Positions 1 to 64,000 of a stretch of DNA of 64,000 nt are shown one piece after another. The notes under the pieces were generated by a model. That model was given only the letters and a program-made list of their open reading frames with translations. It was not told the origin of the DNA and made no database searches. Each line of letters begins with the position of its first letter. The stretch's first letter is position 1. Source of the stretch: Thermococcus gammatolerans EJ3 (GTDB lineage: Archaea; Methanobacteriota_B; Thermococci; Thermococcales; Thermococcaceae); the NCBI RefSeq assembly GCF_000022365.1, contig NC_012804.1:992001-1056000 (forward strand), written 5' to 3'. The position numbers and the translations under genes were made by a program.

Positions 1-204
1 CCTCCGACGCTTATCTACACGGGCTTACACGACGACCGCGTGCACCCTGCCCACGCCATAAAGTTCTTCCTGAAGCTGAAAGAAGTTAGTAGGGACGTTT
101 ACCTCCGCGTCGAGATCAAGAGCGGGCACATGGGCGCTTCCCCAGAGACGAGGGCGAGAGAACTGACCGATTTGCTCGCCTTCGTGCTCAGGACTCTGGC
201 TTGA
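1..204 (+). CDS. Prolyl oligopeptidase, C-terminal fragment (5' end outside window)
   Basis: Only the last 67 codons are present, ending with TGA at 202-204. The fragment reads as the end of an S9 alpha/beta-hydrolase: a strand followed by GLHDDRVHPAHA, which carries the conserved Asp region of the triad, then KSGHMGASPETR, which carries the catalytic His. It closely resembles what I recall of the C-terminus of Pyrococcus prolyl endopeptidase. Such enzymes cleave short peptides after proline in the cytoplasm, in line with the peptide-fermenting lifestyle suggested by the prolidase and aminotransferases elsewhere in the window. It converges on the MATE gene, with one base between the two stop codons. 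Confidence 0.85.
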   Translation, partial: PPTLIYTGLHDDRVHPAHAIKFFLKLKEVSRDVYLRVEIKSGHMGASPETRARELTDLLAFVLRTLA

Positions 205-205
205 C

Positions 206-1645
206 TCATTCTTCCTCCTCTATTATCCTCTTCATCCAGCTTCCCCTGAGGAACCACAGGAGGGCAACGAGAGCGGCCAAAAAGTTGCTCATTCCCATCC
301 CGAAGAACACGCCCCTGCTGCTCATCCCAAAAAGCTCTGCCAGCGGGATCCTTATGCTGATCTCGTGGTCGAGTATAACCTCCGAGATCATTATCGCCGG
401 AACGTAGCCGAAAGCGTAGCTTAGGGGAATCCTCAAGCCCCAGAGGCGAAGCATGCTGAGGATCATGCTCTTTTTGGTGTGGCCCGCCGAGCTGAAGGTT
501 CTCGTCACGACGACAAAGATCCCGTTGAAGAACGGAACGGATATCAGGAAGTACTTGAGCACGTACTCGCTCTGGGCTATGACCGCGGGATCGTTCAGGA
601 AGACCTTGAAGATCGGCACCCTGAATATTCCGATGATGAGGATCGCGAAGGATGCTATGAGGAAATTAACCATCATGGTTCGCTCCGCTATCCTCTTGGC
701 CCTTTCGTAGTTTTCAGCGCCGACGTTCTGGGCTATCATCGTTCCCATCGCCATGCTTATTCCCCGGGAGATGCTGGTTATGAAGTTGACGAGTCGGGTG
801 GTTATAATGTAGGCCGCGTAGACTACGTCGCCGTAGCCGTAGATGATTCTCGTAAGGACGACGAACCCGAAGTTGTTGGCGGACTGACCAACGGCCGAAG
901 GCAGACCAACCCGGAATATCTTGGAGTAGAACTCTAAGTCCGGTTTTAGGGTTTCCTTGGTCAGGTAAAGCCCCGTACGCCCGCTGGTGAGCAGCCTGAG
1001 TCCTATAAGGGCACCCGTCCCGTTGGACAGAACCGTAGCTATTGCGGCCCCTTCAACTCCGAGGTCGAGTAGAAATATGAAGACAGGATCGAGGACGATG
1101 TTCATAAAAACAGTCAGCATGCTGACCTTGACAGGTGTTTTCGTATCTCCAGCTGCCCTCATCAGGGCAGAGAAAGCCATGAATGAGAACGATAAAGGAA
1201 CCCCCGCAAAGACAACGGTGGCGTAGGCCTTGGCGTGGGGATAAACGTTGGGTGTCACCTTCATGAAGTGAAGCGCGTAGGGAAGGACGGCGAGGCTTAT
1301 TATAGCGGTCAGCGTGGAGAAGATCAGCATGAGGGAGTAGAGTGCTCCAGCGGAGCGGTTGGCCTTCTCATACCTCCCCGCTCCAATGTACTGACCGACC
1401 AAGGCAAACCCAGCCATAGCGAATCCCATGCCAAGGGCCATCAGAGTCCCTATTATCGGCCAGCTCGTTCCGGGGGCCGCTAGGGCTTCCCTCCCTATCT
1501 TGCCAAGCCAGAATGTATCGGTTATGTTATAGAGAACCTGAATGAGGTTGCTCACTATGAGGGGGTAAGCTAAGCGGAGCAACGTTCTCTCTATCGGGCC
1601 TGTGAGTATCTCCTCGCGCATTCGCTGAACCTTTCCCCTTTCCAT
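206..1645 (-). CDS. MATE family efflux transporter (copy 1)
   Basis: A 479-residue, strongly hydrophobic protein with about 12 predicted membrane helices. It shows the two-bundle pattern of the MATE/NorM family (LAYPLIVSNLIQVLYNITDTFWLG near the N-terminus, matched by later repeats). MATE proteins export drugs or metabolites by Na+ or H+ antiport. The start is the ATG at 1645 because GGTG lies just upstream; an in-frame GTG at 1654 is part of that ribosome binding site. The gene is a close paralogue of the next one (1689-3101), suggesting tandem duplication. Each copy has its own TATA box, so they are probably transcribed separately. The substrate cannot be told from sequence. Confidence 0.9.
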   Translation of the reverse strand: MERGKVQRMREEILTGPIERTLLRLAYPLIVSNLIQVLYNITDTFWLGKIGREALAAPGTSWPIIGTLMALGMGFAMAGFALVGQYIGAGRYEKANRSAGALYSLMLIFSTLTAIISLAVLPYALHFMKVTPNVYPHAKAYATVVFAGVPLSFSFMAFSALMRAAGDTKTPVKVSMLTVFMNIVLDPVFIFLLDLGVEGAAIATVLSNGTGALIGLRLLTSGRTGLYLTKETLKPDLEFYSKIFRVGLPSAVGQSANNFGFVVLTRIIYGYGDVVYAAYIITTRLVNFITSISRGISMAMGTMIAQNVGAENYERAKRIAERTMMVNFLIASFAILIIGIFRVPIFKVFLNDPAVIAQSEYVLKYFLISVPFFNGIFVVVTRTFSSAGHTKKSMILSMLRLWGLRIPLSYAFGYVPAIMISEVILDHEISIRIPLAELFGMSSRGVFFGMGMSNFLAALVALLWFLRGSWMKRIIEEEE

Positions 1646-1666
1646 GGGCACCACAGTGAGATCATT

Positions 1667-1690
1667 ATCGAAACGTGCCTATAAAAACTT
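1667..1690 (-). promoter_or_regulatory. MATE copy 1 promoter with element ATCGAAACGT
   Basis: Read on the + strand, ATCGAAACGT is followed after 3 bases by TATAAAAACTT; on the minus strand this is a TATA box with ACGTTTCGAT just downstream. The same arrangement occurs at 3118-3141 in front of the second MATE gene. The position, between TATA box and start codon, suits a repressor site. Confidence 0.5.
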
Positions 1691-3101
1691 ACTCCTCCTC
1701 GATTATTGCCTTCATCCAACTACCGCGGAGGAACCACGCGAGCGCTACCAGCGCGCCGAGGACGTTGCTTAGCCCCATACCGAGCCACAGCCCCGCTGTG
1801 TCCTTCGTCAAAACGCCGAGGCCGTAGCTCAGCGGGAGCCTCAGCCCCCAGAGGCGGAACATGCTGAGGATCATACTCTTCTTAGTGTGGCCCGAGCTCT
1901 GGAAGACGTTGTTAACCGCTGAAAAGATTCCGAAGAACGGGAGCGAGGCGGAGAAGTACTCCACAACCTTCGCGCTCTCCGCTATTATCGCCGGGTCGTT
2001 GATGAAGAAGCTGAAAATCTGGACGCGGAAGAGGGCGAAAAGGAGCGTTCCAACACCGAGGATTGTGAAGTTGATTGCCATCGCCTTCTCAGCTATCTCC
2101 TTGGCCCTCTCGTAGAGCTTCGCCCCGATGGCCTGTCCGACCATCGTTCCCATCGCCATGCTTATTCCATCTGAAAAGGCAAACATGAAGTTGGTCAGCC
2201 TGTTGGTTATTGAATAGGTCGCGAAGGCAACGTCTTCAAAGCCCTTTATCCCGTGAGTCTGCCCGTAGAGCTCTCCGATTGTGAAGATGATTCTCGTGAG
2301 GATTACAAAGCCCAGAGCGGTCGTTGAGGTTCCAACGCTCGCTGGAAGGCCGACGCGGAAGATGCGGGAGTAGAAGTAGGGGTCGGGCTTGAGGTTTTTG
2401 AGCGTTAGGTGAATGCCGACCTTACCGGTGAAGAGCAGGTAACCGCCGACTATTGAGCCGAGGCTGTTGGAGAGCATAGTAGCGACGGCCGCCCCGACGA
2501 CGCCGAGCCTCGGAAACGGCCCCCAGCCAAAGATGAAGAACGGGTCGAGGACGAGGTTGAGCAGTACCGTCGCTACGTTTATCTTAACAGGCGTTCTGGT
2601 GTCGCCTATCGCCCTAAGAAGGAAGTTAAAGGCGAAGAGGGTAAATGCAAACGGAATTCCCCCGAAGATGACGCGGGTGTAAGCTAATGCGTACGGGTAT
2701 ATCGTCTCGCTTACCCCCATGAACCTCAGGAGGTAAGGGGCAGAGACCACGCCGAAGGCTCCAACGCCGATGGCGAAGAGCATCATGAGGGAGTATAGCG
2801 CTCCTGCAGAGCGGTTGGCCTTTTCGTAGTTTCCAGCTCCGACGTACTGGCTCACGAAGGCAAACCCGGCCGTTGCAAAGCCCATTCCGATGGACATGAA
2901 GAACCAGACGAGGGGCCACGCCGTTCCAGGTGCCGCTAACTCCTCCCTTCCGAGCTTGCCGAGCCAGAAGGTGTCGGTGAGGTTGTAAAGGACCTGCACG
3001 AGCTGGTTTATGATTAGGGGATAAGCTAACAGGATGAGTGTCTTCACAACGGGGCCACTGAGTACCTGCTCGCGCATTCTCTGGATTTTCCCGCCGTCCA
3101 T
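1689..3101 (-). CDS. MATE family efflux transporter (copy 2)
   Basis: A 470-residue, 12-helix MATE exporter, clearly paralogous to the downstream copy: both begin G-K-[IV]-Q-R-M-R-E, share LYNLTDTFWLGK-type sequence, and end with FLRGSWMK and an acidic tail. The start ATG at 3101 has only a weak ribosome binding site. A TATA box lies 30-40 nt upstream, so the leader is short. Compared with copy 1 it has a longer hydrophilic loop in the middle (GELYGQTHGIKGFEDV). It probably moves a cationic or drug-like substrate by ion antiport, but nothing in the neighbourhood names that substrate. Confidence 0.9.
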   Translation of the reverse strand: MDGGKIQRMREQVLSGPVVKTLILLAYPLIINQLVQVLYNLTDTFWLGKLGREELAAPGTAWPLVWFFMSIGMGFATAGFAFVSQYVGAGNYEKANRSAGALYSLMMLFAIGVGAFGVVSAPYLLRFMGVSETIYPYALAYTRVIFGGIPFAFTLFAFNFLLRAIGDTRTPVKINVATVLLNLVLDPFFIFGWGPFPRLGVVGAAVATMLSNSLGSIVGGYLLFTGKVGIHLTLKNLKPDPYFYSRIFRVGLPASVGTSTTALGFVILTRIIFTIGELYGQTHGIKGFEDVAFATYSITNRLTNFMFAFSDGISMAMGTMVGQAIGAKLYERAKEIAEKAMAINFTILGVGTLLFALFRVQIFSFFINDPAIIAESAKVVEYFSASLPFFGIFSAVNNVFQSSGHTKKSMILSMFRLWGLRLPLSYGLGVLTKDTAGLWLGMGLSNVLGALVALAWFLRGSWMKAIIEEE

Positions 3102-3117
3102 GAGCTATCAGATACCC

Positions 3118-3141
3118 ATCGAAACGTTGGTATAAAAACTT
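3118..3141 (-). promoter_or_regulatory. MATE copy 2 promoter with element ATCGAAACGT
   Basis: The + strand reads ATCGAAACGT, three bases, then TATAAAAACTT, the same spacing as at 1667-1690. Sequence conservation between the two MATE upstream regions is concentrated in this block, as expected of a shared operator and TATA box rather than general similarity. Confidence 0.5.
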
Positions 3142-3162
3142 TAGGGTGGATAAAGGAGCCAC

Positions 3163-3576
3163 TTATGGAAGAACGCGAACGTTGAGATTCAAAAAATGCC
3201 TGTCAAACGTGTAGATTTCGCTAATGCCAAGTTCAATCATTTTCAGGTATGCGAGGGCATCGTTTATACTCACTCTTTTCTCAGACGCGACGATGGTTGC
3301 CTTAATGTAGTCCTCTGGGGTGACCGAAAGAATCCGAACGTTTTCGGCCGTTAAGAGTTCTTCAATGAAATCTATCGCCATGGAGAGGTTAACCTTGGCC
3401 TCTATTATGTTGGCGACCTCGCTTAAATGTACGATGGTTGTTGCAACTTCCTCTCCGTTTTCAATTCGTCTCAGGATTTCCCTTGCCTGCTTCTTCTTTT
3501 CAATAACCTCTTTTGGTAGGTTCGGCTTTAGCTTTAGCAGGGCGTACAGGAAGACGTTTGCGTCTATGAACCTCAT
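3163..3576 (-). CDS. vapC: PIN-domain ribonuclease toxin, VapC type
   Basis: A 137-residue PIN-domain protein. The expected acidic metal-binding residues are in place: D5 (FIDANVF), E53 (SEVANIIE), D106 (SINDAL) and D125 (FDRHF). VapC toxins are Mg2+-dependent endonucleases that cut tRNA or rRNA and are held inactive by a cognate antitoxin. Nine nucleotides upstream lies an AbrB-fold gene, the usual antitoxin partner, in the same operon. The full catalytic set and normal length suggest an intact toxin. Confidence 0.88.
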   Translation of the reverse strand: MRFIDANVFLYALLKLKPNLPKEVIEKKKQAREILRRIENGEEVATTIVHLSEVANIIEAKVNLSMAIDFIEELLTAENVRILSVTPEDYIKATIVASEKRVSINDALAYLKMIELGISEIYTFDRHFLNLNVRVLP

Positions 3577-3585
3577 AAGAACACC

Positions 3586-3807
3586 TCAGTAGAGACCTTC
3601 AAGCAGTTCTTTTTCGATGTCCTCCCCTTTAACATCTGCATCGATTATGTCAAAGAACCTTGAGAGGCGCGGTCGTTTTCGGGGGATTATCTCTATCCTG
3701 TCGTCAAGTTCTATGAGGATAACTTCGTTCCCCCACCTCTCGCGCCATGACTTTGGTATAACGAGCCTTCCCTGAGAGTCGATTTTCTTAACTTCCACCG
3801 AGGACAT
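3586..3807 (-). CDS. vapB: AbrB/MazE-fold antitoxin, VapB type
   Basis: A 73-residue protein whose first 45 residues form a swapped-hairpin AbrB DNA-binding domain (VKKIDSQGRLVIPKSWRERWG...VILIELDDRIEIIPR). It ends with a hydrophobic-acidic tail (DIEKELLEGLY) of the kind that wraps a PIN toxin. It is first in the operon, with a ggtgat ribosome binding site and a TATA-like tttatttaa about 40 nt upstream. Antitoxins of this type normally repress their own promoter. Confidence 0.88.
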   Translation of the reverse strand: MSSVEVKKIDSQGRLVIPKSWRERWGNEVILIELDDRIEIIPRKRPRLSRFFDIIDADVKGEDIEKELLEGLY

Positions 3808-3906
3808 TCTATCACCATTTGGGGATAAGAGATGGCATTAAATAAACTTTGTGCCACAAAACCGGGGAGTTGCAAGAGAAACTAAGAGAGGAGAAAAGGA
3901 AGGAAA

Positions 3907-6282
3907 TCAGAAGTCGAGCTCGTCCTCATCCTCGAAGAGCCTCTTGCGAGCGGCCTCGAGGATGAGCTTCTGTTCCTCCTGGGCAACGGTCTTCCTGATG
4001 AGCTCAACCGCGTCTGGGTTGGCGCTGATGCTGTCGATGCCGAGCCTGACGAGAATCCTGGCCATCTTCGGGTCGCTACCAGCCTGTCCACAGATGCTGG
4101 TCTCGACGCCGTACTTCTTGGCGACCTTGATGACGTGCTTGATGAGCTTGAGGACTGCCGGGTGCTTCTCGTCGTAGAGGTAGGCAATCCTGTCGTTGTC
4201 CCTGTCGATGGCGAGGGTGTACTGGGTGAGGTCGTTGGTGCCGAAGCTGACGAAGTCAAGGCCCTCCTTGATGAGGTCCTCGATGATAAGCGCGGCCGCG
4301 GGAACCTCAATCATGATGCCCCACTCGACGTCCTTGTGCGGCTCGAGGCCAACTGAGCGGGCGATTTCCTTGGCCTTCCTTATCTGCTCTGGGTGGCCAA
4401 CGAGCGGGAGCATGACGCCGATGTTGTCGTAGCCCTCCTCGACGACCTTCTTGATGGCCTTGAACTCGGCCCTGAGGAGTTCAGGCTGGTCAAGGCTCCT
4501 CCTGATTCCGCGCCAGCCGAGCATCGGGTTCCTCTCGTCCGGCTCGTCTTCTCCTCCGGGCATCTCCTTGAACTCGTTGGTTGGGGCGTCGAGGGTCCTG
4601 TACCAGACCGGCCTCGGGTAGAAGGCAGCTGCGACGGTCCTGATGCCCTCGGCGAGCTTCTCGACGAGCTCCTCCTCCTTGCCCTCCTTGATGAACTTGA
4701 CCGGGTGCTGGCCGATGCTGAGTATCATGTGCTCGGCCCTGAGGAGTCCAACACCGTCGGCGCCGGTGGCTGCAGCGCGCTCAGCGACCTCTGGCATTGA
4801 GACGTTGACCTTGACCTTGGTGGCGGTGATGAGCGGTGCTCCCGCAACGACGACCTGTCCGCCGGCGGCCTTCTCTTCCTCCTTCTTCTCGACGAGGCTC
4901 TTGACTATGCCCTTGTAGACGACACCCCTGGTTCCATCAACGGTGACGTAGTCGCCGGTCTTGAGGACCTTGGTGGCGACCTTGGTACCGACGACGGCCG
5001 GGATACCGAGCTCCCTGCTGACGATGGCGGCGTGGCTGGTCCTTCCACCCTCGTCGGTGATGATAGCGGAAGCCCTCTTCATGGCCGGAACCATGTCCGG
5101 GTTGGTCATGGTGGTGACGAGAACGTCGCCCTCCTTGACCTTGTCGATCTCGCTGGCGTCGAAGATGACGACGACCCTACCGGCGCCGATGCCAGGTGAA
5201 GCACCGAGACCCTTGAGGATGACCTCGGCCTCCTCGGTAACCTCTGCCTTCTCCTCGCTCTTGGCTTCCTTGAGGGTGGTAATCGGCCTGCTCTGGACGA
5301 TGTAGAGCTTGCCGTCGTCCTTGTCGTAGGCCCACTCGATGTCCTGCGGCCAGCCGTAGTGCTCCTCGATCTTGGCGCCCATCTTGGCGACCTCGACAAT
5401 CTGCTCGTCGGTGAGGACCTGCTTCTCAACCCACTCGGGGCCGAGGTATTCAGCAACCTTGACGTAGACGGTGCCCTTGCCGGTCTCGGGGTTCCTGACG
5501 ACCATAACTTCTTTCTTGGCGATGAACTTCTCCTTTATCTTCCAGGTGCCCTTCTCGACGATGTACTCGTCGGGGGTGACGCTTCCGCTGACGACGGCCT
5601 CACCGAGGCCCCAGCTGGCGTTAATCATTATCTCGTTCCTGTCGTTGGTGACCGGGTTGGCGGTGAACATGACACCGCTCTTCTCACTGTTGACCATCTT
5701 CTGGACGACGGCGCTGAGGTAAACCTTGCTGTGGTCGAAGCCCTGCTTGGCCCTGTAGAAGGTAGCCCTGGCGGTCCAGAGTGAGGCCCAGCACTTCTTG
5801 ACCTTGTCTATGACGTCCTCAACGCCGTAGACGTCGAGGTAGGTCTCCTGCTGGCCGGCGAAGCTCGCCTCTGGAAGGTCCTCGGCGGTGGCGGAAGAGC
5901 GGACGGCGACGTAAACGGCGTCCTTGTTAAACCTGGCGCTGAGCTCCTTGTAGGCCCTCTCAATCTCCTCGGCAATCTCGGGGAGCATCGGGAGCTCGAT
6001 TATCTTCTGCCTTATCTTGGCTGTGTTCTCCTGGAGCTGCTTGGAGTCGTCGACGTTGGTCTTGCTGATGATGTCCATAATCCACTCCTGGAGGGTCCTA
6101 CCGTCCTCAACCTTGACGTTCTCAACGAAGTACTTGTAGGCCTCAGCGGTGACGCAGAATCCGGGCGGGACGGGTATTCCCGCGTTGGTAAGCTCACCAA
6201 GGTTGGCACCCTTGCCTCCGACAAGGGGGACATCCTTCTTGCTGAGCTCCTCGAACCACTTTATAAACCTGTATTCGCTCAT
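3907..6282 (-). CDS. ppsA: Phosphoenolpyruvate synthase
   Basis: A 791-residue enzyme that interconverts pyruvate + ATP and PEP + AMP + Pi, the entry to gluconeogenesis and, in Thermococcales, also used in the glycolytic direction. Domains in order: ATP-grasp nucleotide-binding domain (about 1-340, with VGGKGANLGEL and VAVRSSATAEDLPEASFAG), the swivelling phosphohistidine domain with catalytic His417 (GGRTSHAAIVSRELG), and the PEP/pyruvate TIM barrel (about 480-791) carrying the Cys of ETSICGQAGSD. Length and motifs are typical of archaeal PpsA. Codon use is strongly biased, as expected of a highly expressed gene. It has its own promoter (tttaaatag about 50 nt upstream) and stands alone. Confidence 0.97.
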   Translation of the reverse strand: MSEYRFIKWFEELSKKDVPLVGGKGANLGELTNAGIPVPPGFCVTAEAYKYFVENVKVEDGRTLQEWIMDIISKTNVDDSKQLQENTAKIRQKIIELPMLPEIAEEIERAYKELSARFNKDAVYVAVRSSATAEDLPEASFAGQQETYLDVYGVEDVIDKVKKCWASLWTARATFYRAKQGFDHSKVYLSAVVQKMVNSEKSGVMFTANPVTNDRNEIMINASWGLGEAVVSGSVTPDEYIVEKGTWKIKEKFIAKKEVMVVRNPETGKGTVYVKVAEYLGPEWVEKQVLTDEQIVEVAKMGAKIEEHYGWPQDIEWAYDKDDGKLYIVQSRPITTLKEAKSEEKAEVTEEAEVILKGLGASPGIGAGRVVVIFDASEIDKVKEGDVLVTTMTNPDMVPAMKRASAIITDEGGRTSHAAIVSRELGIPAVVGTKVATKVLKTGDYVTVDGTRGVVYKGIVKSLVEKKEEEKAAGGQVVVAGAPLITATKVKVNVSMPEVAERAAATGADGVGLLRAEHMILSIGQHPVKFIKEGKEEELVEKLAEGIRTVAAAFYPRPVWYRTLDAPTNEFKEMPGGEDEPDERNPMLGWRGIRRSLDQPELLRAEFKAIKKVVEEGYDNIGVMLPLVGHPEQIRKAKEIARSVGLEPHKDVEWGIMIEVPAAALIIEDLIKEGLDFVSFGTNDLTQYTLAIDRDNDRIAYLYDEKHPAVLKLIKHVIKVAKKYGVETSICGQAGSDPKMARILVRLGIDSISANPDAVELIRKTVAQEEQKLILEAARKRLFEDEDELDF

Positions 6283-6662
6283 GGCGTTTCCCTCCTTCAG
6301 GTACTTACCGGTGGTGATATACGGAAACCCTATTTAAAATTAACCCCCAACGAGGGCTGGGGATATCTTTTTAAAGCGATTGAAGAACTCATTGGAAAAA
6401 TCTTAGGTAAATCTAACTACCCGTGCCTGCTCTTTTGTATCCACGAGTTCTGCGTCAAATTTTAGGGGATTGATGAATTACTATCGACGCTAATGGATAT
6501 AGTAGTTCTGTGGATATGGGTTCTATGCCGCTCACAATGGGTGCGGTAAGTAATCTGGATCAATTGGGAAGTATTTGGAGAGCGGCCAAGCCAACGGGAA
6601 AAATTTAATAATCCCTGCGTGTATACATCACTGCATAATATTGCATGGAGGTGTCTCGAGTC
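6283..6662. other. 380-bp divergent intergenic region between ppsA and the subtilase gene
   Basis: No gene was seen. The left end holds the ppsA promoter: a minus-strand TATA box at about 6331-6341. The right end holds the protease promoter: TATA-like aaatttaataa at 6601-6611, then the ribosome binding site GGAGGTG at 6647-6653. Between them the sequence is unusually AT-rich for this window and contains an imperfect direct repeat, TGGATAT followed by TTCT, twice at roughly 6493-6524. Nothing RNA-like was recognised. Confidence 0.6.
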
Positions 6663-9600
6663 ATGAGCAGAAAGACTCTAAGTGTCTTGATTGTTTTAAT
6701 TATGGCCCTGGCCATCGTTCCAGTGACCTCAGCGCCGGTTTCAGCTACCAGTGTTTCCACTATTTCCCAGACGACTCAGGGTGGAAAGCTTCTCCCCGTT
6801 GACAAGCAGATTGAGAAACTTCTAAACGGCAACGATAAGGAAGTAAGGCTAATCATTGCACCGACTAAGGACAAGGCTATGGATGTTTACAATGAAATAG
6901 CCAAGATAGGCAAGATAGACCCAATAAGTAGACCCCAGGACTGCTTTATCGTCGCGACGATTCCAAGGGAGAACCTTGAAAAGTTGAAGTCAATTGAGGG
7001 CATAGTCGGGATCTGGGAGGACAGGATGGTCAAACTCCCAGAACCCGTTAAAGAGCCCGACCAGCCCGCGATCATCGGTTCCGACGTTCCAAAACCCGAC
7101 ATGTTCCTGAGCGTTTACACAACCCAGGCCTATGACACGTGGGTGGACCTCGGGATTCTGGGAGACAACGTCACTGTCGCCGTCCTTGACACTGGAGTTG
7201 ACGTTGGACATCCCTTCCTACAGACCACCCTCGACGGAAGGAGGAAGATCATAAAAGTCTACGATGAGAGCGATGAAGGAATAGCCGACCTCTATTACAG
7301 CACCAACACAACCGAAGACGGATACATCGTCGTTAACGAGACCGTCCAGGTGTACTGGGGTGTTTATTCAATATACTACGGCCACCAGCCATTCACTGAG
7401 TATAACATGACCCAGTACTACGTTGGGGACATACAGGGAGATATGTACTACGTTGGCCTTCTCCCCGAGAGGTACTTCGACCTCAACAACTTCAACGGCG
7501 AGCCCTACGATCCATACGACCTCGGTCTCTTCGGAGACCTCAGCGACGTTTATCCTGTTCTCGTCGTCGAGAAGAACGGAACCTACACCGTGTACATTGA
7601 CTTGAACCTCGACAACGACTTCACAAACGACCAGCCGCTTACGCTCTACGACGAGACCGGGGCCTACATCCAGGTGCCCACCACCAAGGTTGACATAGCC
7701 CTCGCTGACGTTGTGCCTGAGTACGGATACGTTGTCTTCATGTGGGATGCCCACGGCCACGGAACCCACGTCAGCGGAACAATAGCGGGTGTTGGCCTGC
7801 CAACCGATCCCGTCTTCAACGAAACCTACGGAATGGCCCCCAACGCCCAGCTCATAGAGCTCAAAGTTCTTCCGGGTGAGCTTGGATTTGGAAGGCTGAG
7901 CTGGATAATCTACGGAATGATCGATGCAGTTTACATGGGGGCAGACGTCATAAGCATGTCCCTTGGCTCGTCTCCAATCTACAACGACGGTCTTGAGAAC
8001 CCCGAGATATTCTACGTTAACCTTCTAACTGACTGGTATGGGGTCACCTTCGTTATAGCCGCAGGAAACGAGGGCCCGACCACAAACACCGTTGGATCAC
8101 CGGGTGACAGCGACCTTGCAATAACCGTTGGCGCCTACCGCTCAAGCCTCAGGTGGCAGATGTTCTGGGGAGTCGACGGCGTTGCCGATACCGTGGCCAG
8201 CTTCTCCAGCAGGGGCCCAAGGATGGACGGTATGCTCGACCCGGACGTTATCGCTCCGGGTGAGGACATCTTCTCAAGCCTCCCGCTCTGGTACACAGTC
8301 ATGTACGACAACCCCTACAGGTACTACGGCATCTGGAGCGGAACCTCGATGGCCACGCCACACGTCAGCGGAGCCGTTGCCCTGCTAATAAGCTACGCAA
8401 AGGAGTACAACCTCACCTACAACCCGCTCATGCTCAGGCGCGCCCTCGAGCTCAGCGCCAAGCCAGTTGAGGGTGCGACCATGATAGACCAGGGCTTTGG
8501 TCTCATCCAGGTTGAAGACGCCATAAATGTTCTCCAGAACCTCAGCCAGGAGCAGACGATATACATCTACGGAGGAACAACCTACACTGGATTCAGGGAC
8601 CTCCTTGGAAAGAAGAAGATACCGCTCAGCCCAGCTTACGTTGAGTTCAACAGCTACTTCTATGCTGAGTTTGGACTTCCGTACCTCTACCGCGGCGTTT
8701 ACATAAGGAACGAGAGGCCGGCTGGAGTGCCGCTGTACTTCTATCCGCTTGTGTACTATAATGACTGGGGCCTCTGGTACACTGAGAGCGAGAAGGCGTA
8801 CAGAATCAGCACCAACGTTGACTGGATTATACCCAACACCGATGAGGTCGTCGCCGGTGGATGGGGTAGGGGCGGTGTTACGATTGGTTCATTCAGCATC
8901 CAGATAGACTACTCCAAGCTCGAACCCGGTAAGGTATATGTTGGCTTCGTTTACATCGACGATCCTGACACCGAGCAGATCGACGGATTCATTCCGGTCA
9001 TCATCGACATGCCGCTGAACCCGAACGGCGAGAGCGAGGCGAGCCTCAGCGACACCGCCCTTCCGGGCGTTGCCAAGCACTACTTCTTCCAGGTTGCCCC
9101 GGGAACCAAGGAGCTTCGCGTTACCCTAAGGGTACCGCTCGACGAGAACGGCACCCCGATGGGCAGGACGACCCTCATGATTGCCAAGCCAAACGGAGAG
9201 GTCGTTGCTGCCTACGTGCCGAACTACTGGTTCGTCGGTCCAGGCCTGCCCGAGTACACCTGGGTCATCAGTGACCCAGAACCCGGCAACTGGGAGATAA
9301 CGGCTTACACGAGCACGTTCACCAAGCCCAGAACCGGTTACGATGAGTCCCACTACCAGATCTCCGTCAAAGCCGTCTCCGTAACCATACAGCCCGAGAA
9401 GATCCAGGTTGACCGCGAGACTGGTGGAGTCATTCACGTTCCGATATCCGTCAGGAACAGCAACTACGGAACCTTCATGGCCAAGGTCTCCGGACTTGGA
9501 ATGGGCAGGCTTGACGTAGCGTACGGCATGATCAGAAACGTCAGCCAGGATGAGTTTGACGTCATCGGCTACATTCCAGTTACCTCAAGTGACTACTACC

Positions 9601-10586
9601 TCAGAGTTGGCATAACTGAGCCAGAGGATCCCTACGCAGACCTTGACCTATACGTGTTCTACTTCAAGACCTACGAGGATCTCATGAACTTCCAGAACTA
9701 CGTGCTGTACACAGATCAGATTGGACCAACCTCGTACGAAGAGTTCGAGAAGTTCCTGCCAGAGCCGGGCTACTACCTCATCGCAGTTTACGGTTACGAC
9801 ACCGCTGGCTACGACCCGATACACTACCTCTTCTACTACCAGCTCCTCAGTGACAACGGGGACGTTACGGCAACCCCGAGCAACTTGGTCGTTTCAAATG
9901 ACCAGGTAACCTCAACGTACCTTAACATCAGGGCCTACGATGAGGGCACCTACCTCGGTGTGGTCAGTGTAAGCGACGCTTCAACGGGAGAGATCCTCGA
10001 TTACGCGCCCGTATTCGTCCAAGTCGGCATGCCTAGAATGACAATTATAGCCTATCCAGAGACCCCGATAACGATCGGCGAGCCCGTTAAGGTCAGGATA
10101 AACCTGCTCGATGCCGTCACGATGATGCCGGTTTACGGTGAAAGCAAGGTCATCATCAACGGTCAGGTCTACTACACCGACAACGGCGTCGTTGAGTTCT
10201 ACTTCACCCCGAAGAGCCTGAACGATGTCCTCAGGGTAAAGGTCATCAACCCGGAGTACCAGGACACCGAGAAGACGTTCACACTCTCAGAGCTCGATCA
10301 GGGTGCCGAGTTCAGGTACTATGAATCCCTGTACCAGGAGGAGGTAGCCACGTACAACCAGCTCGTCCAGGCAGTTAACTCAAACCTCACGGACCCATAC
10401 AGAACAATAGCTCTCCTCGTCGCGGGCAGATACCACAACAGGGCAGCGTACTACGCGGAGAAGGCATACGATGAACTGAACAGCAACCCGGTAAGGGCAG
10501 CGTACCTCATGAAGAAGGCCTACCTCACGGAGAAGAGGGCGAACAGGATCCTGAGCGTGTTCCTGGACAAGTTTAGTACGCCGTGA
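6663..10586 (+). CDS. Secreted pyrolysin-like subtilisin family (S8) protease
   Basis: A 1307-residue exported serine protease. A Sec signal peptide (KTLSVLIVLIMALAIVPVTSA) is followed by a propeptide of roughly 120 residues. The catalytic triad is complete: D176 (VLDTGVD), H366 (HGHGTHVSG) and S562 (SGTSMATPHVSG). About 190 residues separate Asp and His, the large insertion typical of pyrolysin and tripeptidyl-peptidase II-like enzymes. About 700 residues of beta-rich C-terminal domains follow, ending in a helical, Tyr-rich segment without a transmembrane anchor. The start is the ATG at 6663 because GGAGGTG sits 9 nt before it; an upstream in-frame ATG at 6645 overlaps that site. It would degrade extracellular protein to feed peptide catabolism. 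It is monocistronic. Confidence 0.95.
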   Translation: MSRKTLSVLIVLIMALAIVPVTSAPVSATSVSTISQTTQGGKLLPVDKQIEKLLNGNDKEVRLIIAPTKDKAMDVYNEIAKIGKIDPISRPQDCFIVATIPRENLEKLKSIEGIVGIWEDRMVKLPEPVKEPDQPAIIGSDVPKPDMFLSVYTTQAYDTWVDLGILGDNVTVAVLDTGVDVGHPFLQTTLDGRRKIIKVYDESDEGIADLYYSTNTTEDGYIVVNETVQVYWGVYSIYYGHQPFTEYNMTQYYVGDIQGDMYYVGLLPERYFDLNNFNGEPYDPYDLGLFGDLSDVYPVLVVEKNGTYTVYIDLNLDNDFTNDQPLTLYDETGAYIQVPTTKVDIALADVVPEYGYVVFMWDAHGHGTHVSGTIAGVGLPTDPVFNETYGMAPNAQLIELKVLPGELGFGRLSWIIYGMIDAVYMGADVISMSLGSSPIYNDGLENPEIFYVNLLTDWYGVTFVIAAGNEGPTTNTVGSPGDSDLAITVGAYRSSLRWQMFWGVDGVADTVASFSSRGPRMDGMLDPDVIAPGEDIFSSLPLWYTVMYDNPYRYYGIWSGTSMATPHVSGAVALLISYAKEYNLTYNPLMLRRALELSAKPVEGATMIDQGFGLIQVEDAINVLQNLSQEQTIYIYGGTTYTGFRDLLGKKKIPLSPAYVEFNSYFYAEFGLPYLYRGVYIRNERPAGVPLYFYPLVYYNDWGLWYTESEKAYRISTNVDWIIPNTDEVVAGGWGRGGVTIGSFSIQIDYSKLEPGKVYVGFVYIDDPDTEQIDGFIPVIIDMPLNPNGESEASLSDTALPGVAKHYFFQVAPGTKELRVTLRVPLDENGTPMGRTTLMIAKPNGEVVAAYVPNYWFVGPGLPEYTWVISDPEPGNWEITAYTSTFTKPRTGYDESHYQISVKAVSVTIQPEKIQVDRETGGVIHVPISVRNSNYGTFMAKVSGLGMGRLDVAYGMIRNVSQDEFDVIGYIPVTSSDYYLRVGITEPEDPYADLDLYVFYFKTYEDLMNFQNYVLYTDQIGPTSYEEFEKFLPEPGYYLIAVYGYDTAGYDPIHYLFYYQLLSDNGDVTATPSNLVVSNDQVTSTYLNIRAYDEGTYLGVVSVSDASTGEILDYAPVFVQVGMPRMTIIAYPETPITIGEPVKVRINLLDAVTMMPVYGESKVIINGQVYYTDNGVVEFYFTPKSLNDVLRVKVINPEYQDTEKTFTLSELDQGAEFRYYESLYQEEVATYNQLVQAVNSNLTDPYRTIALLVAGRYHNRAAYYAEKAYDELNSNPVRAAYLMKKAYLTEKRANRILSVFLDKFSTP

Positions 10587-10612
10587 ACTTTCCTTCTTTT
10601 CTTTCATTTAGT
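10587..10612 (+). terminator. T-rich terminator after the protease gene
   Basis: Directly after the TGA the + strand has a pyrimidine-rich run with several T clusters (CTTTCCTTCTTTTCTTTC), the usual intrinsic termination signal in Thermococcales. It lies in a short convergent gap before gins51. Confidence 0.5.
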
Positions 10613-10631
10613 TTTGTCGACGTGTTGAAAG

Positions 10632-11222
10632 TTAGAAGGTTATGCGAATTCTATGTGCAACGCCCCTCTTCAGCAGAACGTCTCCCACGCTCTTTGGCAG
10701 AACTGCTATATCACCCGCCTTAATTGGCCCGTACTCCCTCAGCTTCTCGTCGACTATTCTTGGCAGGTCAATGGACACGAGATAAGCTTCGGAAACCGGC
10801 TGCTTTGGCCCCACATCCTGATCGAGCCCGGTTTTCTCCTCCGTGATTTCTTCGGGTGATGATTCCGGAGATTTTGCCGGCTGAGCAGGAACTTCGCCCC
10901 TCTCTATGAACTCCCGTAGGATGAGAAAAATTGATTTCTCCTCCTTGACGAGATCACTGACAGGTGCCCCCGAAAACGCCATATCGACGAGTTTATGGAG
11001 CCTTATTCTCAGGATTTCACGCATGAGACTTTCTGCTATCTTAAGCTGCTCAAGGTAAAGCATTTCCTCGACGTTTTCACCCCGCTCCCTTGAGCTCTCG
11101 GCACCAAGGCGGAGGACTTTGAGAAGGCTGTCGTAGTCGGAATAAAAACTATCGTCGATCGGGGCGAGTTCGGGGTTTGAGAGCTCGGCCTCGAGCATCT
11201 CCCTGAGTTTAACGATGTCCAT
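10632..11222 (-). CDS. gins51: DNA replication GINS complex subunit Gins51 (Gins15)
   Basis: A 196-residue protein. GINS links the MCM helicase to the archaeal RecJ/GAN and primase machinery. The N-terminal helical domain (MDIVKLREMLEAELSN through FLILREFIERG) is followed by a charged linker (about 120-145) and a small C-terminal beta domain (YLVSIDLPRIVDEKL...GDIAVLPKSVGDVLLKRGVAHRI), the A-B order of the Sld5/Psf1 type. The start ATG at 11222 is preceded by AAGGTG; a longer reading frame from 11255 would overlap the end of pcn. The arrangement directly after pcn matches the conserved Thermococcales order. Confidence 0.9.
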   Translation of the reverse strand: MDIVKLREMLEAELSNPELAPIDDSFYSDYDSLLKVLRLGAESSRERGENVEEMLYLEQLKIAESLMREILRIRLHKLVDMAFSGAPVSDLVKEEKSIFLILREFIERGEVPAQPAKSPESSPEEITEEKTGLDQDVGPKQPVSEAYLVSIDLPRIVDEKLREYGPIKAGDIAVLPKSVGDVLLKRGVAHRIRITF

Positions 11223-11251
11223 GGGCAACACCTTAAGAAATAGAAAGGGGG

Positions 11252-12001
11252 TCACTCCTCAACGCGGGGAGCGAGAAGGAACGTCAGCTTGCCCTCGTCC
11301 CTTATGAAGTAGTCCATCTGGAGGGGCATCTCTGTCCCGAACCTCAGCGTGACCTCATCGGCCTTCCCTATGCCCTTAACCATGTCCGCCAGATAGCTTA
11401 TTCCGTAGGCGCTCCTCGTTTCCTCCTCGACCTCGAGGTCGAGCAGGCCCTCATCCTCCAGCGTGAGCTTGATCTCTACCTCGTTGGTCTCCCCTTCGGC
11501 CTTCATTGTGAACTCATCCTCTTTGGCTATGAACTTCAGTGAGTCGCTGACGAGGGAAGCGTCCTTGATGGCCTCCTTCAGAACCTCACCGAGGAGGACG
11601 ACTTTTGCGGTGAATGGAAGCTCAGGAAGTTCGAGCTCAAGCTCCTCGACGTCAATGAGCGGAAGGCGGAAGGTTCTCTTGGCCGTTCCTTCGAAGGTTA
11701 TCTCGAGGAAGTTCTCGTCTCCCTTCCTGAGTATGAGCGTGTCCTTGCTCTTGCCCCTTTTGAGGATCTTCTTGAAGTGGTCCATGTTGATCCCTATCGT
11801 TTCGGGCTCCTCTACTTCGTACTTGGAGAATATACTCTCCGGGAGGTTGAGGTCTATGAGAACGACTCTGCTTGGGTCCATAGCGCGCATGCTGACCCCT
11901 TCCTCGGTGATCTTAAAGGCCGCCTCATCAATGAGGTTGCTGGCGGTTGCTATTAGGTCCGCAAACTCCTTCGCTCCGTCAAAAACGATCTCAAACGGCA
12001 T
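11252..12001 (-). CDS. pcn: DNA polymerase sliding clamp (PCNA)
   Basis: A 249-residue protein, the standard length of archaeal PCNA. It begins MPFEIVFDGAKEF and contains the paired processivity folds with AMDPSRVVLIDLNLP and the interdomain connector leading to LELPELPF. The C-terminus (LLAPRVEE) is the strand used by PIP-box partners. It encircles DNA as a homotrimer and tethers polymerases, Fen1, ligase and RNase HII; the RNase HII in this window (48995-49675) has a PIP-like tail. It is third in a tfs-orf-pcn-gins51 operon, linking transcription and replication genes. Confidence 0.97.
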   Translation of the reverse strand: MPFEIVFDGAKEFADLIATASNLIDEAAFKITEEGVSMRAMDPSRVVLIDLNLPESIFSKYEVEEPETIGINMDHFKKILKRGKSKDTLILRKGDENFLEITFEGTAKRTFRLPLIDVEELELELPELPFTAKVVLLGEVLKEAIKDASLVSDSLKFIAKEDEFTMKAEGETNEVEIKLTLEDEGLLDLEVEEETRSAYGISYLADMVKGIGKADEVTLRFGTEMPLQMDYFIRDEGKLTFLLAPRVEE

Positions 12002-12003
12002 CT

Positions 12004-12171
12004 TTACACCTCCTTATTGAGTATCTCGAGCATGAGCCTAACCCTTTCTTTTCCCCGGAATAGATAAGCTTTTCCATTGTCCACGTCGGGCACCCTGCGG
12101 TAGGCTTCCTCAAGCTCCTTCAGGGCCTTCTCCGCCAGTCTCTTCACGACCTCACGCTCGAGCTCGTTCAC
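12004..12171 (-). CDS. Small conserved protein between tfs and pcn, unknown function
   Basis: A 55-residue, highly charged, probably all-helical protein (NELEREVVKRLAEKALKELEEAYRRVPD...). The GTG start at 12171 overlaps the tfs stop codon in a GTGA junction, which is preferred over a longer frame running into tfs. Only 2 nt separate its stop from the pcn ATG. Tight packing implies co-translation with TFS and PCNA. No motif was recognised; a small adaptor or regulatory role is possible but unsupported. Confidence 0.75.
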   Translation of the reverse strand: MNELEREVVKRLAEKALKELEEAYRRVPDVDNGKAYLFRGKERVRLMLEILNKEV

Positions 12172-12500
12172 TCGTAAGACCTCCAGACGTAGCCGCACTT
12201 GGTGCACTTGTAGAATATCGTGCTCGGTTCATCGCCCGCCCTCGTCTGGAGCTCCCACCAGTAGGCCGTGTCATTGCCGCACTTCGGACAGGTTACCTTA
12301 GTCGTCGGGAGCGTTTTCAGGTCCTGCTCAACTACGATGATGCCCTCGTCTGGCTTATGCTCCACCTTCTGAGTTATCCGGGTTTTTTCTCTGTCTTTCT
12401 CTTCGTCGAAGGGCTCTTCGTAGCCACATGAGCGGCAGACCCACACCTTCCTCTTTCTGTCCGGGAGCATGAGATTACCGCACTTCGGGCAGAACTTCAT
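12168..12500 (-). CDS. tfs: Transcription factor S (TFIIS-like RNA cleavage factor)
   Basis: A 110-residue protein with two zinc ribbons: C4/C7/C22/C25 (FCPKCG...CRSCG) and C71/C74/C99/C102 (CPKCG...CTKCG). The C-terminal ribbon carries the catalytic acidic pair D90-E91 in RAGDEPST, which enters the RNA polymerase active site and stimulates cleavage of backtracked RNA. The ATG at 12500 is chosen because GGGGGTGA precedes it and the Zn ribbon begins at once. It is first in the tfs-orf-pcn-gins51 operon. Confidence 0.96.
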   Translation of the reverse strand: MKFCPKCGNLMLPDRKRKVWVCRSCGYEEPFDEEKDREKTRITQKVEHKPDEGIIVVEQDLKTLPTTKVTCPKCGNDTAYWWELQTRAGDEPSTIFYKCTKCGYVWRSYE

Positions 12501-12575
12501 TCTCTCACCCCCGCTTGGGGTGGTATATGGGAAGGAAATAAAAACCTTTGCAACGATCGTTCTATGGTGATGGTT

Positions 12576-12818
12576 ATGGAGAAACTGGACGTTTTTGAGC
12601 TGGCGAGGAGATACCACCGGGAGCTTAGGATAGAAGAACCAAGCCTGGCCACACTTGCGGCTGAGCTCTTTGGCGATCTCGGTCTCAAAATAAGGGAGTT
12701 TCTGGAAAAGGAGGGTTACTCACTCACCGGGGCGAAGTTCATAGACTATGACAAAAGCCTCGTACTGGGGATTATGAAGGACGACAAAACATACGAGGTT
12801 ATACTTAGAAAGACCTGA
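12576..12818 (+). CDS. Conserved hypothetical protein
   Basis: An 80-residue protein beginning MEKLDVFELARRYHREL, with a helical first half (to about residue 45) and a beta-rich second half (GAKFIDYDKSLVLGIMKDDKTYEVILRKT). The ATG at 12576 follows a GGTGAT ribosome binding site; the earlier in-frame ATG at 12564 lies within it. It is divergent from tfs and precedes the sulfur oxidoreductase gene, which has its own promoter. I do not recognise a family. Confidence 0.7.
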   Translation: MEKLDVFELARRYHRELRIEEPSLATLAAELFGDLGLKIREFLEKEGYSLTGAKFIDYDKSLVLGIMKDDKTYEVILRKT

Positions 12819-12829
12819 GACAGATTTTT

Positions 12830-12846
12830 AACCTAAGGTTTTGAAC
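12830..12846 (-). promoter_or_regulatory. SurR-type redox operator upstream of the sulfur oxidoreductase gene
   Basis: On the minus strand the sequence is GTTCAAAACCTTAGGTT, which fits GTT-N3-AAC-N5-GTT exactly, the extended site known for the sulfur-response regulator SurR of Pyrococcus furiosus. It lies immediately downstream of a TATA-like tttttaa and about 20 nt before the gene start, a position suited to repression when elemental sulfur is absent. Confidence 0.75.
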
Positions 12847-12865
12847 CTTCCCCGGTGATTCGGAA

Positions 12866-14191
12866 ATGGGAAAGAAGGTAGTCATCATCGGTGGTGGAGC
12901 CGCTGGAATGAGCACGGCCTCACGAGTCAAGAGGCTAAAGCCTGAATGGGACGTCAAGGTGTTTGAAGCTACCGAGTGGGTCAGTCACGCCCCCTGCGGC
13001 ATTCCGTACGTTGTTGAGGGCATCTCCCCGACTGAAAAGCTCATGCACTACCCGCCCGAGGTCTTCATCAAGAAGCGCGGTATAGACCTCCACCTTAAAG
13101 CAGAAGTCATCGAGGTCGGTCAGGGCTACGTGAGGGTCAGGGAAGGCGACGGTGAAAAGAGCTACGAGTGGGACTACCTCGTGTTTGCAAACGGCGCCTC
13201 TCCGAGGATTCCGGCCGTTGAGGGTGTCACTCTTCCCGGCGTCTTTAAGGCAGACCTTCCACCCGATGCCGTCGCCATAAAGGAGTACATAGAGAAAAAC
13301 CGCGTTGAAGATGTCGTTATCATAGGAGGTGGCTACATAGGCGTTGAGATGGCTGAAGCTTTCTCGGCCCAAGGCAAGAACGTCACCCTCATCGAGCGCA
13401 ACGAGAGAGTAATGTCCAAGGCCTTTGATAGAGAAATCACCGACGTCCTCGAGGAGGAGATGAGGAAGAGGATAGACCTCAGGACCCAAGAGATAGTCCT
13501 CAAGATCGAAGGTAGCGAGAGGGTTGAGAAGGTAATCACAGACGCTGGGGAATACAAGGCCGACCTAGTGATCCTCGCCACTGGAATAAAGCCCAACGTT
13601 GAGCTAGCCAAAGAGATAGGCGTCAGGATAGGCGAGACCGGGGCGATATGGACGAACGAGAAAATGCAGACTAGCGTTGAGAACGTCTATGCCGCTGGAG
13701 ACGTCGCGGAAACGAGGCACCTTATCACGGGAAGGCGCGTCTGGATTCCGCTCGCTCCGGCAGGAAACAAGATGGGCTACGTTGCCGGAAGCAACATAGC
13801 GGGCAAAGAGCTTCACTTCCCCGGTGTCCTTGGAACGAGCGTTACGAAGTTCTTCGACGTTGAGATAGGCAAGACCGGCCTGACCGAGGCCGAGGCGATA
13901 AGGGAAGGCTACGATGTCAGGACGGCCTTCATCAAGGCCACCACGAGGCCCCACTACTACCCGGGAGCAAAGCCGATATGGCTGAAGGGAGTTGTTGATA
14001 ACGAGACCAACAGGCTGCTCGGGGTTCAAGCCGTTGGCGCTGAGATACTGCCGAGAATTGACACGGCAGCGGCGATGCTCACCGCCGGGTTTACCACGAA
14101 GGACGCATTCTTCACGGATCTGGCCTACGCACCGCCCTTCGCTCCCGTTTGGGACCCGCTGGTAGTCCTCGCGAGGGTTCTCAAGTTCTGA
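12866..14191 (+). CDS. nsr: CoA-dependent NAD(P)H sulfur oxidoreductase / CoA-disulfide reductase
   Basis: A 441-residue FAD enzyme of the pyridine nucleotide-disulfide reductase family. It has an N-terminal FAD-binding GGGAAGMS, a single active-site Cys44 in SHAPCGIPY (instead of a CxxxxC pair), a second Rossmann motif for NAD(P)H ([14 protein letters not shown], about 153-166) and the FAD-contacting AAGDVAE. This architecture is that of CoA-disulfide reductases; the Thermococcales member NSR reduces elemental sulfur with NAD(P)H in a CoA-dependent way. The SurR-type operator just upstream supports the sulfur role. Other activities (NADH oxidase, CoA disulfide) are possible in the same family. 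Confidence 0.9.
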
Positions 14192-14265
14192 TCCCTTCTT
14201 CTTATTTCCCTCGGACACCTGAAAACCTTAAAAGGAGCTTTTCCATTTCAGCCCGGGTGGTGATT

Positions 14266-15717
14266 ATGGCCAAGGTAAAGCGTGAGAAGTGGAGCAACGA
14301 GTTCAGCGAGTGGTACAACGAGCTCCTTGAGACCGCAGGAATAATCGACAAGCGCTACCCCGTCAAGGGAATGAACGTCTGGCTTCCGTACGGGCTGAAA
14401 ATCATGCGCAACATCGAAAAGTTCATCCACTCCGAGATGGCCCGAACTGGCCACGAGGAGGTTCTGTTTCCAGCGCTCATCCCTGAGACCGAGTTCCAGA
14501 AGGAGGCCGAGCACATAAAGGGCTTCGAGGACGAGGTCTACTGGGTAACGCATGCGGGCCTCGACCCGCTCGATGTGAGGCTCATCCTCCGCCCAACGAG
14601 TGAAACCGCGATGTACTCGATGTTCTCCCTCTGGATTCGCTCCCACGCGGATTTGCCCTTCAAGGTCTACCAGATAGTCAACGTCTACCGCTACGAGACC
14701 AAGCACACGAGGCCCCTCATCCGCGTTAGGGAAATCAGCAGGTTCTTCGAGGCGCATACAGCTCACGTTGACTTTGAGGACGCCGAGAGGCAGATAAAGG
14801 AAGACCTCGAGATATTCGACCGCCTCGCGAAGTTCCTTGCTTTGCCCTACGTAATCTCCAGGAGACCCGACTGGGACAAGTTCCCCGGTGCCTTCTACTC
14901 GCTGGGAGCGGAGATAATGATGCCCGACGGGAGGACGCTCCAGATAGGCACGATGCACAACTACAAGCAGAACTTTGCCAAAGCTTATAACATCCAGTAC
15001 GAGACCGAGACGGGCGACCATGAGTACGTCCACCAGACGACCTTCGGAATGAGCGAAAGGCTTCTCGCGGCAGTTATAGCGGTTCACGGCGACGACAGCG
15101 GAATGGTTCTCCCGCCGACGATAGCGCCGATTCAGGTCGTTATCGTACCCATTCCGAAGAAAGACGCTAATGTTGACGTCTTCGCCTACGCGAGGGAAAT
15201 TGCTGAAGAGCTGGGGAAGGCTGGCTTCCGTGTCCACGTTGACGAGCGCGACATAAGGCCTGGAAGGAAGTACTACGACTGGGAGCTGAAGGGCGTTCCC
15301 CTGAGGATAGAGGTCGGCCCGAGGGACGTCGAGGGAAGGAAAGCCGTCCTCGCGAGGCGCGACACCTTCGAGAAGGTAACCGTCGAGCGCGATGCCATCG
15401 TCGAGGAAGTGAAGAAGACCCTCGACGCGATTCACGAGAACCTCTATCAGAGGGCAAAGGAGTTCCTTGAGAGCCACATCAAGCGCGTTGACACGATTGA
15501 GGAAGCCAAGGCAGTCTTCGAGGACAGGCGGGGTATAGTCGAGATTCCCTGGTGCGGTGACGAGGAGTGCGGGCTTAAAATGGAGGAGGAGCTCGACGCA
15601 AAGATGCTCGGAACGCCTTATCCTGAGGAGAAAGCCAGAGAAGGCATCGAAGGCAAGAAGTGCCCGGTCTGCGGAAGGGAAGCGAAGTTCATCGCGAGGT
15701 TCGCGAGGACCTACTGA
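14266..15717 (+). CDS. proS: Prolyl-tRNA synthetase
   Basis: A 483-residue class II synthetase of the archaeal/eukaryotic type (no editing insertion). Motif 2-like [21 protein letters not shown] and the proline-binding [10 protein letters not shown] region are present, followed by an anticodon-binding domain ([10 protein letters not shown]...) and a C-terminal zinc-binding domain with Cys ligands ([10 protein letters not shown]...[11 protein letters not shown]), ending FARTY as is typical. The ATG at 14266 is preceded by GGTGGTGAT; an upstream in-frame start would overlap the previous gene. Transcription is probably from a promoter in the 74-nt gap. Confidence 0.97.
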
Positions 15718-15746
15718 TTCTTTTTCCCTCCGCTACTCTTTTAAAC

Positions 15747-15766
15747 AATTTACTGCAAAGTAAATT
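15747..15766. promoter_or_regulatory. Perfect 8-bp inverted repeat (AATTTACT-GCAA-AGTAAATT) in the ATPase promoter
   Basis: The two 8-bp arms are perfectly complementary with a 4-base spacer. The repeat lies between a TATA-like ctcttttaaac (15737-15746) and the ribosome binding site GGTGGG (15769-15774), so it would cover the transcription start. A repressor binding here would block the gene, and the ATPase itself contains a winged-helix segment that might bind it. Confidence 0.55.
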
Positions 15767-15779
15767 ACTGGTGGGTAAA

Positions 15780-17162
15780 TTGTCTCGCAGGTTCATAGAT
15801 AGGGAGCGGGAAATCGGGCTCCTTGAGAAGAGACTTGAGAGCGAGAGTGCAGAGTTCGTGGTAATCTACGGAAGGAGAAGGGTGGGGAAGACTGCCCTAA
15901 TAACCGAGTTTTTGAGGAGACACGGGGGTATGTACCTCCTCGCGAGGGAAACGAGCGAGCTTGAGAACCTCAGGCGGTTCTCGGAGAGGATTGCCGCTTA
16001 CTTCGGAGACGACGTCCTTCTCAAAAATCCATTCCGCAACTGGGATGCCCTCTTTGAGTACCTCCATCAAAAAAGCAGGGAAGAAAGGTTAATCGTGGCA
16101 ATAGACGAGTTCCCATACCTCGTCCTTTCAAACAAAAGCCTCCCATCCATTCTCCAGGAGTACTGGGATACCAAGTTCTCAGAGGGGAAGCTTTACCTGC
16201 TAATAAGCGGCTCAAGCGTTTCAATGATGGAGGGGCTTCTCGGATACAAGAGTCCGCTCTACGGCAGGAGAACCGGCCAGCTGAAGGTAGAGCCCCTCGA
16301 CTTCTTCAGCGCGAGAGAATTCCTCCCCCGTTTTTCAATGGAGGATTTCGTGAGGGCCTATTCAATTCTCGGCGGAACCCCCGCGTACCTTCTTGAGTTC
16401 GACGATGGGCTCAGCGTTGAGGAGAACCTCACCGAGAACTACTTCAGACAGGAGGGTCTCCTCTACGGCGACGTCGAGTTCGTCCTGAGGGAAGAGCTTG
16501 AGAGGCCGAGGCTCTACTTTGCCGTTCTCGAGGCGATTGCGCGGGGAAGAACGACCCTCGGCGAGATAATGAACGAGACAGGCCTCGAGAGGGGAACGGT
16601 CGGGAAGTACCTTTCGGTTCTGATGAACCTCGGAATCGTGAGGCGGGAAGTCCCGGTAACTGAGAGCAAAAAGAGCAGAAAGGGGCGGTACTACATCGAC
16701 GATCCCTACTTTTCGTTCTGGTTCCGATACGTCCACCCCAACGCCGATTTAATCGAGACCGGAAACGGCGACATGCTCACGAGGCTCGTCATGAAGGATT
16801 TGGATGAACACGTCGGAAGGATTTTTGAAGACGTTGCCAGACAGTTTCTGCTGAAAATTAAGGACAAACTTCCGCTGAAGCCGACGAGGGTTGGCAGGTG
16901 GTGGCGGAAGGGCGAGGAGATTGACCTCGTTGCGATGGATGAGGTTGAGAAGAAGGCCCTCCTGATAGAGGTTAAGTGGAGGCACCTGAGTGAGAGGGAC
17001 GCCAGGAAGGTCTTTGAAGAACTCGATAGAAAGTCAAAGCTCATAGGCCTGGACGGATGGGAGCTCCACTTCGGAATAATCGCCAGGAGAGTGGAATCAA
17101 AAGAAGAGCTGAGGGAGCTTGGCTTCGTGTGGGATCTCGAAGATATGGAGGTGCTAAAATGA
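15780..17162 (+). CDS. Archaeal AAA-type ATPase with winged helix and PD-(D/E)XK-like C-terminus
   Basis: A 460-residue member of the archaeal ATPase (MJ/PH type) family. It has a P-loop YGRRRVGKTALI near residue 35, a Walker B IVAIDEFPYL, a middle winged-helix region (TTLGEIMNETGLERGTVGKYLSVLMNLGIVRRE) and a C-terminal DUF234-type nuclease-like domain (RWWRKGEEIDLVAMDE...LLIEVKWR). I place the start at TTG 15780, after GGTGGGT; GTG 15771 is an alternative. The role of these ATPases is unknown. Its stop overlaps the next ATG by 4 nt, implying translational coupling with the carbamoyltransferase. Confidence 0.82.
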   Translation: MSRRFIDREREIGLLEKRLESESAEFVVIYGRRRVGKTALITEFLRRHGGMYLLARETSELENLRRFSERIAAYFGDDVLLKNPFRNWDALFEYLHQKSREERLIVAIDEFPYLVLSNKSLPSILQEYWDTKFSEGKLYLLISGSSVSMMEGLLGYKSPLYGRRTGQLKVEPLDFFSAREFLPRFSMEDFVRAYSILGGTPAYLLEFDDGLSVEENLTENYFRQEGLLYGDVEFVLREELERPRLYFAVLEAIARGRTTLGEIMNETGLERGTVGKYLSVLMNLGIVRREVPVTESKKSRKGRYYIDDPYFSFWFRYVHPNADLIETGNGDMLTRLVMKDLDEHVGRIFEDVARQFLLKIKDKLPLKPTRVGRWWRKGEEIDLVAMDEVEKKALLIEVKWRHLSERDARKVFEELDRKSKLIGLDGWELHFGIIARRVESKEELRELGFVWDLEDMEVLK

Positions 17163-18766
17163 TCCTCGGGGTTCACGACGGCCACGACGCCGGGGCGGTT
17201 CTGATAGACAGCGAGAGGATTTTCGCTGTCAACGAGGAGCGCCTAAACCGTGTCAAGAAGTACAGGGGCTTTCCAGAGCTCAGCATCAAAACCGTTCTCG
17301 AAATGGCTGGGGCAAGCCCAGAGGACGTTGAAGTAATAGCCGTTGCTGGAATTTTCAGGAAACAGAAGCGTCTCATCGAGCTTGAGGAGAGGCTGAAGGC
17401 CATCTTGGGCCCGGAGTTCAAGAGGAAAGTACTCTTCGTCGAGCACCACTTAGCTCATTCCGCATCAGCTTACTACACCTCTGGCTGGCGCGAGGCTTTA
17501 GCGGTTAGCATAGACGCGGCTGGAGACGGCCTGAGCTCCTCGATTTACGTGGCGAGGGGCGGCGAGATGATTAGGATAGCTCAGAGCACCTACATTGACT
17601 CCCTCGGCGACTTCTACGCCTCGGTTACGGAGCTTTTAGGATTTAAGCCGATGCGCCACGAGGGGAAGGTGATGAGCTTAGCGGCCTACGGGCGGCCGAG
17701 CTACGACCTGAGCGCGATAATCGAGCTCAACGGGCTGAGCTTTGAGAACCACCTCAAGGTAATCGGCGTTGAAGCAACTAAAAAGCTGGCCGAGTTCTTC
17801 AGGTATCCCTTAAGGCACGCAAGGGACATCGCCATGAGGATGAAGAGGGGCGACCTCGACGGGAAGCTCCAGAGGAAGGCCATCGAGATAGCGGCGAGCG
17901 CGCAGAAACACCTTGAGAAGCTCCTCGAGGAGCTCGGCGTTAAGCTCCGCTCTAGGGGCCTTCCTTTAGCTTACGCAGGTGGTGTGGCCCAAAACGTCAA
18001 GGCCAACGCGGTTTTGAGAAAAATCTTCGGGGACGATAACCTGTGGGTCTTCCCCGCGATGGACGACGGGGGATTAGCGTTTGGCGCGGCAATCTTCGCC
18101 AAAGCCCAGCTCGAGAGGCTCGACGGAAAATGGAAGCCCTTCAAGCTTGAACACGTCTACCTTGGCCCGTCCTACGATAAGGCGTACATTGAGGAGTTTC
18201 TGAGGAAAGAGAGTCTCGAGTTTGAGGAGGTTGACGAAAAGTTCGTTGTCGACGTTCTGAGCGAGGGGAAGCTCGTCGGCTTCTTCCAGGGGGCGATGGA
18301 GTTTGGGCCGAGGGCTTTAGGCAACCGCTCGATTCTGGCCAACCCATCCGACGAGAGCGTCAAGGAGCGGCTTAATCTGGCGCTCAAAAGGGACGTCTTC
18401 CAGCCCTTCGCGCCCTCTTTGCTCTGGGAGAAGGCCGGGGAATATCTCGAAGACCTTGGAGGCAGGCCGAACGAGTTCATGACGATGAGCTACACCGCGA
18501 GCGAGACCTTCAGAGAAATAGCTCCGGCTGTAATTCACGTGGACGGCACGACGAGGCCCCAGGCGGTGAGAAAAGAGGTGAATCCGAGCTACTACGAAGT
18601 CATTAAGACCTTCGAGAGGAGAACTGGCATCAGGGCTGTTCTGAACACGAGCTTCAACATGCACGGCGAGCCGATAGTCTGCTCGCCGGAGGACGCGCTG
18701 AGAACCTTTAGAAGGGCAGGGCTGGACGTTTTGGTCATTGATGGGTTTGCTATTGTGGGGCACTGA
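17159..18766 (+). CDS. NodU/CmcH-type carbamoyltransferase
   Basis: A 535-residue protein. The N-terminal ASKHA/Kae1-like domain starts ILGVHDGHDAGAVLID and contains the metal-binding EHHLAHSASAYYTS. The C-terminal domain has FGPRALGNRSILANP, the hallmark of the NodU/CmcH/TobZ O-carbamoyltransferases, which use carbamoyl phosphate and ATP to carbamoylate a hydroxyl of a sugar or other acceptor. The ATG at 17159 overlaps the ATPase stop (ATGA), with GGAGGTG 9 nt upstream; a longer frame from 17057 lies inside the ATPase. The acceptor is unknown. No HypF-type zinc-finger or acylphosphatase domains are present, so this is not the hydrogenase maturation enzyme. Confidence 0.88.
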   Translation: MILGVHDGHDAGAVLIDSERIFAVNEERLNRVKKYRGFPELSIKTVLEMAGASPEDVEVIAVAGIFRKQKRLIELEERLKAILGPEFKRKVLFVEHHLAHSASAYYTSGWREALAVSIDAAGDGLSSSIYVARGGEMIRIAQSTYIDSLGDFYASVTELLGFKPMRHEGKVMSLAAYGRPSYDLSAIIELNGLSFENHLKVIGVEATKKLAEFFRYPLRHARDIAMRMKRGDLDGKLQRKAIEIAASAQKHLEKLLEELGVKLRSRGLPLAYAGGVAQNVKANAVLRKIFGDDNLWVFPAMDDGGLAFGAAIFAKAQLERLDGKWKPFKLEHVYLGPSYDKAYIEEFLRKESLEFEEVDEKFVVDVLSEGKLVGFFQGAMEFGPRALGNRSILANPSDESVKERLNLALKRDVFQPFAPSLLWEKAGEYLEDLGGRPNEFMTMSYTASETFREIAPAVIHVDGTTRPQAVRKEVNPSYYEVIKTFERRTGIRAVLNTSFNMHGEPIVCSPEDALRTFRRAGLDVLVIDGFAIVGH

Positions 18767-18827
18767 AGAGTTCTCCTCTTTTGCATCACTCAGAATTGAC
18801 AAATTCAAGTCCAAACCCGATTAGTTA

Positions 18828-18837
18828 ACTTTTTAAA
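18828..18837 (+). promoter_or_regulatory. TATA box for the candidate K-turn RNA
   Basis: The AT-rich element ACTTTTTAAA is a good archaeal TATA box. A start site about 25 nt downstream would fall at roughly 18857-18861, exactly at the 5' arm of the stem described next. Confidence 0.5.
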
Positions 18838-18857
18838 CCCGCTCCTTAAGTTATGGA

Positions 18858-18917
18858 CGGAACTCGTGAGGTCCCCCCGAAAAAGGCGGGTTTCCCGCCC
18901 GAGGGGACCGAGGTTCG
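18858..18917 (+). ncRNA. Candidate structured RNA with a kink-turn, upstream of tuf
   Basis: A nested fold is visible. The outer stem GAACT (18860-18864) pairs with GGTTC (18912-18916). Then come a three-base bulge CGT (18865-18867) and GA (18868-18869) facing GA (18910-18911), the tandem sheared G.A arrangement of a kink-turn. A seven-pair stem GGTCCCC/GGGGACC (18870-18876 with 18903-18909) follows, and a GGCGGG-TTT-CCCGCC hairpin (18885-18899). The element is far GC-richer than its surroundings, is preceded by its own TATA box, and lies upstream of the separate tuf promoter. Kink-turns bind L7Ae. No ACA box or C/D boxes were found, so its class is unknown. It could also be a 3'-end stem-loop of the carbamoyltransferase mRNA. 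Confidence 0.55.
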
Positions 18918-18920
18918 AAA

Positions 18921-18970
18921 GATTTAAAAAGCCATCCTAGTCAACGAGACTAGACCAAAATATGGAGGTG
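18921..18970 (+). promoter_or_regulatory. tuf promoter and ribosome binding site
   Basis: TATA-like GATTTAAAAAG at 18921-18931 lies about 48 nt before the tuf ATG, and a strong GGAGGTG is at 18964-18970. This is separate from the TATA box at 18828-18837. Confidence 0.65.
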
Positions 18971-18977
18971 TTTGAAA

Positions 18978-20264
18978 ATGGCTAAGGAGAAGCCGCACGT
19001 TAATATAGTCTTTATAGGCCACGTCGACCACGGAAAGAGCACCACCATCGGAAGACTGCTCTTCGACACCGCCAACATTCCGGAGAACATCATCAAGAAG
19101 TTCGAGGAGATGGGTGAGAAGGGCAAGTCCTTCAAGTTCGCTTGGGTCATGGACAGGCTCAAGGAGGAGCGCGAGAGGGGTATCACCATTGACGTCGCCC
19201 ACACCAAGTTCGAGACCCCGCACAGGTACATCACCATCATCGACGCTCCGGGTCACAGGGACTTCGTTAAGAACATGATCACCGGTGCCAGCCAGGCCGA
19301 CGCCGCCGTTCTCGTCGTCGCCGCCACCGACGGTGTCATGCCGCAGACCAAGGAGCACGCCTTCCTTGCCAGGACTCTCGGTATCAACCACATAATCGTC
19401 GCTATCAACAAGATGGACATGGTGAACTACGACCAGAAGGTCTTCGAGAAGGTCAAGGCCCAGGTTGAGAAGCTCCTCAAGATGCTCGGCTACAAGGACT
19501 TCCCGGTCATCCCGATCAGCGCTTGGGAGGGCGACAACGTCGTTAAGAAGAGCGACAAGATGCCCTGGTACAAGGGTCCGACCCTCATCGAGGCCCTCGA
19601 CCAGATACCCGAGCCGCCGAAGCCGATCGACAAGCCGCTCCGCATTCCGATCCAGGACGTCTACTCCATCAAGGGTGTCGGTACCGTCCCGGTTGGCCGT
19701 GTCGAAACCGGCGTCCTCCGCGTCGGTGACGTCGTTATCTTCGAGCCTGCCAGCACGATCTTCCACAAGCCCATCCAGGGTGAGGTTAAGTCCATCGAGA
19801 TGCACCACGAGCCCCTCCAGGAGGCTTACCCCGGCGACAACATCGGATTCAACGTTCGTGGCGTTGGTAAGAACGACATAAAGCGCGGTGACGTTGCCGG
19901 ACACACCACCAACCCACCGACCGTCGTCAGGCCGAAGGACACCTTCAAGGCCCAGATCATCGTCCTCAACCACCCGACTGCCATCACCGTCGGATACACC
20001 CCGGTGCTTCACGCCCACACCACCCAGGTCGCCGTCAGGTTCGAGCAGCTCCTGGCCAAGCTCGACCCGAGGACCGGTAACATCGTCGAGGAGAACCCGC
20101 AGTTCATCAAGACCGGTGACTCAGCCATCGTCATCCTCAGGCCGACCAAGGCTATGGTCATCGAGCCGGTCAAGGAGATCCCGCAGATGGGTCGCTTTGC
20201 CATCCGTGACATGGGCCAGACCGTTGCTGCCGGTATGGTTATCTCCATCCAGAAGGCCGAGTGA
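18978..20264 (+). CDS. tuf: Translation elongation factor EF-1 alpha
   Basis: A 428-residue GTPase that delivers aminoacyl-tRNA to the ribosome. GTP-binding motifs are G1 [10 protein letters not shown]2 region [17 protein letters not shown]3 DAPGHRDF and G4 NKMD, followed by the two beta-barrel domains. The start is ATG 18978, 7 nt after GGAGGTG; TTG 18972 in the same frame is not needed. Codon choice is extremely biased toward C-ending codons, as expected of one of the most highly expressed genes. It is followed by rps10 and tRNA-Ser, the conserved end of the archaeal str operon. Confidence 0.98.
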
Positions 20265-20314
20265 AGGCCTTCTCTGACTTTTCCTATACTCCTTAACTTT
20301 TAGGAGGGACGGAA

Positions 20315-20623
20315 ATGCAGAAGGCAAGGATTAAGCTCGCGAGCACGAACATCAAGGCCCTCAACGAGGTCACCGACCAGATTAAACAGATCGCCGAGAG
20401 GACCGGCGTCAGGATGAGTGGCCCGATACCGCTCCCGACCAAGAGGATAAGGATCACCACCAGGAAGAGCCCGGACGGAGAGGGTACAGCTACCTTTGAC
20501 CGCTTTGAGCTCCGTGTTCACAAGAGGCTCGTGGACATCGAGGCCGACGAGAGGGCCATGCGCCAGATTATGCGCATCCGCGTTCCTGAAGATGTTACCA
20601 TTGAGATCGAGCTCATCTCCTGA
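20315..20623 (+). CDS. rps10: 30S ribosomal protein S10
   Basis: A 102-residue protein beginning [32 protein letters not shown], with [40 protein letters not shown] typical of archaeal uS10, which sits in the head of the small subunit. A GGAGGGACGG ribosome binding site precedes the ATG. It lies 50 nt after tuf, probably in one transcript, and 12 nt before tRNA-Ser. Confidence 0.98.
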
Positions 20624-20635
20624 TTTCCTTTATGC

Positions 20636-20722
20636 GCCGGGGTAGCCTAGCCTGGGAAGGCGCGGGCCTGGAGAGTCCGTGGGCGTTAGCCCGCCAGGGT
20701 TCAAATCCCTGCCCCGGCGCCA
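20636..20722 (+). tRNA. tRNA-Ser (anticodon GGA)
   Basis: An 87-nt cloverleaf with the long variable arm of a serine tRNA. The acceptor stem GCCGGGG (20636-20642) pairs with CCCCGGC (20712-20718), followed by discriminator G and an encoded CCA. The anticodon stem CGGGC/GTCCG encloses the loop CTGGAGA, giving anticodon GGA, which reads UCU and UCC. The T arm is CAGGG-TTCAAAT-CCCTG. No intron was seen. It is probably co-transcribed with tuf and rps10. Confidence 0.97.
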
Positions 20723-20846
20723 AACTCCTTCTCCCCCGCCTGTATGGACTTTTGATACTTTGCATTGTGTCATAAATTGTCCATTGTTGACTTTTTCCGG
20801 GTTGTGGGGAATTTGATCGCTCATTGGTGCTCTTAAAATTATTTCC

Positions 20847-20873
20847 GGTCTTTGCTTTACAAATGGAAAGACC
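20847..20873. repeat. Inverted repeat GGTCTTT...AAAGACC upstream of the aminotransferase promoter
   Basis: Perfect 7-bp arms at 20847-20853 and 20867-20873 with a 13-base spacer, about 25 bp upstream of the TATA-like agtttataaccc (20897-20908). It may be an activator or regulator site. The rest of the AT-rich gap 20723-20972 shows nothing else clear. Confidence 0.3.
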
Positions 20874-20972
20874 AGGTCGCCTTTTTGAAGAAAAAGTTTA
20901 TAACCCTTGGAGCCGAGGAATCTATGTACAGCTCCGTACTAATGAACTTGAATGATCATTGAGGTGGTGGGT

Positions 20973-22223
20973 ATGCACAAAAAACTTGAAAAAAAGCTCG
21001 CGTCCGAGCCCCTCAACTTTGAGTCCTTCTTCTCCGAGAAGGCACTCCAGATGAAGGCCTCGGAGATTAGGGAGCTTCTCAAGCTCGTCGAGACGAGCGA
21101 TGTTATCAGCTTAGCGGGTGGATTGCCGGCCCCCGAGACATTTCCAGTTGATGTCATCAAGAAGATTGCCCAAGAGGTTCTTACGGAACACGCAGACAAG
21201 GCCCTGCAGTACGGAACGACGAAGGGTTTCACCCCCCTCCGCCTGGCACTCGCGAGGTGGATGGAGAAGCGCTACGGAATTCCGATGAGCAAGGTCGAGA
21301 TAATGATAGTGGCGGGCTCACAGCAGGCCCTCGACCTCATCGGGAGGGTCTTCATAAACCCCGGCGACGTCGTCATAGTTGAGGCCCCGACCTATCTTGC
21401 CGCGTTAAACGCCTTCAAGTACTACGAGCCCGAGTTCGTGAGCATTCCAATGGACCACGACGGAATGAGGATTGACATCCTCGAGGAGAAGCTTGAGGAG
21501 CTGAAGAAGGAAGGAAAGCGTGTTAAGTTCGTCTACACCGTTTCAACCTTCCAGAACCCGATGGGTGTCACGATGAGTCTCGAGAGGAGAAAGAAACTCA
21601 TAGAGCTCGCCAAGGAGTACGACTTCCTCATCGTCGAGGACAACCCCTACAGCGAACTCCGCTACTCGGGCGAGCCGATTCCGCCAATAAAGCACTACGA
21701 CGACGAGGGCAGGGTTATCTACCTCGGGACGTTCTCAAAGATATTCGCCCCTGGCTTCCGCCTCGGATGGGTTTCAGCCCACCCGCACTTCATAAGGAAG
21801 ATGGAGATAGCGAAGCAGGCCGTTGACCTCTGTGCAAACCCCTTCGGTCAGGTTATAGCGTGGAAGTACGTCGAGGAGGGCCATCTCGATGAACACATAC
21901 CAAAGATAATCGAGTTCTACAGGCCGCGCAGAGATGCAATGCTTGAGGCCCTCGAGGAGTTCATGCCCGATGGAGTTGAGTGGACCAGACCAGACGGAGG
22001 AATGTTTGTCTGGGTCACCCTGCCGGAAGGAATAGACACCAAGCTCATGATGGAGAAGGCCGTCGCCAAGGGCGTCGCCTACGTCCCGGGTGAGGCCTTC
22101 TTCGCTCACCGCGACGTCAAGAACACCCTCAGGCTGAACTTCACTTACGTTCCTGAGGACACCATCAGGGAAGGTGTCAAGAGGCTCGCAGAGACCATTG
22201 AGGAAGAGCTCAGAAAAGTCTGA
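20973..22223 (+). CDS. PLP-dependent class I aminotransferase (aromatic/kynurenine/2-aminoadipate type)
   Basis: A 416-residue fold-type I aminotransferase. Visible motifs include SLAGGLPAPETFPV, LQYGTTKGFTPLRLALARW, EDNPYSELRYSGEP (Asp and Tyr contacting PLP), the Schiff-base Lys in LGTFSKIFAPGFRLGW, and the C-terminal Arg in LRLNFTYV. It strongly resembles the P. horikoshii kynurenine / T. litoralis multisubstrate aminotransferases, which transfer amino groups from aromatic amino acids or 2-aminoadipate to 2-oxoglutarate. The start is ATG 20973 because GAGGTGGTG is directly upstream. It is monocistronic with its own TATA box. Confidence 0.9.
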   Translation: MHKKLEKKLASEPLNFESFFSEKALQMKASEIRELLKLVETSDVISLAGGLPAPETFPVDVIKKIAQEVLTEHADKALQYGTTKGFTPLRLALARWMEKRYGIPMSKVEIMIVAGSQQALDLIGRVFINPGDVVIVEAPTYLAALNAFKYYEPEFVSIPMDHDGMRIDILEEKLEELKKEGKRVKFVYTVSTFQNPMGVTMSLERRKKLIELAKEYDFLIVEDNPYSELRYSGEPIPPIKHYDDEGRVIYLGTFSKIFAPGFRLGWVSAHPHFIRKMEIAKQAVDLCANPFGQVIAWKYVEEGHLDEHIPKIIEFYRPRRDAMLEALEEFMPDGVEWTRPDGGMFVWVTLPEGIDTKLMMEKAVAKGVAYVPGEAFFAHRDVKNTLRLNFTYVPEDTIREGVKRLAETIEEELRKV

Positions 22224-22280
22224 GCCCTCCAGAACTTTTTTATAACCCCTTTCTCTTTTGTAGTCCTGTGGGTGGTGCTT

Positions 22281-23045
22281 ATGAAACCTGTGATCGTGAT
22301 AATAGCGGGCAGTTTCAACGACATTAAATCAAAATGGATCCTCCATCACTCGCAGGCAATTAGCCGCGCCGGAGGGATCCCGGTGATATACACTGCCCTC
22401 GGTGATCCCGGGGACGTCGTTGAGATAGCGGATGGGATCCTGCTAACCGAGGGGCCGGACATACACCCCTATTTCTACGGTGATGACCCCTCCCCGAGCA
22501 TTAAGAACGTCGATTATAGCAGGGACAAGTTTGAGATAGAGCTCTTCCGCCGAGCCCGAAGCAGGGATATTCCGGTTCTCGGTGTGGGCAGGGGAATGCA
22601 GATTATGAACGTAGCGACCAATGGAACTCTCTATCAGGATCTTCAGAGGGAGATTCCCAAGGCGATAAAGCACGATTGGGATCCACTGACTGTGGATCCG
22701 GGCCAGAGACTTCACAGCATAAGGCTGAAAACGTCTTCAAAGCTTTATGATATTCTCAAAGATAGACTGGACGTTGCCAGCACCAACGAGGTGTTCATCC
22801 ACGTCAACAGCTTTCACCACCAGGGTATAAAACGGGTTGGGGAAGGATTTAGGGCCGTGGCGTTTTCAATAGACGGCATCGCAGAGGCCGTTGAATCCGA
22901 CGAGGGCTTTTACATAGGGGTTCAGTGGAACCCCCAGTTCCTCCCCGAGATGATCTCTCTCTACGAGGCCTTCGTCAAGGCGGCAAAGGAAAGCCAGAAG
23001 AGGAGAATCGAGAGGGAACAGATTGAGGTTGAGGCCGAAGGTTAA
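22281..23045 (+). CDS. PuuD-like glutamine amidotransferase-fold protein lacking the catalytic triad
   Basis: A 254-residue protein of the peptidase C26 / gamma-glutamyl-GABA hydrolase family (class I amidotransferase fold). The framework is kept: LTEGPDIHPYFYG near residues 55-67, GVGRGMQIMN around 101-110, VNSFHHQGIKRVGEGFRAVAFS, and GVQWNPQF near the end. In active members the nucleophile is the Cys of GxCRGxQ and the His and Glu lie in QWHPE. Here they read Gly103, Asn217 and Gln219, so all three catalytic residues are replaced. The enzyme is therefore probably inactive and may bind a glutamyl ligand or protein. The ATG at 22281 follows GGTGGTG. The stop overlaps the convergent radical SAM gene by 4 nt. 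Confidence 0.85.
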   Translation: MKPVIVIIAGSFNDIKSKWILHHSQAISRAGGIPVIYTALGDPGDVVEIADGILLTEGPDIHPYFYGDDPSPSIKNVDYSRDKFEIELFRRARSRDIPVLGVGRGMQIMNVATNGTLYQDLQREIPKAIKHDWDPLTVDPGQRLHSIRLKTSSKLYDILKDRLDVASTNEVFIHVNSFHHQGIKRVGEGFRAVAFSIDGIAEAVESDEGFYIGVQWNPQFLPEMISLYEAFVKAAKESQKRRIEREQIEVEAEG

Positions 23046-23884
23046 GGAACCAGATGAGATCCATCGCAGCTCGGGTACGAGTGATAACCTTCCCTGCATG
23101 AGCCAAAGGTCATTCCCCTCTTTGTTATCTCCCTCTCAGCCTTCCTGAGGATCTCGAATCTAACCTCCCGTGGCAAATAGTGGTAACCTCCGATCCGCTC
23201 ACCTCTCTCGTAGAGGGGCCACAACTTCTCCATAAGGTCTGGGAACTTGGCGAACATCCTCCTCTTTGAATCTGGCCTCAGTTTGAGTGTGGAGACAGTG
23301 ACATGACTGACAAAATTCAGGGCCTCGACAGTTTTTTCAAAATCATCCCATGTGTAGAAGGGAATTATTGGATCTATTCTTGCGTAGACGGGGATTCCGG
23401 CCTTTTTGGCTTTTTTGAGGGCCCTTATCCTCTCCTTCGGGGAGGGAGCATTGGGCTCGAGGAGCCTTGCCTTCCTTTCATCAACTGTCGTCACGGTAAT
23501 TCCAACTGCACAGCGGAGCTCGCTCAAAACGTCTATATCGCGCTCAAAGATGTCGGATTTCGTCAGGAGCAAACAGCGGACGTCATAGCGCCTGAAGAGC
23601 TCAAGAACCTTCCGAGTTATTCCGAGCTCGCGTTCGATGGTTGGGTACGGGTCTGAGGAGTAGGAGAGGGCTATGATGTGGCGCCCATCGAACTTTCTGA
23701 GCTCGCGCTCCAGCTTTGGTAGGAGGTTCTCCTTGGTTCTGACACGGAAAGCGTTGGGAATATAGCTCGTTATGTAACAGTAAACACACGCGTGGTCGCA
23801 ACCCGTGTAGACGTTCAGGGTGTACTTGAAGGGGCAGGTGCAGAGCTTGGACTTCCATGGGTCGAAGGGACGGATGTAGCTCAT
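23042..23884 (-). CDS. Radical SAM protein, spore photoproduct lyase-like family
   Basis: A 280-residue radical SAM enzyme. The [4Fe-4S] cluster motif CDHACVYCY (C-x3-C-x2-C) lies near residue 30, followed by a beta/alpha barrel with ALSYSSDPYPTIERELGITRKVLELF, VGITVTTVDE and ARIDPIIPF. This is the SplB-like group often annotated as DNA repair photolyase. Residues outside the core (SCREGYHSYPSCDG at the C-terminus) could bind a second metal. The substrate is unknown. It is divergent from the OsmC gene, and their upstream regions share one short AT element, so the two promoters may interfere. Confidence 0.85.
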   Translation of the reverse strand: MSYIRPFDPWKSKLCTCPFKYTLNVYTGCDHACVYCYITSYIPNAFRVRTKENLLPKLERELRKFDGRHIIALSYSSDPYPTIERELGITRKVLELFRRYDVRCLLLTKSDIFERDIDVLSELRCAVGITVTTVDERKARLLEPNAPSPKERIRALKKAKKAGIPVYARIDPIIPFYTWDDFEKTVEALNFVSHVTVSTLKLRPDSKRRMFAKFPDLMEKLWPLYERGERIGGYHYLPREVRFEILRKAEREITKRGMTFGSCREGYHSYPSCDGSHLVP

Positions 23885-23942
23885 GGTTGGGAATACGAAA
23901 ACACCTTAAAACCCCTATCGATACCACTACGGTGATACTGGA

Positions 23943-24353
23943 ATGAGCGGACCTGTTAAGGGAAGGGTCGAGTGGTTCAGGGATTACCAGTTCATCGGCA
24001 GAATAGAGGGCGACAAATGTTCCGTGATTCTAGGGGAAGGGGGTATAAGCCCCATGAAGCTTCTTCTCCTGAGTGTCGCTGGCTGTACTGCCTACGACGT
24101 GGTTATGATCCTCAAGAAGATGCGCGAACCTATCGAGGGCCTGGAGGTTGAGATCTCCGGTGAGAGAAGTGAGGAACACCCGAAGGTTTACCGCCGGGTT
24201 CACCTGCACTACCGCATTCACGGCAACGTGAGGGAGGAAAAGGCGAAGAGAGCCATAGAGCTCAGCCAGGACAAGTACTGCTCAGCCTCTGCCCATATGA
24301 AGCTCAGCGGTGCGGAGGTCACGTACTCCCTTGAGATCATCCCGGGGCGGTAG
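23943..24353 (+). CDS. OsmC family protein
   Basis: A 136-residue OsmC/Ohr-fold protein. It has the two redox Cys positions of the family, C48 (SVAGCTAYDV) and C113 (KYCSASAHMK), and the N-terminal beta sheet (GRVEWFRDYQFIGRI). Ohr/OsmC proteins reduce organic or fatty-acid hydroperoxides as dimers. The spacing matches the shorter YhfA-like archaeal forms, so peroxidase activity is plausible but not certain. GGTGATACTGG precedes the ATG. Its promoter overlaps that of the divergent radical SAM gene. Confidence 0.85.
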   Translation: MSGPVKGRVEWFRDYQFIGRIEGDKCSVILGEGGISPMKLLLLSVAGCTAYDVVMILKKMREPIEGLEVEISGERSEEHPKVYRRVHLHYRIHGNVREEKAKRAIELSQDKYCSASAHMKLSGAEVTYSLEIIPGR

Positions 24354-24393
24354 ATTTTTAAGTTCCCACCTTATCCGGGGCCGGTGAAGTTTC

Positions 24394-25035
24394 ATGATTG
24401 AGCTCCTCAAGACGTTCGTGATCCTGTACGGTGGTCTCTTTGCGATAACGAACCCCGTTGGAGCGGTTCCAGTGTTCCTCAGCGTCACCCATGATCTCTC
24501 GTGGAGGGAAAGAAGGGAAATAGCCACTAAGTCTGCCGTAACCGTCGTGGTAACCCTTATAATCTTCGCCCTCATAGGCCAGTGGATATTCCGGTTCTTT
24601 GGGTCGACGACCGACGCCTTCGCTATAGCAGGGGGCATACTCCTCTTCAGGATGGCAATGGAGATGCTCTCGGGAAAGCTGTCGTCGGTTAAGATAAGCA
24701 GGGACGACACCGAAGAGCTGGACGATGAAACGGTAACCCTTGAAGAGGTGGCGGTGATTCCCCTCGCAATTCCCCTGATCTCCGGCCCGGGTGCCATAAC
24801 TACGGTTATGCTCTACATGGCGAACACGAATACAATGACCGAGCGAGCGGTGCTGATCCTCGTTATACTCGCCATCGGCATGACGGTGTGGGCCACCCTA
24901 TGTTCGGCCAACAGGATAAAGCGCGCCCTCGGCCGTGTGGGCATCAAAGTTATGACGAGGATGATGGGCCTCATACTCACGTCGATGGCAGTTCAGATGA
25001 TAATCAACGGGATCAAGGGGGCTTTTGGACTGTGA
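24394..25035 (+). CDS. snatA: MarC-family membrane transporter (SnatA-like neutral amino acid transporter)
   Basis: A 213-residue protein with six predicted membrane helices. It has the MarC/SnatA signatures FAITNPVGAVPVFLSVT in the first helix pair and the matching AIPLISGPGAITTVML in the second half, each with an NP or GP helix break. SnatA from Thermococcus sp. KS-1 is a characterised member that takes up glycine, alanine and other small neutral amino acids, so an amino acid role is likely here. A charged cytoplasmic loop (KISRDDTEELDDETVTLEE) separates the halves. It has its own short promoter gap and GGTGAAG site. Confidence 0.88.
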   Translation: MIELLKTFVILYGGLFAITNPVGAVPVFLSVTHDLSWRERREIATKSAVTVVVTLIIFALIGQWIFRFFGSTTDAFAIAGGILLFRMAMEMLSGKLSSVKISRDDTEELDDETVTLEEVAVIPLAIPLISGPGAITTVMLYMANTNTMTERAVLILVILAIGMTVWATLCSANRIKRALGRVGIKVMTRMMGLILTSMAVQMIINGIKGAFGL

Positions 25036-25129
25036 GCTCCCCGGGTTGATAAAAAATGTCCCTCCTACTGGTTTTTGAATTTACCCTCCTCTAAGAGAGA
25101 AATCCTTAAATACCATAAATGCGGAACCT

Positions 25130-25152
25130 AACACGACAACATTAGCCGTGTT
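25130..25152. promoter_or_regulatory. Inverted repeat AACACG...CGTGTT at the start site of the exported-protein operon
   Basis: The 6-bp arms at 25130-25135 and 25147-25152 lie about 25 nt downstream of the TATA-like ccttaaatacc (25104-25114), so they cover the probable transcription start. This could be an operator or a leader hairpin. Confidence 0.35.
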
Positions 25153-25163
25153 GGGGGATCTCA

Positions 25164-26054
25164 ATGGGATTTACCTTTTGGAGGGTACTTGTTCCCGCTA
25201 TCCTTATCCTCGTCGGTCTTCTCGCAGGAGCCTGGCTTATGAACGATGGTCCTTATGGGATCCCAGTAAACGGTAGTTCTCATGAGACCTCCGGTTCTTT
25301 CAACTGCACAGGTGAGTTTAAAGCCCCTTCGAACTCCTTCGGCTGGTTGGCCGTCGCTGAGAGGTTTGAGGACCACTGGGTGAGGTTCACAGAGGTGTTC
25401 GCCCTCATCCCAAAGGTGGACCTCAGGGCTTCCAATAGCTACGGCAGGCTTTACATCGAGAACTGGACGTCCGGAATGAACATTAAGCCCCCCTGCTACG
25501 TCCAGGGGGGAGAGGTCGTGTTTGAAACGAACTCCACGGCCAGGGTGTTCTATCATGTCACACTCTGCACGTCCAACTCCTCCGAGACAAACCTGATGTA
25601 CTCTCCATGTGAGGAATTAAAAACCCTCCTCGGAAGGGTGGAGCTCCCGGCCGGCAGGGTCAGCCTGGCAATGTACATCGTGCCCACTGGAAACGCTTCG
25701 TGGGACAGGTGGGATCACGTCTACTGCTCCCGGGTGGAGAATTTCCTTGGAACCTGCGGCCACCCTGAGAAAGTCGTCAAGAACTTCACGGTCCCCTGTC
25801 ACTGTGGCATTGAAGCCGTTCTCTCATACCTCAGGGAGCGGATCGAGGGGGCGGGATTCGAGCAGGTGTCTTCCAACGGGACCAATGGAAACGACGTGTT
25901 CTCCGAGGTTCACCGGCTCACCTACAGGAGGCCAAGCGGGTACCTGTACCTTGAGGTGGCTGGCATAAAAGGCATGAACGCCACCAGGGTTTTCATCGCT
26001 TTAGGAGACGAGGGAATGGTGAAAGCTGTCTCGGGGGTCTTCTCCTCAGGTTAA
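25164..26054 (+). CDS. Exported or membrane-anchored Cys-rich protein, paralogue of the next gene
   Basis: A 296-residue protein. A single hydrophobic segment (residues 5-25, WRVLVPAILILVGLLAGAWLM) is a signal peptide or anchor, followed by an extracellular domain with about a dozen Asn-X-Ser/Thr sequons and about eight cysteines. The motifs IKPPC and VPCHCG recur in the next gene as IKPPC and VCSCG, showing the two are paralogues sharing one fold. The C-terminal 50 residues (YRRPSGYLYLEVAGIKG...RVFIALGD) are beta-rich. I recognise no family. The pair forms an operon 19 nt apart, upstream of the DUF1884 gene. It is probably a surface protein with disulfides. Confidence 0.8.
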   Translation: MGFTFWRVLVPAILILVGLLAGAWLMNDGPYGIPVNGSSHETSGSFNCTGEFKAPSNSFGWLAVAERFEDHWVRFTEVFALIPKVDLRASNSYGRLYIENWTSGMNIKPPCYVQGGEVVFETNSTARVFYHVTLCTSNSSETNLMYSPCEELKTLLGRVELPAGRVSLAMYIVPTGNASWDRWDHVYCSRVENFLGTCGHPEKVVKNFTVPCHCGIEAVLSYLRERIEGAGFEQVSSNGTNGNDVFSEVHRLTYRRPSGYLYLEVAGIKGMNATRVFIALGDEGMVKAVSGVFSSG

Positions 26055-26073
26055 AGTTTGGGAGGTGCTGTCC

Positions 26074-26951
26074 ATGAAAAAAGTCCAGATCCTTGCCGCC
26101 CTTCTGGTTTTTGCCCTTTTCTCGGGAGTGGTGGCCATCCAATTTAAGGGAGGATCCGGAAAGAAAGCGATGACGGAGGATATGCCCTCCACAGGAACCA
26201 ACCCTAAGGACTCAACTCCGATCGAAACTGAAAAACCTGAGGTTCCCTCCTGTACCCTCATCTCAAACACGAGCTTTGAGCCGATAAATGGGGTCGTGGG
26301 ATGGTGGATAAAAGACGGAACAGGGAGGACAGCCTACGGCAAGGACATTGAGATCACTCCAAAGGTGAACCTCAGCGAGATGAAGAGCTACGGTAAGTCG
26401 CTGTGGGTTGACTGGCCGGCGGAACTCGGTATAAAGCCGCCCTGCCCTCTGGTGGGAGATGCCTTCATCTCGGTAAGCGAGGCAGAAGTCGATGCTGATT
26501 TTAAGCCTCCCTGTCATTCCCTGAAGAGGTCGGCCAAGTTACCACCTGGAAAGGTCTATCTGGCGAGCTACGTTGTCCCGGTCAAGAACTCAAGCTGGAC
26601 CGTCTACGAGAACATCCCCATCGGCAACGGAACCAATTTCCTGAAGACGGGCGGTATACAGGGTGGCAGGGTGACAAATCTCACTGCCGTCTGCTCCTGT
26701 GGAAGCGAGGGGCTGATTGAGGCCCTTAAAGCGTCTATAAAGGCTGCTGGTTTTGAAGAGGTGCCCTCTGGAGGACACCGAGGGAAAACGACTGCTTCAA
26801 GCCGCTGATGGCTGGACTTTACAGGAAAGGTAGCAGGTACCTCTACGTCGAGGTGGCAGAGGTAAAGGGTCGCGGTCTGCTCAGGGTTTTCATGGCAATG
26901 GGAGAGGAGGAAACCCTAAAACCCTACGTTGAGGTTTTCTCGGCCGGGTGA
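26074..26951 (+). pseudogene. Exported Cys-containing paralogue, broken by a frameshift near 26770-26805
   Basis: The first open frame runs from ATG 26074 (after GGAGGTG) to TGA 26808 and covers a signal segment (KVQILAALLVFALFSGVVA), a Thr/Pro/Glu-rich linker and the domain shared with the preceding gene up to AAGFEEVPSGG. In another frame, from about 26772 to TGA 26951, the sequence continues as the missing C-terminus (LYRKGSRYLYVEVAEVKGRGLLRVFMAMGEE), which aligns with the end of the preceding protein. One base missing near GGAGGACACC restores the frame. Either this is a recent mutation, a sequencing error, or programmed frameshifting. Otherwise it matches its neighbour in length. Confidence 0.75.
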
Positions 26952-26995
26952 GCAACCCTTTTAAGTCCCCCTCCCCACTTTTTTCGGTGTCCAAA

Positions 26996-27274
26996 ATGCG
27001 CGGTGATCTGATACGCGTTCTGAGCGATATAGAGGAGAAGGCCAACGAGCTGAAGCTCGACGGCTACGAGCCGGACGTCGTTCTGGTCGGCTTGGAGGCC
27101 TACGAGTTCATAAAGGAGCAGGTGAAGGAGGAGTTCGGGGGAGATGAAGAGATACTGGAGCTTTCAGGACTTAAGATAAGGCTCCTCGAAGAGCTCGGCG
27201 GCGATGCGGTGGTTATAGACACGAAGGCCCTCGGCTACGCCCCCGCTGCAAAGAGGCTCAGGATCGTCCAATAA
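26996..27274 (+). CDS. DUF1884 protein, family 4 (A-domain) encapsulin-like
   Basis: A 92-residue protein, MRGDLIRVLSDIEEKANELKLDGYEPD at the N-terminus and LLEELGGDAVVIDTKALGY near the C-terminus. It matches what I recall of P. furiosus PF0899 (DUF1884), whose fold is the isolated A-domain of HK97-type capsid/encapsulin shells; such proteins have been grouped as family 4 encapsulins in hyperthermophiles. The ATG at 26996 is chosen because the conserved sequence begins there; a longer frame from 26948 adds low-quality sequence. It follows the exported-protein pair by 44 nt and overlaps the convergent CitG-like gene by 17 nt. Its cargo, and whether it assembles, are not evident from sequence. 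Confidence 0.82.
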   Translation: MRGDLIRVLSDIEEKANELKLDGYEPDVVLVGLEAYEFIKEQVKEEFGGDEEILELSGLKIRLLEELGGDAVVIDTKALGYAPAAKRLRIVQ

Positions 27275-28184
27275 CCCCAAAAACTCTCCCGTTTCTCATC
27301 TCTATTCTCAGCCCCGAGAGGGCCAGAAGGCTTAGGGAGACGGCCATTACATCGGCCAGACTGCCGGGGTTCCGCAGGTCGCCCTTCTCGGCCATGAAGG
27401 ATTCGAACTCCTCGGTGCTTATCCGCCCCTCCAGGAGTTCCCTGGCCCTTTTCCGCACGAGCTCTGCCTCCTTCCTTCCGGCCTTCCTCTCTATGAGGGT
27501 GTCCCTCCTCTCGGCGAGAAGCTCAACGAAGGCCTTTTTAACGGCCTCCTCAAGTGGCTCCCGCGAGAGTAGCTCCACGAGCCTGTCGGCGGTTGAGTAT
27601 GTCAGGGAATAGCCGCTGATCCACTCGCAAAAGATCAGCTCTCTCTCACAGCTTATCTCCCCGAGCTTCCAGAGGTTCACCCTGTCCTCGAAGAGCTCCC
27701 GGAATGACTCGTCGCTGTACACGTCGTACCTCTCTGCCTTCCCTATTCCCTTTGGGTTAAGCGTCCTGATTGCCCGGTAAAGTTCCATCGTGTCCCTAAC
27801 AGTGGACTCACGGAGGAGAAGAGTAGCTTTTTCCCTGCCTTCAAGAACGTTCCTTCCCATTGCGAGGCCAGCCATCAGTGGGATCGAGAGGGCAATAACG
27901 CCAAAGTTTGGGTTGGCGTCCTGCACTCGCCTTACCGCTTCAGTTCCCCTTCTTATCAGATCCCCAAGGCCGGCCTCTGAGGGGGAGAGGATCCCTTTTC
28001 GCACCAGCTCACCAACCTTCACGGCCTCATGGTAAATGGGAACGAGGGCGGTGTTCCCGAAGAGAAAATGGTAGATGCTCAGATCCTCAAAATCCCTATG
28101 CCTGCTAACGTTTCCGGGTTTTGGTATGGTAGCCTCCAGGAGGGACCCGAGCAGGAAAGCCTTCACGATACTCCATCTCTCCAT
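27258..28184 (-). CDS. Triphosphoribosyl-dephospho-CoA synthase-like protein (CitG/MdcB family)
   Basis: A 308-residue, mostly helical protein with the family motif LEATIPKPGNVSRHRDFED near residue 20, plus DANPNFGVIALSIPLMAG, the CitG core. CitG/MdcB make the 2'-(5''-triphosphoribosyl)-3'-dephospho-CoA prosthetic group of citrate or malonate lyases. No lyase subunit is present nearby, and this archaeal branch may act on another nucleotide substrate, so only family membership is firm. The ATG at 28184 follows the GGTGAT that forms the PspC stop junction, making it co-transcribed with PspC. Confidence 0.8.
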   Translation of the reverse strand: MERWSIVKAFLLGSLLEATIPKPGNVSRHRDFEDLSIYHFLFGNTALVPIYHEAVKVGELVRKGILSPSEAGLGDLIRRGTEAVRRVQDANPNFGVIALSIPLMAGLAMGRNVLEGREKATLLLRESTVRDTMELYRAIRTLNPKGIGKAERYDVYSDESFRELFEDRVNLWKLGEISCERELIFCEWISGYSLTYSTADRLVELLSREPLEEAVKKAFVELLAERRDTLIERKAGRKEAELVRKRARELLEGRISTEEFESFMAEKGDLRNPGSLADVMAVSLSLLALSGLRIEMRNGRVFGVIGRS

Positions 28185-28189
28185 CGCTA

Positions 28190-28630
28190 TCACCGCTTGA
28201 TGAGCAACAGCAGGACAAGCGCCGCCAGGAGGAGCCCGAGGGGGAAAGATACCGTCACGACCGTCCTCGATGGAAAGACTAGCATGAGGGGCAGGAAGAA
28301 AGTGATGAGGTACACTGCGGCGATTACAACGACGACCGCTATCACGGCCTTTATTAAACCCTCATCACTCGACACAACACGGTTTACCTCCTCCCCCAGA
28401 TCCCCGATGCTCTCGCTCAGGGGCTTCTCCGTCCCTTCCTCCTCGGGTATCACAAGGGCTGCCAGGAAGTATAGGAGTGCCATCGTGACCGGATTGAAGA
28501 CGAGCAGAACCACAAAGATCAACCTAAGGATCGTCGGATCAACGTTCAGGTACTCCGCCAGTCCCCCCAGGACACCAAGGAGCATCCTGTTCGTTTTTGA
28601 CCTCTTCAACCTCTTGCTGACCTCGGTCAT
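28190..28630 (-). CDS. PspC-domain membrane protein
   Basis: A 146-residue protein. An N-terminal PspC domain (KRLKRSKTNRMLLGVLGGLAEYLNVDPTILRLIFVVLLVF) is followed by a second helix (MALLYFLAALVIPEEE) and two more C-terminal hydrophobic segments. In bacteria PspC senses membrane stress together with PspA/B. Nothing Psp-like is adjacent here, so the archaeal role is unknown. The ATG at 28630 follows GGTGA. It is first of a two-gene operon with the CitG-like gene. Confidence 0.85.
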   Translation of the reverse strand: MTEVSKRLKRSKTNRMLLGVLGGLAEYLNVDPTILRLIFVVLLVFNPVTMALLYFLAALVIPEEEGTEKPLSESIGDLGEEVNRVVSSDEGLIKAVIAVVVVIAAVYLITFFLPLMLVFPSRTVVTVSFPLGLLLAALVLLLLIKR

Positions 28631-28732
28631 CCCGTTCACCATCCAACCCCAATTACCACAGGGAGTATTTAAAAATTTCGAGGTATCAAGGACTCGCTTG
28701 AGTATACTGTTAGAAAAGCTTATTTAAGCCCC

Positions 28733-29173
28733 TTATTCAAGCGAGTGCACCAGGGAGTCTGATTTGAGGGAGGTGGGGGAGGACCGCCAGAGTTTCGGTG
28801 AGAACAGCTCGAAGAGTAGAACGTTGGGAGTTTCATCGTATAACTCAAGGTTGGAGAGCACGGTTTTCTTGACTTCCTCATCACCCAATGAGTACACGTC
28901 AGCAATCACGGGAAAACTTAGAACGTCCAGGAGATACCTAACCGCCAATTCACCCGTGAGCCTACCACCGGTTCGTATGAAAACGACCTCCGCAAGGAGG
29001 AGCTTCTCCTCATCGAACAGCAGGTGGACGTAGGCGCTTCTCTCATTCTTTGAAAAAATTCTAACCAAGACTCCCCTTCCAAGCCTCAGGGCCTCTTGAA
29101 TGAGCAGGAACAGATCCTCTGGAGATTTGCAAACGATGTTTTCGAACAGCCTTATGCCTTCCCATACCCTCAT
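28733..29173 (-). CDS. Conserved hypothetical protein, soluble
   Basis: A 146-residue protein, MRVWEGIRLFENIVCKSPEDLFLLIQEALRLGRGVLVRIF..., predicted alpha/beta with no membrane segment, and a C-terminal tail rich in Ser and Leu. GGTGAT precedes ATG 29173. A TATA box (ctttaaatagg, minus strand) lies about 35 nt upstream, bordered by an AT-rich dyad at 29214-29239. I do not recognise the family; the open frame, good punctuation and promoter support it as real. Confidence 0.7.
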   Translation of the reverse strand: MRVWEGIRLFENIVCKSPEDLFLLIQEALRLGRGVLVRIFSKNERSAYVHLLFDEEKLLLAEVVFIRTGGRLTGELAVRYLLDVLSFPVIADVYSLGDEEVKKTVLSNLELYDETPNVLLFELFSPKLWRSSPTSLKSDSLVHSLE

Positions 29174-29213
29174 CTTCATCACCGATACTCATTGCTCCCT
29201 CATCCTATTTAAA

Positions 29214-29239
29214 GATTTTCCAAAATTTTTGGTAAAATC
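29214..29239. promoter_or_regulatory. Imperfect AT-rich dyad GATTTT(.)CCAAAA / TTTTGG(T)AAAATC
   Basis: Arms at 29214-29225 and about 29227-29239 match except for one extra base. The dyad sits just upstream of the BRE/TATA of the hypothetical gene at 28733-29173, where an archaeal activator or repressor would bind. The remaining AT-rich stretch to 29368 shows no gene. Confidence 0.4.
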
Positions 29240-29368
29240 TTGGATTTATTCCATCGCTTAATGATAAAAATTGCAAAAAATCCAAATGCTGTTAGAGAAA
29301 ACCCAAAAACTTGAAAGTGATTTGGAATTGTGAAAATTTATGAAAATGCAAAAAAGTTTGAAAAGCCC

Positions 29369-29959
29369 TCAGGCGGAATCGTAGTATATGACGTAGGTAT
29401 CGCCGTCGTCGTAGACTTCCTGCGGGGCGACGCCGTAGAGGTACTTCCAGCTGAAGCCGGGGTGAGCATCTATGTCAGGCCCTCCAACGGCCTTATAGGA
29501 AGCCCAAACCAGCTCGGAGCAGTAGTATTTGTCCCCGTAGACATGCTTGGTGTACCAGGCCCAGTCATAGGGCTTTCCAAGCTGCTGGAGAGCGAAGTAC
29601 ACAGCGTTCATCCTCACGTAGTCTGAGGTTGCCACGCGGAGAACTGCCACTGTGTCGTACCTCTGGAGGAAGTCCGAGAGGTAGACCAGCCTGACTTCGC
29701 TGGGGTCGTCCCAGGCCTCGATGACAATGTACTCTCCGGCGGATGAATCATAGCCAACGATCATACCGGTGTGGGTCCAGTAGCCTGGGATGAAGAGATC
29801 GCTTATGGGGTTGTGTCCGATAACGATATCACCGGGTTTGAGGCCTGTGGGATACGGGTGGCTGTAGGGGGCTCCGCTCTTGCTTCCAAAGGCTCCCACC
29901 GGCTGGAGAACCATGGACATGGCAACAACAACCGTCAGTATTGCCATCAACCTCTTCAT
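29369..29959 (-). CDS. Exported YiiX/permuted papain-like (NlpC/P60 superfamily) hydrolase
   Basis: A 196-residue protein with a Sec signal peptide (RLMAILTVVVAMSMVLQPVGA) and a permuted papain-type cysteine hydrolase domain: LKPGDIVIGHNP, WTHTGMIVGYD with the catalytic His, and YYCSELVWASYKAVG with the catalytic Cys. YiiX/YebB-like enzymes cleave amide or thioester bonds. The archaeon has no murein, so the target is not bacterial-type peptidoglycan of its own wall. It may act on lipids, surface protein or a competitor's wall. The ATG at 29959 follows GGGGTG. It is monocistronic. Confidence 0.82.
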   Translation of the reverse strand: MKRLMAILTVVVAMSMVLQPVGAFGSKSGAPYSHPYPTGLKPGDIVIGHNPISDLFIPGYWTHTGMIVGYDSSAGEYIVIEAWDDPSEVRLVYLSDFLQRYDTVAVLRVATSDYVRMNAVYFALQQLGKPYDWAWYTKHVYGDKYYCSELVWASYKAVGGPDIDAHPGFSWKYLYGVAPQEVYDDGDTYVIYYDSA

Positions 29960-30125
29960 TTTAGGCACCCCAGGGAGTTGTTCGTACATAATAGGCGTTT
30001 AGTACTTATAAATGTTTCTTTCTGTACATTAATGGACGTTGAGAGACACCACAGAAGGGTACACCGTTGGAGTGTATTCAAAGATCCACAGAACACTCAA
30101 TTATTGGGGATAAAATGAAAAACAC

Positions 30126-30626
30126 TTAGCGAAGAAGCCTCACGAACTCCCGCATCCATGCGTAGAGATCTTCCGGATGCCTTGAGCTCACCCAGTTCCC
30201 ATCGACAACTACCGGTTCATCAACCCACTTAACGCCGGCGTTTATCATATCGTCCTTTATCCCGGCGTAGCTTGTCCCCTTTCTGCCTTTGAGAACCCCT
30301 GCCGAGATGAGGATCTGCGGCCCGTGACAGATCGTTGCAACGGGCTTTCCATCCTCAAACATCTTTTTTGCTATGGCAACGGCCTTCTCATTGAGCCTGA
30401 TCCTCTCAGGTGCCCTCCCTCCAGGAAGGACGAGGGCGTCGAACTCGTCGGGATCCACCTCATCAAACCTCAGGTGAACTTCAACGGAGTAGCCGTGCTT
30501 GCCAGTTATCCTGCCGCGTTCGAAGCTCGCTATGTAGACCTCATGGCCCTCCTCCCTTATCCTGTGGAGGGGGTATATCAGCTCAACGTCCTCGAAATCG
30601 TTGGCACTCAAGAACAGCACCTTCAT
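30126..30626 (-). CDS. pfpI: DJ-1/PfpI family intracellular protease / glyoxalase III-like
   Basis: A 166-residue protein, identical in length to P. furiosus PfpI and P. horikoshii PH1704. Active-site residues E12, C100 and H101 are present (the nucleophile elbow reads ATICHGPQ). PfpI forms hexameric rings and has been described as an ATP-independent protease; relatives deglycate proteins or act as methylglyoxal glyoxalases. The ATG at 30626 is preceded by GGTGAT; a longer frame is not needed. It is divergent from tyrS. Confidence 0.95.
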   Translation of the reverse strand: MKVLFLSANDFEDVELIYPLHRIREEGHEVYIASFERGRITGKHGYSVEVHLRFDEVDPDEFDALVLPGGRAPERIRLNEKAVAIAKKMFEDGKPVATICHGPQILISAGVLKGRKGTSYAGIKDDMINAGVKWVDEPVVVDGNWVSSRHPEDLYAWMREFVRLLR

Positions 30627-30719
30627 CCTCATCACCGGAGTTAATTTCACTGGCTCCTATTTAAAATTTCGGCCGCAAAGCCCTTAAACCGATCTTCGTT
30701 TTTAGGGTAGGTGGAGCGA

Positions 30720-31847
30720 ATGGACGTGGAAAAGAAGATAGAGCTGATAAAGAAAAAACCCACGGAGGAGCTCCTCACCGAGGAGAACCTGAGGCACCTC
30801 TTCGAGGTTGGAATTCCGATGCAGCACTACATCGGTTTCGAAATCAGCGGTTACATTCACCTCGGAACCGGACTCATGGCCGGAGCCAAGATAGCCGACC
30901 TCCAGAAGGCCGGGATAAAGACGAGGATTTTCTTAGCCGACTGGCACAGCTGGATAAACGACAAGCTCGGCGGTGACTTGGAAACCATTCAGAAGGTCGC
31001 GCTCACCTACTTTAAGGAGGGCATGAAGCAGAGCATAAAGGTTATGGGCGGAGACCCGGACAAGGTCGAGTTCGTTTTGGCCAGCGAGATACTGGAGAAG
31101 GGCGACTACTGGCAGACGGTGATAGACATATCCAAGAACGTGACTTTAGCGAGGATGATGCGTTCGATAACGATAATGGGGCGCCAGATGGGCGAATCCA
31201 TAGACTTCGCCAAGCTGATTTACCCGGCGATGCAGGTCGCCGACATCTTCTACCAGGGCGTCACCATAGCCCACGCTGGAATGGACCAGAGGAAGGCCCA
31301 CGTCATAGCGATTGAAGTTGCCCAGAAGCTGAAGTACCACCCGCTCGAGTGGAAGGGCGAGAAGCTCAAGCCGGTCGCTTTACACCACCACCTCCTCCTC
31401 GGCCTGCAGGAACCGCCCGTCTGGCCGATAGAGAGCGAGGAGCAGTTCAAAGAACTGAAGACCCAGATGAAGATGAGCAAGAGCAAGCCGTATTCGGCAG
31501 TTTTCATCCACGACAGCCCAGAGGAGATAAGGCAGAAGCTCAGGAAGGCCTTCTGCCCCGCGAGGGAAGTCAGGTACAACCCCGTCCTCGACTGGGCTGA
31601 GTACATAATCTTCCGCGAGGAGCCGACTGAGTTCACAATCCACCGCCCGGCCAAGTTCGGCGGCGACGTCACCTACACTACCTCCGAGGAGCTCAAGAGG
31701 GACTTCGCGGAAGGAAAGCTCCACCCGCTCGACCTCAAGAACGCGGTGGCAGAATACCTCATCGAGCTTCTCAAGCCCGTAAGGGAGTACTTCGAGAAGC
31801 ATCCCGAGCCGCTCGAGCTCATGAGGGAGGTCAAGATTACCCGCTAA
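30720..31847 (+). CDS. tyrS: Tyrosyl-tRNA synthetase
   Basis: A 375-residue class I synthetase, the normal archaeal length. The HIGH equivalent is YIHLGTG, the class-defining KMSKS appears as KMSKSKPYSA, and the tyrosine pocket region has GYIHLGTGLMAG and MDQRKAHVIAIEVA. The short C-terminal anticodon domain is the archaeal/eukaryotic form. ATG 30720 follows GGTGGAGCGA. It is followed 15 nt later by the Lrp-type regulator. Confidence 0.97.
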   Translation: MDVEKKIELIKKKPTEELLTEENLRHLFEVGIPMQHYIGFEISGYIHLGTGLMAGAKIADLQKAGIKTRIFLADWHSWINDKLGGDLETIQKVALTYFKEGMKQSIKVMGGDPDKVEFVLASEILEKGDYWQTVIDISKNVTLARMMRSITIMGRQMGESIDFAKLIYPAMQVADIFYQGVTIAHAGMDQRKAHVIAIEVAQKLKYHPLEWKGEKLKPVALHHHLLLGLQEPPVWPIESEEQFKELKTQMKMSKSKPYSAVFIHDSPEEIRQKLRKAFCPAREVRYNPVLDWAEYIIFREEPTEFTIHRPAKFGGDVTYTTSEELKRDFAEGKLHPLDLKNAVAEYLIELLKPVREYFEKHPEPLELMREVKITR

Positions 31848-31862
31848 CGATCGGTGGAAGGG

Positions 31863-32363
31863 ATGGTTCGCTTCGACGAAAAGGACAGGGAGATCCTCGA
31901 AACGCTCCGAAAGGAAGGCAGGATAACGCTCACGGAGCTGGGGAGAAGGCTTGGTCTCTCCCCGGCCAGCGTCAAGAACCGCATTGACAAGCTGAAGGAA
32001 CTCGGGGCGATCAGGGGGTTTTCGGCGGTCATCGACCCCTCTTTCCTCGAGCGATACGTGAAGGTGTTTATGCTCCTCAAGCTCAAGGCGGAGGATCCCG
32101 ATGTGGACAGGGTACTCTCCAAGTTCGCCGCTCTTGACAACGTTCAAGCTGTCTATAGAACCACCGGAAGAACGCAGGTCCTGATAATAGCGGAGTTCGA
32201 GGACATGGACGAGATGAAAAGGTTCGCTGGAAGGTTAAAAGGTTCCCTTGGCTCGCTCCTCGAGTACATCGAGTGGGGCACGATATACGATTCACTCAAG
32301 GAGTGCTGGGTGACCACCGGCAAGAGGGGAAGTTTCCATGGACGTAAGGGCGGTTATATTTGA
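31863..32363 (+). CDS. Lrp/AsnC-type transcription regulator
   Basis: A 166-residue protein with an N-terminal winged helix (FDEKDREILETLRKEGRITLTELGRRLGLSPASVKNRIDKLKELGAIRGF) and a C-terminal RAM ligand-binding domain (VFMLLKLKAEDPDVDRVLSKF...TGRTQVLIIAEFEDMDEMKRF). Members bind amino acids and repress or activate. It ends 26 nt inside the HAD-GT2 gene, so the two are translationally linked. ATG 31863 is chosen over the GTG at 31854, which belongs to the ribosome binding site. Confidence 0.9.
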   Translation: MVRFDEKDREILETLRKEGRITLTELGRRLGLSPASVKNRIDKLKELGAIRGFSAVIDPSFLERYVKVFMLLKLKAEDPDVDRVLSKFAALDNVQAVYRTTGRTQVLIIAEFEDMDEMKRFAGRLKGSLGSLLEYIEWGTIYDSLKECWVTTGKRGSFHGRKGGYI

Positions 32364-33660
32364 CCTCGACGGCACACTTGTAGGGGCCCCCACACCCTTC
32401 TCCGAGATAAAAGAGCGCCTCAGAGAGCGTCTGCTGGAGATGGGAATAGAGGAGAACCTCCTGGGCGATCTAACCCCCATGTACGAAACCCTCCTGAAAG
32501 TCTCGGAGAAAACTGGGATTGACTTCGAAAGGCTTCACTCAATTCAGGTCGAACTAGAAACGGAACGCATGAGGGAGAGTTTCCTCTTTGAGGGTGCTTT
32601 GGACGTTCTTGAATACCTCCGGGGGAAAGGAGTTAAAATAGGTCTCGTAACGAGGAGTTCGCGGAAGGCGGCTGAATTCGCTTTGGAAAAGAACGGCATA
32701 GCGGAGTACTTTGATTCAATCGTTGCGAGGGAGGACGTTCAGCCAGAGGAGTTGAAGCCAAACCCCGGGCAGATTCTAAAAGCCCTCTCCGAGCTCAACG
32801 TCCCCCCCGAGAAAGCTATAGCCGTCGGTGATCACGGCTACGATGTCCTGGCGTCGAGGAAGGCAGGAACGCTGAGCGTGCTCGTAACAGGTCATGATTC
32901 AGGGAGGATGAGCTTCTCCGTGGAAGCCGAGCCCGACTTTGAGGTTTCCGATCTGAGGGGGCTTAAGGGCCTGCTCGAGAGGCTCTTCTCAACTTACGTC
33001 GTCGTTCCTGCGTACAACGAAGAAAGGGCCCTTCCAGCGGTTCTCAACGACCTGCTCCGTTACTTTCGAAGGGAGGAGATAGTAGTGGTGAACGATGGAT
33101 CCAGGGACAGGACGAGGGAGATAGCGGAATCCTACGGGGTTCACGTGCTGAACCATCTCGTCAACAGGGGACTCGGCGGGGCTCTCGGCACGGGAATAGC
33201 GTTCGCGGTCAGAAGGGGGGCAGAGCTCATTATCACCTTCGATGCCGACGGCCAGCATCTGCTGAGCGATGCCCTCAGGGTTATGAGACCAGTGGCCGAG
33301 GGAAAGGCCGACTTCGCCGTTGGCTCAAGGCTCAAGGGCGACACCAGCGAGATGCCCTTCGTCAAGAAGTTCGGGAACTTCGTTCTGGATGCAATAACGG
33401 CCATCTTCGCGAGAAAGTACGTGAGCGACAGTCAGAGCGGGTTGAGGTGCCTCAACAGGGAGTGTGCATCGAAGATCCGCATAACCTGTGATCGGTACGC
33501 GGTTTCGAGCGAGATAATAATAGAGGCCGCAAAGCATGGTTGCAGAATCGTTGAGGTTCCAATCAAAGCGGTCTACACCGAGTACTCCATGAAAAAGGGA
33601 ACCAACGTTCTTGAAGGCGTAAAAATCGCACTAAACCTGCTGTTTGACAAACTGAGGTGA
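32338..33660 (+). CDS. Fusion of HAD phosphatase and GT2 (polyprenyl-phosphate glycosyltransferase-like)
   Basis: A 440-residue two-domain protein. Residues 1-215 are a phosphoglycolate phosphatase-like HAD domain with nucleophile D9 and acid D11 (FDLDGTLVG), Thr105 in VTRSS, and the VGDHGYDV metal site. Residues about 219-440 are a GT2 glycosyltransferase with VVPAYNEERALP, VVNDGSRDRTREIA, FDADGQH (D302/D304) and SDSQSGLRCLNR, close to dolichol-phosphate mannose or glucose synthases. The fusion suggests that the phosphatase makes or recycles the sugar phosphate used by the transferase. It overlaps the Lrp gene upstream and the DUF2304 gene directly follows. Confidence 0.9.
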   Translation: MDVRAVIFDLDGTLVGAPTPFSEIKERLRERLLEMGIEENLLGDLTPMYETLLKVSEKTGIDFERLHSIQVELETERMRESFLFEGALDVLEYLRGKGVKIGLVTRSSRKAAEFALEKNGIAEYFDSIVAREDVQPEELKPNPGQILKALSELNVPPEKAIAVGDHGYDVLASRKAGTLSVLVTGHDSGRMSFSVEAEPDFEVSDLRGLKGLLERLFSTYVVVPAYNEERALPAVLNDLLRYFRREEIVVVNDGSRDRTREIAESYGVHVLNHLVNRGLGGALGTGIAFAVRRGAELIITFDADGQHLLSDALRVMRPVAEGKADFAVGSRLKGDTSEMPFVKKFGNFVLDAITAIFARKYVSDSQSGLRCLNRECASKIRITCDRYAVSSEIIIEAAKHGCRIVEVPIKAVYTEYSMKKGTNVLEGVKIALNLLFDKLR

Positions 33661-33665
33661 TGGGG

Positions 33666-34028
33666 ATGTATGCGGTTCAGATAATAGCCCTCGCGGCGAT
33701 AGTTTACCTCCTCGTGAGGATAATCAACGACTACAGGCGGGGAAGGATAGACTGGTACGGCTTCGTTTCGTGGCTCATGATATTCGGCATTTTCGCAGTT
33801 ATCGCGGTCTTCCCGGTCAGAATTTCCCTGGAGATAAAGGGTCTGCTGGGACTCGGCAGGGGTCTTGATGCGCTCTTCGTGGTCTCGATAGGTTTGATAT
33901 TTCTGCTTATGTTCCAGCTCTACGTCGAGATCGACAGGACTAAGAGGGAGATAACTGAACTCACGAGGAAAGTTGCGATAGAACTGGAGGAAATAAACGA
34001 ACGGCTTAAAAAGCTTGAAGAGCGCTAA
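33666..34028 (+). CDS. DUF2304 membrane protein
   Basis: A 120-residue protein with three hydrophobic segments (IIALAAIVYLLVRII, FVSWLMIFGIFAVIAVF, ALFVVSIGLIFLLMFQLYVEI) and a charged coiled-coil tail (EITELTRKVAIELEEINERLKKLEE). DUF2304 proteins are regularly found beside GT2 dolichol-phosphate transferases and probably anchor or present them at the membrane. ATG 33666 is preceded by GAGGTGATGG overlapping the HAD-GT2 stop. It converges on the deaminase gene with a 4-nt overlap. Confidence 0.85.
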   Translation: MYAVQIIALAAIVYLLVRIINDYRRGRIDWYGFVSWLMIFGIFAVIAVFPVRISLEIKGLLGLGRGLDALFVVSIGLIFLLMFQLYVEIDRTKREITELTRKVAIELEEINERLKKLEER

Positions 34029-34558
34029 AAGTCGTCCCCAAACAGTTCCTCCAGAAAGAGCCTTACCCTGTCCTTGGGCAGTTTGAACTGCCTTATCTTT
34101 ACTATTCCCTTCTCCTGTGCCTCCTTCAGCAGTATCTCCGTCGCCTCGTTGGGATACATCTCCTCGTAGACGATCTCCTTGATCCCCGCGTTTATGACCA
34201 GCTTGAAGCAGGTGTCGCAGGGAAAGTGCGTAACGTAAAGGGTGGCTCCCTCAAGGCTTATCCCCTTCCTCGCTGCCATTGCTATGACGTTCTGCTCGGC
34301 ATGAACCGCCCTGTGGCAGTGGCCGTCAACGATAAGGCAACCCACGTCGATGCAGTGGTCCATCCCCCTTGGTGCACCGTTGTAGCCAGTGGCCAAAATG
34401 TAGCCGTCCTTAACGGCGACTGCCCCAACCCTTAGCCTCGGACAGGTGGCCCTCAACGAGACGAGCTTCGCTATGAGCATGAAGTACTCATCCTTCGTTG
34501 GGCGAATCTTCTTTATTCGCTCGGCCCTCGCCCTGTCAAGGGAAATCTCGACGCCCAA
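34025..34558 (-). CDS. Cytidine/dCMP deaminase family enzyme (ComEB-like)
   Basis: A 177-residue protein with the zinc-deaminase motifs H86-A-E88 (AVHAEQN) and P-C114-x2-C117 (FPCDTC). An additional Cys/His cluster (MDHCIDVGCLIVDGHCHR, about 66-83) is the extra zinc site typical of dCMP deaminases. It would make dUMP for thymidylate synthesis. The start is TTG at 34558 with GAGGGGGTG 5 nt upstream; the first Met lies far inside, so TTG is accepted. It is preceded by M48 in the same orientation. Confidence 0.88.
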   Translation of the reverse strand: MGVEISLDRARAERIKKIRPTKDEYFMLIAKLVSLRATCPRLRVGAVAVKDGYILATGYNGAPRGMDHCIDVGCLIVDGHCHRAVHAEQNVIAMAARKGISLEGATLYVTHFPCDTCFKLVINAGIKEIVYEEMYPNEATEILLKEAQEKGIVKIRQFKLPKDRVRLFLEELFGDDF

Positions 34559-34570
34559 GGTTACACCCCC

Positions 34571-35359
34571 TCACGAGGAGATGATGGAGTATGCCACTAT
34601 TCTGAATATCCTCTCCTCGTAGGAGGGGTGGGTGGGGAATATCAGGAAGCTCGGCCTCCAGTAGTTCCGCTTCTCCTGGGACGGCCTGTCTATGGTGGGC
34701 TCTATCCCGGGCAGGGCTTGGTTCTTAACCCTGGCCCTCAGGTCTTCGTAGTACTTCAGCTCCTCCAGTGCCTCCTTCAGGGAGAGGGGTCTGTCAAGAA
34801 GCCTGAGGGCAACATCGTCCGCCTTAAACTCCCTGCTCCTCAGGAATTTTGACCTCTCCAGCTCGAACCACAGGTACAGGGCAAAGCTCCCTATCGCTAT
34901 CCAGAAGCTCTGGGTCAAGACCAGGATGAGGAAGGGCATCAGGAACGCAAATATCCTGACGTAAGCAACGAGTGGAAAGAAGATAGTGTCCCTGTTTTTA
35001 ATGTGTCCGAGCTCATGGGCTACCACCGCGGCTATCTCTTCGTCGTCCAGTATCTCAAAGAGACCGAGCGAGAGGACGACCCTTCTGCCGTAGGAATAGG
35101 CGTTGGGGATGTACTCCTCGAGGGCGTATATCTCAACGTCCCGGAGGTTAGCCCGCTCCAGGATGGAGTAGAGTTTTTTGATGAGCTCCGCAGAAGCTGC
35201 CCGGGCTATAGGGTGACAGTTCTGACACTTTCCACTGAGGGAGAGCCTCCCGAGGATCAGGAGGCCGGTGAAGAGAAGACCCGCCAGGATCAGCCCGAAG
35301 TAACCCGAGGCGACGTAGGTAAGTAAAAGCATCAACGCGAGGGGGATGAACAACATCAT
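34571..35359 (-). CDS. Membrane M48 family zinc metalloprotease (HtpX/BlaR1-like)
   Basis: A 262-residue protein. Two N-terminal hydrophobic segments (to about residue 40), the zinc site HELGH (H115, E116, H119) and the third ligand region SREFKADDVAL, with another hydrophobic segment (about 130-165). It also carries a CQNCH near residue 45 that may bind metal. It lies 10 nt after a BlaI-type repressor, the pairing seen in bacterial beta-lactam sensing, where a BlaR1 protease triggers cleavage of BlaI. Here no beta-lactam sensor domain exists, so the pair may respond to another envelope signal. Confidence 0.88.
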   Translation of the reverse strand: MMLFIPLALMLLLTYVASGYFGLILAGLLFTGLLILGRLSLSGKCQNCHPIARAASAELIKKLYSILERANLRDVEIYALEEYIPNAYSYGRRVVLSLGLFEILDDEEIAAVVAHELGHIKNRDTIFFPLVAYVRIFAFLMPFLILVLTQSFWIAIGSFALYLWFELERSKFLRSREFKADDVALRLLDRPLSLKEALEELKYYEDLRARVKNQALPGIEPTIDRPSQEKRNYWRPSFLIFPTHPSYEERIFRIVAYSIISS

Positions 35360-35369
35360 TTCCTACCCC

Positions 35370-35738
35370 TCACTCCTTCCTGATCCGGGAGAGGTAAGCG
35401 TAGGTGGCCTCTCTGAAGTTGCTCATGAGTGCGTCGAGGATGCGCTGGACAACCCTCTCCTCGAACTCCTCCCTGGTTGTCGTTATTGAGTAAACGTACC
35501 TCATACCCCCCCTTCCATAGTCCACGCTCCTTGAGAGAAGGCCCTTCTCGCAGAGGCGGTTCATCAGTATGCTGACGGTGGAGCGCCTCATCTCCGGATG
35601 GCTCTTCTTCATGTGCTCGTAGACTTCACCCGCGGTTGCCACTTTGACCTTCCACATGTACTCCATTATCTCCGCCTCGAGGGGAGGAAGAACGGCCTTG
35701 ATACCCTCCTCCGTGAGCTTGAACTCATGAGGTTCCAT
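35370..35738 (-). CDS. BlaI/MecI-family winged-helix repressor
   Basis: A 122-residue protein with a winged helix of the Penicillinase_R family (LPPLEAEIMEYMWKVKVATAGEVYEHMKKSHPEMRRSTVSILMNRLCEKGLLSRS) and a dimerising C-terminal helix bundle (EEFEERVVQRILDALMSNF). ATG 35738 follows GGAGGG; the longer frame from 35771 overlaps the promoter. It is first in a two-gene operon with the M48 protease. It probably represses its own promoter, where an inverted repeat CCTCCAGAA/TTCTGGAGG is present. Confidence 0.85.
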   Translation of the reverse strand: MEPHEFKLTEEGIKAVLPPLEAEIMEYMWKVKVATAGEVYEHMKKSHPEMRRSTVSILMNRLCEKGLLSRSVDYGRGGMRYVYSITTTREEFEERVVQRILDALMSNFREATYAYLSRIRKE

Positions 35739-35745
35739 TCCCAAC

Positions 35746-35792
35746 CCTCCAGAACTAATCTCCACCGACAACCATAAAAGCTTTTCTGGAGG
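35746..35792. promoter_or_regulatory. BlaI promoter with 9-bp inverted repeat CCTCCAGAA...TTCTGGAGG
   Basis: The arms at 35746-35754 and 35784-35792 are perfect complements, 38 bp centre to centre. One arm overlaps the ribosome binding site of the BlaI gene. The minus-strand TATA-like cttttatgg lies between them. The same stretch also contains the + strand TATA ATAAAAG for the sRNA candidate. Confidence 0.4.
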
Positions 35793-35800
35793 TTTAGAGA

Positions 35801-35866
35801 ACGGCCGATGATGAGCGGTTGGCCCGGCACCGAGAAGGTGTGGAGGGCCACCACTCCTGAGGCCTC
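35801..35866 (+). ncRNA. Candidate C/D box sRNA
   Basis: The boxes appear in the correct order and spacing for an archaeal C/D guide: C box ATGATGA (35808-35814), D' box CCGA (35830-35833), a 4-nt spacer, C' box GTGTGGA (35838-35844, one of the usual degenerate forms), a 12-nt guide GGGCCACCACTC (35845-35856) and D box CTGA (35857-35860). The ends can pair through GGCC (35803-35806) and GGCC (35861-35864). A + strand TATA-like CATAAAAG at 35773-35780 predicts a start at about 35801. It lies between two minus-strand genes. The D guide would direct 2'-O-methylation of the G in target GAGUG at its fifth base. The target is not identified. Confidence 0.62.
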
Positions 35867-35888
35867 GGGACAGAGGGAAGAAAGAAAA

Positions 35889-37085
35889 TCAGCCCAATCT
35901 CTTTCTCATGAACTCCTCAAACCTGTCCATTGCCTCCTCGAGTACATCAACCGGTGGGAGGAAGACTATCCTGAAGTGCCAGTTTCCGGCCTTGCCAAAG
36001 CCCGAGCCGTGGACGAAGAGAACGTGTGCCTCGTGGAGAACATCTAAGACAAACTCCTTGTCGTTCTTCCACTTCGAGCGCTCTTCAATGCGCGGGAAGA
36101 TATAGAAGGCCCCCTGAGGTTTGACCGTGCTGACCCCCGGGATCTCGGTTAAGCGCTTGTAGATGTAGTCCCTCCTCTCGCGGAGCTTTTTCATGTACTC
36201 CTCCAGGTAGTCCATTGGGCCGGTGAGGCCCGCTATGGCCGCGAACTGAGCAGGGGTGCTCGGACATATCCTTATGCGCATGAGCTTGTCTATCGCCTCC
36301 CTGAGCTCCATGAGCTTTCCTTCCGGATCAACGTAGTAGAAGTAGCCCAGACGCCAGCCTGTCGCGAAGTAAACCTTCGAGAGACCGTTCATCACTATTA
36401 CCGGAACGTCCTTCGTGAGGGAGCCCGGCGAAACGTGCTTGCCCTCGTAGGTCATGAGGTCGTATATCTCATCGCTTATGACGGGCAAGTCGTACTCACC
36501 CGCCAGATCAAGGATTTCCTTGACAGTCTTCTTCTCGTAGAGTGCTCCCGTCGGGTTGTTGGGATTGATGACCGCGATTGCCTTCGTCCTCTCGTCTATT
36601 AGCTTCCTCATATCGTCTATGTCCGGCTGCCAGCCGTTCTCCTCGACGGTTAAGTACTCTCTAGGCTCAGCACCGTAGAACTTTACGAGGCCGACGTATG
36701 GCGGGTAGCTGGGGCTTGGGACGAGTATGTTGTCACTAGGGCTGAGAAGGGCTCCGAAGATTAGCTGAAGTGCCTCGGTTACGGCCGTCGTGACGCGAAC
36801 GTCATCGGGGGTGATGTCAACGCCGTTCTTCCGCTTTTCCCTCTTAACGACAGCCTCCCTCATCTCGGGCAAACCTTCGCTGGGCCCATAGTAGTTGTGG
36901 CCCTCCTTTATGGCCCGACAGTAGGCTTCTTTCATGTGCTCTGGCGGTTGAAAATCGTACTTTCCGGGGTCACCGATATTGAGCCGGATGACCTTTATTC
37001 CTTTCTTCTCAAGCTCCCTCGCGGGGAGAACAACGTCCCTGATGGCGTACTCAACGCCCATCGCCCTCTCGGACGGACGAATCAT
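35889..37085 (-). CDS. Alanine aminotransferase (class I PLP aminotransferase)
   Basis: A 398-residue fold-type I aminotransferase. Motifs include LNIGDPGKYDFQPPEHM, YYGPSEGLPEMREAV, INPNNPTGALYEKK, SDEIYDLMTYEG, the PLP Lys in MNGLSKVYFATGWRLGY, and FRIVFLPPVDVLEEA. It resembles the P. furiosus alanine aminotransferase, which is the same length and drains reducing power and ammonia as alanine during fermentation. Pyruvate formed here would link to PpsA. ATG 37085 follows GGTGAT. Confidence 0.9.
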   Translation of the reverse strand: MIRPSERAMGVEYAIRDVVLPARELEKKGIKVIRLNIGDPGKYDFQPPEHMKEAYCRAIKEGHNYYGPSEGLPEMREAVVKREKRKNGVDITPDDVRVTTAVTEALQLIFGALLSPSDNILVPSPSYPPYVGLVKFYGAEPREYLTVEENGWQPDIDDMRKLIDERTKAIAVINPNNPTGALYEKKTVKEILDLAGEYDLPVISDEIYDLMTYEGKHVSPGSLTKDVPVIVMNGLSKVYFATGWRLGYFYYVDPEGKLMELREAIDKLMRIRICPSTPAQFAAIAGLTGPMDYLEEYMKKLRERRDYIYKRLTEIPGVSTVKPQGAFYIFPRIEERSKWKNDKEFVLDVLHEAHVLFVHGSGFGKAGNWHFRIVFLPPVDVLEEAMDRFEEFMRKRLG

Positions 37086-37150
37086 TACGATCACCGTTCA
37101 AATGTTGAGAGACATTTCATAAAAACCTTTCCATGAGTAGAAAAGAAAGG

Positions 37151-37720
37151 TCAGACACTCCAGCGCGGGTTATCGACGATCTTGACCTCTCCCCCTTCAT
37201 CGATCACTATCTTGGAGAAGCCCTTCTCCTTTATGCTCCCGTAGTCGTGGCCCGCATCCGCTGGATATATCGCCAGGAAAACGAAGGGTTCACCGCCTGT
37301 GTTGACGGTTCTGTGGGCCCAGTAGGGGGGTACGTAGACAACTGTCCCGGGCTCCATGGGTATCCACTCGGCCTCACCCTCTGGCGTCTGGAGGAGCATT
37401 CCACCCTTCCCCTTGAGGGCGTAGTAGATCTCAGCCCTGTCCGCCTTGGCGTGGTAGTGTCCCTTGGTGAAGAAGAATTCCTTTCCGACTTTACCCGGGT
37501 AGAGGACAGTGGTAGCGAAGTTGAGGTCACCCTCGCGCTCTTCCTGCTCGATGGCGTAGACCTCGTAGACAACGGGGTCCTCCCTGAGGAGCTTCTCATA
37601 GGCTTCCTCATCCACGAAGTAGCCCCTCATGTCGCTCAGTTTCCTGACGATCCTCTTGGCACCGGGGATGACACCCGTTTCGAGATCGATCTTAACACCA
37701 AACGGCCTCTTGTACTCCAT
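37151..37720 (-). CDS. pgi: Glucose-6-phosphate isomerase, cupin type
   Basis: A 189-residue cupin metalloenzyme, the archaeal PGI unrelated to the bacterial enzyme. Metal ligands H88, H90, E97 and H136 are all present (GHYHAKADRAEIYY and YWAHRT), matching P. furiosus PGI in number and position. It interconverts glucose 6-phosphate and fructose 6-phosphate in glycolysis and gluconeogenesis. ATG 37720 is after a GGTGAT-like site. A Tgr-type operator is upstream of the TATA box. Confidence 0.97.
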   Translation of the reverse strand: MEYKRPFGVKIDLETGVIPGAKRIVRKLSDMRGYFVDEEAYEKLLREDPVVYEVYAIEQEEREGDLNFATTVLYPGKVGKEFFFTKGHYHAKADRAEIYYALKGKGGMLLQTPEGEAEWIPMEPGTVVYVPPYWAHRTVNTGGEPFVFLAIYPADAGHDYGSIKEKGFSKIVIDEGGEVKIVDNPRWSV

Positions 37721-37771
37721 GCACAATCACCGGTGAGAGTTGGAGAACCGCTATTTAACTTTTCCCTTCTG

Positions 37772-37788
37772 TATCACCGGGAGTGTTA
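37772..37788. promoter_or_regulatory. Thermococcales glycolytic motif (Tgr/TrmBL1-type site) upstream of pgi
   Basis: The sequence TATCAC-CGGGA-GTGTTA matches the known TATCAC-N5-GTGATA motif at 11 of 12 defined bases. It lies about 12 bp upstream of the pgi TATA (minus strand, 37751-37760), the position at which Tgr activates gluconeogenic genes in T. kodakarensis. It overlaps the last codons of the M50 gene. Confidence 0.7.
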
Positions 37789-38349
37789 TGTAAGGATGTT
37801 GAGGGAGTATGCAACGCCGATGCTTATGGCCCAATAACCGGCGCTCCAGCGAAGAACCTTGTATCCGTCCAACGGGGGAATTGGCCAGAGGTTGAAGAAC
37901 GCCAGCCACAGGTTTACGCTCGCCGTCAGTTCAAGAATCTGGTAGAACGTTCCGGAAACGAGCTGTGAACCGACGAGGGCAATGACGCCAACCGCTATGT
38001 TGGTTAGCGGGCCAGCGAGGGCTATCTTTCCGAAAGCCTCTCTGTCGGCGAGCATGTAGGGGGCGTATATCCGCACCGCACCGAGGGCCGCGAAGATCCA
38101 TGCGTTTCCGGTAAGAACCCGGGTTAGGAGACCCAGAACGAGGGCAATCACTATGCCCGTGTCCCACCTCTTGTAGAACGCTCGGTAACCGTACCTTTCA
38201 GCAGTCCAGCGGTGGGCGAGCTCGTGGAATACGAATGCCGTTAATATTGCCGGTGCAACTAGGGGCATGAGCTTTATCTCGAAGTTCGAAAAGAGTAGCA
38301 AGAGAACCAGAAAAGACAGGAGGAGATCCTCCAGCTCCTGGGAATTCAT
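37786..38349 (-). CDS. M50-family (site-2 protease-like) membrane metalloprotease
   Basis: A 187-residue membrane protein with about 5-6 hydrophobic segments. The zinc motif is HELAH (H42, E43, H46) in the first half, and the third ligand lies in the LWPIPPLDG motif near the C-terminus. S2P-like enzymes cut transmembrane helices. There is no PDZ or CBS domain, which marks a minimal form. The ATG overlaps the upstream KH-protein stop by 4 nt (ATGA), so it belongs to the rnz-traB-KH-M50 operon. Confidence 0.87.
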   Translation of the reverse strand: MNSQELEDLLLSFLVLLLLFSNFEIKLMPLVAPAILTAFVFHELAHRWTAERYGYRAFYKRWDTGIVIALVLGLLTRVLTGNAWIFAALGAVRIYAPYMLADREAFGKIALAGPLTNIAVGVIALVGSQLVSGTFYQILELTASVNLWLAFFNLWPIPPLDGYKVLRWSAGYWAISIGVAYSLNILT

Positions 38350-38534
38350 CTAGCTCTCACCTCTATCTTCCGGCCGAGCACCAGCTCCGCTGCCTTGACT
38401 GCCGCTCCCCCTGTTCCAACTGCTATTCTGACCTGATCCTTGGGAACGTAGACAACTATAGTGTCGCCATCATACTCGACTTCGAGGATCTCGACGTTAA
38501 GCATCTTTCTGAGTCTTTCAAGGGTGTCTGTCAT
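38346..38534 (-). CDS. Small single-KH-domain protein
   Basis: A 62-residue protein, MTDTLERLRKMLNVEILEVEYDGDTIVVYVPKDQVRIAVGTGGAAVKAAELVLGRKIEVRA. The GTGG loop with flanking helices fits a KH RNA-binding fold, comparable to the KH modules of archaeal NusA-like proteins. ATG 38534 is taken because the frame upstream (to 38621) overlaps traB and lacks a good site. It lies in the RNase Z operon, so an RNA-related role is reasonable but unproven. Confidence 0.75.
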   Translation of the reverse strand: MTDTLERLRKMLNVEILEVEYDGDTIVVYVPKDQVRIAVGTGGAAVKAAELVLGRKIEVRAR

Positions 38535-38566
38535 GGCCTCTCCCTCAGATTCTACCGGTTTCCCGG

Positions 38567-39280
38567 TTATAAAGGTTGCCCAGCTCCGGGTGGATAAATA
38601 AACCTCCGCTTTGGTCTCCATGAGTTGAGAATCCTTTCGATGCCCCTCTTGTGTCCCATACCAACGACCGCCACGATCTTGGGCTTTTTCACCCCACGCA
38701 GGAGCATGTCGTCAACTGCCCTCTTGAGGTTCATCGCCATTATCTCGTTCCTCTCCTCAACCAGAACGCGGTAGAGGTAAGGATACCTGAGCCTGAACTC
38801 CCGCATCATGTCCTCGTAAGACGCCAGCACGTCGGAGTCCCCGGCAACCTCCTCTCCCACCCCAGGGATGAAGAAGAGGGAGGCCTCAAGGGCCAGAAGA
38901 ATCCTCTCTCTGAGGGGAGCCTGCAGGATCTTGCCCATTATCACCCTGATGTCTTCGTCTATGAGGATAAGCGGCACTCCCAAAATCCCCGCGCTCTCTA
39001 TGGCCGCCAGCATCTCGCCTCCCGGTGCCATTCCAAACTCTTCGCCCAGTTTCTCCTCAAACTTCGTCAGCAGATAGCTCACGATTCCGGCCCTTCCAAG
39101 GGTAAGGCTCTCCCTCAGGTCTGCCCGCTTCCCGCTTAAAAGGCCCTGAAACCTGAGCGGGTCTAGTTCGACCGCTATGGCGTTCGGTCTAACCCTCTCT
39201 ATCTCTCTCCTGACCTCCTCTCTGCTCCTCGGCGAGACGTGCATCGTGCCTATGAGCCTGACGTAGCGGAGATAGCTCAT
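38567..39280 (-). CDS. TraB/GumN-family membrane-associated protein
   Basis: A 237-residue protein. It begins with YVRLIGTMHVSPRSREEV and AIAVELDPLRFQGLL, the Tiki/TraB-type motifs with conserved His and Glu that bind metal, then GGEMLAAIESAGILGVPLILIDEDIRVIMGK and VGMGHKRGIERIL. The family includes predicted metalloproteases and the TraB pheromone-shutdown protein. No clear multi-span membrane domain follows. The ATG overlaps the rnz stop by 4 nt (ATGA). Confidence 0.87.
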   Translation of the reverse strand: MSYLRYVRLIGTMHVSPRSREEVRREIERVRPNAIAVELDPLRFQGLLSGKRADLRESLTLGRAGIVSYLLTKFEEKLGEEFGMAPGGEMLAAIESAGILGVPLILIDEDIRVIMGKILQAPLRERILLALEASLFFIPGVGEEVAGDSDVLASYEDMMREFRLRYPYLYRVLVEERNEIMAMNLKRAVDDMLLRGVKKPKIVAVVGMGHKRGIERILNSWRPKRRFIYPPGAGQPL

Positions 39281-40221
39281 TTTCCTTCCTCCAGCAGATT
39301 TTCGCGTTTCCATTCACCCGATTTGTAAGTTAAAACATCAAAGTCCCTTGGAATGACGAAGTTTACTCCGGTCTCTTGGCAGATTTTCGAAGCCCCGCTC
39401 AGATATTCGTCGTAGGTGTAGCGAAAGGCCCTGTGGAAGAGGGCAAGAAGCTTAACCTTCGCTCTCCTCGCGGTCTCGCAGGCTTCCTCAACCGTTGAAT
39501 GATAGCTATCGCCCCTGTCTCCATCGCTGAGGTAAGTTGCGTCGTGAATCAGCAAATCGGCCCTCTCGGCAAAGAGCCTCACCCTTTCGCAGGGTTCGGT
39601 GTCGCCGGTGTAGACTACCTTAACACCACGCCTCCTCGGCCCTGTAACGTCCTCGAGACGGATTACCTGTCCGTTCCACTCGATTTTGCCATCCTTCTCA
39701 AGCTTCCCGAGGATGGGCCCTGGCCTTAGGCCGTACTGTGCGAGCTTCTCAGGCAGGAACTTTCCCCTCTTGTCCTTCTCCTTGAAGACGTAGCCCAGAG
39801 CAGGAATCCCGTGCTCGACCTTGAAGCTCCAGATTTCGTAGTCCTTGAACTTCAACCTCGTTTCGCCGAGCTCGTGGACGTGCACCTCAAAGCCCGGCCT
39901 GAAGAAACCGCTGTTGAGGAAGTTCTGGACGAACTCGAAGGTGTACTTCGGGCCGTAGATGTGGAGGGGCTTTTCGCGGTTCCAGAGGTTCATCGTTTGA
40001 ATAAGCCCGCCGAGCCCGAGGTAGTGGTCACCGTGAAAGTGCGTGATGAAAATCTTCTCTACCCTCATGGGGCTGAGCTTCGCGCTGTTCATCTGCCTTA
40101 TCGTGCCCTCGCCTACATCAAACAGGATGATCTCGCCCTTATAGCGGAGGGCTATAGCGGGAACGTTCCTCTCGCGCGTTGGCATTATCCCGCCGCTACC
40201 GAGAAAAATCACCTGGAGCAT
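39277..40221 (-). CDS. rnz: Ribonuclease Z (tRNA 3'-end processing)
   Basis: A 314-residue metallo-beta-lactamase-fold nuclease with HFHGDH (H61, H63, D65, H66), the PxKxxRN-like substrate loop region, GDTEPCE and the final His in LALFHRAFRY. It removes 3' trailers from pre-tRNAs. It is first in the rnz-traB-KH-M50 operon. The ATG at 40221 has only a weak site; a TATA (gctatttaacc) about 30 nt upstream suggests a near-leaderless start. Confidence 0.95.
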   Translation of the reverse strand: MLQVIFLGSGGIMPTRERNVPAIALRYKGEIILFDVGEGTIRQMNSAKLSPMRVEKIFITHFHGDHYLGLGGLIQTMNLWNREKPLHIYGPKYTFEFVQNFLNSGFFRPGFEVHVHELGETRLKFKDYEIWSFKVEHGIPALGYVFKEKDKRGKFLPEKLAQYGLRPGPILGKLEKDGKIEWNGQVIRLEDVTGPRRRGVKVVYTGDTEPCERVRLFAERADLLIHDATYLSDGDRGDSYHSTVEEACETARRAKVKLLALFHRAFRYTYDEYLSGASKICQETGVNFVIPRDFDVLTYKSGEWKRENLLEEGK

Positions 40222-40251
40222 GTTGGTAGCTCTCGCGGAGTGGTTAAATAG

Positions 40252-40659
40252 CTAACCCTTCGGCCAGTTGTTTCGCTTGAACTTCTCAACATGCTCTCTT
40301 CGGAACACGAACTTCACTCCGTACCTTTTCTTGAAGGGGAGTTTAAGGGCATTGTAGATGAAAACGAAGGCAGGATGCCTGACGGGTCTATCCACTGGTG
40401 TGAGGGCCCCTGTGGGGCAGGCTTCAACGCAGATGTAGCATTTCCTGCACTTCTCGGGATGGGCCATGTAGGGCCTCAGCCTGACCTTGTATCCGAGGCC
40501 GAAGAGACTAACTCTCATCGGCACGACCTCCCATATCTCCTCCCCGAAGGGACAGGCGGAGATGCACTCTTCCCCTCCGCCGCACAGGGGGTAGTGTATC
40601 GTCAGAGGGGCCGTTTCCTTCATCCTCTCGTGGTAAACCCTCCAGTCCTCAGCTTCCAT
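40252..40659 (-). CDS. 4Fe-4S ferredoxin-domain protein
   Basis: A 135-residue protein. Cysteines occur in two clusters: YPLCGGGEECISACPFGEEIWEV (C-rich, about 25-47) and HPEKCRKCYICVEACPTGA (CxxCxxCxxxCP, about 68-85), so two 4Fe-4S clusters are likely. It is probably an electron carrier or a subunit of a redox enzyme; no partner is adjacent. ATG 40659 is chosen because GGTGGT precedes it. The region upstream has tandem repeats near the TATA. Confidence 0.82.
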   Translation of the reverse strand: MEAEDWRVYHERMKETAPLTIHYPLCGGGEECISACPFGEEIWEVVPMRVSLFGLGYKVRLRPYMAHPEKCRKCYICVEACPTGALTPVDRPVRHPAFVFIYNALKLPFKKRYGVKFVFRREHVEKFKRNNWPKG

Positions 40660-40672
40660 AAGACCACCATGC

Positions 40673-40705
40673 ATGTCTGTATTCGACATATCGCTGGACA
40701 TATCG
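40673..40705. promoter_or_regulatory. Operator-like 12-bp tandem repeats with a dyad, upstream of the 4Fe-4S gene
   Basis: The + strand reads ATGTC-N7-GACAT-N7-GACAT: ATGTC at 40673-40677, GACAT at 40685-40689 and 40697-40701. The longer unit GACATATCG repeats exactly with a 12-bp period. The repeats sit just downstream of the minus-strand TATA (cttataaac, 40705-40713), over the expected start site. Confidence 0.5.
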
Positions 40706-40769
40706 TTTATAAGCCTTTGCATGAGGAAAGGATTAAAACCCCAGCGACGTAGTTAAGGCGGTGAAGCGA

Positions 40770-41735
40770 ATGGAAGACCTTCTGAAGGCTTTGGAGGAGA
40801 AGGACACGAAAAAAGTGGCAAGTCTGCTCTACTACAAGATCGACGAGCTCAGCGATGAGCAGCTTGAGGAGGTTCTGGAAAAGGCCGAAAAGCTCGCGCT
40901 GGAGAAGAAGGACTACGAGCTCTACAAGCTGGTCGTCTACTACTACCACGAGTTCCTGGAGGTTGACAAGATAAGCGAGTTCGAGGAGCTTGCCGAGAAG
41001 GAGGGCACCTTTGAGGCAAAGTTCCATTTAGCGGACCTTTACTTCCTCATCGGAGAGCTGGAGAAGAGCCTCGCGATGTATCAGGGGCTCATTGAAGAGG
41101 AGATCACGAAGGGCAACCTCGAGCACGTGGCGGAGATCTACCACAACATGGCCCTCATCGAGGAGGAGCTCCAGGACTACGAAAAGGCCTACGAACTGCT
41201 TGAGAAGGCCGAAAAGAACTACCGCGAGCTGGGGGATGAGGAAAAACTGCTCCACGTCCTTATTTACAAGGCCTACGTGAAGTTCGAGATGGGAGACACC
41301 TACGAGGCCAAGGCTATGCTGGCTGAACTGTTGCCGCGCATTATGGAGATTGGAGACAGGAGGCTTCTCACCGAGGTTCACCTGAGCTTTGAGGAGATGT
41401 TTGAAGAGGAGGATAACTACGACGCCGCCCTGCAGGAGTGCCTGTACTCGATGCTCTGGGCCCGGGGAACCGAGTACTACGACGTCGCCTTCGATGCCCT
41501 CGTTGATGTCTTCTGGCAGCTCTTCCTCGAGGACGACTTCGAGAGGATATACAACAACGCCGACATGTTCATCCGCGCCTTTCCGGATTTCGGAGCGTTC
41601 TTTGAGGGGGTCAAGTATCTGGCCCTCTTCAAGGACGGTAAAGTGAAGGAGGAAGAGCTCAAGAAGGTCCTCGAAAAGGTCGAGGATAGGAGACTACTCG
41701 ATCTCCTCGAGTTCCTTGGAGAGGCCGAGCTCTGA
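40770..41735 (+). CDS. TPR-repeat protein
   Basis: A 321-residue, all-helical, strongly acidic protein built from tetratricopeptide-like repeats (for example AEIYHNMALIEEELQDYEKAYELLEKAEKNYRELGDEEK). It probably scaffolds protein complexes in the cytoplasm. ATG 40770 follows GGTGAAG. Its 3' end overlaps the convergent DUF447 gene by 42 nt, an unusually long overlap. It is divergent from the 4Fe-4S gene and may share regulatory sequence. Confidence 0.85.
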   Translation: MEDLLKALEEKDTKKVASLLYYKIDELSDEQLEEVLEKAEKLALEKKDYELYKLVVYYYHEFLEVDKISEFEELAEKEGTFEAKFHLADLYFLIGELEKSLAMYQGLIEEEITKGNLEHVAEIYHNMALIEEELQDYEKAYELLEKAEKNYRELGDEEKLLHVLIYKAYVKFEMGDTYEAKAMLAELLPRIMEIGDRRLLTEVHLSFEEMFEEEDNYDAALQECLYSMLWARGTEYYDVAFDALVDVFWQLFLEDDFERIYNNADMFIRAFPDFGAFFEGVKYLALFKDGKVKEEELKKVLEKVEDRRLLDLLEFLGEAEL

Positions 41736-42311
41736 GGCCCACTCCACCATCTTTTTTGCGATCGGGTCTCTTCCCCCAAGACGCCCGTAGAGGCGGTAGT
41801 TTCTCAGCATCCTGCGGTAGAGTTCCAAGGCCTTTTTTCCCCGCGCAACCCCGAGCCTCGTGAAATCAACCGCCATCTCAATCAGCGCGCAGTCCGCACG
41901 GCTCATCGGCCTGGGGGAGAGCGAGCCCTCTATCTCCCCGACGGGGGTCATGGTTGCATCGAGGACACTCGTCGTCCCGATTTCATCAGAGTGCTCCTTT
42001 GTTTCCCACTCAACATCTCCGTAGAGGCCGGGAAGCCCCTTCACCCACCGGTATTTGCCTGCCTCAACGAACCCAAGCTCCTCCTCGGGTGGGATGTTTA
42101 GTGCAAGCCGAACGATCAAACCGGCGTCGTTGGTAAACTGAATTGAAACGTGGGGATGTTCCTTTATCTCCTCGGCGCTCTTTCCCCCGAAAAGCCGGAA
42201 GTGGAGCTTTGAGCCTTTCCTGACGACGCCGACCGGTGCAACGTTGTTCCTCGTCACGAGGAGAACCTCATAGACCTGGCCCTCAAGGAGAAATTTTAGA
42301 AGGGAAAACAT
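41694..42311 (-). CDS. DUF447 family flavin-binding-like protein
   Basis: A 205-residue protein that fits DUF447 (split-barrel FMN-binding fold): YEVLLVTRNNVAPVGVVRKGSKLHFRLFGGKS and SRADCALIEMAVDFTRLG. The family is archaeal and its reaction is not established. It lies 10 nt after the ABC ATPase gene in the same direction, so it may be co-transcribed with the importer. The start ATG at 42311 is preceded by CGGTGT. Confidence 0.82.
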   Translation of the reverse strand: MFSLLKFLLEGQVYEVLLVTRNNVAPVGVVRKGSKLHFRLFGGKSAEEIKEHPHVSIQFTNDAGLIVRLALNIPPEEELGFVEAGKYRWVKGLPGLYGDVEWETKEHSDEIGTTSVLDATMTPVGEIEGSLSPRPMSRADCALIEMAVDFTRLGVARGKKALELYRRMLRNYRLYGRLGGRDPIAKKMVEWASELGLSKELEEIE

Positions 42312-42321
42312 GGAAACACCG

Positions 42322-43383
42322 TCAGAGCTGTTTGGGAAGGACGAGGATGTCTTCCCTCTTTATGTAGAACTTCACTGGCATGGTTGGCCTGAGGTTCTCG
42401 ACGTCTTTGGTGCTTATGCTCCTCGCTATGAGCCTCGTGTCGTCGAAGATACCAACGACCTCGACGAAGAAGCCGTAGTACTCCACCAGGTCGACCTTGC
42501 CCTCCATCTCGACGGCGTCCTCAACGGGCTTGAGGTGAATCCTCTCGGGCCTTATGACAAGTGCAACGTCGTCCTTTTCCCCGGTGTAGTGGAGCCCCTC
42601 AAAGCGGAAGCTTCCGAACTCAACCGTAACGCGGTCCCCGTTCCTCTCGACGACTTTGGCGTGAATAACGTTTGTCTTGCCCATGAAGCTCGCAACGAAC
42701 TCCGTCCTAGGCCTCTCGTAGATCTCCCTCGGCGTCCCCACTTGCTCCACCGTTCCGACGTTCATCACGGCTATCCTGTCACTTATCGCCATTGCCTCCT
42801 CCTGGTCGTGGGTAACGTAGATAACGGTGATACCGAGCTCGCGCTGGATCCTCCTTATCTCCGAACGCATCTCAAGGCGAAGCTTTGCATCGAGGTTGCT
42901 CAGCGGTTCGTCGAGGAGGAGCAGCTTGGGCTCAACGACCAGGGCCCTCGCTATCGCTACACGCTGCTGCTGACCGCCGCTCAGCTGGGTTGGGTAGCGG
43001 TCCTCGAAGCCTTGGAGCTTCACAAGCTCAAGGGCCCACTTCACCCTTCTGTCTATCTCCTCCTTGGGGAGCTTTTTCAGCCTGAGGCCGTAGGCCACGT
43101 TGTCGTAGACCTTCATGTGGGGCCACAGGGCGTAGTTCTGGAAGACAAGCACAGCTCCCCTTTCGCTTGAGCTGAGGTTCGTCACGTCCTGATCGTCGAA
43201 CCACACCTTACCCGACGTCGGATAGTCCAGGCCGGCTATGATCCTCAGCGTTGTTGATTTGCCGCAGCCGCTCGGTCCGAGGAGCGTGAAGAGCTCCCCG
43301 TGCTTTATGTGAAGGTTTATGCCCTTGAGGGCGACGGTATCACCAAACTCCTTAACGACGTTCTCAAGTCTGACCTCAACCAT
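42322..43383 (-). CDS. ABC importer ATPase (FbpC/PotA class)
   Basis: A 353-residue ABC ATPase: Walker A GPSGCGKST, Q-loop FQNYALWPHM, signature LSGGQQQ, Walker B LLLLDEPLSNLD and H-loop VTHDQEEA. The C-terminal TOBE/OB domain (from about 240) is that of iron(III), polyamine, thiamine or sugar importers. It lies 9 nt after the permease gene and would power the transporter formed with genes 43393-47204. Substrate specificity cannot be read from it. Confidence 0.93.
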   Translation of the reverse strand: MVEVRLENVVKEFGDTVALKGINLHIKHGELFTLLGPSGCGKSTTLRIIAGLDYPTSGKVWFDDQDVTNLSSSERGAVLVFQNYALWPHMKVYDNVAYGLRLKKLPKEEIDRRVKWALELVKLQGFEDRYPTQLSGGQQQRVAIARALVVEPKLLLLDEPLSNLDAKLRLEMRSEIRRIQRELGITVIYVTHDQEEAMAISDRIAVMNVGTVEQVGTPREIYERPRTEFVASFMGKTNVIHAKVVERNGDRVTVEFGSFRFEGLHYTGEKDDVALVIRPERIHLKPVEDAVEMEGKVDLVEYYGFFVEVVGIFDDTRLIARSISTKDVENLRPTMPVKFYIKREDILVLPKQL

Positions 43384-43392
43384 CTTACCACC

Positions 43393-45609
43393 TCACGAGA
43401 GGCCTATGAAGGAGTACTTCTGCTTGGTTATCACGTTCACGAGCACTATTGAGATTATCTGCACCGTAATGAGTAGCACACCCAGGGCAGCCGCTATGTT
43501 CACGCTTCCAACGGCTGACATCATGATCTCCTTCATGTAGGCTGTTATCGGCGCGTTGGCCATTTTGAGGGAACCCAGGGTAATGCCCACGCTGGTTTCA
43601 CTCATGGAGTAAACGAAGCTCAGCATTGCTCCTCCGAAGACGTTGAGCGAGATGAGAGGCAGTATTATGCTCGTTATGGTCTTCCACCTGCTGGCACCGA
43701 GGTTCATCGCGGCCTCCTCAAGTGACACGTGCACCTGCTGAAGGCCCGCGTAGACTGACCTCGCTGCGAAGGGAAGGCGCCTTATCGAGTACGCCAGGAT
43801 GAGGACGTAGGCAGGGTTGAAGTGCTTGGGATCTATTGGATCGAGCGGTGTTCCCGGGAAGATCTGGTGGAAGAAGTAGAAGTATCCCATTGCCACGACT
43901 ATTCCCGGAACCGCCATGGGCAGGATGACTATGCTCTCGAGGACCGGCGTTAGTGCCCCCTTGAACCTGCTCGTTGCGTAGGACGATGTTATAGCCAGGA
44001 GAACTATGAGCACGACCGCTGCAGCTGAATAGGTGAGGCTGTTCACGATGTACCTCCTGACGTCTGGATCCAGGATCATTTTCTTCACGTACTTTGCTGT
44101 TATCTCGGTCTTTTTGCCCGCTGGAATGTTGAACATCGTCGCCTTGAAGGTGGAGGAGTTCAGGTTGAGCATGCCCGCACTTACAGTACCGCTCCCGGTT
44201 ATAGGGCCGAGCATCTGGGTGTGTATCGTTCCATTGTACTTGCTGGCTTTGCCCTGGAAGTCGGCGTAGATGATTTTGCCATCTACGGTGAACGTTCCAT
44301 CTTTTATGCTCACATTGCCAACGATGAAGCCGTTTAGAGTGCCGTTTATCTCGCCGATCAGGTTGGAGTAACCGTGAACCTTGCCCTGGAAGAACCACCC
44401 GTTTTTGGACGTCTCCACGACGCCGTTTTCAGGTAGCTGGACGTTGAAGTCGGGGTAAATGGTTCCGATGATCTGGGCGTTTATGTCTGTCACGTTTGTG
44501 ACTACCCTCTGCTCCTGAGTGAAGGCGAGCTTTACAACACCGGCCTGCGGCGTTATCGTGAACACGAGGAGTGGGAGGAGGACGAGGTATATTATGAGGG
44601 CCTGTCCGAGTCTGGGCTTCCTCACCCTCGGGGACCACCTTCCGCCCTTGCTGAGCATCGCGTACTGCCTAAGACCAACGTACTTCCTGATCCCGAGGAA
44701 AGCTAGAATGGCCAGGGCAAGCATGACTATGGCCAGGGCCGCTATGAGCGGGCTCCTCTCGCCGGTTCCGTAGAGGAACTTGCTGAACACCTGGTAGGAG
44801 ATTATCTTCTTGGCGAGGTTGTTGCTGTGGAAGACGATTGGCGCGGCGAGATCCTCGAGACTGAATATGAAGACGAGCGTGGCCCCAGCGGCTATTCCCG
44901 GAAGGGCGAGCGGGAACGTAACCGTCCTGAAAAGGTGGAAGCCCCTGCTCCCGAGGTTTTCAGCCTGTTCCTCAAGGCTGGGGTCGATGTTGATGAAGCT
45001 CGCGTAGGCGTTCAGGTAAACGATCGGGTAGTACGTTATCGCCTGGGCGAGCGTTACGCCGGCTAAGCCGTCTATCCTGACCCTGAAGTTGAAGAGGGCA
45101 TGGAGTATCGAACTGACGAGACCGTACTCGCTGAAGAGCTGCTGGACGACGTAGGCGCTCACAAAGGGGGTAACGAGCAGGGGTATGAAGAGGAGGATCC
45201 TGAAGACGTTCTTACCCGGGAACTCGTAGCGCGCCATCACAAAGGCGAAGATCGTACCCATTATTGAAGCCAGCAGGGTAACGATGGCCGCCACGATTAT
45301 TGAGTTCAGGATTATTCCAAAATCGAGCCCCTCAATTATGTACAGGGTCTCACCCGTACCAGGCATCTTAACGCTCTGGATGAGATGCCAGGAGGAAGGA
45401 AGCTTCATATAGTCCGAGTTCCACGTGAATATCTCCCTAAACCAGTGGAGGGATACACTCCCGTTGTAGGTGAACGCGATGGCCAGCATGGCCAGAACTG
45501 GGATTATCAGGAAGAACACGAGGTAGAGCAGGGGGAAAAGATAGGAAGAGATGACGAGAGGCTCCGGCTTGGGGATGCCGAAGAGCCTCTCGATCCACTT
45601 AGAGCTCAT
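43393..45609 (-). CDS. Fused two-domain ABC permease with a large extracellular insert
   Basis: A 738-residue permease with two BPD-transp-1 halves, each with an EAA loop (EEQAENLGSRGFHLFRTVTFPL near 213-234, and EEAAMNLGASRWKTITSIILPL near 650). This is the FbpB-type double permease of iron/thiamine importers. Between the first helix of the second half (about 335-355) and its next helix lies about 155 residues (roughly 365-520) of soluble, beta-rich, Asn-X-Ser/Thr-rich sequence that would sit outside the cell, three times longer than the loop at the matching place in the first half. The ATG overlaps the binding-protein stop (ATGA). Confidence 0.9.
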   Translation of the reverse strand: MSSKWIERLFGIPKPEPLVISSYLFPLLYLVFFLIIPVLAMLAIAFTYNGSVSLHWFREIFTWNSDYMKLPSSWHLIQSVKMPGTGETLYIIEGLDFGIILNSIIVAAIVTLLASIMGTIFAFVMARYEFPGKNVFRILLFIPLLVTPFVSAYVVQQLFSEYGLVSSILHALFNFRVRIDGLAGVTLAQAITYYPIVYLNAYASFINIDPSLEEQAENLGSRGFHLFRTVTFPLALPGIAAGATLVFIFSLEDLAAPIVFHSNNLAKKIISYQVFSKFLYGTGERSPLIAALAIVMLALAILAFLGIRKYVGLRQYAMLSKGGRWSPRVRKPRLGQALIIYLVLLPLLVFTITPQAGVVKLAFTQEQRVVTNVTDINAQIIGTIYPDFNVQLPENGVVETSKNGWFFQGKVHGYSNLIGEINGTLNGFIVGNVSIKDGTFTVDGKIIYADFQGKASKYNGTIHTQMLGPITGSGTVSAGMLNLNSSTFKATMFNIPAGKKTEITAKYVKKMILDPDVRRYIVNSLTYSAAAVVLIVLLAITSSYATSRFKGALTPVLESIVILPMAVPGIVVAMGYFYFFHQIFPGTPLDPIDPKHFNPAYVLILAYSIRRLPFAARSVYAGLQQVHVSLEEAAMNLGASRWKTITSIILPLISLNVFGGAMLSFVYSMSETSVGITLGSLKMANAPITAYMKEIMMSAVGSVNIAAALGVLLITVQIISIVLVNVITKQKYSFIGLS

Positions 45610-47204
45610 CCATTCACCTCCTGGAGAACCTTCTGGTACTTGGCCTTGGCGGCGTCGCGCCACTCCTGCACTATAGTGTCCTTGAAGTTCGGATCCTTGA
45701 GGATCTTGTCGTTGATCTTCTCGGCGTACTCTTCGGTGAAAGTGACGGTCTCTCCGGTTTCGGGGTCCTTGAACTGGATCGGAGCGGTCAGCTCGTCCTT
45801 GAGCCTCTCAAAGGTCTGGTCGTCTATCTTGCCGGACTTGTGGGCGTTCACGATAGCCATCCATGCCCTGTGGAGCTCCTCGTTGGTGTCGACGAGTGTG
45901 GCTTTGAAGTACTGCTGCATTGCGTAGATCGTCTTGAGGGCCCTCTCATCATCGAACTGTATTCCCCGCGTGTGAAGGGCGAGGTAGTAAGCCGTCCTGA
46001 GGTCTTGTCTCTGCTGTCCCTCCGGTGTGTTGAAGATCGACGGGTTAACCGGAAGCCTGTTAACCTCCTTGTTCAGCCATATCTTCTGACCCTCGGTGAG
46101 AACCCAGTAGATGAAGGCCTGAGCGGCCTCCGGGTGCTTGGAGGACTTGAGGAGCGCTATGGGGTCGCCGTTTATGATGCTCTCCCCCTCGGGGATGATG
46201 TAGACACAGTCCGGGTTGAGCTGCATCGCGGTGTAGCCGTAGAAGTCAATTGTGTTTCCTGCCGCTATGTCCCCGGCGATAACGGCCTCTCTAACGGCAT
46301 CGCTCGCATCGTAGATCCTTGAGTTGGCCGCTATGAGGGTGAGGATCCTCCATCCCTGATCCCAGCCGAAGGCCTGGAGGATAATCTGGTAGATCCTCGT
46401 GTTGGAGGTGCTCCTCGTTGGATCGGCTATACCGTACTGGGGCGGGTCTCTTGCCCATGCCTCGCTCGCTATGTCCTCCCACTTCTTGGGCTCTGGAAGA
46501 CCCCACTTCTGAAGGGCCTTCTTGTTCTCGGTGAATCCGAAAGACGATAGTGCAGCGGCAATCCAGTAAACCTTGCCGTCGTTATCCTTCCTGACCATGG
46601 GCATTCCCGCTATGGTCTCGGAGATGTTCGTGCCAAGGAGTGAGAGTATCTTCTCGTCGGTTATTGGGGCGAGGTAACCCTCGGTGTAGAGGGTGTCGAA
46701 GAGGGTCGGACCTCCACCCCATCCGACGTCGGCAACGCCCCTCTTGATGAACTCAACCCACTGGGACTCGGTTGCCTTGATAAAGCGGATTTTGGTGATG
46801 TGGTACTCCTTGGCGATATCGCTCTTGAGGAAGTACTCCTTGGCTAAACTCTGAATCGTCGTGTCGTGCCTGGTAAGGATTATGAGCTCGACGTTACCCT
46901 GCTGGGGGGTTGTTGTGGTGTGGGTTACCGTTGTGGTGGTCTGGGGGGCAGTGGTGGTCGTCTGAGTGGGGGAAGTAGTTGTCTGGGTCTGGGAAGTTGT
47001 TGTCTCGCCCTGGGTTGAGGTCGTCGTTTCCGAGGGAGATACAGTGTACTCATTGCTAGTAGTCGTCTGTGATGCCGAAGAAGTCGTGGATTTGGTGGGG
47101 CTCTCGCTTGAGCTGGTGCTCCCTCCTCCACCGCCGATACACCCGGCGGCCACGACGCTAAACAGAACCAGGAAGACAACAAGGAAAGCGGCGGTCTTTC
47201 TCAT
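45606..47204 (-). CDS. ABC transporter substrate-binding lipoprotein
   Basis: A 532-residue protein. It has a lipobox-like end of signal peptide, VVAAGC with Cys22, then an about 75-residue Ser/Thr-rich linker, likely O-glycosylated, then a type 2 periplasmic-binding domain (from about 105: LIILTRHDTTIQSLAKEYFLKSD) with AALSSFGFTENKKALQKWGLPEPKKWEDIA and SIINGDPIALLKSSKHPEAAQAFIYWVL. This resembles iron(III) or phosphonate-binding proteins (FbpA-like). It is first in the importer operon, with a TATA at about 47240 and the site GGGGTGAAGG. Confidence 0.9.
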   Translation of the reverse strand: MRKTAAFLVVFLVLFSVVAAGCIGGGGGSTSSSESPTKSTTSSASQTTTSNEYTVSPSETTTSTQGETTTSQTQTTTSPTQTTTTAPQTTTTVTHTTTTPQQGNVELIILTRHDTTIQSLAKEYFLKSDIAKEYHITKIRFIKATESQWVEFIKRGVADVGWGGGPTLFDTLYTEGYLAPITDEKILSLLGTNISETIAGMPMVRKDNDGKVYWIAAALSSFGFTENKKALQKWGLPEPKKWEDIASEAWARDPPQYGIADPTRSTSNTRIYQIILQAFGWDQGWRILTLIAANSRIYDASDAVREAVIAGDIAAGNTIDFYGYTAMQLNPDCVYIIPEGESIINGDPIALLKSSKHPEAAQAFIYWVLTEGQKIWLNKEVNRLPVNPSIFNTPEGQQRQDLRTAYYLALHTRGIQFDDERALKTIYAMQQYFKATLVDTNEELHRAWMAIVNAHKSGKIDDQTFERLKDELTAPIQFKDPETGETVTFTEEYAEKINDKILKDPNFKDTIVQEWRDAAKAKYQKVLQEVNG

Positions 47205-47376
47205 AAGCCTTCACCCCTGCATCATTCTTGCCCTTCACTTTTAAGGTTTTGTCACTAACTTTGGATCAATTTTGGGAAACTATCGGTGTGTTTTTGCACC
47301 ACCGTGTTAATATCGCTTTTGGTTCAAGCACAGGTTTAAAAGGTGTGGGGGATCTTTAGTGGAATGGATGGTGAAG

Positions 47377-48171
47377 ATGAAGGCTTCAGTTGAGGCGAGG
47401 AACCTGACGATATACTACGGAAAACAGGTGGCCCTCAGCGACGTGACCTTCCAGCTCGGAGCCTCGGAAACACTGCTCCTGCTCGGACCAAACGGCGCTG
47501 GAAAGACGACCCTCCTCAGAACCATAGCCGGCTTTCACACTCAATACACGGGCGAACTTTTGATATTCGGGAAAAAGCCAGAGGAAGCCAAGGAGCTGGT
47601 GTCCTACGTCCCTCAGAGCCATTCTCTAAACGAGAACGTTCCCCTGACTGCCCTGGAGGTAGTGGCCATGGGCGCGATCTACAAGAGGGGTCTGATACAC
47701 CGGAAGATTCCCCCCGAGATCGAAGAACGGGCCCTAAATGTGCTCAGTTTTGTGGGTCTTGAGAACGTTGCCAACAAACTCTTCAGGAACCTCAGCGGGG
47801 GACAGAAGCAGAGGGTTCTTCTGGCAAGGGCACTCGTCAGCGATCCCAAGCTGCTCCTCCTAGACGAGCCGCTCTCGGCCCTGGATCCATCGGCGAGGGC
47901 CGAGGTAACGTCTGTCTTGGACAGGATAAAGAAAAAGAAGAACATAGCCATGATAATAACGACCCACGATATAAACCCTCTCCTCGAGATAGGCGACAAG
48001 GTCATGCTCATCAACAGGCGGATGATCGCCTTTGGAAAACCTGACGAGGCCCTGACCGACGAGATAATCAAGAGCGTCTACGGCCCAATGGCGAGGGCGA
48101 TAAAGGTTGAAGAGCGCCTCTACTGCATAACGGGAGACTTCCACATTCACGTTAGGAGGGATAGGAAGTGA
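47377..48171 (+). CDS. ABC transporter ATPase (metal, ZnuC-like)
   Basis: A 264-residue ABC ATPase: Walker A GPNGAGKTT, Q-loop YVPQSHSLNEN, signature LSGGQKQ, Walker B LLLLDEPLSALD and H-loop THDINPLLE. It is closest in type to the zinc/manganese importer ATPases (ZnuC/MntB). The start ATG 47377 follows GGTGAAG. Its stop overlaps the permease start codon by 4 nt (GTGA), so both are co-translated. A binding protein is not encoded here. Confidence 0.9.
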   Translation: MKASVEARNLTIYYGKQVALSDVTFQLGASETLLLLGPNGAGKTTLLRTIAGFHTQYTGELLIFGKKPEEAKELVSYVPQSHSLNENVPLTALEVVAMGAIYKRGLIHRKIPPEIEERALNVLSFVGLENVANKLFRNLSGGQKQRVLLARALVSDPKLLLLDEPLSALDPSARAEVTSVLDRIKKKKNIAMIITTHDINPLLEIGDKVMLINRRMIAFGKPDEALTDEIIKSVYGPMARAIKVEERLYCITGDFHIHVRRDRK

Positions 48172-48989
48172 TCCCCGAGTTCATGCTCCGGGCCATACTC
48201 GCAAGCATCACAATAAGCGTCCTCCTGGGCCTGTTGAGTCCTTTGATAAACATGAAGGGCCTCGCGTTCCTCACCCACGCACTCTTCCACGCCCTCCTCT
48301 TCGGTGCCGTGCTGGGCATGATACTCGGGCTGGTGTTCAACAACCTCTCCCTCGTTATGGCAGTGGCGACCTTGATAACGGTTCTCATAGTGCTGACGAT
48401 AGCGGAACTTGAACGCCTCGGCTTCTCCTCCGATTCAGCGGTGGGAATTGTGGCCAGTTTTGTGGCGGGCTTAACGGTTCTCGGCTTTGGCGTGCTCTAC
48501 AAGCTCATGGCCGGCAGGCCGTACTTCCCGCTCACCGAGAACGTGGTTTCCTATCTAACCGGCGAGCTCTTTCTGATAACCCGGGAGAACCTCCTGACTC
48601 TAACGGGTCTCGGGTTTGCAATACTCCTCGTGCTCCTTCTGTTTTACAGGGACTTCCTGTACATAAGCTTCGACATGGAGGGCGTTGAGAGCTACGGGGG
48701 GAGGGCCAGGTTCTATCTCGTTCTCCTCTACGTCCTCGTTGGCCTGGTTGGTTCCCTCATAGTTCAGAGCGTCGGTCTCGTTACCCTTCAGGTGGTCGCG
48801 GTTCTGCCGGGGGCGATAGGACTTATGGTAAGCGACAACTTAAAGAAGGTCGTTCTGACGAGCCTGCTCGTCACGCTGACTGTTCAGCTCTCCTCCGTGA
48901 TCATAGCTTATTTCACCTCCATTCCCCCGAGTGGAATAGCAACGATAATCCTCGGTATAGTCTACGGGATCCTGCTGGTCAGGAAGTGA
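48168..48989 (+). CDS. ABC transporter permease (metal, ZnuB-like)
   Basis: A 273-residue protein with about 8 membrane helices of the ABC-3 family that serves zinc, manganese or iron importers. It has LLSPLINMKGLAFLTHALFHALLFGAVLG, with the ...FxTHALxH-type histidine near the channel, and VLPGAIGLMVSDNLKK, the ABC-3 coupling loop. It starts at GTG 48168, overlapping the ATPase stop (GTGA); ATG 48183 is an alternative. It pairs with the gene before and is followed by RNase HII. Confidence 0.9.
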   Translation: MIPEFMLRAILASITISVLLGLLSPLINMKGLAFLTHALFHALLFGAVLGMILGLVFNNLSLVMAVATLITVLIVLTIAELERLGFSSDSAVGIVASFVAGLTVLGFGVLYKLMAGRPYFPLTENVVSYLTGELFLITRENLLTLTGLGFAILLVLLLFYRDFLYISFDMEGVESYGGRARFYLVLLYVLVGLVGSLIVQSVGLVTLQVVAVLPGAIGLMVSDNLKKVVLTSLLVTLTVQLSSVIIAYFTSIPPSGIATIILGIVYGILLVRK

Positions 48990-48994
48990 TCGGA

Positions 48995-49675
48995 ATGGGG
49001 AGGAAGATAGCCGGGATAGACGAGGCCGGGAGGGGACCGGTCATTGGCCCGATGGTCATAGCGGCTGTGGTCGTTGATGAGGAGAAGCTGAAAAGTCTGG
49101 AGGAGCTGGGGGTAAGGGACTCAAAAAAGCTCACCCCTGGGAGGAGGGAGCGGCTCTTTGATGAAATAATTGCGCAATTGGATGATTATGTAATCATTGA
49201 ATTATGGCCAGAAGAGATAGACTCCAGGGAGGTAACGCTCAACGAGTTCGAGGTTGAGAACTTCTCGAAGGCCCTGAACTCACTGAAGGTTAAACCGGAC
49301 GTTGTCTATATCGACGCGGCCGACGTCAAGGAGGGGCGCTTCGGGGAGGCCATAGGCAAGTTGCTCAAGTTTAAAGCGGAGATAGTTGCCGAGCACAGGG
49401 CGGACGATAAGTTTGTTCCGGTTTCAGCCGCCTCAATCCTCGCGAAGGTGGTGAGGGACAGGGCAATTGAAAAACTCAAGGAAGAGTACGGGGAGATCGG
49501 ATCCGGTTATCCCAGCGATCCGAGAACGAGGGACTTCTTGGAGAGGTACTACCGCGAACACGGCGACTTTCCGCCCATCGTGAGGAGAACGTGGAAAACA
49601 GTGGAAAAGATACGAAAAAAGCTGGAATCGGAGAGAAAAGGATCTCAGCTAACCCTTGATTCGTTCGTTGTCTGA
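48995..49675 (+). CDS. rnhB: Ribonuclease HII
   Basis: A 226-residue enzyme that removes RNA from RNA/DNA hybrids. It has the DEDD active site starting IAGIDEAGRGPVIGPMV (D9, E10), then VRDSKKLTP, VYIDAADVK and VPVSAASILAKVVRD. The last residues GSQLTLDSFVV resemble a PIP box (QxxLxxF-hydrophobic), as in other archaeal RNase HII, so it probably binds PCNA. GTG 48986 in a 4-nt overlap (GTGA) is an alternative start; ATG 48995 begins the conserved core. The 3' end overlaps the convergent glycosyltransferase by 31 nt. Confidence 0.95.
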   Translation: MGRKIAGIDEAGRGPVIGPMVIAAVVVDEEKLKSLEELGVRDSKKLTPGRRERLFDEIIAQLDDYVIIELWPEEIDSREVTLNEFEVENFSKALNSLKVKPDVVYIDAADVKEGRFGEAIGKLLKFKAEIVAEHRADDKFVPVSAASILAKVVRDRAIEKLKEEYGEIGSGYPSDPRTRDFLERYYREHGDFPPIVRRTWKTVEKIRKKLESERKGSQLTLDSFVV

Positions 49676-51441
49676 GAACTTTCATCTGTTACGTACTTCT
49701 TTGGAAGGCCACCGGGTCTTGACTTTCTCTCCCTCCTGCCCCTCGCGAGGGAAACCTTCTTTGGAAGCCCCCTATGCTCCACGTAAACGGTCGGTGGAAG
49801 GGGTATCGCCGGGATCAGTCCGGGCTCTTCAGCTCTCTCGGCCTCCTCCGATTTCTTTCTCTTCTCCTCCACGTATTCAACAAACCTCCTGATCCGGAGT
49901 CCCCTGCCAATCCAGTAGAGGTAGTCGAGCAGTGACTCCCTGAAGGCGTCCCAGTTGACTATCTCGTAGACGACCACGCCCATAGTAACCGCCGCTTCGG
50001 GAACGAGGGCCGTGGCGTAGAAGCTGAACTGGGTCTTTCCACCGAGGGCATACTGGAGGGCGAAAAAACCAACGGTGCTCCAGAATATGCCGAATGGAAC
50101 GAGGATAAGGTTTCTCCTCTTCCAGACGTAGGGGACCGCAAAGATGGCCACTACCATGAACAGCAGGAGCGTTGGGTTGGTGTCCGCAACTATGTCGGGG
50201 TTGAAGTGGAAGTGGAAGGAGTTGCCGTTGTAGAACCACTCCCAGAACGGTGCCGTCCACGGGTTGGGACCCTTGTAGCTGAGGTGCCACTTGAAGCTCC
50301 CAAGGAAGTTCCGTAGCCAGTCGTTAAAGCCCACCACCTTTATTGCCGGGATCTCCGGCAGGAGGAAGCCGAGTAGGGGAAGGGATAAGCCGGCCGTCAG
50401 GAAAGCCAAAAGGGGCTCAAGGGCCTCCCTGCTTGAGTAGGTGAACTCCGCAACCGCCAGAACCGTCAGAATTGCCAGTATCTGGAAGTACTTGGCGTCC
50501 CAGTAGTCGGCCAGGTACTCGGAGTAAGCAACTACGGTGAGGCCGAGTAGAATCAGTATAACTACCATCCGGATAGCTTTCCTCCATCCGGCTTTCTCCT
50601 TGGCATCGGCAAGTAGGCGGAGGAACAGGACGGGGTAGCCAAAGGCACCGCTCAGCTTCGTTGCACCCGCCAAACCAATCCCAAAACCTGACCAGTTCCT
50701 CCAGCCGTAGGTTAGGAGGAACGTGAAGAGAGCGACGAAGACGCCGACGTATATGTCCAGCATCGCGGTTACTGCGGTCGCCTGAAGGGTCGGGTCGACC
50801 GCGACGAAGAATAGGGCTATGAGGGAGGCGAGGTAGCTCTTTGTTATCCTGTAAGCTGTGAGGAGGACGAGGATCTGAAGGAAGCCGTAGAGGATCAGCC
50901 CCGGAACGCGCCAGTAGAAGGGTTTATCACCTAGGATGAGCATGGAGAGCATTATGAAGTCTTTGCCAAGGAGAGGATGCTCGAGGTTCAGGTAGTTCTG
51001 GATGTTGTCCTTATCGGGATACCTGAAGCCCGTTACGGTGTAGTAAGCGTTCTCCGGGATGTTGTTTTGGAGGTAGCCCATGAAGTCATCCAGCTTCTCC
51101 CTCGGGATCTCGACGTAGATCCCCGGGAACTTCTGGTAGTTTACGGTGGCGGACATGTTTCCCTCGTACATTATGATGGCTTCGTCCACAACGTGCTCGT
51201 ACTCCGCCTTTTCATCGTCGTTCGAGAAGATGACGTTCACGCCCTCGTACCCGTTGTGGACGTAGTGGGCCTCAAGCCCCAACCGGTGGAGCATGTTCCT
51301 CGATGCCGGGACGTACCAGACCTCGTCGCCCACGTAATCGTTGAGATCAGCCCGCGAGGCTGTGTCAAAAGCGTACCACAGCGAGGCCCCGATCATGCCG
51401 GCCGCGAAAAGAATGAACAGAACTAATTTTACCTGCCTCAT
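49645..51441 (-). CDS. GT39/PMT-type glycosyltransferase, membrane protein
   Basis: A 598-residue protein with about 10-12 membrane helices. The acidic pair in NDYVGDEVWYVPASRNML lies in the first extracellular loop, as in dolichyl-phosphate mannose-dependent protein mannosyltransferases. NHxL-type sequence is present as LNLEHPLLGKDFIML. It probably transfers a sugar from a lipid carrier to surface protein or lipid. A long charged C-terminal tail (from about 535) is cytoplasmic. ATG 51441 follows a GGATGG site. The HAD-GT2 fusion elsewhere could make its donor. Confidence 0.85.
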   Translation of the reverse strand: MRQVKLVLFILFAAGMIGASLWYAFDTASRADLNDYVGDEVWYVPASRNMLHRLGLEAHYVHNGYEGVNVIFSNDDEKAEYEHVVDEAIIMYEGNMSATVNYQKFPGIYVEIPREKLDDFMGYLQNNIPENAYYTVTGFRYPDKDNIQNYLNLEHPLLGKDFIMLSMLILGDKPFYWRVPGLILYGFLQILVLLTAYRITKSYLASLIALFFVAVDPTLQATAVTAMLDIYVGVFVALFTFLLTYGWRNWSGFGIGLAGATKLSGAFGYPVLFLRLLADAKEKAGWRKAIRMVVILILLGLTVVAYSEYLADYWDAKYFQILAILTVLAVAEFTYSSREALEPLLAFLTAGLSLPLLGFLLPEIPAIKVVGFNDWLRNFLGSFKWHLSYKGPNPWTAPFWEWFYNGNSFHFHFNPDIVADTNPTLLLFMVVAIFAVPYVWKRRNLILVPFGIFWSTVGFFALQYALGGKTQFSFYATALVPEAAVTMGVVVYEIVNWDAFRESLLDYLYWIGRGLRIRRFVEYVEEKRKKSEEAERAEEPGLIPAIPLPPTVYVEHRGLPKKVSLARGRRERKSRPGGLPKKYVTDESSQTTNESRVS

Positions 51442-51534
51442 CGTTACCATCCTACCACCCGCCGATATTGGGTTTATCCCCTTTTAAGCTTCTCCATGCC
51501 TCAACTTTTTAAACGCTCCCCCCAATTAGTGCCG

Positions 51535-52692
51535 ATGAGCTGGGTTAACGAAGTCACCGAGGATCAGGTTGAACTCGCGGTGGAGCTGGTGAAGAGAGGT
51601 CTGGACGAGAGAAAGCTCCGCTCAAAGCTTGGTCCTTACTGGAAAGAGCTGGTTGAGGTAGCCAAGGCCAGATTACGGGCAAAAGACAAGTTTTCCAGGC
51701 AGGATCTGTGGATGGATCTCGAGGGGCTTCGTTACGCAACCCACGAGATCGTTGCAAGGTACCGGGCGAAAAGGCTGGCGAACTTCGGGGTGAAGAGCAT
51801 AGCAGACGTCTCGTGCGGGATAGGGATACAGTTAATCTTCTACGCGATGAAGGTTGAGAGGGCCTACGGGATTGACATTGACCCTGTTAAGATAGAGTTC
51901 GCGCGGAGAAACGCCGAGAAATACAGAGTGAGCAACATCGAGTTCATAAACGGGGATTCGCTCTCAGAGGAGACAATCAGGAGAATAGACGCGGAGGTAG
52001 TCTTCTCAGATCCGGCAAGACCTCCGGAAGCCCCGGAGAGAACGCTTGAGGGGCTCCTGCCCAGTCCACTCAGGGTTTACGAGGCCTATCGGTCAAAGGT
52101 AAACGCCTTCATCTTTGACCTTCCTCCCCAGATGAGGCGTGAAAAGGTTCCTTGGAGTGGAGAATTCGAGTACATCGATCTCTTCGGGGCGATAAACCGG
52201 CTGACCTTCTACTTTGAGCCCCTTGCGAGGGCCGAGAGGAGTGCCGTGACGCTTCCAAAGGGTGCGCGGCTTGAGAGCAATCCGGATCTCGAGAACATAG
52301 TTGAGTGGACGGAAAAGCCGGGCCAGTACCTCTACGAGATCCCGCAGAGCATAGACTACGCCGACTTGATAAACGAGCTATTCCACGCGGTAGAGGGCGA
52401 GATGAAAATGCTTCTCCGGGAAAAGAGGCGCGTTTTAGCAACCGGAGACGACGAGATCAGAAGCGACTACTTCAAGAGGGTTTACTCCGTCGTGGCCGTT
52501 CTGCCCTTCCATCCGGTCCGGATCAACGACTTCCTGAGGAGAGAGGGCTTTGGCAGGGCAACCCTCAGGATAAGCCTGCCCGACCGGGAGTACTGGCGCT
52601 TCCGCAGAAAGGTAGAGGCAGGGCTGAATGGGGAGAGAAGGGCCTTCGTCTTCCAGCTGGGGAGAAAGGCGATCATCGCGGAAGAGCTATAA
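51535..52692 (+). CDS. SAM-dependent class I methyltransferase, THUMP-like family
   Basis: A 385-residue protein with a Rossmann SAM fold: [58 protein letters not shown] (about 86-143) and [16 protein letters not shown]. An N-terminal helical domain (1-80) and a C-terminal region from about 300 ([12 protein letters not shown]...[12 protein letters not shown]) may contact RNA. Its target is probably an RNA. A TATA-like ctttttaaacgc at 51505-51516 puts the transcription start at about the ATG (51535), so the transcript is probably leaderless. Confidence 0.82.
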
Positions 52693-52878
52693 CTCCTCTA
52701 TCCTTGCGTTTCTTATCTTCTTGGAGCCTATTCTAAGGCTCTTGAAGTAATCCACGTGCTCTTCAGGTAGAAACAAGTCCAGTCTCGTCTCCCTTAGGCG
52801 TTTCTTTTTCTTCCTTGTTTCCTGTTCCTTCTTTGTGATAGTTCCCTGTCCAATGAACTCGTCGATTTTGCGGTACAT
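52687..52878 (-). CDS. Small basic hypothetical protein
   Basis: A 63-residue, very basic, helical protein ([45 protein letters not shown]). It has a TATA-like gttttatacc about 35 nt upstream of ATG 52878. It overlaps the methyltransferase 3' end by 6 nt. The charge suggests nucleic-acid binding, but I recognise no family. Confidence 0.6.
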
Positions 52879-52971
52879 GGTTTCAGCCGGTGAGAATATG
52901 CAGAACGGTATAAAACTTTTGCCGACGAAAGGATTTTATTGACACTCTCTGATACACGTCTGGTGATTCAG

Positions 52972-54018
52972 ATGAGAATCGAAAGGCTTCGCGAATTTAT
53001 CGCAGAAAAGGAACTGGACGGCGTGATAATAACCCACAGGCCAAACATCTACTACTTCACGGGTTCCGCTCCCGTTCTCGGCGGCTACCTGATCATAACT
53101 GCCGACGATGCTTTGTTCCTCGTTCCCCAGCTGGAGTATGAAGAAGCCAGAGAAACCTCACGCGTTCCGGTTGAGGCCTTCAAGCGCGGCCCGGAGCTCT
53201 TCGAGAGGCTCAAGTCCTTCAGGCTAAAGAAGCTCGGAATCGAGGGGAGAACCGCCTACTCAACTGTCCAGAGCTACCGCGAGAAGCTCGGCGTTGAGGA
53301 ATTCGTTACTGTTGATGACGTCATCAAAGAGCTGAGAATGATTAAGACGAAGGAAGAACTCGAGGTCATCCAGGCCGCGTGCGAGATAGCTGACCAGGCG
53401 ATGCTTACCGCGATAGAGGAAATCAGCGAGGGCAAGCGCGAGAGGGAAATAGCTGCCAAGATGGAGTACGTCATGAAGATGAAGGGGGCCGAGAAGCCGG
53501 CCTTCGACACGATAATAGCCAGCGGATGGCGCTCCGCTTTACCTCATGGCGTTGCAAGCGACAAGAGGATAGAGAGGGGAGAGCTCGTCGTCATCGACGA
53601 AGGCGCGCTCTACAACCACTACAACTCCGACACGACGAGGACGATAGTCGTTGGCAGTCCCAACGAAAAGCAGAAGGACATCTATCAGGCGGTTCTTGAA
53701 GCCCAGAAGAAAGGCGTTGAGATGGCGAGGCCTGGAATAACGGCGAAGGAGCTCGACACAATCGTTAGGGACGTAATCAAGGAGTACGGCTACGGCGACT
53801 ACTTCATCCACTCGACGGGACACGGTGTCGGTTTAGAGATACACGAGTGGCCGGGCGTTAACCAGAGCGACGAGACGGTTCTAAAGCCGGGCATGGTAAT
53901 AACGGTAGAGCCCGGAATCTACATCCCCAAGTTCGGCGGGGTCAGGATAGAGGACACGATAGTCATCACCGAGAACGGTGCCAGGAGGCTTACCAAGACG
54001 GAGAGGGAGCTAATCTAA
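52972..54018 (+). CDS. pepQ: Xaa-Pro dipeptidase (prolidase)
   Basis: A 348-residue M24 metallopeptidase, the same length as P. furiosus prolidase. The five metal ligands are present at the characterised positions: D209, D220, H284, E313, E327 (VVIDEGALYNHYNSDTTRT, HSTGHGVGLEIHEWPG, VEPGIYIP, RIEDT). It hydrolyses dipeptides with C-terminal proline and, with the prolyl oligopeptidase and extracellular protease, supports peptide catabolism. ATG 52972 follows GGTGATTCAG. Confidence 0.97.
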   Translation: MRIERLREFIAEKELDGVIITHRPNIYYFTGSAPVLGGYLIITADDALFLVPQLEYEEARETSRVPVEAFKRGPELFERLKSFRLKKLGIEGRTAYSTVQSYREKLGVEEFVTVDDVIKELRMIKTKEELEVIQAACEIADQAMLTAIEEISEGKREREIAAKMEYVMKMKGAEKPAFDTIIASGWRSALPHGVASDKRIERGELVVIDEGALYNHYNSDTTRTIVVGSPNEKQKDIYQAVLEAQKKGVEMARPGITAKELDTIVRDVIKEYGYGDYFIHSTGHGVGLEIHEWPGVNQSDETVLKPGMVITVEPGIYIPKFGGVRIEDTIVITENGARRLTKTERELI

Positions 54019-54037
54019 TCCCCAAACTTTTTTATTC
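54019..54037 (+). terminator. T-run terminator after pepQ
   Basis: The sequence AACTTTTTTATT follows the pepQ stop by about 5 nt, a clear run of six Ts on the + strand in a 52-nt gap before relB. Confidence 0.55.
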
Positions 54038-54070
54038 ACATCTACACACTACCATTGAGCGGTGATGACG

Positions 54071-54265
54071 ATGGAAAGCGTTGAAAAGCTCATCCTCCAA
54101 GAACTTCGCGAGATCAAGGAGGAGCTTAAGGCACTCAACTCGAAGATTGACAACTTTGCGGGCTATTTCGAAGCCGATGAAGGCGAGCTTCGGGAGCTGA
54201 TGAGAGAACTGGAGGATGCCAAGAAAAACGGCGTGAAGTTAGAGGAGGTTCTCCATGAGCTATGA
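54071..54265 (+). CDS. RelB-like antitoxin
   Basis: A 64-residue, highly charged helical protein (MESVEKLILQELREIKEELKALNSKID...DEGELRELMRELEDAKKNGVKLEEVLHEL). Its C-terminus is the kind of segment that wraps RelE-type toxins. ATG 54071 follows GGTGATGAC. It overlaps the toxin gene by 11 nt. Its DNA-binding part is not obvious, so autoregulation is uncertain. Position and overlap identify it as the antitoxin. Confidence 0.75.
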   Translation: MESVEKLILQELREIKEELKALNSKIDNFAGYFEADEGELRELMRELEDAKKNGVKLEEVLHEL

Positions 54266-54518
54266 GGTCATTCTTTCGCGAAACGCTTTGAAATTTCTCA
54301 AGAAACTGCCTCCGGCTGACAGGAGTCGGATAAAGGATGCCCTTCTTAAACTCGGTCAGAACCCATGGTTCACTCAGTATAAAAAGCTCAGGGGCTATCC
54401 TTTCTACCGCATAAGGGTCGGGGATTATCGTGTAATCTACAGCGTTGATGAGAACTCGAAGACCGTGTACGTTGTAAGAATCGGGAAGAGGGATGAGGTT
54501 TACAGGAACATCGGGTGA
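54255..54518 (+). CDS. relE: RelE/ParE-superfamily toxin
   Basis: An 87-residue protein with the RelE fold: MSYEVILSRNALKFLKKLPPADRSRIKDALLKL, LRGYPFYRIRVGDYRVIYSVD, and VYVVRIGKRDEVYRNIG. RelE toxins cleave mRNA in the ribosomal A site. Conserved basic residues (KLRG, RIRVGDYRVIY) are kept, so it is probably active. Its stop is 5 nt before the pelota ATG, suggesting one transcript. Confidence 0.9.
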   Translation: MSYEVILSRNALKFLKKLPPADRSRIKDALLKLGQNPWFTQYKKLRGYPFYRIRVGDYRVIYSVDENSKTVYVVRIGKRDEVYRNIG

Positions 54519-54523
54519 TGCTC

Positions 54524-55597
54524 ATGCAGATACTCGAAGAGAAGCCCAAGGAGGGTATAGTGAAGGTAAAGGCCGAAACGCTGGACGATCTCTGGCACCT
54601 CTACCACGTCATAGATCCCGGTGATGTAGTTTATGCTAAAACACTGAGGAAGCAGGCCCAACGCTCTGACTCGCTTAGGGCCGAGAAGGTCGAGGTCATT
54701 CCGGTTTACCTTGGTGTTAAGGCGGAAAAGATAAACTTTCACAAGTTTGCAAATCAGGTTCGCGTTACCGGGCCGATAGTCTACGCAAGCAGGGACGATG
54801 TTCCCCTCGGCAAGTACCACACGATAACGATTGAGGAAGGAACCGTCGTAACAATCCAGAAGCCCCGCTGGAAGGAGCACCACATCGAGCGCCTTAAAGA
54901 GGCGATAGAGGCCTCGAAGAGGGCCAAGGTAATGATTGTCGTCATCGACGAGGGGGAAGCTGACATAGCACTCGTCCGCGAGTACGGCGTCGAGATGGTG
55001 GCGAGCATAAGGCGGAACCTCGGCGGGAAGCGCTACAACACGGATAGAGAAAGCGAGGAGAAGCGCTTTTTCCACGACCTGGCCAAGACGATGGCCGAGC
55101 TGATGGAGAGGGAGAAAATAGAGAAGGCTATCGTCGCGGGCCCCGGCTTTGTCAAGGAGGACTTCCACAAGTTCCTGCGCGAGAACTATCCTGAGCTGGC
55201 GAAGAAGGTAGTCATCGAAGATACGAGCGTAACCGGAAGGACGGGCATCTACGAGGTCATCAAGCGCGGAACCGTTGACAGGGTTTACCACGAGAACAGG
55301 GTTGCCAAGGAGGTTCAGCTAGTTGAGAAAGTCCTCGAACATGTCGCAAGGAACACGGGGTTGGCCACCTACGGCCTCAGGGAGGTCGAGGAAGCTGTAA
55401 ACTACGGCGCGGTTGAGACGCTCCTCGTTCTCGACGAGCTGTTGAAGGGCGAACACAGGGAGAGGATAGAGGAGCTCATGGACGCCGTGAGGTACGCGAG
55501 GGGCGAAGTGGTCATCGTCAGCTCGGAGCACGAGGGCGGTGAGAAGTTGAAGGCTCTGGGCGGTCTAGCGGCTCTGCTGAGGTTCAGGGTGAAGTGA
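54524..55597 (+). CDS. pelA: Pelota homolog, ribosome rescue factor
   Basis: A 357-residue protein homologous to eukaryotic Pelota/Dom34 (eRF1-like without the GGQ motif): an N-terminal Sm-like domain (MQILEEKPKEGIVKVKAETLDDLWHLYHVI), a middle domain starting near 130 and a C-terminal domain (VAKEVQLVEKVLEHVARNTGLATYGLREVEEAVNYGAVETLLVLDELLK). With aEF1alpha (tuf here) it dissociates stalled ribosomes. ATG 54524 follows GGGTGAT within the relE stop region. The 3' end overlaps the convergent HEPN gene by 14 nt. Confidence 0.96.
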   Translation: MQILEEKPKEGIVKVKAETLDDLWHLYHVIDPGDVVYAKTLRKQAQRSDSLRAEKVEVIPVYLGVKAEKINFHKFANQVRVTGPIVYASRDDVPLGKYHTITIEEGTVVTIQKPRWKEHHIERLKEAIEASKRAKVMIVVIDEGEADIALVREYGVEMVASIRRNLGGKRYNTDRESEEKRFFHDLAKTMAELMEREKIEKAIVAGPGFVKEDFHKFLRENYPELAKKVVIEDTSVTGRTGIYEVIKRGTVDRVYHENRVAKEVQLVEKVLEHVARNTGLATYGLREVEEAVNYGAVETLLVLDELLKGEHRERIEELMDAVRYARGEVVIVSSEHEGGEKLKALGGLAALLRFRVK

Positions 55598-55958
55598 GCC
55601 TGGAGCGCACAAATGAGAGGGCGAGTTCGGCGAGCCTTATTGCGTTCTCTGCCTCCTCTTTATCTGGCTCGTGGAGGGTTGGATACCTCGCCTCAACGGC
55701 GTAGGCGGTTAGAACGTCAACATCATCATCGAAGAGCTTTAGGAATTCTGAATCCACTTCAGCACATAGGAGTATGAGCTCTCCAATGTCGTGGGTTCTC
55801 TTGATGGGCATTCCCCTCGATACTAAAAACGCTTTTAGAGCCTTTTCTGCGCACTGCTGGGCGTGAAAAGTTGCGTAATCGTAGAATTCGAGGGAAAGGC
55901 TGTTTTTAGCCAGTATTAGGTCTTTCTCAGCCTTCTGGAGCCACTCCCTGAAGCTCAA
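55584..55958 (-). CDS. HEPN-domain toxin (MNT/HEPN pair)
   Basis: A 124-residue all-helical HEPN protein (SFREWLQKAEKDLILAKNSLSLEFYDYATFHAQQCAEKALKAFLVSRG). A possible R-x4-H ribonuclease motif is seen as RYPTLH near residue 91. MNT/HEPN are widespread toxin-antitoxin or stress modules in thermophiles, with HEPN acting as RNase and MNT adenylylating it. It overlaps the MNT gene by 4 nt (55955-55958) and pelA by 14 nt at the other end. Confidence 0.87.
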   Translation of the reverse strand: MSFREWLQKAEKDLILAKNSLSLEFYDYATFHAQQCAEKALKAFLVSRGMPIKRTHDIGELILLCAEVDSEFLKLFDDDVDVLTAYAVEARYPTLHEPDKEEAENAIRLAELALSFVRSRLTSP

Positions 55959-56272
55959 ATTTTCACACCCTCCCTCAGGGCGTAGTAGTAAACAAAGCTC
56001 GTGTCATCTTTGACTTTCTCCAGCTCGTCCCTTGAGATGAAGATGATATCCGCCTTAATTCCCTTCAACAGAAGCTCCCGGTGCATTCGTTTGTAGGCTT
56101 CGAGTTCCCTTTTCCTTTCTACCGGCTCCGACAGAACGACCAAAACGTCCCAGTCACTGTTGGCTCTAAAATCTCCCCTGGCACGGGAGCCGAAGAGGAT
56201 TACCTCATCGACTTCAAGACCCAGTTCGCGGGACACTCTCAAAATTACATCGCGGATAAGCTCCGAGCTCAT
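55955..56272 (-). CDS. MNT-type nucleotidyltransferase antitoxin
   Basis: A 105-residue minimal nucleotidyltransferase, with the catalytic motif GSRARGDFRANSDWDVLVV (G-S-x10-D-x-D), followed by a third acidic residue in ADIIFIS. The ATG at 56272 starts MSSELIRDVILRV. Its stop overlaps the HEPN start. It would adenylylate Tyr or other residues of the HEPN toxin to neutralise it. Confidence 0.87.
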   Translation of the reverse strand: MSSELIRDVILRVSRELGLEVDEVILFGSRARGDFRANSDWDVLVVLSEPVERKRELEAYKRMHRELLLKGIKADIIFISRDELEKVKDDTSFVYYYALREGVKI

Positions 56273-56297
56273 GGGTGATACTACACCCTCCTCCTAT

Positions 56298-57296
56298 TTA
56301 TCGTTTGTCATATAGCTCCACGTAGGGGTCGCCCTTGAACTCGGGGAAGGGTTTTTCATCGCCGCCCTCGACGAGAACCCTCTCCTTCTCCTCCGTGAAC
56401 TCGCCGAGCTCAAATGCCAGAATTCCATTTTTAAGTAATTCAACAATTAAAGCCTCACTTTTCTCGGGCGGTGTAATGGCTATCAGGGTGCCCGTTGAGG
56501 ACACACTCCAGGGTTCAAGCCCGTAGAAATCGAGAACCTTCCTGACGAGGGGATCGAGGTGGAGCTTATCCGCGTAGACCCTGAAGCCGACTCCTGAGTT
56601 GTCGGCTATCTCATGGAGAGCAGTCAGGCCTCCTTCAGTGGCGTCGTGCATTCCCCTGACGAAGGGCCTCGCTATCAGGGCATCCGGAACGACAGTTTCG
56701 AAGTAAAAGGAGCGCTTTAGTCTCATCAATTCCTTTTTGGTCAGCACGCCGAGGAGTTCCCTCCCCCTGAAGTATGCGGCAGAGACCGCGAACTCAAGGC
56801 CTACCTTGGCCGTCACGACTATTCTATCGCCCGGTCTCGCTATCGGCAACCTGAGCTTGTCCTTCCGCACTATTCCTGCAACCGCTGAGGTGCCCGTTGG
56901 TTCGAGGACGGAAGGGTAAACCCCAGTGTGTCCCCCTATAACAGACCCCCCGTACTTGAGACACTCCTCGTTTACGTCGGCCATTACCTCCCTGACGTAT
57001 TCCTCTGATGTGCCCTCCGGAAATAGAAGGTTCAGCACGAGCCATCTTGGTTCGGCACCGAAAACCGCAACGTCGCTGGCCGCAAAGTGGTATGCGAAGA
57101 ACCCGAAGGCTTCTTTGGGAACGCCAATCACGGGATCCGTTGCAACGACGAGGTAGTTCTCCCCGTCGTACTCGAGAACCGCCGAATCAAAGCCTTCTTT
57201 TGGCCCGTAAACGACCTTCTCGTCCTTAACACCCAGGTAGGGGAGGACGGTTTTCCTGAGGACATCGTTCCTGAGCTTTCCGGGTGGAAGCTTCAT
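56298..57296 (-). CDS. AIR synthase-related protein (HypE/SelD/PurM superfamily), unknown substrate
   Basis: A 332-residue protein with the ATP-grasp-unrelated PurM fold: GPKEGFDSAVLEYD and VATDPVIGVP near the N-terminus, FAASDVAVFGAEPRWLVLNLLFP, and the second half with MHDATEGGLTALHEIADNSGVG. HypE ends in PRIC with the thiocarbamoylated Cys; this one ends YDKR, so it is not HypE. SelD's Cys/Sec loop is absent too. The enzyme probably phosphorylates an amide or similar group. Its ATG overlaps the upstream PP-loop stop by 4 nt, so the two act together. Confidence 0.85.
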   Translation of the reverse strand: MKLPPGKLRNDVLRKTVLPYLGVKDEKVVYGPKEGFDSAVLEYDGENYLVVATDPVIGVPKEAFGFFAYHFAASDVAVFGAEPRWLVLNLLFPEGTSEEYVREVMADVNEECLKYGGSVIGGHTGVYPSVLEPTGTSAVAGIVRKDKLRLPIARPGDRIVVTAKVGLEFAVSAAYFRGRELLGVLTKKELMRLKRSFYFETVVPDALIARPFVRGMHDATEGGLTALHEIADNSGVGFRVYADKLHLDPLVRKVLDFYGLEPWSVSSTGTLIAITPPEKSEALIVELLKNGILAFELGEFTEEKERVLVEGGDEKPFPEFKGDPYVELYDKR

Positions 57297-58081
57297 CTTC
57301 CACGCACCTCCTCCAGCAGTGACTTGATTTCCCGGAGGGTTTCCTCATCGCAGTCCCAGCACATGATCTCAAAACTGGGAACGCGAACGCTCACCCTTAC
57401 CCTTCTCCTCCTCGCGATTTTGCTCACCTCGTAGTTTACCCGATAAGCCATGTCCATTAGTTCCGGTTTTATCGTTTCTTCCTTATCTATGTATTGGAGC
57501 GGGCAGCCCTCGCGCCACTGCCTCCTTCTCGAGTGTTCGTACATGCGGTAGGGCCTTACGTCGGCTTCTTCTGCAAGCCTCTCAACTTCCTCGGCCGTGT
57601 ACTTTATCAAGGGGCGGAGGATAGGAAGTCCAATCCTCGGTATCCTGCAGAGCCTTATATCGCCCTTACACTGGTCGAGCAGCGCCCCAATTATCTTGTC
57701 GTTGGCGTTGTCACCCTTGGCCAGGATCTCAAAGCCATTGTTAAGGGCGAACCATTTGGCGTTCCATAACATAACCCTCTTGCAGTGAATGCAAACGGGC
57801 CCCTTCCTGCCAACGGCTTCCCGGAGCAGTCCATCGGTAATGTCGACGAGGTAGTGTTCGACACCCAGTTTTCGGGTAAATTTCATCGCCCACCTCAGTG
57901 TCTCGTGCCAGCTCCAGCGGTGGAAGAAGGTCAGGGCTGAAACGTCGAGACCAGCCTCTTTGAGAAGGTAAAGGGTTAGAGAACTGTCCTTTCCGCCTGA
58001 AAAGAGGACGAGAATTCTCTTGTCTGTGAGACTTGTTTCCCTGACAAAGCTTCTGATTTCTGATATCGTCTCCTCAAGCAT
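57293..58081 (-). CDS. PP-loop ATP pyrophosphatase family protein
   Basis: A 262-residue protein with the PP-loop SGGKDSSLTLYLLKEAG near residue 29, and the family GDNANDKIIGALLDQ near 123. It has cysteine pairs CIHC (about 97-100), CxxxDIRLC and a C-terminal CWDC, possibly a zinc or Fe-S site. PP-loop enzymes adenylate an oxygen to replace it with S or N, for example in tRNA thiolation (TtuA/TtcA) or in amidation. The adjacent AIR synthase-like gene suggests a two-step modification. ATG 58081 begins the frame. Confidence 0.85.
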   Translation of the reverse strand: MLEETISEIRSFVRETSLTDKRILVLFSGGKDSSLTLYLLKEAGLDVSALTFFHRWSWHETLRWAMKFTRKLGVEHYLVDITDGLLREAVGRKGPVCIHCKRVMLWNAKWFALNNGFEILAKGDNANDKIIGALLDQCKGDIRLCRIPRIGLPILRPLIKYTAEEVERLAEEADVRPYRMYEHSRRRQWREGCPLQYIDKEETIKPELMDMAYRVNYEVSKIARRRRVRVSVRVPSFEIMCWDCDEETLREIKSLLEEVRGR

Positions 58082-58102
58082 GTAAAAAAATAGGTAAGGG
58101 GG

Positions 58103-58774
58103 TTAAAAAGCCTCTGCAGAGGTTTCCCCGGATTCACTCTCCGTGAGATGGCGGTAGGCGATTGTTATTGAAATCGCCGCGTATGGGGTAAGGACTATTG
58201 TTGCGAGGGCCGAACCTATGTAGGGAATGAAGCTGAGAATAACCCACACAAGCCCGACGATTATTACCAGCACGATAAGGTAAACGAGAACTTCCCCGAA
58301 TCTGCCGGTTGTCAGGTTTATGCTCTCTTTTATTGCATCTATCGCACCGAGGTTCTCAATCATTATTAACGGAATTACGAAGGCCGTGAGCATCAGCCAG
58401 AGAAGTCCAGGAATTACCAGCAGGAACAGGCCAATGAAAAATCCTATCCCTATTATGAGGGATGCTATGGTCAGGTCAATGATTTTTCCGAAGGCCGCAT
58501 TAAGCCCTTCCATGTAACTCGCAGGGTGGCCTTTAAGCTCTTCATCTGCCATATGGACGAGGGCACCGCTCGCTATAATCGAGAGGATGAACGAAATAAG
58601 GGACAGCAGGGCAGCCGTTGTGGAAATACCAAATCCCACTTCTGGCTTTCCAGCGGTCAGGCTCGAAACGAGGTCCACAGCCGCAGGAATTGCTGGCGGA
58701 ATGAAAAAGCCGTAGTTGTCAGTCATAATCTCAAGAGGCCTCCGAAGGGCTTCGCCAACATCGATTGTTCCCAT
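58103..58774 (-). CDS. Integral membrane protein, DUF-type, about 5 helices
   Basis: A 223-residue protein starting MGTIDVGEALRRPLEIMTDNYGFFIPPAIPAAVDLV. It has about five to six hydrophobic helices (for example AALLSLISFILSIIASGALVHMA, IASLIIGIGFFIGLFLLVIPGLLWLMLTAFVIPLIMI and VLVYLIVLVIIVGLVWVILSFI). The repeated pattern resembles glycerophosphodiesterase-associated membrane domains. Function is unknown. ATG 58774 follows GGTGTCTT. It is 21 nt upstream of the PP-loop gene and may be in the same operon. Confidence 0.78.
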   Translation of the reverse strand: MGTIDVGEALRRPLEIMTDNYGFFIPPAIPAAVDLVSSLTAGKPEVGFGISTTAALLSLISFILSIIASGALVHMADEELKGHPASYMEGLNAAFGKIIDLTIASLIIGIGFFIGLFLLVIPGLLWLMLTAFVIPLIMIENLGAIDAIKESINLTTGRFGEVLVYLIVLVIIVGLVWVILSFIPYIGSALATIVLTPYAAISITIAYRHLTESESGETSAEAF

Positions 58775-58882
58775 AAGACACCACACTCCAACGTTTTGGG
58801 GTGAATAAGGCGTTCACCTTTATATACCCTCTCCTCTCGAAGTTTGAACCTTAAAGAGCCCAATTCGAACCTCTGAGTTTTG

Positions 58883-58896
58883 TTAGGCCCACCAAA
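58883..58896. promoter_or_regulatory. DtxR-type half-conserved iron operator upstream of feoA
   Basis: TTAGG-CCCA-CCAAA resembles TTAGG-N4-CCTAA with one mismatch. It lies immediately upstream of the TATA-like gatttattaagg (58897-58908), in BRE position. Confidence 0.45.
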
Positions 58897-58930
58897 GATT
58901 TATTAAGGACTTCGCCAACATCAAGTGGAA

Positions 58931-58944
58931 TTAGGAAAACCTAA
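58931..58944. promoter_or_regulatory. DtxR/IdeR-type iron operator TTAGG-AAAA-CCTAA
   Basis: A perfect dyad, TTAGG-AAAA-CCTAA, with the TTAGG/CCTAA arms known for DtxR, IdeR and archaeal MDR1-type iron repressors. It lies about 25-35 nt after the TATA, over the probable start site and 12 nt before the feoA ATG, so an iron-bound repressor would block transcription. Confidence 0.75.
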
Positions 58945-58955
58945 CGGTGATGAAC

Positions 58956-59183
58956 ATGATTGTGCCTTTACTCTCACTGGTGCCAGGGGAACGGGGCGTT
59001 GTCGTTGATCTGAGGGGAGGGCCCAACTTCAGGAGCAGGCTCTACGCGATGGGACTTGCTCCAGGAGCCATCGTCAGGGTTCTTGAGAGCTATCCCAGGG
59101 GACCCATCATACTAGAGGTGGGCGGGACGAGACTGGCGCTCGGCAAGGGAATGGCATCGAGGGTCTTTGTGAGGAAGCTCTGA
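58956..59183 (+). CDS. feoA: FeoA, ferrous iron transport accessory protein
   Basis: A 75-residue SH3-like protein: MIVPLLSLVPGERGVVVDLRGGPNFRSRLYAMGLAPGAIVRVLESYPRGPIILEVGGTRLALGKGMASRVFVRKL. FeoA modulates the GTPase of FeoB. It is first in feoABC, 9 nt before feoB. ATG 58956 follows GGTGATGAAC. Confidence 0.93.
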   Translation: MIVPLLSLVPGERGVVVDLRGGPNFRSRLYAMGLAPGAIVRVLESYPRGPIILEVGGTRLALGKGMASRVFVRKL

Positions 59184-59192
59184 GGTGGTAGC

Positions 59193-61181
59193 ATGGCGAT
59201 GAGGGTTGTCGCCCTAGCCGGGAATCCCAACGTGGGGAAGACCACAATATTCAACGACCTGACTGGGATGCGCCAGCACGTCGGCAACTGGCCCGGCGTC
59301 ACCGTCGAGAAGAAGGAGGGCGTTTTTGAACATAAGGGAGAGCGATTTCTCGTCGTTGATTTGCCCGGAACTTATTCACTCACAGCCCACTCAGTTGACG
59401 AGCTCGTGGCGAGGAACTTCCTCCTCAACGGGAATCCCGATGTCGTCGTGGACGTCGTTGATGCCACCGCCGTTCTGAGGAACCTCTACCTCACGATGGA
59501 AATCTTCGAGATGGGGCTGAAGAACGTAATCATAGCCCTCAACAAGGTTGACCTTGCTGAGAAGAAGGGCATAAAGATAGACCCCGTTAAAATGTCAAAG
59601 GCCCTCGGCGTCCCGGTCGTCCCGCTCAACGCGAAGGAAGGGGCCGGAATCGAAGAGCTCAAGGAGAAAATCTGGGAGATGGCGCACGGGATGATAAAGA
59701 CGAACCCCGTTTTACCGCGCTACGACCCCGAGGTCGAGAGGGAAATCGAGCACATCTCCAAGTGCCTTGAGGGAACCGAGCTGGCCGACCGCTATCCACT
59801 TCGCTGGCTGGCGATAAAGCTCCTCCAGCGCGACGACGAGGTCATGAAGCTCGTTCTTAGACACCTCGGCGAGGAGAAGCTGAAGGAGATAATGACCCAT
59901 ATTGGAGAGGCTGAGGAACGCTACGGACGGGCGATGGATCTAATCATAGCCGGCCAGAAGTACGAGTTTATAGATGACCTGACCCACGAGTTCATGGGGC
60001 ACTGGAAGGCAAAGGAGACGCTCACAGACCAGCTCGATAGAATCCTCGTCCACCCGGTTTACGGCTTCATAGCGATGGCATTCGTCTTCTACATCGTCTT
60101 CAAGTTCGTCTTCGCCTTTGGAATGCCCCTTCAGGGGATTCTGGACGATGCCTTCGGCAGGTTCGGCGAGTGGCTTGCTCCCCACATAGCGGACGAGACC
60201 CTTCGCGGTCTCCTCGTGGACGGTATAATAGGCGGCGTCGGCGCGGTGCTGAGCTTCTTCCCGCTCGTCTTCCTTCTGTTCCTCGCGCTGTCCTTCCTCG
60301 AAGACCTTGGCTACATGGCGAGGGTAGCGGTGCTAATGGAGGGCATCCTCAGGAAGTTCGGCCTGCCTGGAAAGGCGATAATACCCCTCATCCTCGGCCT
60401 CGGCTGCAACGTTCCAGCTGTTATGGCCACGAGGACGCTCGACGAGGAGAAGGACAGGCTCGTTGCCATGTTCGTCAATCCGTTCATCCCCTGCTCCGCC
60501 CGCTTGAGCGTCATCAGCTTCCTCGTCGGGGCGTTCTTTGGCGGAGACGCCCTCGTCGCTCTGGCAATCTACCTGCTCGCATTCGCGGTGGCGTTACTTT
60601 CGGCAAAGCTCGTCAGCAGGTTCGTCTCGGGCGAGGAGAGCCCGTTCGTCATCGAGCTCCCAGAGTTCCTCCTTCCAAGCTGGAAGAGCCTGCTCCTGCA
60701 CTCGTGGGAGAGAAGCAAGGAGTTCGTCCAGAAGGCAGGAACGGTAATCCTCGTTGGCTCGATAATCATATGGTACCTCAGCAACTACCCGGTACCTATA
60801 GGAACCGGGAAGAGCTACGCCGAGAGACTCGGCCATCTTGTCGCGCCCTATCTCAACCTCATGGGGCTCGACTGGAAGGCGGGCGTTAGCTTAATCTTTG
60901 GAATAATTGCCAAGGAGAACGTCATCTCAACCTACAGCATCCTCTACGGTGGTCTGAGCGGCGACGCCCTGAGGGAGGCGATGATGTCCGCCATGAGCCC
61001 GCTCCAGGGCTTCGTCCTGGCCGTCGTTACCACGCTCTACATACCGTGCATAGCCACCATCGGTGCCGTAAGGGCGGAGAGCAACTGGAAGTGGGCGCTC
61101 GCGGTCACGGTGTACATGATAACCGTTGCCTCGCTCCTCGGAATCCTGATATGGCACGTTGGAACGGCGCTGGGGTTGTGA
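59193..61181 (+). CDS. feoB: FeoB, ferrous iron transporter
   Basis: A 662-residue transporter. The N-terminal G domain has G1 GNPNVGKT (10-17), the G3 DLPGTYSL and G4 NKVD, followed by a GDI region and about 8-10 membrane helices with the conserved gate motifs (GLGCNVPAVMATRT, NPFIPCSARLSV, FGIIAKENVIS and LYIPCIATIGA). It imports Fe2+ across the membrane. The ATG follows GAGGTGGTAGC. FeoC-like follows after 2 nt. The operon has a DtxR-type site. Confidence 0.97.
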   Translation: MAMRVVALAGNPNVGKTTIFNDLTGMRQHVGNWPGVTVEKKEGVFEHKGERFLVVDLPGTYSLTAHSVDELVARNFLLNGNPDVVVDVVDATAVLRNLYLTMEIFEMGLKNVIIALNKVDLAEKKGIKIDPVKMSKALGVPVVPLNAKEGAGIEELKEKIWEMAHGMIKTNPVLPRYDPEVEREIEHISKCLEGTELADRYPLRWLAIKLLQRDDEVMKLVLRHLGEEKLKEIMTHIGEAEERYGRAMDLIIAGQKYEFIDDLTHEFMGHWKAKETLTDQLDRILVHPVYGFIAMAFVFYIVFKFVFAFGMPLQGILDDAFGRFGEWLAPHIADETLRGLLVDGIIGGVGAVLSFFPLVFLLFLALSFLEDLGYMARVAVLMEGILRKFGLPGKAIIPLILGLGCNVPAVMATRTLDEEKDRLVAMFVNPFIPCSARLSVISFLVGAFFGGDALVALAIYLLAFAVALLSAKLVSRFVSGEESPFVIELPEFLLPSWKSLLLHSWERSKEFVQKAGTVILVGSIIIWYLSNYPVPIGTGKSYAERLGHLVAPYLNLMGLDWKAGVSLIFGIIAKENVISTYSILYGGLSGDALREAMMSAMSPLQGFVLAVVTTLYIPCIATIGAVRAESNWKWALAVTVYMITVASLLGILIWHVGTALGL

Positions 61182-61183
61182 AG

Positions 61184-61450
61184 ATGGGCAAGATGGAGGA
61201 AGTGCTGAGGCTCATCAACGAGGGCAAGCGGTTTCCGCAGGAGATTGCCGAGGAGCTTGGAACTACGGTCGAGGAAGTCGAGGGAATCATAGAGCTCCTC
61301 AAGAGCCTCGGCTACATTGAGGAGATTGAGCAGGGGCCCGCCTGCGAAACCTGTCCGCTCAGGAAAATCTGCTACGGGAAGTGCCTCGTGCCGAGGGTGA
61401 AGGTGCTTAAGCCAAGCTTTGGAGTTCGGGAAAGGGAATTCACGAAATGA
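61184..61450 (+). CDS. feoC: FeoC-like winged-helix protein with a Cys cluster
   Basis: An 88-residue protein with an N-terminal winged helix (MEEVLRLINEGKRFPQEIAEELGTTVEEVEGIIELLKSLGYIEEI) and a Cys cluster ACETCPLRKICYGKC (C-x2-C-x5-C-x3-C), the FeoC hallmark, which binds an Fe-S cluster and regulates FeoB. It is 2 nt after feoB, and the start could be ATG 61184 or 61193. An iron or oxygen sensing role is plausible. Confidence 0.85.
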   Translation: MGKMEEVLRLINEGKRFPQEIAEELGTTVEEVEGIIELLKSLGYIEEIEQGPACETCPLRKICYGKCLVPRVKVLKPSFGVREREFTK

Positions 61451-61525
61451 ACGTCTGACTTTTTGCTTTTATTTTACGCCCGTAAAATATTTAAGCTTCC
61501 CGCCCTATATGGTGATGGTGATACC

Positions 61526-62767
61526 ATGAAAGCGGTTATTCTCGCCGGTGGATTTGGAACGAGACTCAGGCCACTCTCATCAACGAGACCAAAGCCAATG
61601 ATTCCAGTTCTCGGGAAGCCAAACCTCCAGTACATCCTCGAGGCACTCGAGAAGGTTCCTGAGATAGACGAGGTAATTCTCTCCGTCCACTACATGAGGG
61701 GTGAGATAAGGGAGTTCATAGACGAGAAGATGGCAGATTATCCCAAGGAAATCCGCTTCGTCAACGATCCGATGCCCCTTGAGACAGGCGGTGCTCTTAA
61801 GAACGTTGAGGAGTACGTGAGCGATGACTTCCTCGTGATTTACGGCGACGTCTTCACGAACTTCGACTACCGCGAGCTCATAAAGGCCCACGAGGAGAAC
61901 GACGGGCTGATAACTGTCGCGGCAACCAAGGTCTACGACCCCGAGCGCTTCGGAGTCCTGGAGATGGACGAGAGCGGAAAGGTACTACACTTTGAAGAGA
62001 AACCCAAGAGGCCCAAGACCAACCTCGTTGATGCGGGAATTTACGTTGTGAACAAGAAGGTCCTCGAGGAGATTCCAAAGGGCAAGGAGGTCTACTTTGA
62101 GCGCGAAGTTCTTCCGAGGTTCGTCGAGCGCGGTCAGGTTTACGCTTACAGGATGCCAAAGGGAACCTACTGGGTTGACCTCGGAACTCCAGAGGACTTC
62201 TTCTACGCACACCAGATAGCCCTCGACGAGATGGCGAGGGAGAACGGATACTTCTACATAGCAGAGAGCGCCGAGGTTCCGGAGGACGTCGAAATTCAGG
62301 GACCGGTTTACATAGACGAGGGCGTCAAAGTAGGACACGGCGTCAAGATCAAGGCCTACTCCTACATCGGCCCGAACACTGTAATAGAGGATAAGGCCTA
62401 CATCAAGCGCTCTGTCCTCATAGGAAACGATATAATCAAGGAGCGCGCCGAGCTGAAGGACACCATACTCGGCGAAGGTGTCGTAGTGGGCAGAAACGTT
62501 ATCATAAAGGAGAACGCTGTCGTTGGCGACTACGCCAAGATAAAGGACGATCTCGTGATCTACGGCGCCAAGATACTGCCCTGGAAGAAGGTTGAGGAAT
62601 ACGAGGCCTACATCAAGATAAAGCTTGACCCGACGAAGGTCAGGCCCGGCCAGTATCCCGACCGCTGCCCGCTCGGCCTTCCGGAGTGTATCTACAAGAA
62701 GTTCAAGGCGATAGCCGGCGAGAAGCCGCCGTGCGACGAGTGCATTGAGAACCAGTGGCTCTTCTGA
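61526..62767 (+). CDS. Sugar-phosphate nucleotidyltransferase with left-handed beta-helix
   Basis: A 413-residue enzyme. It begins MKAVILAGGFGTRLRPLSSTRPKPMIPVLGKPNL (the nucleotide-binding signature), with VNDPMPLETGGALKN, GDVFTNFD and VDAGIYVVNK. The C-terminal third (from about 260) is a left-handed beta-helix with hexapeptide repeats. It is a GDP-mannose/NDP-glucose pyrophosphorylase-like enzyme that charges sugars for glycosylation. The last 40 residues include CPLGLPECIYKKF and PPCDECIENQWLF, an unusual Cys-rich tail that could bind metal. ATG 61526 follows GGTGATGGTGATACC. Confidence 0.92.
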   Translation: MKAVILAGGFGTRLRPLSSTRPKPMIPVLGKPNLQYILEALEKVPEIDEVILSVHYMRGEIREFIDEKMADYPKEIRFVNDPMPLETGGALKNVEEYVSDDFLVIYGDVFTNFDYRELIKAHEENDGLITVAATKVYDPERFGVLEMDESGKVLHFEEKPKRPKTNLVDAGIYVVNKKVLEEIPKGKEVYFEREVLPRFVERGQVYAYRMPKGTYWVDLGTPEDFFYAHQIALDEMARENGYFYIAESAEVPEDVEIQGPVYIDEGVKVGHGVKIKAYSYIGPNTVIEDKAYIKRSVLIGNDIIKERAELKDTILGEGVVVGRNVIIKENAVVGDYAKIKDDLVIYGAKILPWKKVEEYEAYIKIKLDPTKVRPGQYPDRCPLGLPECIYKKFKAIAGEKPPCDECIENQWLF

Positions 62768-62772
62768 ACTTT

Positions 62773-63579
62773 TCAATATTTCATCCTCGGGTTGTACTCG
62801 AGGAGCATCATCCCGTTCTTGAAGATCCTTATCGTCCCGCTCTCAGACAGGCTTATCGCCGTTGCCTTGGTCAGTTTGGTTATACCCGCCGCGGCTATGT
62901 GCCTGCTTCCCAGACCGGGGGGAAGTCTGAGGTTGAGGCTCTTTGGGTCAACTTCCAGATAAACTCCCGCGGCCAGAATTCTTCCCCGTGAGCTTACTAT
63001 GAAAGCTCCATCGAGCTGGGCGAACTCCTTGATGATCTCCTTGCTTTTTCTGTCGAGAACGTTTATCTTGTGCCCTTTGAAGGGATTTGGGAGCATACTG
63101 TGGGAGTGCTTCATGACGTTCTTGACGTCACCGACAACGAAGAGCGTACCGATTGGGTGTCCCTCCCTTCCCTCGATGCTCAGTTCAATTGCTATCTCAA
63201 GGAGCCTCTGGACTACGGATTGAGAGTGTGAGAAGAAGCCGTTAACGGCGAACAGGTTCTTTTTGACGGATTTGATGCCGAGCTCGGAACTCGAGACGTA
63301 GACGAAGGATTCCCCCTCTTTTATGAGACCCTGCTCGATCAGGAAGGCCGAGACGAGGTTGAGAACGCTCTCCCTGTCAAGGGTTGGGGGGATACTGAGA
63401 CGGAGTAAACGTCTGTTGCGCACATCGAAAACCGGCCCCACGATGACGACGGTCAGTTTGGTGTTGAGGAGGAGTGCTGATTCGACTTCCTTTGGTGGGG
63501 TCTCCAAGAAGACTATTATCCGGGACTTTATCTTCTCAGCAACGGCAACTGCCGCCTCACTAAGGACGTGAATTGTCAT
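62773..63579 (-). CDS. dacZ: Diadenylate cyclase, DacZ type (c-di-AMP synthase)
   Basis: A 268-residue protein whose C-terminal half is a DAC (DisA-N) domain: DGAFIVSSRGRILAAGVYL (DGA at 190-192) and GLGSRHIAAAGITKLTKATAI (RH in the second motif). The N-terminal half (1-150) is the archaeal-specific pyruvate kinase-like part found in DacZ. It makes cyclic di-AMP from two ATP, an osmotic or potassium signal. The final arginine of a bacterial RHR motif is Ile here, as often in archaeal forms. It converges with the sugar nucleotidyltransferase, 5 nt apart. Confidence 0.88.
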   Translation of the reverse strand: MTIHVLSEAAVAVAEKIKSRIIVFLETPPKEVESALLLNTKLTVVIVGPVFDVRNRRLLRLSIPPTLDRESVLNLVSAFLIEQGLIKEGESFVYVSSSELGIKSVKKNLFAVNGFFSHSQSVVQRLLEIAIELSIEGREGHPIGTLFVVGDVKNVMKHSHSMLPNPFKGHKINVLDRKSKEIIKEFAQLDGAFIVSSRGRILAAGVYLEVDPKSLNLRLPPGLGSRHIAAAGITKLTKATAISLSESGTIRIFKNGMMLLEYNPRMKY

Positions 63580-63702
63580 TTTTTCGACCCTTATGGGAAT
63601 CTTCCCGTTGAATTATTTAAAATTTTTGTTACCAACTGGAGATCCTCGCAGGGAATTAGGTAAGCTTAAAAAGGGTGAACTTGTATAAATGGGGGGAGAG
63701 GA

Positions 63703-64000
63703 ATGGGGGAAAAGTTGAGGATCGTGGTCGCGATAACGGGAGCGAGTGGCAGCGTTTATGGGGTAAGGCTTATTGAGACCCTCAGGATGCTTGGTCATGA
63801 GGTTATAACCCTCGCCTCGAAGAGCGGGATGGCGGTTGCAAGGCATGAACTCGGGATCGAGTTAAAGCCGGATTATAACGAAGACGATCTCTTTGCTCCC
63901 CCTGCCTCGGGTTCCTATCGCTTTGACGCAATGGTCATAGCTCCATGCTCCATGAAAACTCTTGCCTCAATAGCCAACGGCATAACTGACAACTTGATAA
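63703..64000 (+). CDS. ubiX: UbiX-like flavin prenyltransferase, N-terminal part (3' end outside window)
   Basis: The first 99 codons are present, beginning [34 protein letters not shown]. The motifs TGASGSVYG and [21 protein letters not shown] are those of UbiX/Pad1 flavin prenyltransferase, which makes prenylated FMN for UbiD decarboxylases. GGGGGGAG precedes the ATG. The rest of the gene lies to the right of the window. Confidence 0.9.

Follow-up and report, generated by a model that had tools for sequence, protein, structure and literature searches.

Genes and predicted promoter elements of the A-domain locus

Our analysis concerned a small gene in a 64,000-nt stretch of the Thermococcus gammatolerans EJ3 genome (hereafter the window). 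The open reading frame at 26996-27274 on the forward strand is complete and in frame, with 92 codons and the TAA included in these coordinates, and profile and structure matches identify its 92-residue product as a family 4A A-domain encapsulin-like protein (PF08967, NF041190); the opposite strand of the same interval has an internal stop and gives no complete reading in that frame. An alternative, longer reading would begin with a GTG at 26948, but this is unlikely because the TATA-like box of the predicted promoter (CCTTTTAAG, 26957-26965 on the forward strand, about 37 nt before the ATG) and a ribosome-binding site, GGTGT at 26986-26990 on the same strand (consensus GGDGRD; PMC4247193), both precede the ATG at 26996, which is the likely start of the gene.

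Upstream on the same strand, Pfam matches identify genes for an OsmC-like protein (PF02566, 23943-24353), published as the 'enzymatic component' of this locus type, and for a MarC-family membrane protein (PF01914, 24394-25035), which is often found between OsmC and the A-domain gene. MarC is followed, again on the forward strand, by two genes for exported proteins. The first (25164-26054) encodes 296 amino acids with 8 Cys and has no Pfam match; the second (26065-26951), its paralogue, is frameshifted near 26770, the called ORF covering 26065-26808 and the remainder running in another frame to about 26951. The A-domain gene, from which OsmC is separated by MarC and these two genes, has a promoter signal of its own. 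Convergent with it is a CitG-like gene (PF01874, 27258-28193, reverse strand), and the 3' ends of the two overlap by 17 nt; we know of no functional link between them. The preliminary description of this DNA was right about the pair of exported Cys-containing paralogues and about the convergent CitG-like gene, but overlooked OsmC and MarC. An exported-looking permuted papain-like amidase of the C92 family (PF05708) is encoded at 29369-29989 on the reverse strand and is conserved in the sister locus L080. There, the copy of exported protein 2 (8070-8956) is frameshifted at a different place, and a C39-peptidase-like gene (L080:6677-8059) occupies the position expected for exported protein 1.

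The matches of the 92-residue product to its family are far beyond chance. It matches Pfam PF08967 ('ENCP4') with an E-value of 1.8e-33, NCBIfam NF041190 (encap_f4a, 'family 4A encapsulin') with 156 bits at a cut-off of 90, compared with 39 bits for the 4B and 20 bits for the 4C profile, and the sequence of 2PK8 (P. furiosus PF0899) with an E-value of 4e-28. PF08967 was the only match in the Pfam scan, with none to the family 1 profile PF04454, and the conserved residues are E18, L19, G23, D27, G32, D75, G80 and R87. These results bear out the preliminary description in so far as it saw a complete, in-frame product resembling PF0899 and assigned it to the family 4 A-domain encapsulins. Its suggestion of an 'undescribed system' does not survive, however: the window gene belongs to a family, a subclass (4A) and a locus type (OsmC-MarC) that were already described in 2021 (Andreas and Giessen, 2021; PMC8346489).

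Upstream context and predicted promoter of 4A genes across Thermococcales

The 4A gene is present in 74 of 74 good Thermococcales genomes, and genomes of the same phylum outside Thermococcales gave no 4A match. 4A and 4B are each represented by a single gene in the T. gammatolerans genome, and a search of it for a family 1 encapsulin (PF04454) found none. The tree that we built from 68 4A proteins (93 columns) has many unresolved forks and keeps the genera largely in order; judged from these sequences, 4A is a core gene, vertically inherited in Thermococcales.

The upstream context, by contrast, changes at least nine times on the same tree. Since longest-ORF calling gave antisense ORFs in place of OsmC in several loci, we used tblastn to establish the neighbourhoods of the 68 4A genes. 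OsmC lies upstream in 48 of them, immediately adjacent in 15 (in three genera), with MarC between in 20 and with further inserts in 13, the window locus being one of the latter. MarC is present upstream without OsmC at six loci, and a hydrogenase is directly upstream at six Pyrococcus-type loci, a label that we inferred from the hydrogenase locus and from the near-identity of one protein (L098) to PF0899; at L098 itself, four opposing genes lie between hydA and the A-domain gene. Upstream genes are unrelated at seven loci, such as the gene for a DHH/S1 protein at L075 or, on the reverse strand, one for a radical SAM protein at L092. CitG is convergent downstream in 60/68, that is, at all non-Pyrococcus loci, and abuts or overlaps the A-domain gene in most of these. 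Only some Thermococcus lineages have the exported Cys-rich genes in the slot after MarC and before the A-domain gene, and the sequences compared suggest that this slot turns over quickly. The preliminary description had looked to a recurring enzyme partner, and on this the comparison is divided: the upstream genes vary between genomes, yet OsmC and CitG recur at the frequencies given above.

A promoter signal nevertheless persists while the upstream genes change. A simple TATA-type pattern at -46 to -30 was found at 56/68 4A loci, which are related and so do not count as independent observations, versus 0/11 4B loci, against a background of about 6% of random windows and about 10% of Markov shuffles. 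We then scored the loci with a BRE/TATA model for which 260 other upstream regions of these loci had served as the training set. The best site lies near -37 in every 4A context, in agreement with the mapped promoters of T. kodakarensis, where TATA is 23 nt before the transcription start and the median leader is 16 nt (PMC4247193). The score exceeds 5 at 74% of 4A loci versus 4.7% of the coding background; its median is 6.9 where OsmC is adjacent, 8.2 for OsmC-MarC, 9.6 for MarC alone, 7.9 for hydrogenase and 10.6 for the remaining contexts, and is low (1.3) at the insert-carrying loci, the type to which the window belongs. By the same model, separate promoter signals precede OsmC, MarC and the A-domain gene. 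As a sequence signal, this points to a BRE/TATA promoter belonging to the 4A gene itself, at a constant spacing from the start and regardless of the upstream genes; the gene may still be co-transcribed with MarC or OsmC.

Because the upstream genes change while this signal persists, the neighbourhood of a 4A gene is weak evidence of its cargo, and the partner of 4A probably cannot be read from it. This bears directly on the published proposal of an A-domain protein that would bind or enclose the enzyme encoded upstream of it, a function that the authors termed speculative (PMC8346489). For the loci considered here, the A-domain protein would bind or enclose the OsmC peroxidase upstream and stabilise it against heat and oxidation. 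The frequency of OsmC upstream, its direct adjacency in three genera and the fact that in many lineages it is the nearest gene other than MarC all speak for this model. Both genes are also near-universal, an OsmC orthologue being present in 72 of the 74 genomes, but for that very reason presence and absence cannot separate the models. Against it, most Pyrococcus-type genomes and several Thermococcus lineages have OsmC at another place and nonetheless retain the A-domain protein, with up to 84% identity to that of the window. It appears from this that the A-domain protein is not visibly affected when OsmC linkage is lost. Linked and unlinked OsmC moreover align over equal length, and therefore no added targeting tail is seen on the linked protein. 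Together with the separate promoter signals of the three genes, these observations lead us to consider a dedicated OsmC system rather unlikely.

Fold of the protein and its candidate roles

An AlphaFold2 model of the 92-residue product, built from 48 relatives, has a mean pLDDT of 92 and a pTM of 0.81. In a Foldseek search it matched 2PK8 with a TM of 0.97, and after 2PK8 nearly all of the best 50 PDB matches were HK97-fold capsids or encapsulins. Each of these is weak by itself (E 0.09-0.6; TM to the query about 0.5-0.6 over about 74 columns at 2.8-3.5 Å; TM 0.59 at 2.8 Å for the HK97 head), but the set is consistent. The predicted monomer shows an HK97 A-domain-like fold without the other shell domains, as the preliminary description had supposed, and its size fits the approximately 100-residue, A-domain-only criterion of family 4A, although the capsid fold matches are weak in E-value. 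Matches of the A-domain profile to pentatricopeptide proteins were dismissed because they come from a single short motif that recurs in these proteins, and a match to KtrA was not significant (E 0.09-0.11). Searched against a library of predicted viral structures, the model found several small stand-alone phage proteins among its best matches; two of these, A0A127AW84 (Bacillus phage SP-15, 128 aa) and A0A068EMQ5 (Bacillus phage CP-51, 82 aa), both unassigned in function, each resemble the A-domain fold by themselves.

Could the likeness to HK97 be a coincidence of small alpha/beta folds, and the product a small binding protein or enzyme accessory of unrelated origin? A search of PHROGs and phage genomes by sequence found no viral relative, the best capsid fold matches reach an E-value of only about 0.1, and the high and specific conservation of the protein resembles that of a binding site more than that of a bare scaffold. 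A random small fold, on the other hand, would not be expected to return HK97-fold proteins almost exclusively, and we therefore think a coincidence improbable. Fold kinship with encapsulins would suit a closed, virus-derived compartment with unknown cargo, as the preliminary description proposed. In HK97-fold shells, however, it is the P-domain, E-loop and N-arm that join the capsomers, and a closed shell is unlikely because all three are absent from the A-domain protein. With no family 4 shell reported in the literature searched and no family 1 shell gene in the same genome, we give this reading very little credence. That the exported Cys-rich proteins are the partners, as their adjacency in this genome and in some relatives might suggest, is barely credible and largely refuted by the locus comparison, because they have export-type N-termini, which the A-domain protein lacks, are missing from the slot at most loci, and occur as broken copies, with one gene frameshifted in the window and another frameshift and a different inserted gene in L080.

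The reading we prefer, to which we give about an even chance, is that the 4A protein is a vertically inherited core protein that self-associates and acts on a cytosolic partner as its scaffold or chaperone. According to this model, the A-domain protein would be made independently of its neighbours and would self-associate into a small oligomer through the A-domain helices. As a scaffold or chaperone, the oligomer would bind one or several cytosolic proteins and so may stabilise the bound partner.

Comparison with published family 4 loci and HK97-fold shells

Andreas and Giessen (2021) named family 4, reported that every sequenced Pyrococcus and Thermococcus genome carries it, and defined two types of 4A locus (hydrogenase; OsmC, often with MarC) and two of 4B (GAPDH; DeoC) (PMC8346489). 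The published crystal is a dimer, which they suspected to be a possible tag artefact (PMC8346489). Later experimental work on family 4 was not found in the literature searched, and the main text of the T. kodakarensis interactome paper makes no mention of encapsulin, OsmC or DUF1884. What our study adds is evidence for the turnover of the 4A neighbourhood and for the gene's own promoter signal. The published rule that the upstream enzyme is the cargo is thereby weakened for 4A, since the neighbourhood shifts while the protein sequence and the promoter signal stay. Partners of 4A would be better sought by pull-down than by gene order, and 4A and 4B are better handled separately. We further propose, tentatively and with somewhat less than even confidence, that 4A is an independently expressed core protein, a single HK97-type domain that became a general cytosolic scaffold or chaperone, rather than a shell dedicated to its neighbour, and that an enzyme link (to DeoC or GAPDH) exists for 4B only.

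Among the known systems, the published OsmC-type 4A loci are the closest to the window, with the same family, subclass, upstream OsmC and MarC, and host order (PMC8346489); the window differs in the two exported-protein genes after MarC, which leave the end of OsmC about 2.6 kb away. PF0899 (2PK8) of P. furiosus, a hydrogenase-type 4A protein, is 55% identical to the window protein and has the same fold (TM 0.97), but its relatives follow a [NiFe] hydrogenase operon, and not OsmC. The HK97 major capsid protein and the family 1 encapsulins share the A-domain fold (TM about 0.5-0.6 over about 74 columns) without detectable sequence similarity to the window protein, but are full-length shell proteins with a P-domain, an E-loop and a known assembly.

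The 4B protein has the same fold family and a conserved DAV-D-LG-A-R core; that of T. gammatolerans (L102) is about 34% identical to the 4A protein. The gene upstream of 4B was deoC at the two Thermococcus loci checked and that for GAPDH at the Pyrococcus-type one. DeoC and GAPDH both handle glyceraldehyde 3-phosphate, and we propose for this reason that 4B may be linked to that intermediate. Unlike 4A, which has a promoter box of its own, 4B has none and instead overlaps deoC, as in T. gammatolerans, where its start codon overlaps the deoC end (L102:8319-9273), or follows GAPDH.
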